Shown: piece by piece, positions 1-46,115 of the stretch
Numbering within the stretch: position 1 is the stretch's first letter
How the letters are laid out: the number at the start of each line of letters is the position of its first letter
From: a virus
Length of the DNA: 46,115 bases
IMG/VR virus record: IMGVR_UViG_3300047585_000016
Coordinates: 1-46,115 of that record
Reading direction: 5' to 3' (one strand)
The notes under the pieces: model-generated
Seen by the model: the letters and a program-made list of their open reading frames with translations, nothing else
What the model was told of the DNA's origin: nothing
Database searches by the model: none
Translations under genes and position numbers: made by a program

Positions 1-302
1 GTCGGACACCCGCGCGTCGTCGGACACCCGCGCGTTGCCGTACACCTGCGCGTCGTCGGACACCCGCGCGTCGTCGGACACCCGCGCGTCGCCGGCCACC
101 TGCGCGTCGTCGGACACCTGCGCGTTGCCGGACACCCACGCGTCGCCGGACACCTGCGCTTTGCCGTACACCCACGCGTCGCCGTACACCTGCGCGTTGC
201 CGTACACCCACGCGTCGCCGTACACCTGCGCGTTGCCGTACACCTGCGCGTTGCCGTACACCCACGCGTTGCCGTACACCCACGCGTCGCCGGACACCTG
301 CG
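1..302. repeat. 18-bp tandem repeat array, left end
   Basis: Consecutive 18-bp units (core like ccggacacccacgcgtcg and variants with gtacacctgcgcgtt) encode the six-residue repeats of the hexapeptide protein on the minus strand. Variation between units follows the third and sixth residues of the repeat. The array continues at 45689-46115. Confidence 0.9.
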
Positions 303-417
303 ATAGGTTTTCCTCTTTTTCAATCCATCCACCTATCATGCCATCCGATATACGCTTAATGCGTTTAAGTGTAAAGTCAAGAAATATCTTTGTCTCGCCT
401 GTAAATTCGTATTTCAT
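1..417 (-). CDS. Hexapeptide-repeat beta-helix protein, N-terminal part (gene continues at 46115)
   Basis: The frame starts at ATG 417, inside an ATGA overlap with the stop of the preceding gene. The first 40 or so residues form a small head with the motif GGWIEKEENLSQ, seen in many phage proteins of this type. After it the protein is pure six-residue repeats of the kind VSGDAW / VYGNAQ, which fold as a left-handed beta-helix. The frame is still open at base 1. When the 126-base end overlap is merged, it joins the frame ending at 45463 and gives one protein of about 304 residues. The repeat number is uncertain because the assembly breaks in the array. Function is unknown; a structural or binding role is a guess. 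It is the last small gene before the circular junction. Confidence 0.85.
   Translation of the reverse strand, partial: MKYEFTGETKIFLDFTLKRIKRISDGMIGGWIEKEENLSQVSGDAWVYGNAWVYGNAQVYGNAQVYGDAWVYGNAQVYGDAWVYGKAQVSGDAWVSGNAQVSDDAQVAGDARVSDDARVSDDAQVYGNARVSDDARVSD
30..155. repeat. Terminal direct overlap (copy 1)
   Basis: Bases 30-155 match 45990-46115 exactly (126 bases). Bases 1-29 do not match what precedes 45990 but do match 46015-46043, so the left tip looks like an alternative path through the repeat. This is the signature of a circular or terminally redundant molecule assembled as a line. The overlap is as likely to be an assembly product as a real terminal repeat. Confidence 0.9.
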
Positions 418-788
418 TTAGGTTTCCTCGCGTCCAGAATTAGTAAGCCTATTGAGAGCGCCAACACTGCTTCAAGTCCGCCGCGCGGATCTAGCTCGGG
501 AGCACGTGCGATACTAAGTTCTCCGCCGCTCAAATGCCCTGGCGATATGTTGGAATATATGTGGCATGGCTCAGTCTCGGTGATGGTCAAGTACTTAGTT
601 AGGACGCCAGTCGCGATAGGCTCAATGTCCTCATCCTTCAAAGATACGGGTAAGGCCGCGGACGGTAATGCTTGAACGCACGACTGAGCCGTCACGGGCA
701 ATTTCGTAGAGTGGTGTGCTTTGTGCGATAGGTGCGGAGCTGCGCACGGTGACGCTAAAATTACGGCAGCCATTAGGGTATGTATCAT
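414..788 (-). CDS. Hypothetical protein with hydrophobic ends
   Basis: A 124-residue frame. Its TGA overlaps the ATG of the hexapeptide gene (ATGA at 414-417), which suggests translational coupling. The N-terminus (MIHTLMAAVILASPCAA) resembles a signal sequence, and a second hydrophobic stretch (LEAVLALSIGLLILDA) lies near the C-terminus. The start at 788 has a GGAG 10 bases upstream. Its first 50 or so codons overlap the gene ending at 631 in another frame, which is unusual, so the true start may lie further in. No family recognised. Confidence 0.5.
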   Translation of the reverse strand: MIHTLMAAVILASPCAAPHLSHKAHHSTKLPVTAQSCVQALPSAALPVSLKDEDIEPIATGVLTKYLTITETEPCHIYSNISPGHLSGGELSIARAPELDPRGGLEAVLALSIGLLILDARKPK

Positions 789-846
789 CTCGCGTGTACT
801 CCAGTTGTTTTGACCAGTAGCTCATAATGCGTTGGCTGAGTTTCAT
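631..846 (-). CDS. Small hypothetical protein (71 aa)
   Basis: ATG 846 lies in an ATGA overlap with the stop of the gene upstream, the standard junction in this gene string; this is why the start at 846 is preferred to one at 909. The protein is basic, with no membrane segment or known motif. Most of its length overlaps the neighbouring frame 414-788. One of the two may be spurious, but both have ATGA junctions with their outer neighbours. Confidence 0.5.
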   Translation of the reverse strand: MKLSQRIMSYWSKQLEYTRDDTYPNGCRNFSVTVRSSAPIAQSTPLYEIARDGSVVRSSITVRGLTRIFEG

Positions 847-1076
847 GATAGCGTCCAATAAAAATCGCCACCGAAAACACCGTAGTGCGGTGTAGCTGCC
901 CACGTCCACGCTAGTTTATCCAACAATACTTGGCATGCGACTTTGTGGTTATCCTCAATGTTGAGCGCATGATCATATGGCACACGAATCGATCCTGCTT
1001 CGGCTTTGGCTCGAATGCACGAGCCGGTGTAGTTGGTCGCTCCATAGTATCGCGTCCGAATTGCTTGTCCGCTCAT
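843..1076 (-). CDS. Conserved small phage protein (RTRYxGxTN...GSxIxA type)
   Basis: A 77-residue protein beginning MSGQAIRTRYYGATNYTGS, followed by an IRVPYDHAL segment and a GGDF end. I recall this layout (RTRY.G.TN..GS.I.A ... PYDH.L) from many small proteins in phages of Gram-negative bacteria; none has a known function to my knowledge. ATGA overlaps join it to both neighbours (1073-1076 and 843-846), indicating co-translation in the leftward early operon. Confidence 0.75.
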   Translation of the reverse strand: MSGQAIRTRYYGATNYTGSCIRAKAEAGSIRVPYDHALNIEDNHKVACQVLLDKLAWTWAATPHYGVFGGDFYWTLS

Positions 1077-1297
1077 AACGCATCTCCTAAGTCATCCAGG
1101 CACCATTGAATGTATTGCGCGGCTTCATCGAAGCCTTCACGTTTGGCGCTATTGCGCTGCATCTCGCAGTATCGCTTGAACACTTGCGGGTTGCTGAAAT
1201 CGGTGGCTGTATAGCCGGCGATCACTAGCTCAAGCTGCTTGGCGATGTAGCTGCACTCTTCGCGCCATCGATTGGACTGGTCTGCTTGTTCGTTCAT
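1073..1297 (-). CDS. Hypothetical protein (74 aa)
   Basis: Mostly helical, charged protein (MNEQADQSNRWREECSYIA...), ending in LDDLGDAL. ATG 1297 overlaps the stop of the 35-residue gene before it (TGA at 1294-1296) and its own stop overlaps the next ATG. No family recognised. Its place in the ATGA-linked string supports it being real. Confidence 0.65.
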   Translation of the reverse strand: MNEQADQSNRWREECSYIAKQLELVIAGYTATDFSNPQVFKRYCEMQRNSAKREGFDEAAQYIQWCLDDLGDAL

Positions 1298-1401
1298 AGA
1301 CTAACACTCACTATTTTTGGATGGGTTGAAATCTTATCAATCCGCGCAATCACGTCGCGGCTGTCGATGACATCATCCATGTTGCTAATTGTGTTGCTCA
1401 T
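1294..1401 (-). CDS. Micro-protein with DDVIDSRDVIARI motif (35 aa)
   Basis: A 35-residue frame from ATG 1401 to TGA 1294. It contains MDDVIDSRDVIARI, a segment I recall at the N-terminus of longer phage and plasmid accessory proteins. Here only this segment remains, so it may be a remnant or a stand-alone version. It overlaps the stop of the preceding gene (1385) by 17 bases and the next ATG by four (ATGA). Confidence 0.55.
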   Translation of the reverse strand: MSNTISNMDDVIDSRDVIARIDKISTHPKIVSVSL

Positions 1402-1855
1402 GACTGTGTTTCCTCTCTATGAATAAATCGCTGTCCTGTTCAAGCCAGTAGCGCGTGCCTGTGTGGTTATCGAGCAGCACGGCATCTCTTCGGATTTCGT
1501 CCCAAAGATCCCAGTAGCCTTCGATATCCGGTCCGCGCGCTAGCTCATCCAGATCGGCCGGAGTTACATGAAGGATTACGAAGCCAGTCTGTGACTGCGC
1601 CCAGCGCGCGAAACGCTCAGGAACGTAGATGCCCCATGAGCCGTCAATCAGACACGAGCGCGCAGGTTCGTCCTCTATCGGCTCTGCGCAGCTGCAAACC
1701 TCGCCTAGCTCGATTACGGCCCCACACTCGGCACATTCGCGGGTCGCAATGAAGCGTCCATATTCTTCGTTCCAGGTTAGATTTCGGTTCGGGCATCCAT
1801 GCTCATGGCAGGCCACACCGTTAACGCTAACCATCTCGCATTGGTCGCATTTCAT
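1385..1855 (-). CDS. Zinc-knuckle-like phage protein
   Basis: A 156-residue protein. The start at ATG 1855 (MKCDQCEMVSVNG...) is preferred to the in-frame GTG at 1870 because ATG 1855 lies in an ATGA overlap with the stop of the preceding gene. Cysteines fall in pairs: CDQC near the start, CHEHGC, CAECG and CSC within the first 65 residues, suggesting one or two bound zinc ions. I recall similar small phage proteins with CxxCE.....xGxxCHE..CPN starts. The C-terminal half is acidic with no known motif. A nucleic-acid or protein-binding role is inference. Confidence 0.75.
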   Translation of the reverse strand: MKCDQCEMVSVNGVACHEHGCPNRNLTWNEEYGRFIATRECAECGAVIELGEVCSCAEPIEDEPARSCLIDGSWGIYVPERFARWAQSQTGFVILHVTPADLDELARGPDIEGYWDLWDEIRRDAVLLDNHTGTRYWLEQDSDLFIERKHSHEQHN

Positions 1856-2025
1856 GACTGCACCCCACACGCTGTCAGGAACCGCGCGCGGTCGAAGCGC
1901 GGGTTATCGAGTGCTAGCGCATCGGCTAGCGCAAACGCCACGAACGCATTGCGCTCTGAATAGCCGGGCGCATCACTGGCTGCCTTGATAACGGCCGCAA
2001 TCAAAACGTAGTCTTTCCTAGTCAT
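1852..2025 (-). CDS. Small conserved phage protein (57 aa)
   Basis: ATG 2025 to TGA 1852; begins MTRKDYVLIAAVIKAA and contains ALADALALDNPRFDRARF. Small phage proteins with this plan (MTRKDY.LIA ... ALADAL..DNPRFDR..F) are common in phages of Proteobacteria as I recall; function unknown. It overlaps the upstream gene by 8 bases and the downstream ATG by four. Confidence 0.75.
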   Translation of the reverse strand: MTRKDYVLIAAVIKAASDAPGYSERNAFVAFALADALALDNPRFDRARFLTACGVQS

Positions 2026-2254
2026 GTGAAATATCCTTGACTATCGTTGCAACAATGTGATCGGTAAGGCGTTGAGTAGCGGCTCCATCATAACTCAAAA
2101 GATCACCCGCCTGCATCGCGCGCCAAACTTGAACTGTTGAGCCGGCGCGATGTAGTGCCAATGCGCGCGCTTTCATTTGCGGCCATTGGGACGTTAGATA
2201 TCGGCCGCCATCATCGCCGTGCCGATTTACCAATGCATAAGTTCTATTGCTCAT
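2018..2254 (-). CDS. Hypothetical protein (78 aa)
   Basis: Begins MSNRTYALVNRHGDDGGRY; no membrane segment and no family recognised. ATG 2254 is part of an ATGA overlap with the preceding 42-residue gene, and its TAG overlaps the following gene by 8 bases. Context is the leftward early operon. Confidence 0.65.
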   Translation of the reverse strand: MSNRTYALVNRHGDDGGRYLTSQWPQMKARALALHRAGSTVQVWRAMQAGDLLSYDGAATQRLTDHIVATIVKDISHD

Positions 2255-2379
2255 GATCCTAGTAACTCCGCTTTGCGACTATCGTCGCGTGATTGGGATT
2301 GGTGCTGCTTGGCCGCGAGCCATGCGTTAGAGCCGACTGGCGCGGTTCGCAGGATGCGTTCAATTTGTTCACGTGTCAT
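2251..2379 (-). CDS. Micro-protein (42 aa)
   Basis: ATG 2379 to TGA 2251, beginning MTREQIERILRTAPVGSNAW. Short helical, basic C-terminus. The upstream gene ends 11 bases inside it and its stop overlaps ATG 2254 (ATGA). Support comes from these junctions only. Confidence 0.5.
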   Translation of the reverse strand: MTREQIERILRTAPVGSNAWLAAKQHQSQSRDDSRKAELLGS

Positions 2380-2536
2380 TGCGATAATCCTTTCCGAAGT
2401 TGGGATGCTTGCGGGCTGCTGTCAACCAAGCGTGGTTCTCGGCGGACATTGTCTTGGCTTTAGGCTCAGGCTGACACAGTGTTGCCAGCGCCATCAATCC
2501 GAAGTAGACCAAGAAGATTATAAAAAGTGTCGTCAT
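2369..2536 (-). CDS. Small single-span membrane protein (55 aa)
   Basis: ATG 2536 forms an ATGA overlap with the first gene of the operon. Residues 3-21 (TLFIIFLVYFGLMALATLC) are a clear membrane segment, followed by a charged cytoplasmic or periplasmic tail of about 33 residues. The cysteine right after the hydrophobic run is reminiscent of a lipobox but lacks the usual small residue before it. Probably an inner-membrane early protein; function unknown. Confidence 0.65.
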   Translation of the reverse strand: MTTLFIIFLVYFGLMALATLCQPEPKAKTMSAENHAWLTAARKHPNFGKDYRNDT

Positions 2537-2757
2537 AGATCGTCGCCAAACTCTGCGCGATGCACAATCATAAGTTCCTCAAGATTGCGCGGCTCAGCCG
2601 TACCATTGATTAGCGCATCGATGCGCGCTTCCCGCTTGATGTCTTGGCGTTCAAGGCGCGACATGAGCACATCATGCGCTCTATCGAGTTTGGCTTGCTC
2701 ATCGCGCGCAGCCTTCGCCAGGCTGGCTCGGACGCGTTCATGAATTGACTTGGCCAT
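2533..2757 (-). CDS. First gene of the leftward early operon (74 aa)
   Basis: Helical, highly charged protein (MAKSIHERVRASLAKAARDEQ...), predicted coiled or helical throughout. The start at 2757 has a good AGGAG about 9 bases upstream, the strongest ribosome site in this string, as expected for the first gene; genes below it rely on stop-start overlaps. No family recognised. Confidence 0.7.
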   Translation of the reverse strand: MAKSIHERVRASLAKAARDEQAKLDRAHDVLMSRLERQDIKREARIDALINGTAEPRNLEELMIVHRAEFGDDL

Positions 2758-2783
2758 CTCGTTTCGCTCCTATTCGTTGATCC

Positions 2784-2812
2784 TAACTAAGACAATGCAA
2801 CGCGCGTGCCAA
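2784..2812 (-). promoter_or_regulatory. Possible leftward promoter
   Basis: On the minus strand TTGGCA (2812-2807) is followed after 17 bases by TAGTTA (2789-2784), about 27 bases before the first early gene. The -35 box is good and the -10 box is poor. It lies between the palindromic cluster and the first gene, where a promoter is expected. Weak evidence. Confidence 0.25.
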
Positions 2813-2856
2813 CAATGAACCAATGAATTAGCCGCGCGTTTGGTTGATTTGTGCGA

Positions 2857-2915
2857 TGCGGTGACACTAAACGTCACAATGTGACGGTCACAATGTGACG
2901 TTTAATGTCACCGCA
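2857..2915. promoter_or_regulatory. 59-bp near-perfect palindrome of GTGAC half-sites
   Basis: The 29-base arms 2857-2885 and 2887-2915 are inverted copies around base 2886 with two mismatches. Each arm contains gtcacaatgtgac, itself a palindrome with one central base. Additional half-sites follow at about 2928, 2950, 2960, 3047 and 3069. This is the look of a multi-site operator for a dimeric regulator or of an origin-binding array. Confidence 0.8.
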
Positions 2916-3072
2916 ATGCAATATAGGTGTGACATCACTTCGGCAGGGCTGTGACGTTCTGTGACGTGTGTCGCACATTAGGTGTGGAACGGTACGCAAA
3001 TAACGGAACGTAATGAAATCAATAGTTTATAACGGAAAAGTTCCGCTGTGACGTGAGTGCCGTTTGTATGTC

Positions 3073-3197
3073 ACACGACTCCTATATACGAGGCATCTAA
3101 CGAGCGCGCGTTAGAGCGCATGCGCATGTGATAGAACACGACTCCTATATACGAGGCATCTAACGAGCGCGCGTTAGAGCGCATGCGCATGTGATAG
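3073..3197. repeat. Two perfect 62-bp tandem repeats
   Basis: Bases 3073-3134 and 3136-3197 are identical with a one-base spacer. Each unit contains tatata, the inverted motif ctaacg...cgttag and the palindrome gcgcatgcgc. Identity over 62 bases in non-coding DNA implies recent duplication or selection on both copies. They may be paired promoters or operators, or origin iterons. Confidence 0.9.
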
Positions 3198-3682
3198 GTA
3201 TATTAATAAAAGGAACAAAGGAACAGCGGAACATTCTTCGCTTTTCCTCGGCATTTATAGCGTTCCGTTAGTCTGTGCCGTTCGGCAGTCATCCTGGCAA
3301 ACGACACATGCGCCGCTCAGCGCTGACGTTGGACGGTGTCGCGATGCACGAGAAGTGAGGGAAGGTGTGGGAGCCCCTTTGAGAGGCTCCAATTGCGCAA
3401 GGCGAACCGGCGCTTTGTTGCACGACCCGCGTCTAACTTTAGAATTTGTTCCGTTTGCTAGAAAAACGACCCCCGGGGTGTGTCTCGCGAGGGGCCCAAA
3501 GTATGCCGCAATACAGCAAAGCCCATGTGGGGTAACGCACAGACGCATCGCGAACAAAAGGGGAGTATGGTAGGGGAACCAAGGGCGCCCACGGCGCGAG
3601 GCACAAGGACTGTGCATCTAGCTGTGAACGGAATCCGCCGTGGCGCCGTTGGTTCATCGAGCATAGCACAGGGAGGTGCGCA

Positions 3683-4651
3683 GTGAGTTTCACAACCGGG
3701 TCTTATCCGCCGTTCGCCAATCCGGCCATTGCTGAACTCGCGGCGCAGTTGGACGCCTCTTTGGGTGTGGCGAATGGTCTGTCGCAGTACTTGAACCAAT
3801 CGTTGGGTGAAGCGATCAGCGCGAACGCGCAGATTATCAACGCGGTGGCCGGCGCCCCGAACGTGGCGCTGGTGACTTTGGATCACGCCTCGATTTGCTA
3901 CACGACGGCGGGGCCGTTGAACGTGACCCTCCCGTCCATCGGCGGTGTCGGGCGGATGTGCGAGATCATCAAGGCGTCGGCGGACTCGAACACCATCACC
4001 GTGAATACGCCCGCAGGTATCACGTTCGTCGATGGCACCACGCAGTTCAATTTGTATAACCAGAACGACTACGTGGACATCATCTGCAACCCGGCGAACC
4101 TGCAGTGGTCGATACGTGGGTATCGGCAGCGCGGGCTGCCGGTGAACGGCGGGTTCTCGGGGCTCGCGGGTTGCGCGGCCATATCAATGAATTCGGCCGG
4201 TCAGGCGGCGCAGACGATAACGAGCCCCACGCCAGTTGTGTTTCCCATAATTTTGTTTGATGAGGGCTTGCCGAATCCCTACACGATCGCCACATCTACA
4301 TTGTCTTTCTTCACGGCGCCTGCGTCGGGCAAGTACCTGCTAAGTGCTCAGGTTCCGGTTAGTGCAACGCTGACGAGCACCATCGGTGGTGCCGTATTCA
4401 TGTCGTTCCAAATAAACACCTTCCACACCTCGACATATATGTTAGGGGTGACTGAAGCATTTGTAAGCGCAACATCCACTACAACCACGATCGCCGGGGC
4501 CATTGCACTATCGGGAATAGTCTCGCTCACCTCTGGCGATACGGTTGCGGTTTCGCTCTTGAACCAAGGGCTTGCGGGCCTACAGACCGTTACGACGGGC
4601 GGCGGCGGGCTGGGTGCCCTTGGACAGTTCAGCATTTTACAGGTCGGCTAG
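3683..4651 (+). CDS. Fibre-type virion protein with C1q-like C-terminal domain
   Basis: A 322-residue protein from GTG 3683, which has a GGAGGT ribosome site 5 bases upstream. The N-terminal 60 residues are helical (LAAQLDASLGVANGLSQYL), the middle (70-160) is beta-rich, and the last 130 residues (FFTAPASGKYLLSAQ ... SGDTVAVSLLNQG ... LGQFSILQV) match the layout of C1q/TNF-like trimeric jelly rolls. Such domains end phage fibres and spikes and often contact the host surface. The gene stands apart from the tail module, first in the rightward block. Assignment as receptor-binding or fibre protein is inference from the fold pattern. Confidence 0.65.
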   Translation: MSFTTGSYPPFANPAIAELAAQLDASLGVANGLSQYLNQSLGEAISANAQIINAVAGAPNVALVTLDHASICYTTAGPLNVTLPSIGGVGRMCEIIKASADSNTITVNTPAGITFVDGTTQFNLYNQNDYVDIICNPANLQWSIRGYRQRGLPVNGGFSGLAGCAAISMNSAGQAAQTITSPTPVVFPIILFDEGLPNPYTIATSTLSFFTAPASGKYLLSAQVPVSATLTSTIGGAVFMSFQINTFHTSTYMLGVTEAFVSATSTTTTIAGAIALSGIVSLTSGDTVAVSLLNQGLAGLQTVTTGGGGLGALGQFSILQVG

Positions 4652-4726
4652 ACAGGCAGCATCATGTGGTGGTACTGTTGGTGGGCAAGCAGAGTTATAT
4701 CCTTCGTACGTCAGGAGAGCCCCTTT

Positions 4727-5035
4727 ATGAGTTTCACACGCAAGTGGTTGGCTGCCCCCGCAATCGTGTCGATCGGCTTCTGCTTAGGACTGTGGGCATT
4801 GAACACGTTCGCTCAAACCCCGGCGCCGACCGCCCCGGCAGTGGATCTTGCGACATGGGTGCATGTCTTCGGATGCCCCAAGCCCGCAGCCCACGTGGTG
4901 CTCGTGTTCACCAACGGTAAGATCGTAGTCCTTCAGGACTTGACCCTCACCGATGACCAGAAGGCGAAGTTGCTCAAGATCATTGGCGACACGAAGGGCG
5001 TGAACATCCAGTACGACTGCGGCACCAAGACGTGA
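4727..5035 (+). CDS. Secreted or membrane-anchored hypothetical protein
   Basis: 102 residues from ATG 4727, chosen over an in-frame ATG at 4664 because AGGAGAG stands 9 bases upstream of 4727. Residues 1-30 read as a signal peptide (basic start, hydrophobic IVSIGFCLGLWALNTF, then AQTP). The mature part of about 70 residues has two cysteines that could form a disulphide in the periplasm. No family recognised. Its TGA overlaps the next ATG by one base. Confidence 0.65.
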   Translation: MSFTRKWLAAPAIVSIGFCLGLWALNTFAQTPAPTAPAVDLATWVHVFGCPKPAAHVVLVFTNGKIVVLQDLTLTDDQKAKLLKIIGDTKGVNIQYDCGTKT

Positions 5036-5145
5036 TGTCAGCGTACTACGTGTTCGGTGCCATCGTGGCCTGTTGGATCATCTCCGGCATAGCAGTCACC
5101 TACGCTTTCAACAAGTACCATGAGCAAACGCGACGCCGCGATTGA
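5035..5145 (+). CDS. Small membrane protein (36 aa)
   Basis: ATG 5035 overlaps the previous stop (TGATG). Residues 3-24 (AYYVFGAIVACWIISGIAVTYAF) are slightly longer than one membrane span, and the tail is basic (KYHEQTRRRD). It overlaps the next gene by 26 bases. No function can be assigned. Confidence 0.5.
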   Translation: MSAYYVFGAIVACWIISGIAVTYAFNKYHEQTRRRD

Positions 5146-5443
5146 CGTACTGCAATCACTCTTAGGGTGGGGCGAGGACCGGGACCGGGTGAGCGCGGCG
5201 GACAAGCTCCTGCGCACGGAGAACTTGGACGCCAAGATGGCCGATGAGGCTGTGGCAACGCTCGAAGAGATCATGAACGACATGGACGCCAAGTCCAACG
5301 ATCGCGTGAACGCGGCGGATAAGCTCAAAACCCACACCGCGAAGACGCGCACGGAGCACTCGCCCGGCCGGCGTCTCGCGGCGCTCACAGACGCAGAGTT
5401 GGACGCGATCATTGGCGTGACGGCCGACTCGCTGCTACAATAG
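5120..5443 (+). CDS. Probable terminase small subunit
   Basis: 107 residues, helical and charged, lying directly upstream of the terminase ATPase gene (gap of 3 bases). It contains two similar segments, DRVSAADKLLRTENLDAK and DRVNAADKLKTHTAKTRT, suggesting an internal duplication of a helical unit. Size and position fit a small terminase subunit, which recognises the packaging site and loads the large subunit. No diagnostic motif is visible, so the call rests on context. Confidence 0.5.
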   Translation: MSKRDAAIDVLQSLLGWGEDRDRVSAADKLLRTENLDAKMADEAVATLEEIMNDMDAKSNDRVNAADKLKTHTAKTRTEHSPGRRLAALTDAELDAIIGVTADSLLQ

Positions 5444-5446
5444 GGC

Positions 5447-6481
5447 ATGGAAGTCACCCCACTCCAAGCCCGTCGCGAGAAGGAGCGGCGCGAGAGATCG
5501 CGCGCAAGCTTGGTAGACTTCAGTCAGTCGATCGATGTGCCAGGCATTCCGGTCAGCGAAGTGACTGACGAGTACGACTCGAAAGGCAAGCACATTATCG
5601 AGACCGAACGGCCGACCTACAAGCCGATCGAGTCACGCGTTTCACTTCACCATTTGCTCATGATGCAGGCGATTCAACGATGTATAGAAACTCCCCGTGG
5701 ACGGCTGATGATATTTGCACCGCCAGGATCGGCGAAATCGACTTATGCATCCGTTCTTGCGCCTGCTTGGGCGATGGGGCGCAGGCCGAATACCCAAATC
5801 ATTTTGGCTTCCTATGCCACAAGTATCGCCGCGAAGCAGAGTCGCAAAGTGCGCTCGATAGTGCGCGATCCGATGTACACGGGGGTTTGGGCGGAGAAGC
5901 CGGTACTGAACGATGATCAGCGCGCGATAGACGACTGGCAATTGTCGAACGGATCGAGCATGATGGCCGCAGGTCTTCTCGCGGGAATTACCGGCAATCG
6001 CGCTGACGGCGTCATTATCGACGATCCAGTTGCCAACCGTGAGCAAGCTGATTCGGCCACATTGCGCGAGAAGACCTACAACGAGTACATCGACACGGCG
6101 ATGACTCGCGCGAAGCCCTCGATGTGGACGATCATCATTCAGACGCGATGGCACGAAGAGGATCTAGCCGGTGCTATTTTACCTGCCGATTACAGTGGAG
6201 AAAGCGGACTCATACATTGTCGTGACGGACAGTTGTGGGAGGTGTTGTCTATTCCCGCGGAGGCTGAATCCGACAACGATGTATTGGGAAGAAAGCGCGG
6301 CGAATTTCTTTGGCCGGAGTGGTTTCCTAAAGAGCATTGGGCGACTTGGCGTGATAATCCAAGGGCTGCTCGCACTTGGGCCGCGCTCTATCAGCAACGT
6401 CCTGCGCCTTTCACTGGCGTCCATTTCAATCGCGAAATGTTCAAAATGTACAATCCGGATTTGGCTAGGGTAGATGCGTGA
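5447..6481 (+). CDS. terL: Terminase large subunit, ATPase part
   Basis: 344 residues. Walker A is APPGSAKST (about residues 91-99) and Walker B is GVIIDDP (about 187-193), followed by a coupling region with QTRWHEEDL. This is the packaging motor ATPase domain of the large terminase. The frame ends at TGA 6479-6481, shortly after the linker LYQQRP..., just where the nuclease domain normally begins. That domain is encoded next in another frame. The stop overlaps the GTG of the nuclease frame (GTGA at 6478-6481), suggesting re-initiation and two polypeptides. Confidence 0.9.
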   Translation: MEVTPLQARREKERRERSRASLVDFSQSIDVPGIPVSEVTDEYDSKGKHIIETERPTYKPIESRVSLHHLLMMQAIQRCIETPRGRLMIFAPPGSAKSTYASVLAPAWAMGRRPNTQIILASYATSIAAKQSRKVRSIVRDPMYTGVWAEKPVLNDDQRAIDDWQLSNGSSMMAAGLLAGITGNRADGVIIDDPVANREQADSATLREKTYNEYIDTAMTRAKPSMWTIIIQTRWHEEDLAGAILPADYSGESGLIHCRDGQLWEVLSIPAEAESDNDVLGRKRGEFLWPEWFPKEHWATWRDNPRAARTWAALYQQRPAPFTGVHFNREMFKMYNPDLARVDA

Positions 6482-7116
6482 TACTCACTTATGAGGGGCT
6501 CGACGCTCTGCCCAAGTCTCTTCGCATTTATGGCGCCTCCGACTATGCCACGATGGAGCCGCGCGCGGGCAAGAAAGAGCCTGATTTCACTGAACATGGC
6601 GTGTGGGGGATAGATCGGCACGGCGATCTATGGGCTATCGACTGGTGGAGTCGGCAGTGCGAGACCGACATCGGCATTGCAGCATTCATCAAACTTGTTT
6701 CGTTGTGGAAGCCAGTCATGTGGGCCAACGAAGGAGGATTGATCGATAAAGCGATCGGACCGGCGATAAGGAGCGCTATGCGGCACGCGAACAAATTCGT
6801 TTCGGTCGAGTCGCTCCCATCACTCCAAGACAAGTCGATCAAGCTTCAAGCATTCCACGCTCGCGCGACGGCCGGCACGGTTCATTTCCCCGTGAAGCGC
6901 CAATGGGCGGACAACTGCATCGAACAGCTCGTAAAATTCCCAGCCGGGCGCTGGGATGACAAAGCGGATGTGTGCGGCCTCATTGGCCGTCTAGTTGACA
7001 AGATGTTTGACGCGCAGTTGCCGATAAGCGATACTAAGCCGCTCTTGGTCCCTTTCACGGAGAAATGGATCGAGTACAATGACCGCAACCAGGCACCGAA
7101 AGTGAGGTATTTCTAA
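6478..7116 (+). CDS. Terminase large subunit, nuclease part
   Basis: 212 residues from GTG 6478. It contains the RNase H-like nuclease motifs expected of the C-terminal terminase domain: YGASDYATM (first aspartate), WANEGG (glutamate) and WDDKADVCGLIGRL (last aspartate pair). In related phages this sequence follows the ATPase domain in one chain, and LRIYGASDYA is a familiar segment there. The separate frame may reflect a natural split, a frameshift or a sequence error. It cuts the concatemer at packaging. TAA overlaps the next ATG by one base. Confidence 0.85.
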   Translation: MILTYEGLDALPKSLRIYGASDYATMEPRAGKKEPDFTEHGVWGIDRHGDLWAIDWWSRQCETDIGIAAFIKLVSLWKPVMWANEGGLIDKAIGPAIRSAMRHANKFVSVESLPSLQDKSIKLQAFHARATAGTVHFPVKRQWADNCIEQLVKFPAGRWDDKADVCGLIGRLVDKMFDAQLPISDTKPLLVPFTEKWIEYNDRNQAPKVRYF

Positions 7117-7343
7117 TGACTGACGCAACCGTTTCCACCGCCACGGGCGTTGTGGTCGATATCGAAGCTACGATCAAAGCGGAAGTCGCGAAGGCTGTCG
7201 CCGCAGTCAAGGCCGAAGAGTCGAAGGCCGTCACATGGGTCAAGACCATGGTCGCGACCTATTGGCCGCACGTGACGCTTGCCGGCGCAGGTTATGCCGC
7301 CGCGGCGTTTGGTGTGGTCGAAAAAGTCATGAAGTTCCTCTAA
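7116..7343 (+). CDS. Small hypothetical protein (75 aa)
   Basis: Alanine-rich helical N-terminal half (IKAEVAKAVAAVKAEESKAV) and a hydrophobic C-terminal half (VTLAGAGYAAAAFGVVEKVM) that could cross or lie on a membrane. It is joined by TAATG overlaps to the terminase nuclease gene and to the next gene. No family recognised. Confidence 0.6.
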   Translation: MTDATVSTATGVVVDIEATIKAEVAKAVAAVKAEESKAVTWVKTMVATYWPHVTLAGAGYAAAAFGVVEKVMKFL

Positions 7344-7876
7344 TGCCCGCGGATTTCAACGACCATAATCAGCTTCCTGCGGTCTGCACGACCCAGGTCA
7401 CGCCGAAGAATTATCAGTCGGCCGGAATCATCACGACCACTAACTCGGCGGTGATCTCATCGCCTATCACTGTGCAGCAGGGCGGCGCAAGTTTTCAGTT
7501 GTCCACGCAGGACAACAACAATCCCGGCGGCACGTCCAACTTCGGCTGGCAGCAAGTGGCTGCGGTCGGCACGTTGTTCCCGCCACAGTCGCCATTTCCG
7601 TCTACTTCACCCGGCGTCATTGGGTCCGGCGCGGTGGCGATCGTGTCGCCTCCGATCACGTCCGCTTCGCCGATCAATACACCGTCTCCCGGCCTAGCGG
7701 CTGTCACCGCGCAGCTTACGACTCAGGTCAATCCGTTCCCTGGCACTGTGACGAGTAACAGCATCGTCGCCGAGCAGCAACTAGTAGTCATCGGACCCGT
7801 GTACTACTCGGACGGCGGCATCCTGAACGTAGTTGGCCCTGCGAATAGCAACTTGACGACCGGCGGCGGTCCGTAA
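7343..7876 (+). CDS. Hypothetical virion-module protein (177 aa)
   Basis: Start chosen at ATG 7343 (TAATG overlap with the gene before); in-frame codons upstream are antisense-like extension into that gene. The protein is rich in Ser, Thr, Pro and Gly (VSPPITSASPINTPSPG), with beta-type composition and no charged helices, typical of a minor virion or decoration protein. No known domain is visible. Confidence 0.6.
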   Translation: MPADFNDHNQLPAVCTTQVTPKNYQSAGIITTTNSAVISSPITVQQGGASFQLSTQDNNNPGGTSNFGWQQVAAVGTLFPPQSPFPSTSPGVIGSGAVAIVSPPITSASPINTPSPGLAAVTAQLTTQVNPFPGTVTSNSIVAEQQLVVIGPVYYSDGGILNVVGPANSNLTTGGGP

Positions 7877-7877
7877 C

Positions 7878-8153
7878 ATGGCACAGGTGAATTCGTCGCC
7901 AGGGGTCCCCAAGAACCTGGCGACGGTTGTCGCATCCAGTGCAACGCCGATACTGAGCGGCCCGAGGCAAATCCTCGGCACAGGTATTATTGGCACAGGC
8001 GTGATTTACGTGGACGGCCACTACAAATGGGTCAGTTCCACAGGGACGGCGAACATCAACGCGGCGCAACTTATCGAGGCTGGGGTTGTAGTTACGCCGT
8101 TTACGAGTCATACTCCGATTGTGCTCCCCACACAACTAGGATTATTTCCATGA
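7878..8153 (+). CDS. Hypothetical virion-module protein (91 aa)
   Basis: Beta-type small protein (VIYVDGHYKWVSSTGTANI) one base after the previous stop. It ends in an ATGA overlap with the next gene. No family recognised; position between terminase and portal suggests a head-related role. Confidence 0.55.
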   Translation: MAQVNSSPGVPKNLATVVASSATPILSGPRQILGTGIIGTGVIYVDGHYKWVSSTGTANINAAQLIEAGVVVTPFTSHTPIVLPTQLGLFP

Positions 8154-8431
8154 AACATTGCCGTCCAGGCTTCGCGCCCCGCACTTCTGATGAGGCGCCC
8201 GCTAAATTGAACGATGACATGATCCCGGCGCTGCATCGCGGGCATAAGACGGACGCGAATCCGTCCGCAGCGAATCTTCAGGCGCGAGCCGATGCGGCAT
8301 TCGTGAAGCTCCAAGCGAAGCGCGCCCAAGAAGAGGCGCAGGCCATCGCCGAGAAGTTGCGGCTGGGCCCCGAGCTTCTGGTCAACCCGGCACCAACTGA
8401 ACCTCCGAAGGTTCTGGAGCCGGGTAGGTGA
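8150..8431 (+). CDS. Hypothetical protein upstream of portal (93 aa)
   Basis: Start at ATG 8150, in an ATGA overlap; a longer in-frame extension to 8027 is a shadow of the previous gene. Charged helical middle (AAFVKLQAKRAQEEAQAIAEKL) and a proline-rich tail. Its TGA overlaps the GTG of the portal gene (GTGA). A chaperone or connector role is possible but not shown. Confidence 0.6.
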   Translation: MKHCRPGFAPRTSDEAPAKLNDDMIPALHRGHKTDANPSAANLQARADAAFVKLQAKRAQEEAQAIAEKLRLGPELLVNPAPTEPPKVLEPGR

Positions 8432-10623
8432 GCACGTCCGGCGCCTCCAACGGTCCTGCAACCCCTGGCGGTGGAGGCGGCATCCTTACAGATCCGCGTC
8501 AGGCTGCTAATGGAGGCATGACCGACGGTGTCGATCAGGAGCAGAAACTTTCAACTGAGGACGAAGAGAAGGAACGCGCGCTTTCCGAGAAACTTTGGAA
8601 GTGCTACAACGACGCGCGCAAGTTCGATGAAAATTTCCGCAAGCAAGTGGCGATCGACAGGCGTTACGCCGCAGGAACAAGTGATCTAGCATGGGCCGTG
8701 ACGACAAACCTTATTGGGGCGTTCATCGACATCTTAGTGGCACTTTTGTATGCTCGGAATCCGGATGTGTCGGTGCGGAAATCGCCGCAAGTAGACGAAT
8801 CCAACACTTATCAGATGCAGATCTTTGCGCGTACTTTGGAGATAGTGATCTCCAACCTTTGGAAAAAGGCCAATCTGAAGATCCCGGCCCGGACTGGAGT
8901 ACGTTCTGTACTCTCCAACGGTGAGGGCTGGTTCAAAGCGACTATGGTCTCCGACAAGCGGCCGATGCCGGAAGTCGAGACGGCGCTGAATGATGCGCAG
9001 GAGACGCATGAGCGCCTTATAGCGCAGCAGAAGCTGCTCGAAGATCCGGAAAATGGCGACCCAGCGGCCGTCGAGGCCGAGAAGGCTGAGAAAGCGGCAC
9101 TGATCGCGGAACTTGAAGAGAAACTCGAACTGGCTGTAAGCCGCATGTTCGTCATCGACTACGTGGAGACGGAGAACATCCAGGTTTCGACCGATATCAA
9201 CCGCGTTGAGAACTATCTCAATGCCGACTGGATCGGGAATGAGACCTACATGACGAAGGACGATGCGCTGTCGAAGTTCCCGCGGCTCACACCCGAGGAT
9301 ATCAAAGGCTGCAAGTCGTATTACCAGCGGGCGCCGAAGGAATTGACGACGCGCGACATCGATAACGTGTTGCCGCAGGGAATGTTGACTGCGGAGAGCG
9401 CGCAGGCATTCGTAACGAACACCAGCACCGAAGAGTCGCTGACATTCTTGCGCGTGGTTGAGATTTGGGACCGCCGCGACAAGCAAATCCGCACAATGAT
9501 CGACGGACTAAAGAAATGGGCCAAGGAACCTTACCCGCCACCCTACCCGACAAGTCGCTTCTACCCATATTTTTACTTCGCCTTCTACGAAGTCGATGGC
9601 CAACGGCACGCCCAGTCTCTCTCGTGGAGATTGTACAAACTTCAAGACGAGTATTCGTCTTCGCGCTCAAATTTCAGACTGACGCGGGAACGTTCCATAC
9701 CCGGTGTACTGTTCAATGCGACCATGCTGGACGAAGTAGAGGCCAAGAAGCTTCAGGAATCGAAGTCACAGGAATATACTGCACTCCGCCCGAGTGACCC
9801 AACCATTCCGATCGGGAATTGCTTCGCGGCTAAGCCCGTCGCGGCCATCGACATGAGACTCTATGATCCGACTCTTATCCTTAATGACATGGAGCGAATT
9901 TCTGGAGTACAGGAGGCTCTGTCTGCTGCTATCAATGGACCGGGAAATCCTAAAACTGCAACGGAAGCTAGCATCCAACAGTCGGGGACGCAAGCTCGAA
10001 CGACTTCTGATCGCGATAACCTCGAGACGATGCTGACTTACCTTGCGCAGTACACTGCCGAACAAGCATTGCAATGTCTATCGACCCGCGACGTCATGCG
10101 GATGGCCGGCGCGAAAGCTTTCTGGCCCACCGGCATGGATGTCGAGGACTTGTTCACCATGGTTGAGGTTCAGATCGAGGCCGGATCGACCGGCAAGCCG
10201 CGCCAGGCGACTGACATGCAGGCGTGGAGCACAATCCTGCCGCTGATCCAGAAATCGTTGCAGCAGATCCAGCAAGCATTCGCAACAGGCGACATCCCAA
10301 TGGCGAATGCGCTCATCGAACTGGTGAAAGAGACCATGCTGCGCTTGGGCGACGAAAGCGACATCGAACGGTTCATCCCGCGTAAAGCCCCGCCCGGCTC
10401 ACCCGGCTCCGGTGCACCGCCGCCACCGATTCAGCCGGAAGTTAGCATCAAGATCGCCGGCACTATCACGACTGCGGCGGCCATGGCTCTCGCAGCGCCC
10501 GCTCTACAGCGCGACGCGCCGAGCGCGCCGCCTCCGCAACCGACTCCAGGAGGGGCGCCACAAGGCCCCGGACCAACCAGCATGCCGCCAGCCGGCGGAC
10601 CAGGCGCGCCTCCCGGACCATAG
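8428..10623 (+). CDS. Portal protein
   Basis: 731 residues from GTG 8428. Length, position after terminase and before the scaffold, and composition fit the large portal of podovirus-like phages, the dodecameric ring at the packaging vertex. Visible features are an acidic N-terminal tail, a helical region (FRKQVAIDRRYAAGTSDLAW), a long charged helix around residues 185-235, and a long proline-glycine-rich tail (last 90 residues) that is probably disordered. I see no diagnostic short motif, so the call rests on size, order and overall resemblance. Confidence 0.8.
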   Translation: MSTSGASNGPATPGGGGGILTDPRQAANGGMTDGVDQEQKLSTEDEEKERALSEKLWKCYNDARKFDENFRKQVAIDRRYAAGTSDLAWAVTTNLIGAFIDILVALLYARNPDVSVRKSPQVDESNTYQMQIFARTLEIVISNLWKKANLKIPARTGVRSVLSNGEGWFKATMVSDKRPMPEVETALNDAQETHERLIAQQKLLEDPENGDPAAVEAEKAEKAALIAELEEKLELAVSRMFVIDYVETENIQVSTDINRVENYLNADWIGNETYMTKDDALSKFPRLTPEDIKGCKSYYQRAPKELTTRDIDNVLPQGMLTAESAQAFVTNTSTEESLTFLRVVEIWDRRDKQIRTMIDGLKKWAKEPYPPPYPTSRFYPYFYFAFYEVDGQRHAQSLSWRLYKLQDEYSSSRSNFRLTRERSIPGVLFNATMLDEVEAKKLQESKSQEYTALRPSDPTIPIGNCFAAKPVAAIDMRLYDPTLILNDMERISGVQEALSAAINGPGNPKTATEASIQQSGTQARTTSDRDNLETMLTYLAQYTAEQALQCLSTRDVMRMAGAKAFWPTGMDVEDLFTMVEVQIEAGSTGKPRQATDMQAWSTILPLIQKSLQQIQQAFATGDIPMANALIELVKETMLRLGDESDIERFIPRKAPPGSPGSGAPPPPIQPEVSIKIAGTITTAAAMALAAPALQRDAPSAPPPQPTPGGAPQGPGPTSMPPAGGPGAPPGP

Positions 10624-10648
10624 TTCAATAACGCGATAGGAAGCCCCC

Positions 10649-11716
10649 ATGGCAGAAGAAACAGTATTGGATGCAGTAAATGCTGCGCTCGGAGACGAAC
10701 TTGCGCCGGAGTCTGAGACGCCGGAGCCGGAAACCGAAGAGGAAGTCGTCGAGGGTGAACCTTCTGAGGAAGAAGGCGACACAGAGAGCGAGGAAGCTGA
10801 AGGCGATGAGCCTGATGGCGAGGAAACCGAAGAGGAGCCTGCGAAAGGCCCTAACGGCGAGAAAGAGCGCAATCCGGACGGCACGTGGAAGGCCAAAGGC
10901 GCCGAGCCGCCCAAGAAAGACCCGATCAACGATCCGATCCCCGAGAATCTCAAGAAAGACACCTCGGAGCGTATCCGTTCGTTGATCGATACCGCGAAGA
11001 CCGTTACCGCGGAGCGCGATAAGGTCCAAACCGACTTCAACTATCTAATTGAGGGCGTCCAGGCGACTGGCGCGACGCCGCAGCAGTATGGCGAGACGCT
11101 CTCATGGCTCGCGTTGTTCAATGCGGGCATCAAGGGTGACGGCGCGCAGCTTGAGAAGGCTTACGAGCTGATCGAGACCGTTGCCGAGCGCTGCGCGCTC
11201 CTATTGGGCAAGGATCGCAACGTCCAAGACCCGTTGGCGGCACATGTTGACCTTCAAGGTGCCGTTCAGAAGGGTCAGATCACTCCGGAGTATGCGAAAG
11301 AGATCGCCCGCACGCGCAACGGCCAACAATTCCGCCAGCAGTTGAGCACAACCGCGCAGGCCGAGCAGGAACAGCAGACTGCGGCGGCAACAGAGCTTGC
11401 CACGGCGCGCTCCGGACTCTCGCAGCTCGAACAGACGCTCATCGGGACGGACCCGAGCTATCTTGCGAAGAAGGCCATCCTGGTTCCGGCGTTAAAGCCT
11501 GTGTTCGCCTCGATTCCGCCCTCGCAGTGGGTGCAGAAGTTTACCGAGGCATACCGCAATATCAAGGTCGGAGCGCCCGCGGCGCAGCCGAAAGGCGTAC
11601 CCGCTAACCAGCCGCTCCGTGCAGGCAAGCAGCCGGCCGGTGGACAATCTAGAGCGCCGACCAGCATGCTTGACGCTCTGAATGGCGCCCTCAACAACAT
11701 GCCAGGTGGAAAATGA
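10649..11716 (+). CDS. Probable scaffolding protein
   Basis: 355 residues with AGGA upstream of ATG 10649. The first 75 residues are almost wholly acidic (ETEEEVVEGEPSEEEGD...), followed by a linker, helical segments and a Gln-Ala-rich helix around residues 225-265. The tail is basic and proline-rich. Acidic, helical proteins between portal and capsid usually act as capsid scaffolds in podoviruses. Stop overlaps the next ATG (ATGA). No sequence motif proves it. Confidence 0.6.
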   Translation: MAEETVLDAVNAALGDELAPESETPEPETEEEVVEGEPSEEEGDTESEEAEGDEPDGEETEEEPAKGPNGEKERNPDGTWKAKGAEPPKKDPINDPIPENLKKDTSERIRSLIDTAKTVTAERDKVQTDFNYLIEGVQATGATPQQYGETLSWLALFNAGIKGDGAQLEKAYELIETVAERCALLLGKDRNVQDPLAAHVDLQGAVQKGQITPEYAKEIARTRNGQQFRQQLSTTAQAEQEQQTAAATELATARSGLSQLEQTLIGTDPSYLAKKAILVPALKPVFASIPPSQWVQKFTEAYRNIKVGAPAAQPKGVPANQPLRAGKQPAGGQSRAPTSMLDALNGALNNMPGGK

Positions 11717-12420
11717 ACATTGATTACAGCAAAGTCCTTGTCGCGACGCCGATCCGCGGCAACCAAACTGTCACGCTTTACACGGCAGGCATGATGCAGT
11801 CTGCCGGCCTACACGGCGGATGGCTGCCAATGGCGGGTCAGTCGGACATCTACGTCGCGCGCAACGTTTTGGCTAATGAGTTCTTGAAGCGCAAGAACTT
11901 CGACACACTGATCTGCATCGATAGCGACATCGGCTTCACGCGTCAGAACTTACAGGACCTGATCCACTCCGACGAGGACCTGGTCAGCGGGCTATACACC
12001 GACAAGTGCCAGCCGCCAATGCCGTTCTGCCGCGCCAATGATGGACAGCCGGTACCGCTCGCGGACATTCCGACGCAAGGTATGCTACCGGCACGATTCT
12101 TGCCCGGCGGCTTCCTGAAGATCAACCGCAGTGTGTTCCAAACGCTGATCGACAAACAGATGGCGCCCACGTACGGCGCCGGAGCGTTCCACCTCTTTTT
12201 CCAAGGCCGCATCATTCTTGACAACTTGCTGTCAGAAGACTATTCGTTCTCGACGTTGTGCTTCGACGCCGGCATTCAAGGCTGGATCAACTGTGGCATT
12301 CGATTGAACCACGATGGCCGCACGCTCGACCCGCAAGCGCCACAGCCGGACACGGCATCGCTCCCGAAGCCTGCTGCCCCTAATCAGGCGGTGCAGGACT
12401 TGTTGAAGGCGACGCCATGA
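11713..12420 (+). CDS. Glycosyltransferase-like protein (GT-A type)
   Basis: 235 residues. The N-terminus VLVATPIRGN is a typical nucleotide-sugar fold start, SDIYVARNVLANEFL follows, and LICIDSDIGF supplies the DxD motif (about residues 75-77) that binds metal and sugar nucleotide. Proteins of this shape (ARN..... F.DSD.GF) occur near capsid genes in several phages, in my recall. It may glycosylate a virion protein or act on the host surface. The gene overlaps the second glycosyltransferase by four bases (ATGA), suggesting a joint task. Confidence 0.75.
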   Translation: MNIDYSKVLVATPIRGNQTVTLYTAGMMQSAGLHGGWLPMAGQSDIYVARNVLANEFLKRKNFDTLICIDSDIGFTRQNLQDLIHSDEDLVSGLYTDKCQPPMPFCRANDGQPVPLADIPTQGMLPARFLPGGFLKINRSVFQTLIDKQMAPTYGAGAFHLFFQGRIILDNLLSEDYSFSTLCFDAGIQGWINCGIRLNHDGRTLDPQAPQPDTASLPKPAAPNQAVQDLLKATP

Positions 12421-13295
12421 AGGACTTAACAATCTGCATCCCCACGTTCAACCGCGATCCTTTCTTGCAGTGGACGCTAGACAAGACGCTAGCTGACTTC
12501 CAAGGCACGAAGATCATTGTGTCCGACAACGGCAAGAGCGCACTGCCGTTCGGGTTCATGGGCGTGAAATACATGCGCCAGCAGCACAACATTGGCGCGT
12601 TCCCCAACATGCGCGCGGCGCTGCTCGCGGCGAGCACGAAGTACTGCGTGTTCTTGGGCGATGACGACTACTTGCTCCCTGCGGAGGTTCAGAAGGGCAT
12701 CGACTTCCTAGAGACCAATCCGACGGTGAACGCGTACTTCGCGCCGTGCCAGTTGTACAACGAGATCGCGCAGAAGGCCGACTGGGAGGCATTCTACCCC
12801 GCGACGGACGAGACCTTCACGCGCGCCGACTTGCTGTGGAACTTCATCATCAGCAAGCACGTATGGCCCGAGCATGCTATCTACCGGCGTGCAGGGCTTC
12901 AAGACATCCTGACGCCCCGCACGTCCGCCTACTGGTGCTTCACGGATCTTGCCAATGCTGCAATGCGCGGCCCTGTGCACTTCGCGAAGACGCCGTACTA
13001 CCGGAATCTGACAGGACACCCCGTCGGTGGCCGCGCAAAGCTGGGCGATCAGCAGTGCTTGACCGATTTCGACTCGTACCGCTGGGGTCTGGAATGCTTG
13101 GCACACGACATCTTCGGCCAGGCGCTTAACTTGAGCAGCCCGGCAGAAGTGGCGGAGCTTAAGGCCAGCATTACCAACATGATCAGGCAGTTCATTTGGA
13201 CTCGGTATGAGGTAGCTATACGAATCCACACGGCTAATGGTAGGATGGGCGACGCCGCTTTGTTAAACAAGCGTTTGGTGATATCAGGATTTTAG
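12417..13295 (+). CDS. Family 2-like glycosyltransferase
   Basis: 292 residues. Begins LTICIPTFNRDPFL, the classic family 2 start, with IIVSDNGKS, then GAFPNMRAAL and the acidic cluster FLGDDDYLL (about residues 78-86) for metal and sugar-nucleotide binding. The C-terminal half is helical with many aromatic residues. Together with the preceding gene it makes a two-enzyme glycosylation unit inserted between scaffold and capsid genes. The substrate is unknown. Confidence 0.85.
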   Translation: MKDLTICIPTFNRDPFLQWTLDKTLADFQGTKIIVSDNGKSALPFGFMGVKYMRQQHNIGAFPNMRAALLAASTKYCVFLGDDDYLLPAEVQKGIDFLETNPTVNAYFAPCQLYNEIAQKADWEAFYPATDETFTRADLLWNFIISKHVWPEHAIYRRAGLQDILTPRTSAYWCFTDLANAAMRGPVHFAKTPYYRNLTGHPVGGRAKLGDQQCLTDFDSYRWGLECLAHDIFGQALNLSSPAEVAELKASITNMIRQFIWTRYEVAIRIHTANGRMGDAALLNKRLVISGF

Positions 13296-13305
13296 GAGGT
13301 TTCTA

Positions 13306-14010
13306 GTGGCTAGGGAAGGCTACGCATCCGGCCCCGAAGCCGATCGCATCAAGGGTGCGACTCGTGCTATGGGACAAGCGCTCGGCTCCAACAAAGAGCC
13401 GATCTACGTCATGCGGCACGGCAAGACGGCGCTCGATGCGCTGAAGCGTTCGGACGGATGGCTAGATTTCCCGCTCACAGATGAAGGGCGACAAGGCATC
13501 ATTCCGGCGCAGCAGTACCTGAAAGAGAAGCCGCTGACGACCATCTACGCGCCCGACTTGAAGCGCAACATGGAAACCGCGGAGATCATCCAGTCCGGTA
13601 TGGGCGTCAACCCGCCGGATATCGATGTCACCGACGCGATCAAAACGTGGAACTTAGGCAAGAAATTAGTCGGTAGCAAGAAGTATCCTAATAGACCGAT
13701 CGTCAAGCGCTATATGGCGAACCCCGAGAAGACGCCAGACGGCGGCGAGTCTATGGACACGTTCCGCAAGCGATTCTTGGGGTGGTTCGAGAAGCTCACC
13801 GAGGAAAAGCGGGCCGGTCCGGTGCTGTTAGTGCTCTCCGGAAGTTGCATCCGGGAGCTGAGCCAACTCATCGCCGGCAACCGCGACGAACACGACTTGG
13901 ACGAAGGCGGCTTGATGGAATTGACCCGGACTGGTAATTCATGGACGTGTCACGGTATACTCGGCACCAAACACGGTTCCGGCGAGGAACCCAGTAGTTA
14001 CGGATCGTAG
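13306..14010 (+). CDS. Histidine-phosphatase-like protein missing the second histidine
   Basis: 234 residues from GTG 13306, with a strong AGGAGG upstream. It shows the phosphoglycerate-mutase-like pattern: VMRHGKT (RHG motif, about residues 35-41), LKRNMETAEII (arginine) and GGESMDTF (glutamate). The last motif, normally SHG..I with a catalytic histidine, reads LSGSCIREL, as if the histidine codon were deleted. The protein is therefore probably inactive as a standard phosphatase or uses altered chemistry. It follows the two glycosyltransferases and may belong to the same pathway. Confidence 0.8.
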   Translation: MAREGYASGPEADRIKGATRAMGQALGSNKEPIYVMRHGKTALDALKRSDGWLDFPLTDEGRQGIIPAQQYLKEKPLTTIYAPDLKRNMETAEIIQSGMGVNPPDIDVTDAIKTWNLGKKLVGSKKYPNRPIVKRYMANPEKTPDGGESMDTFRKRFLGWFEKLTEEKRAGPVLLVLSGSCIRELSQLIAGNRDEHDLDEGGLMELTRTGNSWTCHGILGTKHGSGEEPSSYGS

Positions 14011-14020
14011 GAGAACCTCA

Positions 14021-14539
14021 ATGACGATTGGACCAAAGAGCAGCCCTAACACAGCGAAAGACGGCCAAGGTAAGGCCAGTGCCGGTTCGCGTGACGCGGA
14101 ACCGAGCAATCCTCCCGTACTGCATTTGGAAGACCACCACATTGCAAAGTTGTTCGGCAAGAAATTGCCGCCGATCGGCAGCAAGATCAAGTTCAACGCT
14201 GTCGCGCATGTCGGCGCGTACAACGAAGATGGGGACGGCGGCGCCAACCCGAAAGTGGCAGGCGAAGGCAGCGGTAAGCGCTCGATGGCACTGCATTTCC
14301 ATAAGATGGAAGATGGCACCGACCAACAGACGAGTGACGCTGAGAAGGAAGGACAGACCGCTAAGGGTGCGAAGGCCGAAATGGATAAGGCGCTCGCGCG
14401 TCAAGCTGGCGGCCGGAAGAAAACGATGAAAGGCGTGAAGCGGGAAGGTGAAGTCGGAGAGGGGCAGGAAGGCGAAGAGCGTAGTGAGGGTAAGGACAAT
14501 GCACCCCGCGGCTCCAACGGTCCGAGCGGCAGGGCCTAA
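14021..14539 (+). CDS. Capsid-associated protein upstream of the major capsid gene
   Basis: 172 residues with GTAGGAG before ATG 14021. The core LHLEDHHIAKLFGKKL, PPIGSKIKFNAVAHVGAYNE and SMALHFHKME (residues about 34-100) resembles a small beta domain that I recall just upstream of capsid genes in several phages. The C-terminal 65 residues are charged, low-complexity and probably disordered. A capsid-stabilising role is likely by position and resemblance but not proved. Confidence 0.6.
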   Translation: MTIGPKSSPNTAKDGQGKASAGSRDAEPSNPPVLHLEDHHIAKLFGKKLPPIGSKIKFNAVAHVGAYNEDGDGGANPKVAGEGSGKRSMALHFHKMEDGTDQQTSDAEKEGQTAKGAKAEMDKALARQAGGRKKTMKGVKREGEVGEGQEGEERSEGKDNAPRGSNGPSGRA

Positions 14540-14770
14540 GTTTGATGGGAAATGTCTACTTTGTCGCTGCCGATGGAGCCACGGTTGACTCCTAGCTCAC
14601 TCTGGTTTAACATCCCTGGTGACTGAGCACACTCTGGCCTGCCAATACTGACCACAGATCGCCTCGTGGTTGAGCCCAAATGGGTTCTCGTGCAAAGGGC
14701 TGCAATCCTTTGAGAGTTGGATGCAAAGCCGAAAGGTTTTTCATTTTCAATTTTCACAGGAGCACATAAA
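14540..14770 (+). promoter_or_regulatory. Structured leader of the major capsid gene
   Basis: These 231 bases hold no convincing gene. Near the 3' end three short hairpins follow each other: 14672-14687 (gagccc/gggttc, loop aaat), 14693-14712 (caaagg/cctttg) and 14725-14740 (aaagcc/ggtttt, GAAA loop, then a T). They precede the AGGAG ribosome site of the capsid gene. A 16-codon frame at 14545-14595 (MGNVYFVAADGATVDS) might be a leader peptide. Role unknown; mRNA stability or translation control of the capsid gene is a reasonable guess. Confidence 0.4.
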
Positions 14771-15841
14771 ATGCCATTTACAGCAGAACAGCTCGCTTAC
14801 GCTGGTAATGCGGCTATCAATTATTTCCTAAGAAACGACCCGATCGATCAGGTCAATATCGCGAGGCCGCTGATCAAAAAGTTGATGGAAGAAAAAAAGC
14901 CTTATATTGGTGGACTCCAGTATGTGGTAGAACAATTAAGGTACTCCAACGACTCAAATTTCCAGTCCTACTTCGGCGACACGCAGGTCACTTACAACCG
15001 TAAGCGCACCCTGCAACAGGCCAAGTACACGTGGGGCAGCTTCCACGACGGCTTCGGTCTGAACGAAGACGAACTGACTCAGAACGGCATCGTGATGACG
15101 GACGACAAGTCCAGCGTCCCGAGCGAAGCCGAGAAGGTCCAGTTGACGAATCTTCTCCAGGAGAACAGCGAGACCTTGAAGCTGGGCTTCCAAGAGAACT
15201 TTGACTACATGCTCCACTTGGACGGCACGCAGTCAACGACCAACATCCCCGGCCTGGACCTTCTGGTCTCGACCGTCCCGACGACCTCGCAGGTTGTGGG
15301 CGGACTCGACCAGTCGATCTATACGTGGTGGCAGAATACGTCGATTACCGGCATCAGCACGAGCACCGCCGGCAACCTTACGCAGCAGATGGAAATCGCG
15401 TGGCGCGATTGCACCCGATACGGTGGAATGGCCCCGAATTACATCCTGGTTGGCGAACTCTTCCTCGATGCGTACCGCCTCGATGCGAAGAACACCATCA
15501 ACCGCACTGTGTACATGAAGGACGATGCGAAACCGACCGATCTCGATGGCGCAGTCGGCGAGGGCATCCGCACCGGAATGTACTTCAAGAACGTCGAAAT
15601 CATCTGGGACCCGGTAATGACGGTCCTCGATGGTCTATACAGCCCGACGATTCCTTGGGAAAAGCGTTGCTACTTCCTGAACACGAAGTTCCTGAAGCTG
15701 CGCCCGATCCAGGGTCATTGGATGATCAATCGCACGCCGCCGCGGGTGTACGATCGTTATGTCCATTACTTCGCACTGACTGCGAAAGCGGCACTCACCA
15801 CGGGCAAGCGCAATGCGCACGCCGTGTTGAGCATCCAGTAA
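14771..15841 (+). CDS. Major capsid protein
   Basis: 356 residues. The start at ATG 14771 has AGGAG 10 bases upstream; an in-frame ATG at 14717 has none. Composition and layout fit an HK97-fold coat protein of podovirus type: an N-terminal helix (EQLAYAGNAAINYFLRNDP), a long extended arm region rich in Thr and Tyr (VTYNRKRTLQQAKYTWG), and a C-terminal beta segment (FLNTKFLKLRPIQGHWM). Position after scaffold and staple-like gene supports this. No large decoration insert is seen. Confidence 0.85.
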   Translation: MPFTAEQLAYAGNAAINYFLRNDPIDQVNIARPLIKKLMEEKKPYIGGLQYVVEQLRYSNDSNFQSYFGDTQVTYNRKRTLQQAKYTWGSFHDGFGLNEDELTQNGIVMTDDKSSVPSEAEKVQLTNLLQENSETLKLGFQENFDYMLHLDGTQSTTNIPGLDLLVSTVPTTSQVVGGLDQSIYTWWQNTSITGISTSTAGNLTQQMEIAWRDCTRYGGMAPNYILVGELFLDAYRLDAKNTINRTVYMKDDAKPTDLDGAVGEGIRTGMYFKNVEIIWDPVMTVLDGLYSPTIPWEKRCYFLNTKFLKLRPIQGHWMINRTPPRVYDRYVHYFALTAKAALTTGKRNAHAVLSIQ

Positions 15842-15868
15842 TCGTCACAAGGAATAGAGGAAACCAAC

Positions 15869-16558
15869 ATGCAAGTTCTACTCGTTACAGGCGCCGCGAC
15901 CATCACCACGTCGCTCGCTATTTATCTGCCTTATGACAAGGCGCCAGTGCCGTTCGGCGATCCGCTCGCCGCGTCACTGACGGCCGCAACGCCGACCGTC
16001 ATCACCGTGCCGGGCTACTCGCCCAAGGGCGGCGATTCGGTCTCGATCTCGGTCGCTGGTACTTCGGGCTTCCTGACCACGCTGGCCGGACTCACGTCCA
16101 TCAGCTTGCAGTTGGCAACGACGTACTACGTGATCGGTACTTCGATCACGGCAGTCGGCGCGTTCGAAATCACCACGACAGTCGGCGGAGTTGCTCCGGC
16201 CACGGCAGAGGCGTCCATCACGACCTTGGGTCAGCTCGGCGGACAGCCGTTCGTCCACTTGCTGAGCAATCAGAAAGATGGGACGACCCTGCCGTTCAAG
16301 CCGAGTAACACCGTCATTGCTTGGAATGGTGGTCTGACCACTGCTCTGAACAACAGCGGCAGCCCGGTTGTGAACCTGTACGGCTCGGCCGATCTCAACA
16401 CCACGCTGGCCACCGGCACGTATGGCGCGCCCCTCGGGCCTGCCTCATGGGTGTTGATCACGACCTTGTCGCCAGGTGCTCCGGTTCCGGTCACGTTGCA
16501 GTACGATTGGCTGTGCGCGGCGGGTTCGACGGCTCAGGCGATTCTATTGCAGAATTGA
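15869..16558 (+). CDS. Probable capsid decoration or minor head protein
   Basis: 229 residues, almost all beta-type with many Thr, Ser and Gly and few charges (SVSISVAGTSGFLTTLAG). GAGGA lies upstream of ATG 15869. Directly follows the capsid gene, the usual place for a decoration protein that binds the outside of the shell. No motif allows a firm call. Confidence 0.55.
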   Translation: MQVLLVTGAATITTSLAIYLPYDKAPVPFGDPLAASLTAATPTVITVPGYSPKGGDSVSISVAGTSGFLTTLAGLTSISLQLATTYYVIGTSITAVGAFEITTTVGGVAPATAEASITTLGQLGGQPFVHLLSNQKDGTTLPFKPSNTVIAWNGGLTTALNNSGSPVVNLYGSADLNTTLATGTYGAPLGPASWVLITTLSPGAPVPVTLQYDWLCAAGSTAQAILLQN

Positions 16559-16588
16559 TTTTTCAACGACAACTCGCAGGAGGCCCCC

Positions 16589-16978
16589 ATGCGATACGAG
16601 AGAGTGAAAGTACAGCGTGACACCAATACGGTGCACAACATAGCGATAGCGCCTTGGGAGATTCCCGTTCTCGAATACATATTCGAGGACGGGAACATCG
16701 AGCGGCTTGAAGAGTACGAGCTAGTGGAGAAGGACTATCCTTCCGCAGCCAAGGAACTCGACCGCTTAGTCCGTTGTTACGGATCAGATCCCAAGTCGGG
16801 CGTGCCTTATGCCAATTCGGTGTATGGCAACGCGCGGGCCGGCGAGCGTTCGCTGGCGAAGTTGATCGAGGAAGCGAAGAGTGAGGACGAAGCCGCGTCC
16901 AAAGAGAAGGTGCCCGCCCCGGCGGCTGTCTCTAAGCGCGGTCGGCAGTCTAAGGATGCCGATAGTCTGCTAAGTTGA
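16589..16978 (+). CDS. Conserved hypothetical head-module protein (129 aa)
   Basis: AGGAGG precedes ATG 16589. The N-terminal 90 residues (VHNIAIAPWEIPVLEYIFEDGNI ... YGNARAGERSLAKLI) form a compact alpha-beta domain; I recall similar proteins in podovirus head modules. The C-terminus is charged and disordered (ASKEKVPAPAAVSKRGR). An intrinsic terminator follows it. Confidence 0.6.
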   Translation: MRYERVKVQRDTNTVHNIAIAPWEIPVLEYIFEDGNIERLEEYELVEKDYPSAAKELDRLVRCYGSDPKSGVPYANSVYGNARAGERSLAKLIEEAKSEDEAASKEKVPAPAAVSKRGRQSKDADSLLS

Positions 16979-17014
16979 GTGGGGGCTCCTATCGGCTGAT
17001 ACCCGGTAGGTTTG

Positions 17015-17046
17015 AGGCCCCTGGGTGCAAGCTCAGGGGCCTTTTT
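17015..17046 (+). terminator. Intrinsic terminator after the capsid genes
   Basis: A nine-base perfect stem (aggcccctg at 17015-17023 with caggggcct at 17034-17042), a 10-base loop and a T-run (ttttt 17042-17046). It lies 37 bases after the stop of the 129-residue gene and just before the ribosome site of the adaptor gene. It would reduce read-through from capsid to tail genes and so set their ratio. Confidence 0.85.
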
Positions 17047-17062
17047 ATTAGGAGATAGGTAA

Positions 17063-18337
17063 ATGACTGTTGTGCTCGGCGGCCAGGGTGATATCACTGA
17101 CCCGGAAGCGTGGCAAGATGCTGCGGGCAATGTCCCGCCGGCCGTCTACAGCAACGTACCGTACAACGTCAACTATCCGTTGAACGGAGACGGCCGATAC
17201 TGGTTTCAGACCAACGCCTATTCGGTCGATGCGAGCGGACCGATTACCTTTATAGGAAATCCGCTATACATCTCGACATTCGACAGCGTCAACCTGCAAT
17301 GGAGCATTGTCCAAGCGGCGAATGACGGTAGCACGCCGCTACTTGCGTACCTGACGAGCGGCGCCGCGTGGACTACGGTCACGCTGACGAGTGCCGGCAC
17401 GCAGTTGGGTGGCCTTCAGAATGGACAAATCATCGTCCCGCTGAACACGCTTGCTACGACGTCAGTGTTCGAAGTTCAGGTTTACTCGTCGGGCGGCATC
17501 TCTAGCGCTTCGGCGCTCAAATATGAGATAGCACTAGCTATCACGCGAAATGTAAACGAGGGGTTGTCATTTGATAACCCGAATCCGTTTGATGCGATCA
17601 ATTACAACGGCGCCGTAGCCGACACTGTTGTACCGACTTCCACACTCGCGGCATTGCGCTCGCGCATCATGATACGCTTAGGGTTCTCGAACCAAGCGGC
17701 TAATCCGCCGCCCGGCATGGCCGCGCTCGTGAACGATTTCCTCCAAAGCGCGCAGACCTTCCTGTATAAACGTTATCTGCAACTTCACACGAAGCGCCTG
17801 TTCCGCTGGAAGGTCAACCCCGGACAGCGCTGGTATTCTCTCAAGGACAATGATGAGAACGTGCTTGAAGGCGTGACGATGGATCCGATGAAATGCGTCG
17901 AGTGGGTCGGCATTCAGGATACGCGCAACGTCTGGTATCCCATGATCCAAGGCATACCGCCGCAACTCTACACTATGATAACGAAGCCGTGGCGCCCGGC
18001 GCGGTACGAGATCAAGAACGCGATCGAGATTTATCCTGCGCCTGATCAAACCTATTGGTTGTGGATGAAGGGGCATTTTGGTTTGATGTCGTTCACGTTG
18101 GACACGAATTCGACTACGATTGACAGTGAGCTAATATTCCTGCATGCGCTCGCAAACGCCAAAGCACACTACGGGCAGGCGGACGCGAACAACGTCGAAG
18201 CTCAGGCTAATGCCTACCGTGCTGAACTCATCGCAGCAACGCACCAGACGGCGCACTACTTGCCCGGCACGATCGCTGTGCCGCCAGCCGTGCGGCCGAC
18301 GCTCGTCCAGTTCGATATACAGGGCGGCGGGTCGTGA
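17063..18337 (+). CDS. Head-to-tail adaptor (tail tubular A-like) protein
   Basis: 424 residues; AGGAG lies 9 bases before ATG 17063. The N-terminal 175 residues are beta-rich and look like an added domain (WFQTNAYSVDASGPITFIG). From about 190 the sequence has LRSRIMIRLGF, PGMAALVNDFLQSAQTFLYKRY and LFRWKV, the helical pattern of podovirus adaptor proteins that bind under the portal. The usual adaptor is about 200-250 residues, so the N-terminal addition is notable. Stop overlaps the nozzle GTG (GTGA). Confidence 0.7.
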   Translation: MTVVLGGQGDITDPEAWQDAAGNVPPAVYSNVPYNVNYPLNGDGRYWFQTNAYSVDASGPITFIGNPLYISTFDSVNLQWSIVQAANDGSTPLLAYLTSGAAWTTVTLTSAGTQLGGLQNGQIIVPLNTLATTSVFEVQVYSSGGISSASALKYEIALAITRNVNEGLSFDNPNPFDAINYNGAVADTVVPTSTLAALRSRIMIRLGFSNQAANPPPGMAALVNDFLQSAQTFLYKRYLQLHTKRLFRWKVNPGQRWYSLKDNDENVLEGVTMDPMKCVEWVGIQDTRNVWYPMIQGIPPQLYTMITKPWRPARYEIKNAIEIYPAPDQTYWLWMKGHFGLMSFTLDTNSTTIDSELIFLHALANAKAHYGQADANNVEAQANAYRAELIAATHQTAHYLPGTIAVPPAVRPTLVQFDIQGGGS

Positions 18338-21300
18338 GACCGTACCCGCTGACGGTCCTCAATGGCGGCATTAACCGGCAGCGCATCAAGGGTGGCGCAT
18401 CCGCAGCGCAACTCTATGACTTGACGAACGCTTTCATCACGAATGCGGGTTCGATCGTACCCAGAGATGGCACGCTACGTTACGCGACGCTCGATACTAC
18501 GACCGTAGGTTTGGCCGCTTCTGATGGCATTTTTTATATTTTCTCAAGCCAATTTTCTACCGCTACGCCCGCCGGCTTTGAACTTATCGTGCTGCAAGAC
18601 CCAACCAATCCAGCCGCCGCGGTCGAGAAGATATGGTTTGCGAAGCCTTTCCTCGGATTTGAGTATGTTGTTGCGGAATTCTCAGACGGCTTAGTGTTCC
18701 ACTATTGGCTTCAGAATGACGGCACGTGGACAAGCAGCACTGTATACACGAGCGCTAGTATCGTGTTACCTCCAGTCGCCAACGGTTTGGCGTACCAAGG
18801 TGTGCGCGATTTCCCAACCCAGCCCTTGTGGACGCCTGAGACGGTCATCACTTCGGGACAATACGTTGAACCTAACTCGCCGACAGGTTTCGCATATCAA
18901 GCGGTGGCCGTCGCCGGTTCGCCGTCCCATACCGGCCAAACTGAACCTGTATGGCCGATCACGTCGGGCGCCATCATTCAGGAATTCGGCGACTTCGATG
19001 AATCCTCGTCGGATTCCGGAGGATTCGATCCCTACACAACGGCATCACCACTATCAACATCCTTAACTGATCGCTACGGAGATTCGGCAACGATTGCCAA
19101 TGCCGGCGTATATGTAACAGGCAACGCGACGCTATCCACTCTCGTGTTAGCCTCGACCAAGATCAAGACATGGACCGCGGGCACGACGCAGGTACCCGGA
19201 TCGGTTGTCGTGCCGACAACGAATCAGGGCGCGTTCACAAATGCCATATCAGACGGCGATTTTTCCGCCGGCACAGGTTGGACATTTTCGGATGTCGGCG
19301 GCGCAGGAGAATGGGCTTTCGGCACAGGCCGCCCCTATGTGGGCCTTGACGATATAGAAATAGTTGGCGGCACGAGCTTGGGTAGCGACGGCGCGTACGC
19401 CACAATGGCAACTGGATCTGCCGTCAAGGCAGGCACGAGTGTCACCACTACTGCATATCTCGATCCTAATAACTCGGGCGCAGCCCTAGAACTGTGGGTG
19501 CAGCTAAATTGGTACAATTCTGCATATACGCTACTCAGTTTCACGCGCAGTGCTGCCGCTGAAGGCGGCGGATATCGACCGGTCAGCGTGACTGGTGTTG
19601 CGCCTGCCAGCGCCGCATTTGTCGCCGTAGCCATACGTGCAGGTTCCGGCACGACGAGCCGAAACACAGGGTATGCTGGACTTGTCTCCTGGAGTTTGGA
19701 ACAGCCGGCAGCCATCACGAATTTTATATTCGAAGCTGTACAGCCAGCGGCCGGCATCACATCGGCTACCGAACCCACATGGCCGACTGTACTTGGCAAT
19801 ACTGTCCTTGACGGCACGGTGACGTGGGAGGCTATCGGCACATCGATCATCACGTGGGAGGCTATCCCACTCATGATGTCCGGACTAACAACGCCATCGT
19901 TTCCGACCACGATCGGGAATACAGTCCACGATTACAGCACATTCTCGAATATTAACGGCCACATCACCACTACCAGTATGAGCTGGCAGGCGACCAGCCG
20001 GCAGGTGATCGATACGGGCGATCCCAATACAGTCGCGGTGACAATTGGCGCTTCGCACGTATTTGCAGGCGATAACGATATTGTTGCCTATTCCGCCGCA
20101 GTGAACCCGATCGATTGGTCAAGTACGAACAACGCTGGGTATCTCCCGACAGGATTGAACAATTACGGCGATAACCCCGTCACGGCTCTTGCGCTCTACC
20201 GCGGCAACCTCATCGTGTTCAATGCGGGGGGCTACCAGATGTGGCAGATAGATCCCGATCCGCAGAACATGGCATTCCTCGATGCCCAACCGGTCGGCTG
20301 CATCTGGACACGAAGCTGCCAGTCCGTCGCGAACGATCTCATTTTCCTTACGGAAGTCGGAGTACGCAACCTGGGCACTATCGGCGCGACTGCGAATATG
20401 GCAATCGGTAATACAGGCCAACCTGTCGACCCTCTCATCCTAGCGCAAATAGAGGGGACTACAACGACAAGCGGCTTTCCGTTTGATCCCTATTTCTCAA
20501 GCGTTTCACTGCTTTTGTTCAACGGGGCTTCAGCCATAGTAGATCAATCAAGCAATAATCAAACAATTGCATCTAACGTTGGCCCAGTCACCATATCGAC
20601 ATCCACAACATTGTACGGTCCTACGGCGAAATTCAATGGCGCCAACTATGGATATATGACGTTTTCGATTACTACAGCTTCCCCGAATGATATCGGGACT
20701 GGCGATTTTACTCTTGAAGGATGGCTTAACTTTCCTTCACAGGCCGCCAGTAACGGAGAGGCATATATTGTTAATTTCAACAATGTAGGAGCAAGCAACA
20801 CATTCACGTTGTACGTGACCAACGGGGCAACGCCTTTTTTAGAATTTGCAACTAATAGTCACTATATTTCAACAAATTCAGGATTTGCTCTCAATACGTG
20901 GTTCGCTTTCGCCATTGTAGCTTCCGGGGCCACGATGGCGATGTATTTGAACGGAAACTATGTAGCGGCGGCCCCGACAGGAGCAAGATCGACATTTGGC
21001 CCCGGCACTCTCACGCTTGGTGGATTTGTGACGCAACCAACCTATTATCCCTACAATGGATATATGGCGGATTTGCGCATTACGAAAGGAATAGCACGGT
21101 ACTCCATCACGACGGGCAGTTCGTATACCCCGAACACATCTAATTTTTACGCAATAACCACAACAACCTACGATCCGTTCACCATCTATTATCCCGGCCG
21201 TGGTCAGTATTGGCTGATCTTTGGCCCGCAAGTATTCGTGCTGACGATCAACGGTTTGCAAGGCACAAAATCGTGGTCGCGGTATATCTTCCCGCAAGCC

Positions 21301-21774
21301 ATAACGGACGCCACATTAAACTCCGGTTCACTGTTCCTGCGCACGACAGGTAATACCATATGGCAGGTAATCACGACCGCAGGCGTTGACGATGTAAATA
21401 TGACAACGATGGGTACGGACATCATCAGCACCATCCAGTGGCCCTATCTAGACATGGGTCTTCTCGGAATGGATAAAATGCTGATTGGTGTTGACCTTGT
21501 GGGCGATGGATCGACAACGATACAGATTGGGTACAACCAAACAGATAAATCTTCGTTCTCAGACAGTTCATATTTCACAACTTCAACCAGTGTTACGGCG
21601 CCATATTTCGTCGCGATCGACGACACGGTGCCCGGCACGCCGCTACCGATCCCGATTAACGCGCCGAGCTACTCACTGGTGCTTACATTCGACGGTGGTA
21701 CCATCACCACGCCGAATGCATGGACGTGGGAAGCGGCCAACTTCTACCTCGCCCCTTCTGGCGGTGCGAAATGA
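18334..21774 (+). CDS. Tail nozzle (tail tubular B-like) protein with two lectin-like insertions
   Basis: 1146 residues from GTG 18334. The N-terminus (LNGGINRQRIKGGASAAQLYDLTNAF) and the IVFNAGGYQMWQIDPDP and VGCIWTRSCQSVANDLIFL segments fit nozzle proteins, whose typical length is about 500-800. Residues about 300-459 (ISDGDFSAGTGW ... ALELWVQLNWYN) resemble a family 4/9 carbohydrate-binding jelly roll. Residues about 717-945 (FTLEGWLNF ... TMAMYLNGNYV ... YNGYMADLRITKGIARY) are a LamG/concanavalin-type domain, and its DNA looks richer in A+T than its surroundings. It forms the tail tube exit; the extra domains probably bind surface sugars. Confidence 0.8.
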   Translation: MRPYPLTVLNGGINRQRIKGGASAAQLYDLTNAFITNAGSIVPRDGTLRYATLDTTTVGLAASDGIFYIFSSQFSTATPAGFELIVLQDPTNPAAAVEKIWFAKPFLGFEYVVAEFSDGLVFHYWLQNDGTWTSSTVYTSASIVLPPVANGLAYQGVRDFPTQPLWTPETVITSGQYVEPNSPTGFAYQAVAVAGSPSHTGQTEPVWPITSGAIIQEFGDFDESSSDSGGFDPYTTASPLSTSLTDRYGDSATIANAGVYVTGNATLSTLVLASTKIKTWTAGTTQVPGSVVVPTTNQGAFTNAISDGDFSAGTGWTFSDVGGAGEWAFGTGRPYVGLDDIEIVGGTSLGSDGAYATMATGSAVKAGTSVTTTAYLDPNNSGAALELWVQLNWYNSAYTLLSFTRSAAAEGGGYRPVSVTGVAPASAAFVAVAIRAGSGTTSRNTGYAGLVSWSLEQPAAITNFIFEAVQPAAGITSATEPTWPTVLGNTVLDGTVTWEAIGTSIITWEAIPLMMSGLTTPSFPTTIGNTVHDYSTFSNINGHITTTSMSWQATSRQVIDTGDPNTVAVTIGASHVFAGDNDIVAYSAAVNPIDWSSTNNAGYLPTGLNNYGDNPVTALALYRGNLIVFNAGGYQMWQIDPDPQNMAFLDAQPVGCIWTRSCQSVANDLIFLTEVGVRNLGTIGATANMAIGNTGQPVDPLILAQIEGTTTTSGFPFDPYFSSVSLLLFNGASAIVDQSSNNQTIASNVGPVTISTSTTLYGPTAKFNGANYGYMTFSITTASPNDIGTGDFTLEGWLNFPSQAASNGEAYIVNFNNVGASNTFTLYVTNGATPFLEFATNSHYISTNSGFALNTWFAFAIVASGATMAMYLNGNYVAAAPTGARSTFGPGTLTLGGFVTQPTYYPYNGYMADLRITKGIARYSITTGSSYTPNTSNFYAITTTTYDPFTIYYPGRGQYWLIFGPQVFVLTINGLQGTKSWSRYIFPQAITDATLNSGSLFLRTTGNTIWQVITTAGVDDVNMTTMGTDIISTIQWPYLDMGLLGMDKMLIGVDLVGDGSTTIQIGYNQTDKSSFSDSSYFTTSTSVTAPYFVAIDDTVPGTPLPIPINAPSYSLVLTFDGGTITTPNAWTWEAANFYLAPSGGAK

Positions 21775-22247
21775 TAAAAATATATAGTGATCCGACCATG
21801 CTTGACTTTGTGAGGGTATGCCTTCAAATGCCGCAGGATGAGCGCGACCAAATAGAGGCTTTCACGGGTGTGCCATATGATGTGGACAGCACCGCAGTAA
21901 ACAACTTCCTGGCCACTGGTCCGAAAATTGTCCTCAAGGTGGACGATTCACCTATCTGCATCGGTGGGTTCATTCAGCAGCGCCCCGGCGTCTATCGCGA
22001 TTTCATGATCAATACGCCCGCATCATTCAGCAAAGAGCACTGGTTCGAGGTGACGCGCATCTCGCGCCGCTTCATGGATCACGTCTTGCACAATGGCGCC
22101 CACCGCGTGGAGTGCATCTGCTTAGCGAGCCGAGAAGAGCGGAACTCGCGCTGGTACAAGATATTAGGGTACAATCGGGAGGCCACACTCTACGGATACT
22201 GCGCCAGCGGCGCAGATGCTGTTCTTTTTTCGAGGGTGCGACACTAA
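21771..22247 (+). CDS. GNAT-like internal virion protein
   Basis: 158 residues. Start at ATG 21771 in an ATGA overlap with the nozzle gene. The plan (IVLKVDDSPICIGGFIQQRPGVYRDFMI ... RRFMDHVLHNGAHRVECICLASREERNSRWYKILGYNRE) fits an acetyltransferase (GNAT) fold: GF strand, helix, and a WYKILGY end. A GNAT-like protein occupies this place in T7-like phages, where it serves virion assembly. Catalytic activity is uncertain. Confidence 0.65.
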   Translation: MIKIYSDPTMLDFVRVCLQMPQDERDQIEAFTGVPYDVDSTAVNNFLATGPKIVLKVDDSPICIGGFIQQRPGVYRDFMINTPASFSKEHWFEVTRISRRFMDHVLHNGAHRVECICLASREERNSRWYKILGYNREATLYGYCASGADAVLFSRVRH

Positions 22248-22831
22248 TGGGTACCGGATCAAGCGCCGCCAATGCGGCTAATGTAGCAAACGCAGCACAG
22301 CAGGCGCAGATTCAAAATTCTGTCAATCAGATCAATGCTGCGTATTCGAATCCTAATCGGACGAATCAGTATGCGGCGTACAATAAGAATCTGTCGAACT
22401 ACTATACTGGGCAGGTCAACGACCAGGAGGCAACCAACGCGCGCAACTTGAAGTTTGCCATGGCGCGAAGCGGCATCACTGGTGGCTCGGCCGCCGTAGA
22501 TTCCAACACGCAACTCCAGAAGGATTACACGCAAGGATTGCTCCAGGCATCTCAGCAGGCGACGGCCGGTACATCCGCGCTTGAACAGGCAGATGTCAAC
22601 GCGAAAAATCAAATGATCAGTATGGCGCAGGCCGGTGGTTCCATTGGCAACATACCGGGGCAGGTCGCATCACAACAGCAGACATCGCTCGGCGCGGCGC
22701 AGAACTACGGTAACGCGAACGCCGTCAACAACCTGTTTGCAGGAACGCAGGGCATAGTCAATAATGAAGCGACTAACGCGGCAATGCGCAAATCTCAAAC
22801 CACGCCATTTGGCAGTCTATACGGGTCATAG
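22247..22831 (+). CDS. Internal virion (ejection) protein candidate, 194 aa
   Basis: Start at ATG 22247 (TAATG overlap). Rich in Ala, Asn and Gln (NAANVANAAQQAQIQNSVNQ), helical with a flexible glycine-rich tail. Low-charge helical proteins after the nozzle gene are typical of proteins ejected into the host with the DNA. The call rests on composition and position. Confidence 0.6.
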   Translation: MGTGSSAANAANVANAAQQAQIQNSVNQINAAYSNPNRTNQYAAYNKNLSNYYTGQVNDQEATNARNLKFAMARSGITGGSAAVDSNTQLQKDYTQGLLQASQQATAGTSALEQADVNAKNQMISMAQAGGSIGNIPGQVASQQQTSLGAAQNYGNANAVNNLFAGTQGIVNNEATNAAMRKSQTTPFGSLYGS

Positions 22832-22833
22832 TT

Positions 22834-23103
22834 ATGGGTAGCTTTTTCAGCAAGATTGGCATTGGATCTCATCCGGGAAGTTTCCTAAGTCCGGAGAACG
22901 TCCCCGGCTCGCCGTTCTATCGCAGACCCGGCACGCCTCCCGGTACGTCAGGCCCATACTCGGGCGTCGCCCCATCGTTAGCCGGCGCAAATGCGGGCTA
23001 TGGAGGCGCTGTGCAGCCGGGCGCGAATCCGTACGCTGCGGCATCGGCCGTGAACCCTTATGCCTATGCAGCGTCGCAAGCCACCAAGACGACAGGATCG
23101 TAA
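22834..23103 (+). CDS. Small virion-module protein (89 aa)
   Basis: Gly, Pro, Ala and Tyr-rich, low-complexity protein (GTPPGTSGPYSGVAPSLAGANAGYG) two bases after the previous stop. Likely disordered; probably a minor internal or tail component. Confidence 0.55.
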   Translation: MGSFFSKIGIGSHPGSFLSPENVPGSPFYRRPGTPPGTSGPYSGVAPSLAGANAGYGGAVQPGANPYAAASAVNPYAYAASQATKTTGS

Positions 23104-23104
23104 A

Positions 23105-23329
23105 ATGGGCACTTCATTCTTCAAAGCGAACGTGCAAAAAGCTCCGCAATTGGGCGGAGGCTCCCAGAACATGGAGGCACGCGCCATTGGATCGTCCACA
23201 TATGCAGGGAAGGGCGCAGCGATCGGTGCACAGAAGGATATAGGCGCAGCGATGGGCATCAACAAGGCCGGATACAAAGGGCCTTTGAAGGGGACCGCAG
23301 CGTACGCTCCGGGCCCTAAGAAGACATAG
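23105..23329 (+). CDS. Small virion-module protein (74 aa)
   Basis: Start at ATG 23105, one base after the preceding stop; a longer in-frame extension is antisense noise from the neighbour. Glycine- and alanine-rich basic protein (KGAAIGAQKDIGAAMGINKAGYKG). No family recognised. Confidence 0.55.
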   Translation: MGTSFFKANVQKAPQLGGGSQNMEARAIGSSTYAGKGAAIGAQKDIGAAMGINKAGYKGPLKGTAAYAPGPKKT

Positions 23330-23331
23330 TC

Positions 23332-24024
23332 ATGGGAACTGAAGAGTTTTGGATACCGGCGGTAATGGCGGCGGTCAGCGCGGCGGGCTCGGCTGTCAAC
23401 AGCAACAACGCCAACCAGCGCAGTCAAAACGCTGAAGTGCAGGCCCAAGACAACCAGAACATGTTCCGCAATCAAGCGAACAACTTGGTCAAGCAACAGA
23501 CGCAGAAGATTGCGACCAGTGATCCGGATGCGATCGCCAATCAAGAGAAGGGCAATTTCGTTAACACGCTCCGGCAGAACGTCGGCGGCAACACTGGCAA
23601 TACTAGCACGGATCCGACCAATTTCGGCGCGCCTACTTCCGCATTAGGTCCTACAGCAGGCGCAAGTTCTAGGTACAAGAGCGGCTCGACGGCCGCCGCC
23701 GAGCAGACGCAGCAATATGGCAATACGTACGCCGGCGATGAGAGTGCAGTAGATGCGGCTGTGCGTCAGCGTCAGAACGAAGGTTTGCAGATGCAGACGC
23801 TAGCTACGAACTTGAACGGCATCAATCAGCAGTCGTATTCGCAAGGCTTTGTCGATCAGTTACGAGCGAAAGCCGCCGGCGTTCAAAGCCCATGGGCATC
23901 ACTCTTCTCCGGCGTGCTTGGCGGTGCTGCGCAGAGCGCCGCGAAGAATGGTTGGTTCACGCCTGGCCCCTCTAGCACCGCAGGTACTGCCGCGCTGCAA
24001 CAGCTTCCCGGCGATAACGGATAA
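23332..24024 (+). CDS. Internal virion (ejection) protein candidate, 230 aa
   Basis: A hydrophobic alanine-rich start (FWIPAVMAAVSAAGSAVNSNNANQ) is followed by long Gln-Asn-rich helices. This resembles ejection proteins that cross or line the membrane channel for DNA entry. It sits in a row of similar proteins (22247-27042). Confidence 0.6.
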   Translation: MGTEEFWIPAVMAAVSAAGSAVNSNNANQRSQNAEVQAQDNQNMFRNQANNLVKQQTQKIATSDPDAIANQEKGNFVNTLRQNVGGNTGNTSTDPTNFGAPTSALGPTAGASSRYKSGSTAAAEQTQQYGNTYAGDESAVDAAVRQRQNEGLQMQTLATNLNGINQQSYSQGFVDQLRAKAAGVQSPWASLFSGVLGGAAQSAAKNGWFTPGPSSTAGTAALQQLPGDNG

Positions 24025-24028
24025 AATC

Positions 24029-25372
24029 ATGCCCATACTCCCAACTGATCCGACAACCGGCCAATCTCAGCCCGCAGGCCAAGCGCTCGGCGACCTATTC
24101 GGCAACGTCAACCGTCCGCAGTTGACTGCGTTCGTAGCGAACTCCCAAGCGCGCAATGGTTTGGTGTCCGCGCAGACGCAGGACGCAATGGTCAAGGCGT
24201 CACAGGCGCAGGAACAGATGGAGGCATGGGATAAGATCAAAACTGATCTCATTGCGCAAGGTGCGCCGGAATCAGATGCCACTTTGGCGCGCGACGCTAT
24301 TGTGGGAGCAAACAATCACGATCCGGTCACGGCGTTGAAAACGGTCGCACAAGCAAAGTTAGGATATGGGAATCCTCAGAGCCAAGTTGCCGGGCAGCAG
24401 ATGTATGAAGGTAAACTTGCCGGCCCTGTCGCGGTGCCGGGTGAATCTGTAATGCCGGTTGCGCCGCCGGGCGGCTCTCCGTTCGGCGCTCCGCAGCAAA
24501 CGCCATTAGCCGCGGCGCAGACGCAAGAACAGCAAGCGCTAGCTGGATTGAATCAGACTAAAGATGCGGCTGGCGGCTTCGCTCCACACGCTCCACCCAT
24601 GGGCGCCGTATCACCGGAGGGACAGGCTGCACTCACTAAGGCAGTTCAAGAAGGGCGGCTGGATCCGACGCGAGTCAACAGCCGCTCCGCGCCGATACTT
24701 GCACAGATGGAATTACAAACGCCAGGCATGAATTTCAACCGACTACATGCAGATGCTGCGCTTCAGTCGAACGCCACATTCCAACAGCGTGCGATGAGCG
24801 TCGATATGCTGCCGGGGCTCTTGTCCAACGTGACATCATTGGGCAAAAAGCTCAACGGCGGTACGGGATACAACGATCTCAAGTCTGTCGGCGTAATGCA
24901 GCAATTTATGAATGGTCAGACGAATGATCCTGACTATACCGAGTATATGACCGCACGCAATGACACGCTGCTTCGGCTCGCGAGCGTGATGCGCGGTGTC
25001 GGCATGTCGGACCAGGCGCACACGGCAGAAGTTCAGGCAATGGCGCCCACGCTATCACCCGCCGCGCTTGACGCTTGGATGAAGGGCCAAATGTCAGTCG
25101 TATCGCCGCTACTCGAACGTCAGAGGCGCATCACTAATCTTGGTACGCCCGGCGGTGGCACTCCGGCGCCTAGCGCCGCCACTGCACCAGCTCCAGCTGC
25201 CGCACCGCCGACACCCTCCTTGGGTGACACGGTGCCGACGGTACAGGGCGCGGGCGGAGCGCCTACCGCGCCGGCATTGCCGACGTATGCCAATGAAGCC
25301 GCGGCACTTGCTGCGGGACACCATAAAGGTGATCGCGTCATAATTGGGGGACAATCGGGGACCTTGCAATAA
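24029..25372 (+). CDS. Internal virion (ejection) protein candidate, 447 aa
   Basis: Start at ATG 24029; the longer in-frame reading to 23849 runs through the previous gene. Mostly helical with Ala, Gln and Pro-rich linkers, a helical centre (NRLHADAALQSNATFQQRAM) and a proline-rich stretch near the end (APAPAAAPPTPSL). Its last 30 residues (AAALAAGHHKGDRVIIGGQS) could form a small compact unit. Position suggests a DNA-ejection protein. TAATG overlap with the next gene. Confidence 0.6.
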   Translation: MPILPTDPTTGQSQPAGQALGDLFGNVNRPQLTAFVANSQARNGLVSAQTQDAMVKASQAQEQMEAWDKIKTDLIAQGAPESDATLARDAIVGANNHDPVTALKTVAQAKLGYGNPQSQVAGQQMYEGKLAGPVAVPGESVMPVAPPGGSPFGAPQQTPLAAAQTQEQQALAGLNQTKDAAGGFAPHAPPMGAVSPEGQAALTKAVQEGRLDPTRVNSRSAPILAQMELQTPGMNFNRLHADAALQSNATFQQRAMSVDMLPGLLSNVTSLGKKLNGGTGYNDLKSVGVMQQFMNGQTNDPDYTEYMTARNDTLLRLASVMRGVGMSDQAHTAEVQAMAPTLSPAALDAWMKGQMSVVSPLLERQRRITNLGTPGGGTPAPSAATAPAPAAAPPTPSLGDTVPTVQGAGGAPTAPALPTYANEAAALAAGHHKGDRVIIGGQSGTLQ

Positions 25373-27042
25373 TGGCTTTCGTACCCGATCCACCCTCCAA
25401 GTTTGTGCCGGATGCACCGCCGCCCACGCCTGCGCCGCCGACGGTTGACCCAGTTCAGCAAGCAAACAATGACGCGGAGCACGAGAGGTTGCCCGGTGTC
25501 GGCGATCTCGTGGACATGATTCGAGGGGCACCTTCCCACATCATTCCGGCGCTCAAAGGAATGATTAATCAGCAGATGAATCCCTATGGCACCATTTTAG
25601 ATATGGCGCACACGGTTCACACCGCGCTTCAAAATCCGGAAGCAACAATATCAACTATCGGCTCGACATTGAGAAATGCGACGGGCGCTAATGAAGGGGC
25701 AAGCGCTCTTGGTTCGGCGTTAGCGGGAGGATTGGTCACTAAAGGTATTGGTGGACTAACGGGGGGCCTTGATGCAACAGGAGGCGCGGCAGCGGCGGCA
25801 GCGGCCGAAGCGGCAAGCCCGGCAGGGCAACTTGGACTTCGCTCCACGCAGGGACGTCCCATAGCGACTACTATCGCTGGTCCTTCCGCAGCCCCTACAC
25901 TAGCCGCTCAGAATCAGGCGGCGGCAACTACCGTCCTCGGTGCAGATGCAGGAGTCCCTCATGGCGTACGTGTTACTCCTACTTCTTTGGCGGCAGCACG
26001 CGTTGCGCCGGGTCAAGTGCTGGATGCTGGAGTTGCGTCTTTGCCTACTGTTCCTCTCAGTCCGGCGGCTCAAGCGCAAGTTGTTGCGGCGCGCGGCCCA
26101 GGAACAATCACGAAACCGACGCCGAATGTAGCAAGTCAGATTAACGACCTTGAAAGCAGCCTCTTATCGGGTGATCCTATCTCCGGCGAACAAGTCCGCA
26201 ATACGCGCAACTCTTTGAGTTCTGACGCCAACGCTGGCATGAACTCTGCTGATGCGGATACGCGGACAATTGCCAAGTACAAGCGCGCGCTCGTTGGCGC
26301 GTTGGACCAGCATGTAGAGGATACGCTGCCGACTAACGCGCCCGTTACCGCAGAGCAGATTCAGAACGCCCGCGCTACGAGCGCCAAGAATTACAACTTG
26401 CAGGATCTCATCGGCAAGGGTGGTGATATCGATTTGCAGGCACTTGCGGCAGAGCATAGAGCCAATCCGAACAAGTTTACAGGCAATACGGCCACTGTGG
26501 CACAGTTTGCGAGCGATCATCCGGAAGTCACTGGAGGCATCACCAATGCCAACCGGATATCGCCACCCAGCTTGGCTTCCGATGCGGCCCATATAAACAT
26601 AATCAACCCGCGCACGTGGGTTCAGCCGCTTATCGGCGCCGCGGGGCGCAGCAGCCTGCGCGGACCGGCTGGCGCTGCCCAAGGGATGGCAGAACAGGCG
26701 CCCGTGGCTGGGCTAGGCGGCGAATTCAACGTCGGACCGCAAACCGCCGGAGAAGCCCCAGGAGCGGCGATCCCGATGGGGCCACTATCTACACAAGGCA
26801 TAGCAGCCACTCCATTGACCCAAAAGCTGGGGGACAGGATGCCGGGGCAGCGTGGGGCCGTCGGCGCGCCGGTAGACATTGGTGGGCTCCGGCAGTTGAT
26901 GAACAACCCTCGGACGTACGGCGGTGGAGCGGCAGTCCCGAAAACCGCCGCGGAAACTGAACTGGAGAAGATACTGAAACAGCTCCAAGACGCCCCGCAC
27001 ACATTCTCAGGGGTCCCACTCGACCAGAGTTTCAGTCAGTGA
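25372..27042 (+). CDS. Internal virion (ejection) protein candidate, 556 aa
   Basis: 556 residues. Pro-rich start, a glycine- and alanine-rich hydrophobic stretch (residues about 105-150, with LGSALAGGLVTKGIGGLTGGL) that could insert into a membrane, then helical segments (NDLESSLLSGDPISGEQVRN ... RALVGALDQHVED) and a low-complexity end. The hydrophobic glycine zone plus helices fit a protein that forms part of the entry channel. Its stop overlaps the next GTG (GTGA). Confidence 0.6.
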   Translation: MAFVPDPPSKFVPDAPPPTPAPPTVDPVQQANNDAEHERLPGVGDLVDMIRGAPSHIIPALKGMINQQMNPYGTILDMAHTVHTALQNPEATISTIGSTLRNATGANEGASALGSALAGGLVTKGIGGLTGGLDATGGAAAAAAAEAASPAGQLGLRSTQGRPIATTIAGPSAAPTLAAQNQAAATTVLGADAGVPHGVRVTPTSLAAARVAPGQVLDAGVASLPTVPLSPAAQAQVVAARGPGTITKPTPNVASQINDLESSLLSGDPISGEQVRNTRNSLSSDANAGMNSADADTRTIAKYKRALVGALDQHVEDTLPTNAPVTAEQIQNARATSAKNYNLQDLIGKGGDIDLQALAAEHRANPNKFTGNTATVAQFASDHPEVTGGITNANRISPPSLASDAAHINIINPRTWVQPLIGAAGRSSLRGPAGAAQGMAEQAPVAGLGGEFNVGPQTAGEAPGAAIPMGPLSTQGIAATPLTQKLGDRMPGQRGAVGAPVDIGGLRQLMNNPRTYGGGAAVPKTAAETELEKILKQLQDAPHTFSGVPLDQSFSQ

Positions 27043-28634
27043 AGAAGGTCCAGCTCCCAGTCATCGGCGGAGTGCGCAAGGTGATCCAGGTGCCCGGCGC
27101 CGCGTCGGCTGGCACGACTATTGCAGAAGTGGGCTCGAGCACGATCACACTCGCGCAACTCGCCGCGGCCATCAATAACATCCTGAACAACACAGGCACC
27201 ACGACTCCGCCGGGCAACACTGCGCCGTCAGCCTCGCTGGTGCTCGGGCCAGGGTTGTCCGGCGGTGGCGTGCTCATTGGCAACGTGCCGCTTCGCCTCA
27301 CCGCGCCCATCCCGGCGCTGCTCGCAGAGGATGGCGCGGATGGCGATCTAGGGCCGCCGGGGCCGCGCGGCCCAGCCGGCGCGGTCGGTGCAACCGGACC
27401 ACAAGGCCCTGCAGGCACAGGAACCGGCGGCAGCGGCGGCATGGGCACACTGATGATGTTTGTGCCGGAAGACACATCCTACGATGACTTCCTCATACCG
27501 GGGCCACCGGGGGCGGCTGGTGCGGTGGGTGCGCAAGGTCCACAAGGTCCACAAGGCATACCTGGTACAGGCGGCAGCGGTTCAGGTGGCGGATCGAACA
27601 TGATCCCCGATGAGCCGATGCAAGATGACGGGCTGATGGTTTATCCGCCCTCCTATATTGAGAATTTACGCACCTCAAATCTACTCCTTAACAACATCGT
27701 CGCTAACGGCAGCATCACGTTAACCACGAACGGGCCAATTACTTTTGTAGGTAGCAGCCCTAAAATTTTTACTTCTGGTTCCGGCGCTACACTATCTATT
27801 GCGGCATCCAACACCAATATCGCGGCCGGCAGCACTACGATTTTCACGGTGGGAAATACCGGAGTAATCGCGCAAAACGCGAACAACGGCAGTCCTACGT
27901 TAGAAGTGCTGGGGCAAGCCGTGGCAGGACAAACGAAAGGGCTATTCGTCCGATCGGGTGTTACAAGCACCGACTACGCGGTACAGGTCATCAACAATGC
28001 TCAATCGCTTCAGTTCTTTGAAATTTTTGGCGACGGCGGCGTAACCATTGGTGCCGCCGCCACGGTGAACAAAGGGCCCGGCACGCTTAATGTGCAGAAT
28101 GGCGGAAGTCTTGGCGGCTTTTCGATTTCGACGCAGGGCATAGCTATACTTGCCACGCCCGCCATAAGCACCGCAACGCCTCTTACTATCTACGGTGCCT
28201 CTGGCGCATCCGCCCTCGACGTCAATGCCTCCGTATCTACCGGAAACTCCTACGGATTCGTTATCAGTGGAGGTACAAACAGCAGCGATTTTGCCTTTGA
28301 TGTGCAGAACGCAGCAGGGACTATAGGTTTTATGCTGGTGCGCGGTGACGGCGGAATTTTGATCGCCAATCCGACCGGCGGCGATTTGGGGCTGGGGACT
28401 ATCAACGCGCAGAATGGATTATTTGTTAATGGTGTAGGACTGACCGCCGCGGGCGCGTTGACTCTTTCCGGCGCAACACCCGCAGTGACAGCCGGTCAAA
28501 CTGCTCTAGGTACAACCACAACCGCAACTGTGATCACAACCGCTGGCGGTATAGCGTTGCCGACGCTCGCAAGTACGTTTTGGGTAGTCAATGTTAACGG
28601 GGTGAAGTATGGGGTTCCCTGCTTTGCGCTTTAG
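27039..28634 (+). CDS. Fibre protein with two collagen-like stretches
   Basis: 531 residues from GTG 27039. Residues about 107-130 (GPPGPRGPAGAVGATGPQGP) and 155-178 (GPPGAAGAVGAQGPQGPQG) are Gly-X-Y triplets that form collagen-like triple helices and imply a trimer. The C-terminal two thirds is repetitive beta sequence (VSTGNSYGFVISGG, GDGGILIANPTGGDLGLG) like a beta-prism or beta-helix fibre shaft. This is the likely tail fibre or spike. The end (WVVNVNGVKYGVPCFAL) is probably a small cap. Confidence 0.75.
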   Translation: MKKVQLPVIGGVRKVIQVPGAASAGTTIAEVGSSTITLAQLAAAINNILNNTGTTTPPGNTAPSASLVLGPGLSGGGVLIGNVPLRLTAPIPALLAEDGADGDLGPPGPRGPAGAVGATGPQGPAGTGTGGSGGMGTLMMFVPEDTSYDDFLIPGPPGAAGAVGAQGPQGPQGIPGTGGSGSGGGSNMIPDEPMQDDGLMVYPPSYIENLRTSNLLLNNIVANGSITLTTNGPITFVGSSPKIFTSGSGATLSIAASNTNIAAGSTTIFTVGNTGVIAQNANNGSPTLEVLGQAVAGQTKGLFVRSGVTSTDYAVQVINNAQSLQFFEIFGDGGVTIGAAATVNKGPGTLNVQNGGSLGGFSISTQGIAILATPAISTATPLTIYGASGASALDVNASVSTGNSYGFVISGGTNSSDFAFDVQNAAGTIGFMLVRGDGGILIANPTGGDLGLGTINAQNGLFVNGVGLTAAGALTLSGATPAVTAGQTALGTTTTATVITTAGGIALPTLASTFWVVNVNGVKYGVPCFAL

Positions 28635-28669
28635 TGTTATTATCTATTTGTCAATAGGGGCTATAGACC

Positions 28670-29053
28670 ATGCAAAATAAAATTCTGAACTTTGAGTCAG
28701 CGGTACTCGCTACGCTGTCGTCCGTCGCGGGCGGCAACTTGTTGAACTGCTTTACGTCTGCAACGCCTGCCCCAGTGGGGTACACGTTCACGCAGCCGTA
28801 CATCATCTTGAAGCACGTTCACGCTGTCAATTTACTGTCTACATCAGCCGCATTCATTTCACTTTTCAAAGGTGCAACCGGCTCCCAGTTGGCCACCCAA
28901 GCGTGGGAGTGGACTAGCGTCTCGATCCCGGCCAGCTCGTATATCGACTGGTATGGTCAACACCGCTTTGACTCGGCTGACTTCTTAACCGGCGTGTGCA
29001 ATCTATCGACTGCCATCGTGATCAACATGGACGGGGAGATTGGATTGTCATGA
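28670..29053 (+). CDS. Virion-associated hypothetical protein (127 aa)
   Basis: AGGGG precedes ATG 28670. Beta-type protein (YIILKHVHAVNLLSTSAAFISLFKGATG) that may be a small jelly roll, placed right after the fibre gene. Could be a fibre-associated cap or chaperone; no family recognised. ATGA overlap with the next gene. Confidence 0.55.
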   Translation: MQNKILNFESAVLATLSSVAGGNLLNCFTSATPAPVGYTFTQPYIILKHVHAVNLLSTSAAFISLFKGATGSQLATQAWEWTSVSIPASSYIDWYGQHRFDSADFLTGVCNLSTAIVINMDGEIGLS

Positions 29054-29415
29054 GTAAAATTTACGTCGCCGAGTACGTCGATCTTGCTGGCTGCATGGAC
29101 GGATCGGTTGTCATCATGCCCGAGCCGCCGACCGTTGAATATCAGGTCATTGTCTCGGCTGCGTCCAGCGGCGCGGCTACTCCCTTCCTGCCGTCTACTA
29201 AGTTCATTGAGGTCAGCACTGATACCACGTGTTCTATCGTGATCGGTCTCTTCCCGGGCGTGATTGGCACAGGCACCGCTCTTCTGACGAATAAGCGACT
29301 TTTTGCCAACGAACGTCTGATCATGCGTGTGCCGCCGGCAGTGTCGCCGCAGATGACGGGGAATAGCTTTACGGCCCCGGCTAAGTACGCGATCTTCACG
29401 ACTGCGAACGTGTGA
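29050..29415 (+). CDS. Virion-associated hypothetical protein (121 aa)
   Basis: Start ATG 29050 in an ATGA overlap. Begins MSKIYVAEYVDLAGCMDGS and continues as beta-type sequence with a VPP near the end. Proteins beginning MSKIYVAEYAGL occur next to phage tail and lysis genes in my recall; function unknown. TGATG overlap with the holin candidate. Confidence 0.55.
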   Translation: MSKIYVAEYVDLAGCMDGSVVIMPEPPTVEYQVIVSAASSGAATPFLPSTKFIEVSTDTTCSIVIGLFPGVIGTGTALLTNKRLFANERLIMRVPPAVSPQMTGNSFTAPAKYAIFTTANV

Positions 29416-29594
29416 TGGATATCCGCGATTGGATAGTCATAGTCAGCATGGTGGCGATCCAGCTCGCCGCGACAGGCTTCCTCTTCCGGTATCCGGACGC
29501 GGTGAATTTTGCGACGTGGGCAGGAGTGTGCGGGACCCTAACAGGTGTCTACCATCTCCTGGTGATTCGAGACTCGAAGATTAAGGACGCATAA
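29415..29594 (+). CDS. Holin candidate 1
   Basis: 59 residues from ATG 29415 (TGATG overlap). Two membrane spans are visible: IVIVSMVAIQLAATGFLF and FATWAGVCGTLTGVYHLLVI, joined by a short turn, with a charged C-terminus (RDSKIKDA). Two-span small proteins just before the spanins and endolysin are typical class II holins, which open the inner membrane at lysis time. Confidence 0.65.
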   Translation: MDIRDWIVIVSMVAIQLAATGFLFRYPDAVNFATWAGVCGTLTGVYHLLVIRDSKIKDA

Positions 29595-30094
29595 TGGGCG
29601 CATTGCTGGCATTAATTCCTCTTAAGGATTGGCTCTACGGCGGTGCCATCGTTGCGCTTATTGCGTTTGGCGTTCACGAGCGCAATCACCTGATCGCCGA
29701 GGGGCAACAGCACGAAATTGCGGCGCTGAAAACCTCCAGCGAACAACTCCAGAAACAGACCGCGGCGCAAACCGCAACCCTTCAAGCAAAAGCCACTATG
29801 GCGGAACAAGCGTATGAAAAAGAAGTACTTGCTAATAGCAATCAGCCTCCTGTGCAGCCTGTACGGCTGTGCGTCGCTGCAGCCCGTAGCGGTGGCGTCA
29901 TGCCCGATGCAGGCGCCAAAGTCGCCGGAAATGTTGTCCCCGGCGCCGTCGCCGGCAGCGTTCAGCCTGTGTCTGCGGGAAATCCTGGCAGTGGGTCAGG
30001 GATTGCAGGTCCAGATATCAGCCAGTTGCTCCAAGCTCTTGCTGCTCGTGCAGACCAAGTGAGTGCCGCGCTGCGGGAGTTTCAATCGCGATGA
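29594..30094 (+). CDS. Inner-membrane spanin (Rz-like)
   Basis: 166 residues. One N-terminal membrane span (LYGGAIVALIAFGVHERN), then a periplasmic coiled coil (LKTSSEQLQKQTAAQTATLQ) of Gln and Ala-rich heptads. The C-terminal half is glycine-rich. An outer-membrane spanin is encoded within it in another frame. The pair fuses inner and outer membranes at the end of lysis. TAATG overlap with the holin candidate. Confidence 0.8.
   Translation: MGALLALIPLKDWLYGGAIVALIAFGVHERNHLIAEGQQHEIAALKTSSEQLQKQTAAQTATLQAKATMAEQAYEKEVLANSNQPPVQPVRLCVAAARSGGVMPDAGAKVAGNVVPGAVAGSVQPVSAGNPGSGSGIAGPDISQLLQALAARADQVSAALREFQSR
29814..30062 (+). CDS. Outer-membrane spanin lipoprotein (Rz1-like), nested
   Basis: 82 residues, wholly inside the inner-membrane spanin gene in a different frame. 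A basic start (MKKKYLLIAISLLCSLYGC) ends in a lipobox LYGC with cysteine 19; the mature part is proline-rich at first (MQAPKSPEMLSPAPSPA), as in Rz1 proteins. The nested order is the same as in phage lambda-type spanins. The lipid anchor would place it in the outer membrane. Confidence 0.85.
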   Translation: MKKKYLLIAISLLCSLYGCASLQPVAVASCPMQAPKSPEMLSPAPSPAAFSLCLREILAVGQGLQVQISASCSKLLLLVQTK

Positions 30095-30261
30095 GTAGTA
30101 AATCTGAACTTATGGGTGTTGGCGCCATTGGAACCGGAGGACTAGCCGCAATGGGGCACTTCTGCGAGATGATTCAGCCGATTCTGGCAGATATATCATA
30201 TGCCGTGGCCATAATCGTGGGTATCTGGACTGCTTGGCACATGATCCGCAAGGAGCCGTGA
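30091..30261 (+). CDS. Small membrane protein, holin or antiholin candidate 2
   Basis: 56 residues; ATG 30091 overlaps the spanin stop (ATGA) and its TGA overlaps the endolysin ATG (TGATG). A glycine-rich hydrophobic N-terminal part (MGVGAIGTGGLAAMGHF) and a membrane span ISYAVAIIVGIWTAWHMI are visible. With 29415-29594 this gives two holin-like proteins, one of which may be a regulator of timing. Confidence 0.6.
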   Translation: MSSKSELMGVGAIGTGGLAAMGHFCEMIQPILADISYAVAIIVGIWTAWHMIRKEP

Positions 30262-30683
30262 TGCTCGGCCTTGCAGGCAAGACCCTCATTCAGAACTTCG
30301 AGCGCCTCAGACTCGAAGCCTACCAGGACCCGCAGGGCGTCTGGACGATCGGCTGGGGCCATACACCGGCCGCGGAGGGTGATACCTGTACGCCGGAACA
30401 GGCCGACGCATGGTTTGCAACCGACGTAAGCTGGGCCTGCCGGGCGATCATGTACCTAGTGGATATCGCCCTCACCCAGAACGAGTTCGACGCCCTGGTG
30501 AGCTTCGTATTCAACGTGGGGCGTGGTTCCTTCGCCGATTCGACCTTGCTGAAGCTCTTGAACGCTAGGGACATACCTGGCGCGGCGGCTCAGATCTTGG
30601 AGTGGGACCATATCAACGGTGTAGTGAACCTTGGGCTAGTCAGGCGGCGCCGCGCGGAACAAGCCTTGTTTCTGACTCAGTAG
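30261..30683 (+). CDS. Endolysin, T4-lysozyme-type (GH24) muramidase
   Basis: 140 residues from ATG 30261; AAGGAG lies just upstream and an earlier in-frame start at 30234 overlaps the preceding gene. Catalytic motif NFERLRLEAYQDPQGVWTIG (Glu 13 region, Asp 22 region) followed by WGHT, the Glu-Asp-Thr pattern of GH24 muramidases, which cut the glycan chain of peptidoglycan. FNVGRGSFADSTLLKLLN is the second family motif. There is no signal peptide, so export depends on a holin. Confidence 0.93.
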   Translation: MLGLAGKTLIQNFERLRLEAYQDPQGVWTIGWGHTPAAEGDTCTPEQADAWFATDVSWACRAIMYLVDIALTQNEFDALVSFVFNVGRGSFADSTLLKLLNARDIPGAAAQILEWDHINGVVNLGLVRRRRAEQALFLTQ

Positions 30684-30784
30684 TCGTCCCCGTCTCCCGA
30701 ACCCTCGCGCGACGCCTCATCGTCACAAGACTCATCGTACTCGTGATGGTCGCAATCCGGCGCGCATGTGATGGGTTTTGGCAT
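30677..30784 (-). CDS. Possible Cys/His-rich micro-protein (35 aa)
   Basis: ATG 30784 to TGA 30677, overlapping the end of the endolysin gene on the other strand. It contains CAPDCDHHEYDESC, a metal-binding-like cluster, and an acidic tail. It lies directly after a terminator-like hairpin, which argues against strong expression. Kept because the Cys/His spacing is unlike random sequence. Confidence 0.35.
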   Translation of the reverse strand: MPKPITCAPDCDHHEYDESCDDEASREGSGDGDDY

Positions 30785-30823
30785 GAGAAAAGGCTACTCC
30801 GTGCTGCACCGCGGTAGGTAGCC
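30785..30823 (-). terminator. Putative terminator of the leftward replication block
   Basis: Read leftward, ggctac (30823-30818) and gtagcc (30797-30792) form a stem with an inner GC-rich hairpin, followed by ttttct. It starts 10 bases past the stop of the last replication gene, at the point where the two transcription blocks converge. Confidence 0.5.
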
Positions 30824-30832
30824 GATTTACCA

Positions 30833-31990
30833 TCATGGGACGAAAATACCTCGCGCCACCTCACCGGCGGTCCGGCTGTAGGTCATGCTGGTCGCTTGGC
30901 GCTTGGAGAGCCAGCCGCCGCGGGCTGCGTAGGCGTCCGGGGCGGCAAGTGTGGGGTGCTGGATGATCTTGCACCCGGAGCGCTCTTCTTCCTTGACGTG
31001 GTGCTTGTGGCCCGTGTGGATGTAGACGTAGGGGCATTGGCCCCACTGCTCCCGAAACTGCGCAGAGAATAGCTCGCCCAAAGACGTGAGTTTCGCGAGA
31101 TGGCCATGGTAGAAACCTAGCAGCGTTTTACCGTGTTGGTGGACCGTGTAGGGGTTGGGTGACATGTCAACGTGCACGCGCGGGTTCTTCTCATAAAGCT
31201 GCGAGAACAGCACGCGGAGCCACACACTGCCCGCCGGGTCGTGGTTGCCTTCCTTCATCTGGACATGTACTTCAGCATGCTTCGTGAGTGCGTGCTCGAT
31301 CACCCGGCGCAAGATTTTAACAGCAACTTGAACCATCTTCTGGTAGCGGGAGTCCGCATCTAGGACATGGTGACTGGTCGGCGTCATCGGCGTCAGCGAG
31401 TCGATATGGAGAAAGTCCCCAAGTTGATTCACTATCCCAACGGCTGACGCCGGGGCCGAATCGATCATGCGAATGAGCGTCTGCGTTAAGCACACTTCGG
31501 CTATCTCTAGATCCCAATCGCCTCCTGTCTCTTTGTCCCATGCGAGCATTCCTACATGACAATCGGTTAACGTATACAACGTAGCAAGATCGGCTTCGGT
31601 TGACTTAGGCGCTTTGATCTTGACTATTGGCTCCAACTCCTCGCACATCGCGGCAAGCGCGGCACGCTGAATTTCTTCTTGCTGCGCTAGATCCTGCTTG
31701 GTCTTCACCCACTGAAGTTTCGCTTTACCGTCCTCGCCGTAAAGGGTGGACGTGCCGCGGAGGGCCATGCCTGGGCCGGCCGCCGCCTGATCGCCAACAA
31801 TCAGGGCCTGACATTTAGGCTGAATGCCGCGCGCTTGTGCTAGTCGGTTACGATCACTTATGGCATTGCGCGACATACCTAGGGCTCGCGCCCCGGCCGC
31901 GATAGACCCGTGCATGGCTATCGCATCAACGGTCTCTTGAAGCTGTTCATTAGTGAGTTTCTTAGGAGAACCATTTGGATTGTGTGCCAA
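30833..31990 (-). CDS. Helix-turn-helix metallophosphoesterase
   Basis: 385 residues from TTG 31990, with AAGGA 6 bases upstream. Residues about 12-55 form a helix-turn-helix (LQETVDAIAMHGSIAAGARALGMSR). From about 140 the calcineurin-like phosphoesterase motifs follow: LTDCHVGM (DxH), LGDFLHID (GD), KEGNHD (GNHD), FYHGH and THTGHKHH-like HTGHKHH. Two metal ions would be bound. DNA-binding plus phosphoesterase suggests action on nucleic acid or signalling nucleotides. I recall such fusions in phages, without known substrate. Confidence 0.85.
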   Translation of the reverse strand: MAHNPNGSPKKLTNEQLQETVDAIAMHGSIAAGARALGMSRNAISDRNRLAQARGIQPKCQALIVGDQAAAGPGMALRGTSTLYGEDGKAKLQWVKTKQDLAQQEEIQRAALAAMCEELEPIVKIKAPKSTEADLATLYTLTDCHVGMLAWDKETGGDWDLEIAEVCLTQTLIRMIDSAPASAVGIVNQLGDFLHIDSLTPMTPTSHHVLDADSRYQKMVQVAVKILRRVIEHALTKHAEVHVQMKEGNHDPAGSVWLRVLFSQLYEKNPRVHVDMSPNPYTVHQHGKTLLGFYHGHLAKLTSLGELFSAQFREQWGQCPYVYIHTGHKHHVKEEERSGCKIIQHPTLAAPDAYAARGGWLSKRQATSMTYSRTAGEVARGIFVP

Positions 31991-31999
31991 TTGAATTCC

Positions 32000-32185
32000 T
32001 TATGAGGGGTTGAATTCGTCGCCGAGAGATTTCTTTTTCTTCGCCTTCGCGGGTAGCGATGGGTTGCCGGCAGCCTTATCAGCCGCAATGAAGTCTGCAC
32101 CTACCGACTTAGGAATGCCGAGCGTGCTGTTGCCGCTCTTTGCGGCGAACATAGCTTTTTGCTGTTGGCGACTAACGTCCGGCAT
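32000..32185 (-). CDS. Small basic conserved phage protein (61 aa)
   Basis: ATG 32185 is preferred to 32230 because the [13 protein letters not shown] start is the family pattern I recall and it limits the overlap with the upstream gene to 14 bases. Lysine-rich tail ([13 protein letters not shown]). Often near capsid or replication genes; function unknown. Confidence 0.6.
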
Positions 32186-32453
32186 TGAACTCGTTTCCGA
32201 GTCCTGATGCGTCATTAACTTGCTGATCAATCTGGTGACCGCGTGAAGCGAGTTGCTGACCGGGCTTGGTGTTACCCATAAGCGCTTTGATCATCTGCAC
32301 GAGCGCATCGGCAAAGCCGCCTTGCTGTGCCTGGACGGGTGCGGGCTGTGCGGGCGGAGGCGGCGCTGATGGGCTAGCCTGCGGACTGAACGCACTCATA
32401 GTGGGCGGTGCGGCTTGGATGGTGCCATCCGGATTGACCATTGGATTCGGCAT
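32172..32453 (-). CDS. Hypothetical proline-rich protein (93 aa)
   Basis: Begins [20 protein letters not shown], proline-rich and probably disordered up to residue 45, then one amphipathic helix ([16 protein letters not shown]). ATG 32453 overlaps the previous stop (TAATG). No family recognised. Confidence 0.55.
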
Positions 32454-32662
32454 TAAAATGATTCCCCGAGTGGCTTGCTGATCCCTAACTTGCGGCGCGC
32501 AGTGGCTTTGATCGATGCCTCTTTAGACTTCGAGATATTGCCGGCACGCTCAGAGCGCGTGGCGCCACCAATGGCGAGCCGCTGGTGCTTCGCATCGTTC
32601 ATCGGGAAGCCTTTTTTGCCTTTCGGGCCGCCACCTTGAAAATCACCCTTGGGGTCTGCCAT
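32453..32662 (-). CDS. Small basic protein (69 aa)
   Basis: GGAGGA precedes ATG 32662. Glycine- and lysine-rich start (GDFQGGGPKGKKGFP) and a basic helical end (SIKATARRKLGISK). Probably nucleic-acid-binding by composition only. Overlaps the previous gene by 20 bases. Confidence 0.55.
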   Translation of the reverse strand: MADPKGDFQGGGPKGKKGFPMNDAKHQRLAIGGATRSERAGNISKSKEASIKATARRKLGISKPLGESF

Positions 32663-33005
32663 AGAGAAGTCCTCCCGCTATCGCGTAATTCAGAGAGTCT
32701 AGCCTGTTTTGCTCCTCAATGTCCAACTGGAGTTGCGCTGACAGGCGCCAGATGGCTTTAGCGAGATGGTACTGCCCATCCGTATCCTTTTTGACGCCCT
32801 GTGCATAGTCGAGCATGTGGCGGAATGCCGTGTTCATCTGGTCGGGCGACTTCTCGCGCGCCCAATGTAGCCTCTCGCCGGGATTGTGTTGTTGATTGCC
32901 AGCTATCGCCACGTTGGCGACAGCCATCCAAGCGTCGAGGAAGTATTCAGTAAGGAATGTCCAGTACTGAAGCGCTTTGCGTGCTTTGTAGTCGGTAGGT
33001 AGCAT
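32643..33005 (-). CDS. DUF5664-type dATP/dGTP diphosphohydrolase-like protein
   Basis: 120 residues. Start at ATG 33005 (TAATG overlap, AGGA 9 bases upstream) is preferred to ATG 33014. Family signature: RKALQYWTFLTEYFLDAWMA, AGNQQHNPGERLHWAREKS and the helix YHLAKAIWRLSAQLQ. I know this family as all-helical phage proteins annotated as dATP/dGTP diphosphohydrolases, related in fold to MazG-type enzymes. It may adjust dNTP pools for replication. There is no adenylosuccinate-synthase-like gene for base Z, so a Z-genome is not indicated. Confidence 0.7.
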   Translation of the reverse strand: MLPTDYKARKALQYWTFLTEYFLDAWMAVANVAIAGNQQHNPGERLHWAREKSPDQMNTAFRHMLDYAQGVKKDTDGQYHLAKAIWRLSAQLQLDIEEQNRLDSLNYAIAGGLLYGRPQG

Positions 33006-33481
33006 TATGGGCATCCTGCGCCGATCTCGCCCGGCGCGTTAGGTTTTACAAACTGTTCATAAGGTATCCAACCTTTCGGACAATGGAAACCCCACTTGCG
33101 TTGATGGCGACCAGTGAGGAACAACGACCACGAACTGTGCACCTTATAGGGTAACTCCAGCCGGTGAGAATCCGTAGCTTGGCGCATAGTGATCGATCCT
33201 GGCCGGCGCGGGTATCTCCCGTTTGGAGTCACTTCAACGAAGCCGCCTGCCAAGATGATCGACACATTATTCCACGGATGATCGTGAAGTGCACGATCAT
33301 CGTCGTTACGCAGCATGTTGTGGAGATAGATACGAAACAGTGGGGTGCTGATCACGTACCATCGGCGAATGTACGGGCGAACTTCGCCTCCAATGAACAT
33401 GTCTGGTTTGCGTGGCAAAAGGTTGAAATGCCACCGGCGAGCGTTTAGCGGTTTGCCGTCCATAGAATCTAGATTTTTCAC
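33005..33481 (-). CDS. Cupin-like conserved phage protein
   Basis: 158 residues. Metal-binding motif region ALHDHPWNNVSIILAGGFVEV (about residues 65-85, His-x-His), then HRLELPYKVHSSWSLFLTG and WGFHCPKGWIPYEQF, a pattern I recall in many phages. The fold is likely a single beta-barrel cupin with a metal ion. Function is unknown. The gene is ATGA-linked to the helicase gene before it. Confidence 0.75.
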   Translation of the reverse strand: MKNLDSMDGKPLNARRWHFNLLPRKPDMFIGGEVRPYIRRWYVISTPLFRIYLHNMLRNDDDRALHDHPWNNVSIILAGGFVEVTPNGRYPRRPGSITMRQATDSHRLELPYKVHSSWSLFLTGRHQRKWGFHCPKGWIPYEQFVKPNAPGEIGAGCP

Positions 33482-34857
33482 TGCTTCCTCCGTTTCATAG
33501 CGAGTAGTAAGGCGTCTTGCACGTTGCGCTTCGCGACTAGCGCGTCTACAGCGTCTTCCTCGATCGTATCGGCGGCCACAATGTCGTATACATAGACAGA
33601 CCTACCAAAACCTGCTTGCAACTGCCGCATGGGGCCGATTCGCTCAAGCATTTGCATCTCTTCTCCGAGATTCCAGCCACGCCCGTACCTGACGAGAATG
33701 TTCGTAACATTCTGGAGACCGTCAATTCCGTGGCCCATGCTCTTAGGATGCGCAAGGCCCATAGGTGCGTTGCCCGATCGGAAAGCATGCATTCCTTCAG
33801 CGCTATTAATTTCGACAGCGCCTGGAAAAGCGGCTTTAATTCTCGCCACGTCGGATTTAAATGCGTAAGAGACGAGTAGCGGAGTGCCACCAGACTCACC
33901 CACAATGGATCGTAGAGCCTCAATCTTTTCATCGTGTACTCCTACCCACTGGGGGTAATCAGTGTAGACCGCGCCGTTCGCCAACTGCAAGCACTTGTTG
34001 GTGAGTGCCGCAGCATTGAATACTTCCACATCCTCACCATTTTCTAGCGTGGCGAAAAGTTCCTTTTCCAACGCTTTGTAAATCTTACGCGCCTTCTCCG
34101 GCAGCTTCACATTGATCCGCGTGACGATAGGGTCCTTCAAGTCGAAGTAGTCCTTGGTGTCAATCGTGATACAGATATCTTTAAGCGCCGCATGGATCTC
34201 CTTATCGGCGTGCGGCATCGGCTCGATACTAAAGCCATTCCAACTCTGACGAAACCACCGATCCGTGAATGAGCTGTACGTGCGACCCAAGCGCGCGCCG
34301 CGGTCCAGAAACCATGTCTGGCCCCACAAATCTTTCAAACCGTTGGGGGATGGTGTCCCGGTCAAATTGATCCATCGATCGGTCAAGTTGTGCGCGATCC
34401 GCCCTAAGCTTCTGGCGCGCTGCCCGCCTTGCCTCGATCGGAAGCCCTTTAGTCTGTCGCTTTCGTCTGCTATTACGTTTCTGAATGGCCATTTGTCACC
34501 GAAATGTTCTACAAGCCATGGGGCAAGTTCGTAGCTGCATGTGAAAATGTCTACACTTTTGGTTCTAAGTTTGTCGCTTCGCTCACATGGCGTACCTGTA
34601 AGGGGCACGATGCGCAAGTCTCGAAACTGTTCCCAGCGCGAAATATCCTCGGGCCAAGTATCTCGGGCAACTCGCATCGGGCCAAGCACAAGCCACGGCT
34701 CATTTCCCCCTTCTCCGAGTATTGACAGTAGTACAATTAAATATTCCATTGCAGAAGTTTTGCCACTGCCCATCCCGGCCCAGATTGCGCAGCGCTTGTG
34801 ATCGCGCGCGAAGTCTATCATGGGCTGCTGGATGGGCCGTAAGACTAGAGGCTGCAC
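33478..34857 (-). CDS. SNF2-type DNA helicase/translocase
   Basis: 459 residues from GTG 34857, overlapping the nuclease gene by 13 bases. Motif I IWAGMGSGKTSA (about residues 25-36), motif II VIADESDRLK, motif III NLTGTPSPNG, and the C-terminal region RYGRGWNLGEEMQMLERIGPMRQ, where the usual QRxGRxxR arginine motif appears as ERIGPMRQ. Superfamily 2 phage replication helicases of this length lie next to VRR-NUC and family A polymerase genes in other phages. It likely remodels replication forks. Confidence 0.9.
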   Translation of the reverse strand: MQPLVLRPIQQPMIDFARDHKRCAIWAGMGSGKTSAMEYLIVLLSILGEGGNEPWLVLGPMRVARDTWPEDISRWEQFRDLRIVPLTGTPCERSDKLRTKSVDIFTCSYELAPWLVEHFGDKWPFRNVIADESDRLKGFRSRQGGQRARSLGRIAHNLTDRWINLTGTPSPNGLKDLWGQTWFLDRGARLGRTYSSFTDRWFRQSWNGFSIEPMPHADKEIHAALKDICITIDTKDYFDLKDPIVTRINVKLPEKARKIYKALEKELFATLENGEDVEVFNAAALTNKCLQLANGAVYTDYPQWVGVHDEKIEALRSIVGESGGTPLLVSYAFKSDVARIKAAFPGAVEINSAEGMHAFRSGNAPMGLAHPKSMGHGIDGLQNVTNILVRYGRGWNLGEEMQMLERIGPMRQLQAGFGRSVYVYDIVAADTIEEDAVDALVAKRNVQDALLLAMKRRKQ

Positions 34858-35123
34858 AGAAATTTATCAACCTGTTCGCAAGTCCATAATACTTCGACGC
34901 GGAAACCGAGCCGGCGCAACATCTTGTGGTGTCGTGCCTGCCACGACTTCAATACGCCATCCGGCGCTTTGGTTTCAACGAATATGATGCGTGCGCCGTC
35001 CATTAATACGATCTCATCAGGCGGACCTACGCGCCCCGGCGATACCCACTTCAGACATTCGCCGCCGCGATCCTCGACACCTGCGCGCAATCTGTCTTCT
35101 ACCTTATTTTCGGTAACGCGCAC
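34845..35123 (-). CDS. VRR-NUC domain nuclease
   Basis: 92 residues. GTG 35123 is preferred to ATG 35246 because AAGGA stands 8 bases upstream, the overlap with the polymerase falls to 20 bases, and 90-100 residues is normal for the phage form. Motifs: GVEDRGGECLKWVSPGRVGPPDE (the P-D carboxylate) and IFVETKAP (ExK), the catalytic set of PD-(D/E)xK nucleases, with LKSWQARHHKMLRRLGF as family tail. It probably cuts branched DNA at replication or recombination. Confidence 0.88.
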   Translation of the reverse strand: MRVTENKVEDRLRAGVEDRGGECLKWVSPGRVGPPDEIVLMDGARIIFVETKAPDGVLKSWQARHHKMLRRLGFRVEVLWTCEQVDKFLCSL

Positions 35124-37155
35124 TGGTAAATCCTTTGGCGGCAATGGGCATTCCTTCAGCCCATAATGAGCTTGAATTAACAAGTAGTTCTGATAATCGT
35201 TTATCTGTGTAGCTGTCGCTGTCAGGGGGTTCGGTGATTGCTTCATCGTGTACGCTCAAGATTGGGTTGTATCCGGCACCGTCTGCGGCAAGCAGTCCGT
35301 CCATGAGGATATCGGCTCCAACACCTTCAGCGATATTTTGACACCGTTTACCCGAATACGTGCCGATGCGGGTCCATTGTCGCGTGTAAGGACAAATTCC
35401 CATGAAGCTGCTGGAGTAGTCATCGCCACGTGGCGCTGGATAACTAAGATAGCGTCCGCTAGGGAGTCTGATACGAAGCCAGTTTCCTTGTCGATCAACT
35501 GATATGTGATGTCCAACTTTGTACTCCTTGTTTTTCACTTTGAGCGCCATGCCGCACGCTTGGTCGAGGCCGGCCCAGAAGTTGCAAATCGCCGGATGTG
35601 CCGCGCGCCACATCAGCACTAGAGCGTGACACACGGTCCAGACACGTTCTTCGAGACCGTAGTCACGACGCTGCTTCAACGCTTTGTGCCATGCAATCTT
35701 GCTTGCTTGTTTGAAATTCTCTGGAATTATAGGCCATGCAGCGATAGCAAGTTCAGCCAAGCGTAAGCCGTAGGTCTCGGCCATAGAGCAGAACGCACCG
35801 ACGCCCCCATAATATTGGAGGGCCAGTTCCATGACTTTTCCGATCTGGCGTTCGAGGGAGTCGTCTCCGATTGAATTCGGATCAACGCCGAAAGGGCGAG
35901 CATAGGCAAGCTTGTACGTGTCCGGTCCTTCACCTCGATCATACGCTTCAAACGCCTCTAGTTTCCAAGTCTCGCCGGCAACCCACGCGATAATACGACT
36001 CTCGATACTCTTCAAGTCGCTCGTTACGAGTTTAGAGCCTTTTTCGGCGACGATAAGTCCTCGGAGGGCGGAGCTGGCAAGTCCAAGCACGTCGTCCGGG
36101 TCATAGAGATCGATCGCCCCTGCGTGGAACATTTTGATTGCGCAGTCAATATCCCATTGAGAATGCTTAGGTCGAGGGAGATTGTGAGGTTGCAAAGTTC
36201 GGCCGGCCCATCTACCAGTCCGCGCAGCGCCGCAGAACACAAGGAGACCTCTAAGTCGCCCACCAACGTGTTGGTTAATTGCTCGCTGATACTTAGCAGT
36301 ACTTGCCTTGCTAGCCTGTTGTCTGACACGTAGTAGTTCCTTGATGTGCTCGGGTAGCGATTCATCTTCGAGCCTGCGCTCAACCGTGTCCGCCGTCAAG
36401 TCGGGAAGATGCACGCCATATTCGGCGCAGTACATGCGCAGGCGTTGGACTTGCGTGGTGCGCTCGACTGCGCTGTCCGTCAGCAGCTCAGTGGTGTCCG
36501 CCATGCGCTGCTTGGCAAGTGTCGTTGCCTTCACGCACTCTTCGGCAAGCTTCAAGTCCACGGCGACGCCGCGATCATTCATTCGCTGGTCAAGGTGCCA
36601 CATTGCCCACATGCGAGGCGTTGAGTTCCACTTAGGCGTGGCGCGCCACACTGCACGCATAGCATAGATGTCCGTGCCTGCATACGATAGGAACTGGTCC
36701 CATTCAAATGGGTGCGAGTGACGATCGTTATAAGTCCCATCTTTTTTAGGTTTGCTAAAGAGGGCGATCCACTCTTTGCCGAATTTGTCCTTAGCTTCAT
36801 TGTCAGTCACCTTAAATACTTGGCAGAGCTTGTCGAGTGAACCCATGAGGCCGTGCATGCGAGCGAGCGCTGCGGTACAGTGCCACTTCTCAAGCGGCAC
36901 TTTGGGCCACCACCAAGTAGTTGCAAGCATGGTGCGGTCGAATGCGGCTTCGTGCGCCCAGATTTCATCGGCTTGCTCAGCCGCTCGGATCAACTCTTGG
37001 ACGGCGGCCAGCCAAGCTTCGGTCAAATCGCAGACAGTGACCGGCCCGTCGTCCACGGCCCACTGCACCATGATGATTTCGACAGTCTCCGCGTACTTCG
37101 CATTGCCGTACTTGAAGTTCGGTCCTCGCGTCTCGCAGTCAATCCAAAGTTTTAT
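35104..37155 (-). CDS. Family A DNA polymerase with exonuclease domain, ATA start proposed
   Basis: 683 residues if started at the ATA at 37155-37153. The exonuclease motif I, LWIDCETRG (Asp 6, Glu 8), lies upstream of the first usual start codon (ATG 37071), and GGAGAGAA stands 3 bases before ATA; ATA also overlaps the previous stop (ATAA). Other motifs: EAAFDRTML (ExoII), YAGTDIYAM (ExoIII), SDLKSIESRII (polymerase A, about residue 375), RQIGKVMELALQYYGG (B) and ILSVHDEA (C, about 637). It replicates the phage genome. A sequencing error changing ATG to ATA is the main alternative. Confidence 0.9.
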   Translation of the reverse strand: MKLWIDCETRGPNFKYGNAKYAETVEIIMVQWAVDDGPVTVCDLTEAWLAAVQELIRAAEQADEIWAHEAAFDRTMLATTWWWPKVPLEKWHCTAALARMHGLMGSLDKLCQVFKVTDNEAKDKFGKEWIALFSKPKKDGTYNDRHSHPFEWDQFLSYAGTDIYAMRAVWRATPKWNSTPRMWAMWHLDQRMNDRGVAVDLKLAEECVKATTLAKQRMADTTELLTDSAVERTTQVQRLRMYCAEYGVHLPDLTADTVERRLEDESLPEHIKELLRVRQQASKASTAKYQRAINQHVGGRLRGLLVFCGAARTGRWAGRTLQPHNLPRPKHSQWDIDCAIKMFHAGAIDLYDPDDVLGLASSALRGLIVAEKGSKLVTSDLKSIESRIIAWVAGETWKLEAFEAYDRGEGPDTYKLAYARPFGVDPNSIGDDSLERQIGKVMELALQYYGGVGAFCSMAETYGLRLAELAIAAWPIIPENFKQASKIAWHKALKQRRDYGLEERVWTVCHALVLMWRAAHPAICNFWAGLDQACGMALKVKNKEYKVGHHISVDRQGNWLRIRLPSGRYLSYPAPRGDDYSSSFMGICPYTRQWTRIGTYSGKRCQNIAEGVGADILMDGLLAADGAGYNPILSVHDEAITEPPDSDSYTDKRLSELLVNSSSLWAEGMPIAAKGFTSARYRK

Positions 37156-37310
37156 GGCTTCTCTCCGCCGGAATGTGGATAAGGCACGCCAAGCTTTGAA
37201 AGTTGCAGCGCAGTCTTTATCATGTCATTCACTTTGCCTTGCACATGAGCCTTATCCGGCTGATTTGCCAGCGCCTCAGCAAATTCATCCCAACTACGTG
37301 GCGCGCTCAT
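37152..37310 (-). CDS. Small helical protein before the polymerase (52 aa)
   Basis: Start at ATG 37310 (ATGA overlap), not the longer in-frame start at 37382. Sequence MSAPRSWDEFAEALANQPDK then KVNDMIKTALQLSKLGVPYP. No family recognised. Its TAA overlaps the proposed ATA of the polymerase. Confidence 0.55.
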   Translation of the reverse strand: MSAPRSWDEFAEALANQPDKAHVQGKVNDMIKTALQLSKLGVPYPHSGGEKP

Positions 37311-38038
37311 ATGCCGGTGTCCGCGTTGGCTGCATCCGGGAACGCGGCAACATGTCCTATGATGGCGCCGGCACTCAGCCACATACTATCCTCGATCTTC
37401 ACATCATCCGGCTTGTTTACGCCGGGGATGAACTCGTGCACATCTCCCGTGCAAAGATCGACCATGTAGCCCGTCGTGCGGGACACAATGTCGCCAATCA
37501 TGTCAGGTGCAGAGAACAGACCCGGATAGTGGTGCTCAAGACATGGGTGCGTATGAACTGTTGCTACGATATCCCAATCCTCTGGCGTATTAGCGTTGAT
37601 GCGTACGCTGTCGCCCGAATAATCCGTGCGCGCAGGGCCGACAGCAAACCTACCGTGCGGGTCCTTAGCGATGAATGTGGAGCACTCATAATAGTGCGAG
37701 CATTGTTCGAGTCGCGCGGCGGCATACATTGCCGCCTCATGTACTGTATCGAATCGATGCCATCCGCTAGTCGCATTGAGTTGATCGACCACTGCTTCAG
37801 GCGTCTGTCGTTGCATATCTCCAGGATTACGACAACCCATGAAAAAACGGTGGCCTTCCACTTCGACATACCACGGTGCGGTGCCGGGTTGCGTGTCACA
37901 GTTCAGATGACTGTAGAGTCCTTGGATCGCATCGCCCGGCCCGCGGTTTGTGCAACCGAAGAGCAGTAAAGCTAACACGACATAGAAGCCAATACATGAT
38001 GCTACTATGACCATCCATGCTGTTCTGCGATAACCCAT
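37307..38038 (-). CDS. Membrane or lipoprotein with JAMM-like (DUF4329-type) domain
   Basis: 243 residues. Residues 8-30 are a membrane segment (MVIVASCIGFYVVLALLLFGC) that ends like a lipobox. From about residue 95: AAMYAAARLEQCSHYYECS, then DIVATVHTHPCLEHHYPGLF followed by SAPD, which has the H-x-H ... S-x-x-D pattern of JAMM metalloproteases, with an upstream glutamate available. The spacing to the serine is 11 residues against the usual 10. It resembles the DUF4329 family in my recall. A membrane-anchored zinc peptidase in a replication module is unusual. TAATG overlap with the methyltransferase. Confidence 0.65.
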   Translation of the reverse strand: MGYRRTAWMVIVASCIGFYVVLALLLFGCTNRGPGDAIQGLYSHLNCDTQPGTAPWYVEVEGHRFFMGCRNPGDMQRQTPEAVVDQLNATSGWHRFDTVHEAAMYAAARLEQCSHYYECSTFIAKDPHGRFAVGPARTDYSGDSVRINANTPEDWDIVATVHTHPCLEHHYPGLFSAPDMIGDIVSRTTGYMVDLCTGDVHEFIPGVNKPDDVKIEDSMWLSAGAIIGHVAAFPDAANADTGI

Positions 38039-38598
38039 TAAGTTCTCCCGTAAAGTTTTCGAGCTTCAGCCTCATCTGGTCGTAACTCGCGCGACGGTGT
38101 GCCCTTGATAATACGCTTCGGGCGCTCGCATACAAGGACCCAAGGGTACGCGTAGTGGATCACTGGCATATTGACGAGTGCGGGATACTTCCCGTGACAA
38201 TCTTCAATCAGGTAAACACCTTGACATCGCGGCCATAAGTTGCCGAATGATATCTCCTGATCCTCGGGCATGTGCGAGCCGTCATCGATCACAATGTCGA
38301 ATGGACCCAGTGATACAATAACGGGGTCTTTTTGATCATACTTGTAGATGTTGATTTGCGTCTCCGCGTATAGACGACAATCTTCAATGTCCACACCGAT
38401 GATCTCGGCGCCGTGGCCGAAATACCGCTTCCACAATTGGAGCGAGCCGCCGTGGTCAATGCCAAGTTCCAACACGCGCGGCGACTTGCCACGGAAGCGC
38501 GCGAAGTGCTTCTCATAAATCGGTATGTAATGAAGCCATTTATCTATCTGGCGTCCGGTGTGGGACTCGAACATATCCATCAACGACATTTCTTTCAC
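38038..38598 (-). CDS. Class I SAM-dependent methyltransferase-like protein
   Basis: 186 residues. The SAM site RVLELGIDHGGSLQLWKRYF (motif I) is followed by IIGVDIED (motif II acidic residue) and FDIVIDDGSHMPEDQ. This arrangement is that of the small-molecule O-methyltransferase and CmcI-like branch rather than of DNA base methylases, since no NPPY/DPPY or PC motif is seen. Target unknown. ATGA overlap with the gene before. Confidence 0.75.
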   Translation of the reverse strand: MKEMSLMDMFESHTGRQIDKWLHYIPIYEKHFARFRGKSPRVLELGIDHGGSLQLWKRYFGHGAEIIGVDIEDCRLYAETQINIYKYDQKDPVIVSLGPFDIVIDDGSHMPEDQEISFGNLWPRCQGVYLIEDCHGKYPALVNMPVIHYAYPWVLVCERPKRIIKGTPSRELRPDEAEARKLYGRT

Positions 38599-38849
38599 AG
38601 CAATTGGATCAGGTTCTTGCCCGATCCCTCCGCTTGTTTCTCACCAAGCCGTTCCGCCAGTTTGTACACGGCGAACGCGGCGCCCAGCGCTACCGCTGGA
38701 TTCTTGGGGTTGTCCTTGATAAGTGCGTTCCAAACGTTCTCGATCTGCGATGCCGCTTTAGACGCCTGGCGGCGATGCGGTGGCGCGATGCCGCGAAGCA
38801 ACTCTTCGAGCAGCGCCACGTTCTCGGTAATACTGTCACCAAATTGCAT
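38595..38849 (-). CDS. Conserved small phage protein (84 aa)
   Basis: TAGGAG precedes ATG 38849. Helical: NVALLEELLRGIAPPHRRQA, ASQIENVWNALIKDNPKNPA, VALGAAFAVYKLAERL and an end NLIQLL. I recall similar proteins adjacent to DUF2815 genes in phages; they may work with the single-strand binding protein. Function unknown. Confidence 0.65.
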   Translation of the reverse strand: MQFGDSITENVALLEELLRGIAPPHRRQASKAASQIENVWNALIKDNPKNPAVALGAAFAVYKLAERLGEKQAEGSGKNLIQLL

Positions 38850-38909
38850 GAGGGCTCCTAAAATGCCGCGCGCCGTCTTCAGGATGGGTGCAGCGCGCGG
38901 ACTTTTCAG

Positions 38910-39491
38910 TTACGAGTTGATATCGTCATCGCTCGGTGCGGCGATCTCGTCGAAGTCTTCTGCGTCAGCCGGCTTGCCGGCGCCCGAGAAACGATCTCCG
39001 TTCGCGCGGAATTGTACGCCCTTCAAGCCTGAGCCGATGCCGTTGTTGCCCTTGTCGTAAGCGTAGAAGCTTACCTTGATGTCCGCATAGCAGCCATCGT
39101 ACGGGGCGTTCGGGTCGCCCTCTACTACCGGGTTGCGTAGGTTGTCGAACACCGTCGGACGGTCCTTGCTGCGCGCTGAGAGGAACATGTTGCCCTCAAA
39201 GCCGTCGTACTCAGCCTTGGCGTCCCCATCGCGAAGCGGCACCTTGCCGATCAGCTTGGCAGCTTTGAGCACCGCTGCGCCTTTCTGCGGCCACTTAGCC
39301 ATCGCAACGGCGAGCAACTTCTTCTCGATCTCGGGAAGCTGCGGATGGTTCTTGGGGAGGATCGCGTTCAGACTGTAGTACTTGGTCGGATCGGTGCCGC
39401 CGGGGAATGCCTGCGCGGTGTAGATCGTCTGCTTGCCGAACGTCGTGATACGCACGTTCTTGATGACCATTTCATTTTCTGCTAATGCCAT
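38910..39491 (-). CDS. DUF2815-type single-stranded DNA-binding protein
   Basis: 193 residues with AGGAG before ATG 39491. The core (MVIKNVRITTFGKQTIY, YYSLNAILPKNHPQL, FLSARSKDRPTVFDN, YADIKVSFYAYDKGNNGIG) matches the DUF2815 family, shown in phage Enc34 to be an OB-fold single-strand binding protein. The acidic tail (EDFDEIAAPSDDDINS) is the usual protein-contact tail of such proteins. It coats single strands for the polymerase and the DUF2800 partner. Confidence 0.88.
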   Translation of the reverse strand: MALAENEMVIKNVRITTFGKQTIYTAQAFPGGTDPTKYYSLNAILPKNHPQLPEIEKKLLAVAMAKWPQKGAAVLKAAKLIGKVPLRDGDAKAEYDGFEGNMFLSARSKDRPTVFDNLRNPVVEGDPNAPYDGCYADIKVSFYAYDKGNNGIGSGLKGVQFRANGDRFSGAGKPADAEDFDEIAAPSDDDINS

Positions 39492-39518
39492 AAATGCTCC
39501 TGTATGAATGTATGTGTG

Positions 39519-39662
39519 CTATGAGCGGGGCGGATTGTAACGGTAGTAGCCGCCCGTTTGCAAGCGGCACGATGTGCAATAGATGTGACCTGGCACATGA
39601 TCGCGTCCGCACTTGACTTCCTTCGTGCTGTTCGCGCATTTCTTGGATGCTTCGACCGTCAT
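39519..39662 (-). CDS. Zinc-ribbon-like micro-protein (47 aa)
   Basis: ATG 39662 in an ATGA overlap with the DUF2800 gene. Cysteines at KKCANSTKEVKCG and YCTSC with a histidine between (DHVPGH) could hold one zinc ion. No family recognised; position between the nuclease-like and SSB genes suggests a replication accessory. Confidence 0.6.
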   Translation of the reverse strand: MTVEASKKCANSTKEVKCGRDHVPGHIYCTSCRLQTGGYYRYNPPRS

Positions 39663-40858
39663 TCGCCTATGTCCTCGAAATCTTCCGCGGTTGCGCTACC
39701 AGTAAAAGTCGGACGGGAGTCCGAACCAAGGGTTAGGATCGGTCGTCCGCGTGGGCGCGAGATAAGGGGCTCGAATACGTCTGTCCAAAGTGCTTTGTTC
39801 TTCAGTATTTTGGCCGCCGCAGGAGCCGTAATCAGCTTCGGGGCGCTGTACGCTTTCGGCCCCAGTTGTCCCGTCAACGCCGCTTCCGCTGCCTTCTCGT
39901 CTATCCATTTGCGTGCTCCCTCTTTGCCTTCCACGAACTTGAACGGCTTGCCGTCCGGCCCGATGATCTCTTTGCCATCCGCGACCAGCCTGGTAACCTC
40001 GGCATCGACTGTAGCACACCACTGGCGTATGAACGGTACGGCGCCGAATGCGGACGCGAGCTTTGCATTATCTGTCGGCACTTTTGGCTCGTCGGCCGCT
40101 ATGGTCTCGAAGTCAGCGCGAATCTCGTCTTGCACGTACTTCGTGCGCGCCTTGCAGGCGGTGGATGGCGCGCGGCACCAACGGCATTGACGCTGTCCCG
40201 GCACCATGTGGCTGTCGGCGTATGTACTACACGGATTGCGGATAGCTTCGCGCGCGATGTCGACCGCGATTATAAGTTTTTGCTTAAACTTTTTGAGCGC
40301 TTCAACGCTCATCAAAAACTCATCAATGTGGTTAAGCTTCGGCTGGTACACAACTAGCAATATATTGTCGATCGGCCCGAACAACTCAAAGTGCGGGAGT
40401 AAGCTTAGCGCGTAGCCCGCGAGCTGCGGATTAGGTTCTCCGTCGTACGAAGCCATGACCTTCTCGCCGCTGCCATCTTTAAGATCCTCGACAATTCCGA
40501 GTCGCTGTGTGGGTAGGACGATAGCAGCATCTGCTGTTCCTCCAACGTCTGCGGAAAGTTCGCTTTGAACTTCGACCATGAGATGTCCGCCAACAGTTCT
40601 TCGTCGAACATCGTCAATATATCCTTGAATTCTAGCGGCGCGTTCTTCATCGATCGCGTAGAGTTTTTCATTTACTTTGACCACTGACGGCATGACGCCG
40701 GATTGTAGGTACGTAGACGCGAACATGTGCGTCGCCGTACCATCATCCGCGTAGGACGAACTGCCGCCCGACTCGCGATTCTCGGCGAACGCCATCGAGC
40801 CAGGGCACGGCATCCAACGATGTGCGGCGCTCATCGCGAATAGTTTATGAGTGCTCAT
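39659..40858 (-). CDS. DUF2800-type PD-(D/E)xK nuclease-like protein
   Basis: 399 residues. The N-terminal SAAHRWMPCPGSMAFAE and ADDGTATHMFAS, GGTADAAI and VEDLKDG (the D-x-K type metal site) match the Cas4/RecB-like fold. A cysteine at about 18 and three later (QCRWCRAPSTAC) could hold an iron-sulphur cluster. DUF2800 and DUF2815 genes lie together in many phage replication modules. It is probably an exonuclease in recombination or end processing. ATGA overlap with the gene before. Confidence 0.85.
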   Translation of the reverse strand: MSTHKLFAMSAAHRWMPCPGSMAFAENRESGGSSSYADDGTATHMFASTYLQSGVMPSVVKVNEKLYAIDEERAARIQGYIDDVRRRTVGGHLMVEVQSELSADVGGTADAAIVLPTQRLGIVEDLKDGSGEKVMASYDGEPNPQLAGYALSLLPHFELFGPIDNILLVVYQPKLNHIDEFLMSVEALKKFKQKLIIAVDIAREAIRNPCSTYADSHMVPGQRQCRWCRAPSTACKARTKYVQDEIRADFETIAADEPKVPTDNAKLASAFGAVPFIRQWCATVDAEVTRLVADGKEIIGPDGKPFKFVEGKEGARKWIDEKAAEAALTGQLGPKAYSAPKLITAPAAAKILKNKALWTDVFEPLISRPRGRPILTLGSDSRPTFTGSATAEDFEDIGE

Positions 40859-41235
40859 AGCTTACGAATTATCACAGGATCTTCACTTTCTTCATATCGC
40901 GAGAATCCCAAAAAATCGCCTTTAAATGCCTCTACGTAAGGATCAAGCCACTCGGTGAATAACTCTATTTCACCGCCGTAATTTTTTAAGTTACAGCGTA
41001 CTCCAAGATACCATCGGTAGTCCCTTTCGAAAAGTTCACTGTGAGTGCGCGCAGGAAAGTACGCGCTCGACATGCGTAACATCACCGCCCATCGATCGGT
41101 GGTGAACAATGGATGGTCACATTTGGTTTCCGGTTGATCGTAACCGCCTAACATGTAGCGCAGAGTAGCTAATACTTGTGCCGGCACATCCTTACGCAGT
41201 TCAACATTATAATGCAATTCAGTATACATACCCAT
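40855..41235 (-). CDS. Conserved hypothetical phage protein (126 aa)
   Basis: Begins MGMYTELHYNVELRKDVPAQ, with FTTDRWAVMLRMSSAYFP and RYEESEDPVIIRKL near the end. I recall the MGMYTEL start in other phages and plasmids; function unknown. TAATG overlap with the preceding gene, ATGA overlap with the DUF2800 gene. Confidence 0.7.
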   Translation of the reverse strand: MGMYTELHYNVELRKDVPAQVLATLRYMLGGYDQPETKCDHPLFTTDRWAVMLRMSSAYFPARTHSELFERDYRWYLGVRCNLKNYGGEIELFTEWLDPYVEAFKGDFLGFSRYEESEDPVIIRKL

Positions 41236-41441
41236 TATGGTAGCTCCGCAAGTTGCTTCGCGCCACGCACGAATAGTGCATGCTTCGTATCACCATCTAG
41301 ACGCGAGGATTTATGGATTAGATGCAGCTCGGCCAAGATGCGGCCGGCAATGACAGCGCTCGCCGCGTCACGATACTTCGGCGGGTTACGAAGTAGCGCC
41401 GCACGTCTCATGCGGCGCTGTCTTTCTTCCGCTGTCTTCAT
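41235..41441 (-). CDS. Small basic protein (68 aa)
   Basis: Arginine-rich helical start (MKTAEERQRRMRRAALLRNP) and a helical remainder. ATGA overlap with the preceding gene. No family recognised. Confidence 0.6.
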   Translation of the reverse strand: MKTAEERQRRMRRAALLRNPPKYRDAASAVIAGRILAELHLIHKSSRLDGDTKHALFVRGAKQLAELP

Positions 41442-41785
41442 GTGCCCAGCAGGATCTCGTTGGCTTTCGTGACGAACGCGGCGTAGTTCTCAGGCTTCAG
41501 CGTGCTCTTGCTCTTCGCGCCGAATTCGCCGAGCAACGCAATGGCTGCGTCCTTCAGGTTAGCGCTCAGCATGGCCGCAATCGCATTGCCGACCTTCTCT
41601 TCGCTGCCGTCGTCCTTCGGCTTTTCAACTTCCTGCTTCGTCTCAGGCTTGGCAAGATTGGCGGCCTTCTCGACGCGCGCTTGGGTCTGCTTGACATCTT
41701 CCTTGGGTTGCGACGGCGCGGTAGATTTACCGGCCAAAGTCTCTAGCGCTACTGCAATGCGCTCCAGTGTATTCTCAATCGACAT
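41438..41785 (-). CDS. Helical accessory replication protein (115 aa)
   Basis: TAGGAG precedes ATG 41785. A short N-terminal helix (NTLERIAVALETLAG), a charged linker, then a folded C-terminal part (LKDAAIALLGEFGAKSKSTL). I recall similar layouts in phage replication modules; function unknown. Confidence 0.6.
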   Translation of the reverse strand: MSIENTLERIAVALETLAGKSTAPSQPKEDVKQTQARVEKAANLAKPETKQEVEKPKDDGSEEKVGNAIAAMLSANLKDAAIALLGEFGAKSKSTLKPENYAAFVTKANEILLGT

Positions 41786-41815
41786 GAGTGGGGTCTCCTA
41801 TTGTGGGTCAAAATA

Positions 41816-43987
41816 CTATAGCAATAACTCATCAACTTCCGCAAGTGGCACGTCATCGCCCTCGATATGTGCCATCAATTCCTTACCCGGTGCGCCGAGC
41901 CATCGGTTCTTATTGTGCAATACGACGCCGCGGTATACGCCCTCGCCGACGCGAAACCGAATGGCTTCGCCGTTGAACGGCTCGACGCAGAGCATCTTAC
42001 CTATGCGCTTGTTGGACGGCTTGGCGGTACAATGCTTGCGCACGTACTCGCCTACATCGTTGGTGATCACGACATCTCGCGAGAGTGGCGCCGAGCGTTG
42101 CTCGAATGCTGTTACGAGCATCTCGTAGTCTTGGGCAATGGACGAGTCGATCATTTCTTGTCGATCCTTGGTGCGAATGGCGTCCGCGTTCGGACTGAAC
42201 GTCGTGATTGGCACGTTGAGAAAGTAATGGCGCAGCACTGCGCGGGCGCGTGGCGTGCGTATGAAACCCTCGAAAACCCAGGCTTTTTCCGTCTCCGTCA
42301 TGGGCGGCGCATTCAAATGGTGCACACCCCATTTGCGGTTGTTACCGTCAATCTGCGCCGCGTCATCTGAATTAGTGCTCGCCGTCACGACTAAGTGATT
42401 CGGCACTGAACAGCCGCGACCGTTCTTGATAGTCAATTGTAACATGTCATCCGCTATCCATTCCTCTACCTTCTTGCTTATGGACGCGCGTTCGCCGCGC
42501 GTGCCGCCGCGGAATTCTGTGAGCGCGACGACCCACTTGCCGATAAGATAGTCGTTAAAGTCACTATTAAGTGCACTCTGATTGACTCCAATATAGTAGT
42601 CGAAGCCCGCAAGTAGTTGGGGGATTGTATGCGCTATCGTTGACTTGCCATTGCCCTCGGTTTTGGACCATATGAGAGGCGCAGTGCGTATTTTGACACT
42701 CGGATACTGGATCATATGGGCATACAACTGGCGTAGCCATTCGCGGTACTCTCCATCATCGATGCGATTGAACAACCATTCGATCTTCTCGCGCTCATCT
42801 TTCATCGGTTCGAGCGGCTCGGGGATGCTTGGCGCGAAGAATGTATTAGCGAAGCGCTTGCCGTTGAACTCGAATAACGCCTTCTCGCCGGGATGGAACG
42901 CTAGCGCCTCGACGATATCCTTTTTGGGTGATTCCATCAAGATTACCGTGGGGTCTTTGAGCTTTTTGTTGGCGTACGGCATGTATGGCGTCATCATGTG
43001 GCGTATCGCTTTGTCGCCTACCAATGCGTTGCGCTCCGTGTCGAAGTACTCTTCGTTGAACACGAGAAATACAAAGCGCTCTACTACGCGCTCGGCTGCG
43101 GCCTTGCGCTTCGCTGACATGCTCTCATCTGGCGTGCTAATCACCTCATCAATTACCTCAAAGTCTTCGGGATCGGCCGGCAGCTCACCCACCAACGATT
43201 CGCCTGACGCTACGTGCTTGCCGGCGCCACTTTCGAATGAGAGCCAATGCGACTTGAGCGCCGCGTCACCAGGATATGGTATGCGCTTCACTTTGCGCGA
43301 CCAATCGCACCATATGGCAAACCCTGCCGCGTCGCCGTCCGAGCCGTCGTGCAGTTGCATGCCGACCTTCAGCCACTCGTCATACTCACAGTCGGGATTG
43401 TGCTTGAATGCTGCTTTGCGCAATCGCACTAAATCGACCGACCTAGATGCAGGTTGCGCCGTGCTGATCTCCGGCTCTAGGTCTCGCCAAACGCTTAAGA
43501 GATTCGCCGGTATCGTGGGGGGGTTGCGCCAGTCGCTGAGTATCCCTCCGCCCCACTCGTATGGCTTGCCCGTGTCTGGATGGATCGAGGGCGGCAAAAC
43601 ATCCTGGACTGATAATCCTTCGGATGTGGCGCAGCGCAATTCTAAGCCGCTGCCGGCGGGCCGGAACGTGCGAAGCGGCCGCTTCATGCGGTACAGGAGC
43701 TTAGCCCGTCCTGCGCGGCCTGAAACGATCTGGACGGCATTATCTGCATCAAGCAGCGCGTCTAAATCAACGCCGCGCTCGGCTAGCCATGGGCGCGCTA
43801 GCTCCAAATGATCAACGTCCAGCGCGCACGTGCCGCTCAATGCGTGAAGTATGCCAGCGCTGGCTAGACCGTCAGCTGCGTCGAGCGGAACGGGGTTAGT
43901 GTGCCAGCCTTTTGCCGTGGGTCCCTTGGTGCCGCCAGGTATGGCGCAGAGCGCCCAACCGGCAGTTATGTATTCAGCGAATGACAC
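41816..43987 (-). CDS. Primase-helicase (Prim-Pol, PriCT, DUF5906-type helicase)
   Basis: 723 residues from GTG 43987, with AGGAAAT upstream. The N-terminal 165 residues (IPGGTKGPTAKGW ... CALDVDHLELARPWL ... VQIVSGRAGRAKLLYRM) match the bifunctional primase/polymerase fold with the D-x-D site. Residues about 185-265 (HNPDCEYDEWLKVGMQLHDG) fit PriCT-2. From about 380 comes a superfamily 3-like helicase of the DUF5906 type, with Walker A EGNGKST at about 443. It makes primers and unwinds DNA at the fork. Confidence 0.9.
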   Translation of the reverse strand: MSFAEYITAGWALCAIPGGTKGPTAKGWHTNPVPLDAADGLASAGILHALSGTCALDVDHLELARPWLAERGVDLDALLDADNAVQIVSGRAGRAKLLYRMKRPLRTFRPAGSGLELRCATSEGLSVQDVLPPSIHPDTGKPYEWGGGILSDWRNPPTIPANLLSVWRDLEPEISTAQPASRSVDLVRLRKAAFKHNPDCEYDEWLKVGMQLHDGSDGDAAGFAIWCDWSRKVKRIPYPGDAALKSHWLSFESGAGKHVASGESLVGELPADPEDFEVIDEVISTPDESMSAKRKAAAERVVERFVFLVFNEEYFDTERNALVGDKAIRHMMTPYMPYANKKLKDPTVILMESPKKDIVEALAFHPGEKALFEFNGKRFANTFFAPSIPEPLEPMKDEREKIEWLFNRIDDGEYREWLRQLYAHMIQYPSVKIRTAPLIWSKTEGNGKSTIAHTIPQLLAGFDYYIGVNQSALNSDFNDYLIGKWVVALTEFRGGTRGERASISKKVEEWIADDMLQLTIKNGRGCSVPNHLVVTASTNSDDAAQIDGNNRKWGVHHLNAPPMTETEKAWVFEGFIRTPRARAVLRHYFLNVPITTFSPNADAIRTKDRQEMIDSSIAQDYEMLVTAFEQRSAPLSRDVVITNDVGEYVRKHCTAKPSNKRIGKMLCVEPFNGEAIRFRVGEGVYRGVVLHNKNRWLGAPGKELMAHIEGDDVPLAEVDELLL

Positions 43988-44024
43988 GCTAGGGGGATTT
44001 CCTATTGAGGGCAGCGGACCGGAT

Positions 44025-44165
44025 GCTATAGCAACAAAGCGTCCGTGTCCAATTCGCGCGGCGTTTCAGCCTCGACAATGATCGCGCGTAGTTCATCAAT
44101 GCTGTACCACCCATCGAGCACGATCCGCCCGTCGCCTGTGATGCAGTAGTATTGCTCTAAGTCCA
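44025..44165 (-). CDS. Micro-protein (46 aa)
   Basis: ATG 44165 with a strong GGAGAGGA upstream. Sequence MDLEQYYCITGDGRIVLDGW, then a helical acidic part. Located between an inverted repeat and the primase gene. No family recognised. Confidence 0.6.
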
Positions 44166-44191
44166 TTTGGGTCCTCTCCAGAGTATATTTT

Positions 44192-44238
44192 GTATCGCGA
44201 AATAGACTTGATTGGCGGTTAAGTCTATTTCGCGATAC
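44192..44238. promoter_or_regulatory. Perfect 18-bp inverted repeat (stem-loop)
   Basis: The arms gtatcgcgaaatagactt (44192-44209) and aagtctatttcgcgatac (44221-44238) are exact inverted copies around an 11-base loop. The right arm includes the end of the 21-residue frame 44225-44290, and the left arm ends 27 bases before the ATG at 44165. There is no T-run on either strand, so it does not look like a terminator. An operator or an RNA structure controlling the genes below is likely. Confidence 0.85.
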
Positions 44239-44290
44239 GCATCAGTTTGGTATCTTCCAGATCGCGCGGGCACTCGGCTAATTGATTCAT
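44225..44290 (-). CDS. Possible micro-protein (21 aa)
   Basis: ATG 44290 in an ATGA overlap with the gene before; MNQLAECPRDLEDTKLMRIAK then TAG within the inverted repeat. It may be a real micro-protein or a translated leader that governs the stem-loop. Weak. Confidence 0.35.
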   Translation of the reverse strand: MNQLAECPRDLEDTKLMRIAK

Positions 44291-44571
44291 ATCAATTTCC
44301 CCGCTTTTATACAGTCCTCGCAAGACGCGTGAAGGTAATCCGATGCCAGCGGCTTATCGCACAGCACGCATCGCCGTTCGACGCCCTTCTGGGGACTCGA
44401 CTTTAACAGTGCGTTTTGACGCTCGCAGACCCAACAAATGCACGGTTGCTTGTGTAGCCCGTGAATGATATCGCGAAGCGTTCTATTTTCAGTCACCAGT
44501 TCGTCGCGGCTTTCCGCTAAATTGGCAAGCAGCTCGTCTAGGTTTTGCAGGAACATGTCGAACTTATCCAT
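44287..44571 (-). CDS. Zinc-finger-like helical protein (94 aa)
   Basis: ATG 44571 is preferred to an earlier in-frame start at 44598 because AGAGGA stands 8 bases upstream. N-terminal coiled helix (MFLQNLDELLANLAESRDE), then CICWVC, and CVLCDKPL with CEDC, two cysteine pairs for zinc. No family recognised; a nucleic-acid or protein adaptor role is inference. Confidence 0.65.
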   Translation of the reverse strand: MDKFDMFLQNLDELLANLAESRDELVTENRTLRDIIHGLHKQPCICWVCERQNALLKSSPQKGVERRCVLCDKPLASDYLHASCEDCIKAGKLI

Positions 44572-44875
44572 TGTCGGGTCCTCTTCGGGGCGCAGCATAA
44601 CGCGTACAAAATACGCGATCCCGTTTCATGCGCTGGTGCGCCGTCAGCGCTTTGTTAGTGCGCTCGATGGCTCTTAGCTCCGCAGAGCGCGCCTCACGTT
44701 TCGCTTTGAGGCGATCTTTATTAGCTTGATACCAGGCTCTGCTGGTTGCACGGTTTCGCTCTTGATTGTTCTCGCGCCATGCTGCGTCATTAAGTTTCTT
44801 TTCGACAATGTGCGTCAGTCGCCATTTACGTGCGCGTTCAGCGCTTGTCATTGGTGAGATATTGCGTAAGCTCAT
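44564..44875 (-). CDS. Arginine-rich helical protein (103 aa)
   Basis: Start 44875 in an ATGA overlap. Begins MSLRNISPMTSAERARKWRL and continues as charged helices (WYQANKDRLKAKREARSAEL). I recall repeats of A.R.W/Y.ANK...... in HNH-associated or DNA-binding phage proteins, but no nuclease motif is seen here. Confidence 0.6.
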   Translation of the reverse strand: MSLRNISPMTSAERARKWRLTHIVEKKLNDAAWRENNQERNRATSRAWYQANKDRLKAKREARSAELRAIERTNKALTAHQRMKRDRVFCTRYAAPRRGPDNG

Positions 44876-45198
44876 TGTTTCACCTTGAATTGATAGCCTA
44901 TCCGGCCGATGAATTGTTCGCGTGGTCCGGCTATCTCGCCGTACGCCTGGTATGGTGCCGTGCCATAGTGTTTGTCGAGGGAGATTCCTTCAGCCAGCTC
45001 CACGTGTACATTATTAGGAATATTCCACCCAATAGCAATGTCAACAAGCTCAGCGCCATAATTTGTAGGAGTTTCAGCGAATGGCCGATGCTGACTAGCG
45101 TGGGACTCATGGACGAACTCCGGTGTGACCGTGTTGGGAATCATCGCGGCACATCCTGATAAATACGCCGCTCCTGCAAGGATTGCAAGTGCTTTCAT
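44872..45198 (-). CDS. Lipoprotein with beta-barrel-like body (108 aa)
   Basis: Signal peptide with lipobox ILAGAAYLSGC (cysteine 16), then HASQHRPFAETPTNYGAELV and a regular strand pattern ending GRIGYQFKVKQ. I recall related small lipoproteins in phages of Gram-negative bacteria. It likely sits in the outer membrane or periplasm, perhaps affecting the host envelope or excluding other phages. ATGA overlap with the preceding gene. Confidence 0.7.
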   Translation of the reverse strand: MKALAILAGAAYLSGCAAMIPNTVTPEFVHESHASQHRPFAETPTNYGAELVDIAIGWNIPNNVHVELAEGISLDKHYGTAPYQAYGEIAGPREQFIGRIGYQFKVKQ

Positions 45199-45332
45199 TC
45201 GATTTCCTCCACATACACCAACAGTTCGCCAGGCGCGAGCATTGACTCGCCTATCGCAAGTGCCGCCTTGGCGTCTTTGGCTGATACCACAATAAATACG
45301 CCTCCCAGAAAGCCTACCTTGTAGCGCTTCAC
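45195..45332 (-). CDS. Micro-protein, GTG start (45 aa)
   Basis: GTG 45332 forms a GTGA overlap with the preceding gene's stop, so it is preferred to a longer in-frame reading. Sequence VKRYKVGFLGGVFIVVSAKD, then a helical acidic end. No family recognised. Confidence 0.55.
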   Translation of the reverse strand: MKRYKVGFLGGVFIVVSAKDAKAALAIGESMLAPGELLVYVEEIE

Positions 45333-45466
45333 GATTGCACCATGGCGATGATTGTAAGTACTGTGATCATTCCCCACGCGCCGGCGATCGCGATCAATTG
45401 CCACAGTGTAAGATCACTCGCACGTGAATGTAGACGACCCGTTCCAAATCTATTGCGGGTGATCAT
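45329..45466 (-). CDS. Small membrane protein (45 aa)
   Basis: ATG 45466 in an ATGA overlap with the hexapeptide gene. Basic start (MITRNRFGTGRLHSRASD) followed by one membrane span (LWQLIAIAGAWGMITVLTII). Function unknown. Confidence 0.6.
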   Translation of the reverse strand: MITRNRFGTGRLHSRASDLTLWQLIAIAGAWGMITVLTIIAMVQS

Positions 45467-46115
45467 AACTTTTTAGCCTTTACGCAAATAGCGGCTAATG
45501 CCAATGCGGCTTTATATTGTTTGGCGAATAACGTGGTTGTGCCGTGAGTTTCTTTGATGGCGCATATTAGTTTTTTCTTATCGCCCGTAAAACAACCAGT
45601 CGTGAACCGCACCTTAATTTTAGCGTCAGCGTGAACAGTTAGGAACGCTTTACGCGAACCTATTGGGCCTACAAGTATAAAATCCGCGTTGCCGGACACC
45701 CGCGCGTCGTCGGACACCCACGCGTTGCCGGACACCCACGCGTTGCCGGACACCCGCGCTTTGCCGTACACCTGCGCTTTGCCGTACACCTGCGCGTCGT
45801 CGGACATCTGCGCGTTGCCGTACACCCGCGCGTTGCCGTACACCTGCGCGTTGTCGGACACCCGCGCGTCGCCGGACACCCGCGCGTTGCCGGACACCCG
45901 CGCGTCGTCGGACACCCACGCGTCGCCGGACACCTGCGCTTTGCCGTACACCTGCGCGTTGCCGTACACCTGCGCTTTGCCGTACACCTGCGCGTTGCCG
46001 TACACCTGCGCGTCGTCGGACACCCGCGCGTCGTCGGACACCCGCGCGTCGCCGGCCACCTGCGCGTCGTCGGACACCTGCGCGTTGCCGGACACCCACG
46101 CGTCGCCGGACACCT
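45463..46115 (-). CDS. Hexapeptide-repeat beta-helix protein, C-terminal part
   Basis: Continuation of the gene that begins at 417. Six-residue repeats (VSGDAW, VYGNAQ, VSDDAR) run down to about 45690, then a folded C-terminal domain of about 75 residues (ADFILVGPIGSRKAFLTVHA, FTTGCFTGDKKKLICAIKET, YKAALALAAICV). I recall this cap in similar phage proteins. Position 155 of the window corresponds to 46115 and the frame is preserved across the overlap. Function unknown. Confidence 0.85.
   Translation of the reverse strand, partial: VSGDAWVSGNAQVSDDAQVAGDARVSDDARVSDDAQVYGNAQVYGKAQVYGNAQVYGKAQVSGDAWVSDDARVSGNARVSGDARVSDNAQVYGNARVYGNAQMSDDAQVYGKAQVYGKARVSGNAWVSGNAWVSDDARVSGNADFILVGPIGSRKAFLTVHADAKIKVRFTTGCFTGDKKKLICAIKETHGTTTLFAKQYKAALALAAICVKAKKL
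45689..46115. repeat. 18-bp tandem repeat array, right end (with terminal overlap copy 2 at 45990-46115)
   Basis: Same 18-bp units as at the left end. The last 126 bases (45990-46115) equal bases 30-155. True copy number is uncertain because short reads cannot order such units. Confidence 0.9.

Follow-up and report, generated by a model that had tools for sequence, protein, structure and literature searches.

Few natural start codons are as weak as AUA, and bacteria rarely use it. In Staphylococcus aureus, AUA starts have been described for infC, ccpN, and citZ, and AUA reporters of ccpN and citZ reach approximately 10% of the AUG level, rising to as much as 30% with ccpN when the medium is rich (PMC13009471). 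For Escherichia coli, the figure quoted for AUA is at most 1% of the AUG level, and rpoS with an ATA start shows a loss of up to 5-fold (PMC12864459). A comparison of 61,358 ancestral AUG starts revealed switches to GUG, UUG, CUG (2), and AUU (1), with AUA unmentioned (PMC5622118). As gene callers do not propose AUA, the background rate of such starts is poorly known. Overlapping stop/start pairs, in turn, are commonly coupled by termination–reinitiation (Huber et al., 2019; PMC6728339), and experiments with mutant initiator tRNAs have demonstrated that ribosomes can reinitiate at codons other than AUG (PMC2268962). In a small search of open papers, no report turned up of a four-nucleotide overlap that restarts at AUA.

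The locus described here is found in a single viral record of 46,115 bases from an environmental phage (IMGVR_UViG_3300047585_000016), analyzed over its whole length and referred to below as the window. The best reading of its sequence is that a DNA polymerase gene very probably has a real AUA start, coupled to a small upstream ORF via a four-nucleotide ATAA overlap. The polymerase family, AUA starts, and four-nucleotide overlaps are each already known; it is the ATAA geometry that is unusual.

The polymerase frame and its upstream junction

The polymerase frame is open on the minus strand from the in-frame stop TGA at 37227–37225 down to 35104, and the rest of it is clean. With the ATA at 37153–37155 as the putative initiation codon, the gene occupies positions 35104–37155 and encodes 683 amino acids. 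The 23 sense codons that base-by-base reading places between the upstream TGA and the ATA include no ATG, GTG, TTG, CTG, ATT, or ATC. The first canonical in-frame start codon is the ATG of M29 (37069–37071, minus strand), 28 codons downstream of the ATA; a list of conventional-start ORFs opens the polymerase there, and we consider this codon a probable non-start. The next near-cognate codon after the ATA is ATT at 37143–37141 (codon 5), which also precedes the DxE exonuclease motif. At the other end of the gene, a VRR-NUC endonuclease gene (34845–35114) appears to start with GTG at 35114 and to share 11 nt with the end of the polymerase gene.

The first-pass annotation described the ATA as overlapping the preceding TAA, with GGAGAGAA standing three bases upstream, and both details hold base by base. 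The TAA of the upstream ORF (37154–37152) and the ATA (37155–37153) together form the four-nucleotide ATAA at 37152–37155 of the minus strand, and GGAGAGAA is followed by gcc, ATA, and the codons for WIDCETRG. The Shine–Dalgarno core GGAG (37163–37166, minus strand) lies inside the upstream ORF, 7 nt before the ATA, with an anti-SD duplex energy of -6.6 kcal/mol; the mRNA structure around the polymerase start is ordinary (z = 0.46). The upstream ORF itself (37152–37310, minus strand; 52 amino acids, MSAPRSWDEF...GGEKP) has no family match and is joined by ATGA to the preceding gene, a 243-aa ORF (37307–38038, minus strand) with a weak match to DUF4329 (28.1 bits, cut-off 28.6).

The slot between the methyltransferase gene and the polymerase (37152–38598) is variable and holds different inserted genes among relatives: none in L025, a 67-aa ORF in L023, and the DUF4329-like gene with the 52-aa ORF in the window. 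In two other relatives, L003 (2056–2085) and L004 (208–237), gagaagcc precedes a TTG start, as it precedes the ATA in the window; unlike in the window, the upstream frame there lacks a stop and reads through into the polymerase.

Start codons of relatives and the exonuclease site

In order to see where related genes begin, the polymerase was compared with approximately 30 polymerases from viral contigs (59–75% identity). Most of these genes initiate exactly at the codon that aligns with the ATA, predominantly with ATG but with TTG in L001, L003, and L004 and with GTG in L005 and L045. Eight relatives (L023, L028, L029, L031, L035, L041, L047, and L066) start one to five codons before this position. 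The ATA-aligned start of L001 and of L044 follows immediately on a stop codon, and hence no upstream initiation is possible there. All relatives examined initiate upstream of the equivalent of ATG 37071, none at it. This alignment, together with the conservation of residues 2–28 and the second ATA case considered below, supports the initial proposal that the polymerase probably starts at the ATA. A scan with the pattern xTG-x-L-W-x-D-x-E-T detected at least 54 stretches encoding the family; all 54 of the matches listed have a canonical initiator (42 ATG, 7 GTG, and 5 TTG) and align from residue 1. When bacterial genomes were scanned with a profile, no relatives came up.

The DxE motif (WIDCETRG) does lie 5′ of the first in-frame ATG, GTG, or TTG, as had been noticed earlier, and is present in the product only if translation starts at the ATA or the ATT. 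Its codons, D6-C7-E8, occupy positions 37132–37140 of the minus strand, and neither D6 nor E8 varies across 33 sequences, among them cultured phages at 42–45% identity. Compared with L023, residues 2–28 have dN of 0.15 and dS of 1.12, that is, changes per site are mostly synonymous, and thus this segment evolves as protein.

The product matches the DNA polymerase family PHROG 17 (phrog_17) at 2.9e-90 over residues 3–682; the match to Pfam PF00476 is sub-threshold (21.1 vs. 34.3 bits). An AlphaFold model, built from the window and viral-contig rows only, with the cultured-phage rows left out, has a mean pLDDT of 90.6, and residues 2–10 form in it the first strand of the exonuclease fold (pLDDT 96). 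The best Foldseek match is 1d8y (probability 1.00, E-value 1.3e-16), and comparison with the Klenow structure 1kfd gives a VIA Z of 23.2 and rmsd of 3.8 over 490 aligned residues. The range of the latter alignment places residue 1 at Klenow position 350, and D6 and E8 at positions 355 and 357 if it is ungapped there; D355 and E357 make up exonuclease motif I of Klenow. By sequence match and predicted fold, the protein is a family A DNA polymerase with a Klenow-like fold over its N-terminal 3′–5′ exonuclease domain and polymerase domain.

A start at 37071 would produce a polymerase without the first exonuclease strand and the D6/E8 site, in agreement with the earlier statement that the first canonical ATG costs 28 residues and part of the active site. 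It is very improbable that such a polymerase, devoid of exonuclease motif I, is what the gene encodes, whether as the sole product or as a short form next to the full-length one. ATG 37071 is indeed the first canonical start, and the annotators of gp32 from Burkholderia phage BcepC6B chose the equivalent codon despite an ATG 28 codons earlier; however, this start removes invariant residues, the lost segment is under purifying selection, GGAG is 15 nt away, and the relatives begin upstream.

The BcepC6B gene (L050, NC_005887.1, 1501–1584) is annotated 28 codons short, at the equivalent of M29, with exonuclease motif I lost from the annotation, and its frame opens with ATG (MKLWLDTETF). As its position 1 is ATG, we rejected it as a third non-canonical start.

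A second ATA junction and alternative explanations

A viral contig from a separate metagenome, L018 (IMGVR_UViG_3300014838_000182), encodes a polymerase 72% identical to that of the window and has ATA at the homologous position, with GGAG 7 nt upstream (SD -5.8 kcal/mol). The junction reads cggagagaagccATAAAACTT in the window and cggagcaaagtcATAAAACTC in L018, and the two share the same layout, namely, gene, ATGA, small ORF (52 and 50 amino acids, respectively), ATAA, and polymerase; no homology is visible between the two small ORFs, and neither has family hits. With the codon and geometry identical in a second, distinct phage, the ATA pattern goes beyond chance. In L018, an in-frame TTG nine codons upstream of the ATA has a poor SD (-1.5 vs. 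-5.8 kcal/mol), so the ATA is not the sole option there; the window has no such option.

The search for further cases used the above pattern with ATH as the initiator, and of 13 stretches in the whole collection, one was a real polymerase, that of L018, bringing the ATA-start polymerases found to two. Four ATA/ATH patterns applied to viral contigs and one applied to genome contigs gave nothing beyond L018, and scans with Phe for Trp, TTA/TTG for Leu, or F/Y after the motif gave no additional ATA-start polymerase. The other ATA/ATH matches were rejected as having no long downstream frame, lying inside a longer canonical ORF, or being unlike this polymerase.

In the polymerase tree, the sister of the window is L023 (support 100/99), whose polymerase starts at ATG in an ATGA overlap, and L018 branches elsewhere. 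Thus, the ATA state has either arisen twice or moved by local recombination; one ATA junction could have been carried into both lineages by local recombination at the 5′ end. We find it rather doubtful that this phage group has repeatedly converted the ATGA junction before the polymerase to ATAA, with AUA working only when the small ORF is translated. If true, this would represent a built-in throttle on the polymerase level, systematically missed by gene callers.

The same contig bears on the possibility of a sequencing or assembly error that hides a true ATG in an ordinary ATGA junction. ATG and ATA are one base apart (G to A), ATGA stop/start junctions are common in the window genome, and the overlap between co-directed genes at the polymerase start, ATAA in the window and L018, is ATGA in L025, L067, L032, and L039. 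Nevertheless, the presence of ATA in the same layout in L018 makes an error highly unlikely, as it would demand a second error at that very base in a contig from another metagenome, and the remaining polymerase frame is clean.

Still less probable is an N-terminus produced by a -1 frameshift out of the 52-aa ORF or by initiation at the near-cognate ATT 37143. The two frames are open together for approximately 70 nt, and the ATT still precedes D6, but a search of the 52-aa ORF gave no slippery heptamer of the form X XXY YYZ, the small ORFs of the window and L018 differ as noted and are missing from some relatives, and the SD before the ATT is poor and at the wrong spacing (-2.7 kcal/mol). Similarly, AUA is a weak start codon, but there is hardly any chance that it marks a crippled start of a gene being lost or replaced by another polymerase, given 683 intact codons, dN low relative to dS in comparison with relatives, and the same state in a second lineage. 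Reassignment of ATA to Met was rejected, as internal ATA codons fall mostly in Ile/Val columns and never in a Met column; a special initiator tRNA encoded by the phage was rejected as well, no tRNA gene having been found in the window.

Proposed mechanism and comparison with known systems

Taking the real AUA start as the preferred reading, we infer from the arrangement of the junction that initiation occurs at AUA and is coupled to the upstream ORF. Ribosomes would translate the 52-aa ORF and terminate at the UAA within the AUAA overlap, the GGAG Shine–Dalgarno sequence would hold them at the junction, and restart on AUA with the initiator tRNA would then yield the full 683-aa enzyme with its proofreading site intact. 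Weak, coupled initiation at AUA is the likeliest mechanism in view of the published AUA efficiencies, the coupling of stop/start overlaps, and reinitiation at non-AUG codons. The same efficiencies (PMC13009471, PMC12864459) make it plausible that the AUA start keeps polymerase output low, and at the E. coli value this output could be very low. As for the origin, the ATA may have come from the ATG of an ancestral ATGA junction by one G-to-A change; such a change would only swap the TGA stop of the upstream ORF for TAA, an easy one-step route.

Gene callers limited to ATG, GTG, and TTG cannot call AUA and hence would cut off part of the polymerase proofreading site. Catalytic residues of polymerases can thus drop out of annotations, BcepC6B gp32 being an example of the same loss by a different route. 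The putatively AUA-started replication gene shared by two phage lineages provides a natural experiment on whether AUA can serve for restart where stop and start overlap.

Among the described systems, S. aureus infC, ccpN, and citZ resemble the phage case in having AUA behind a Shine–Dalgarno sequence under bacterial-type translation; they are cellular genes supported by ribosome profiling and reporters, whereas the AUA start of the phage polymerase is deduced from sequence and lies in the ATAA overlap. Termination–reinitiation at ATGA shares with the window the four-nucleotide stop/start overlap and an SD inside the upstream ORF, but the overlaps described there use ATG (ATGA, TGATG) (PMC6728339), whereas the window combines a putative ATA restart codon with a TAA stop. 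The homologous full-length polymerases of Burkholderia phage BcepC6B (gp32) and Bordetella phage BPP-1 (Bbp42), at 42–44% identity, start at ATG, and that of the window, by our reading, at ATA. Finally, T7 gp5 carries DxE within its first ten residues, as D5/E7, compared with D6/E8 in the window, a likeness drawn from the published T7 data and the general fold; in the T7 enzyme, changing both residues lowers exonuclease activity about a million-fold (PMC8867116).
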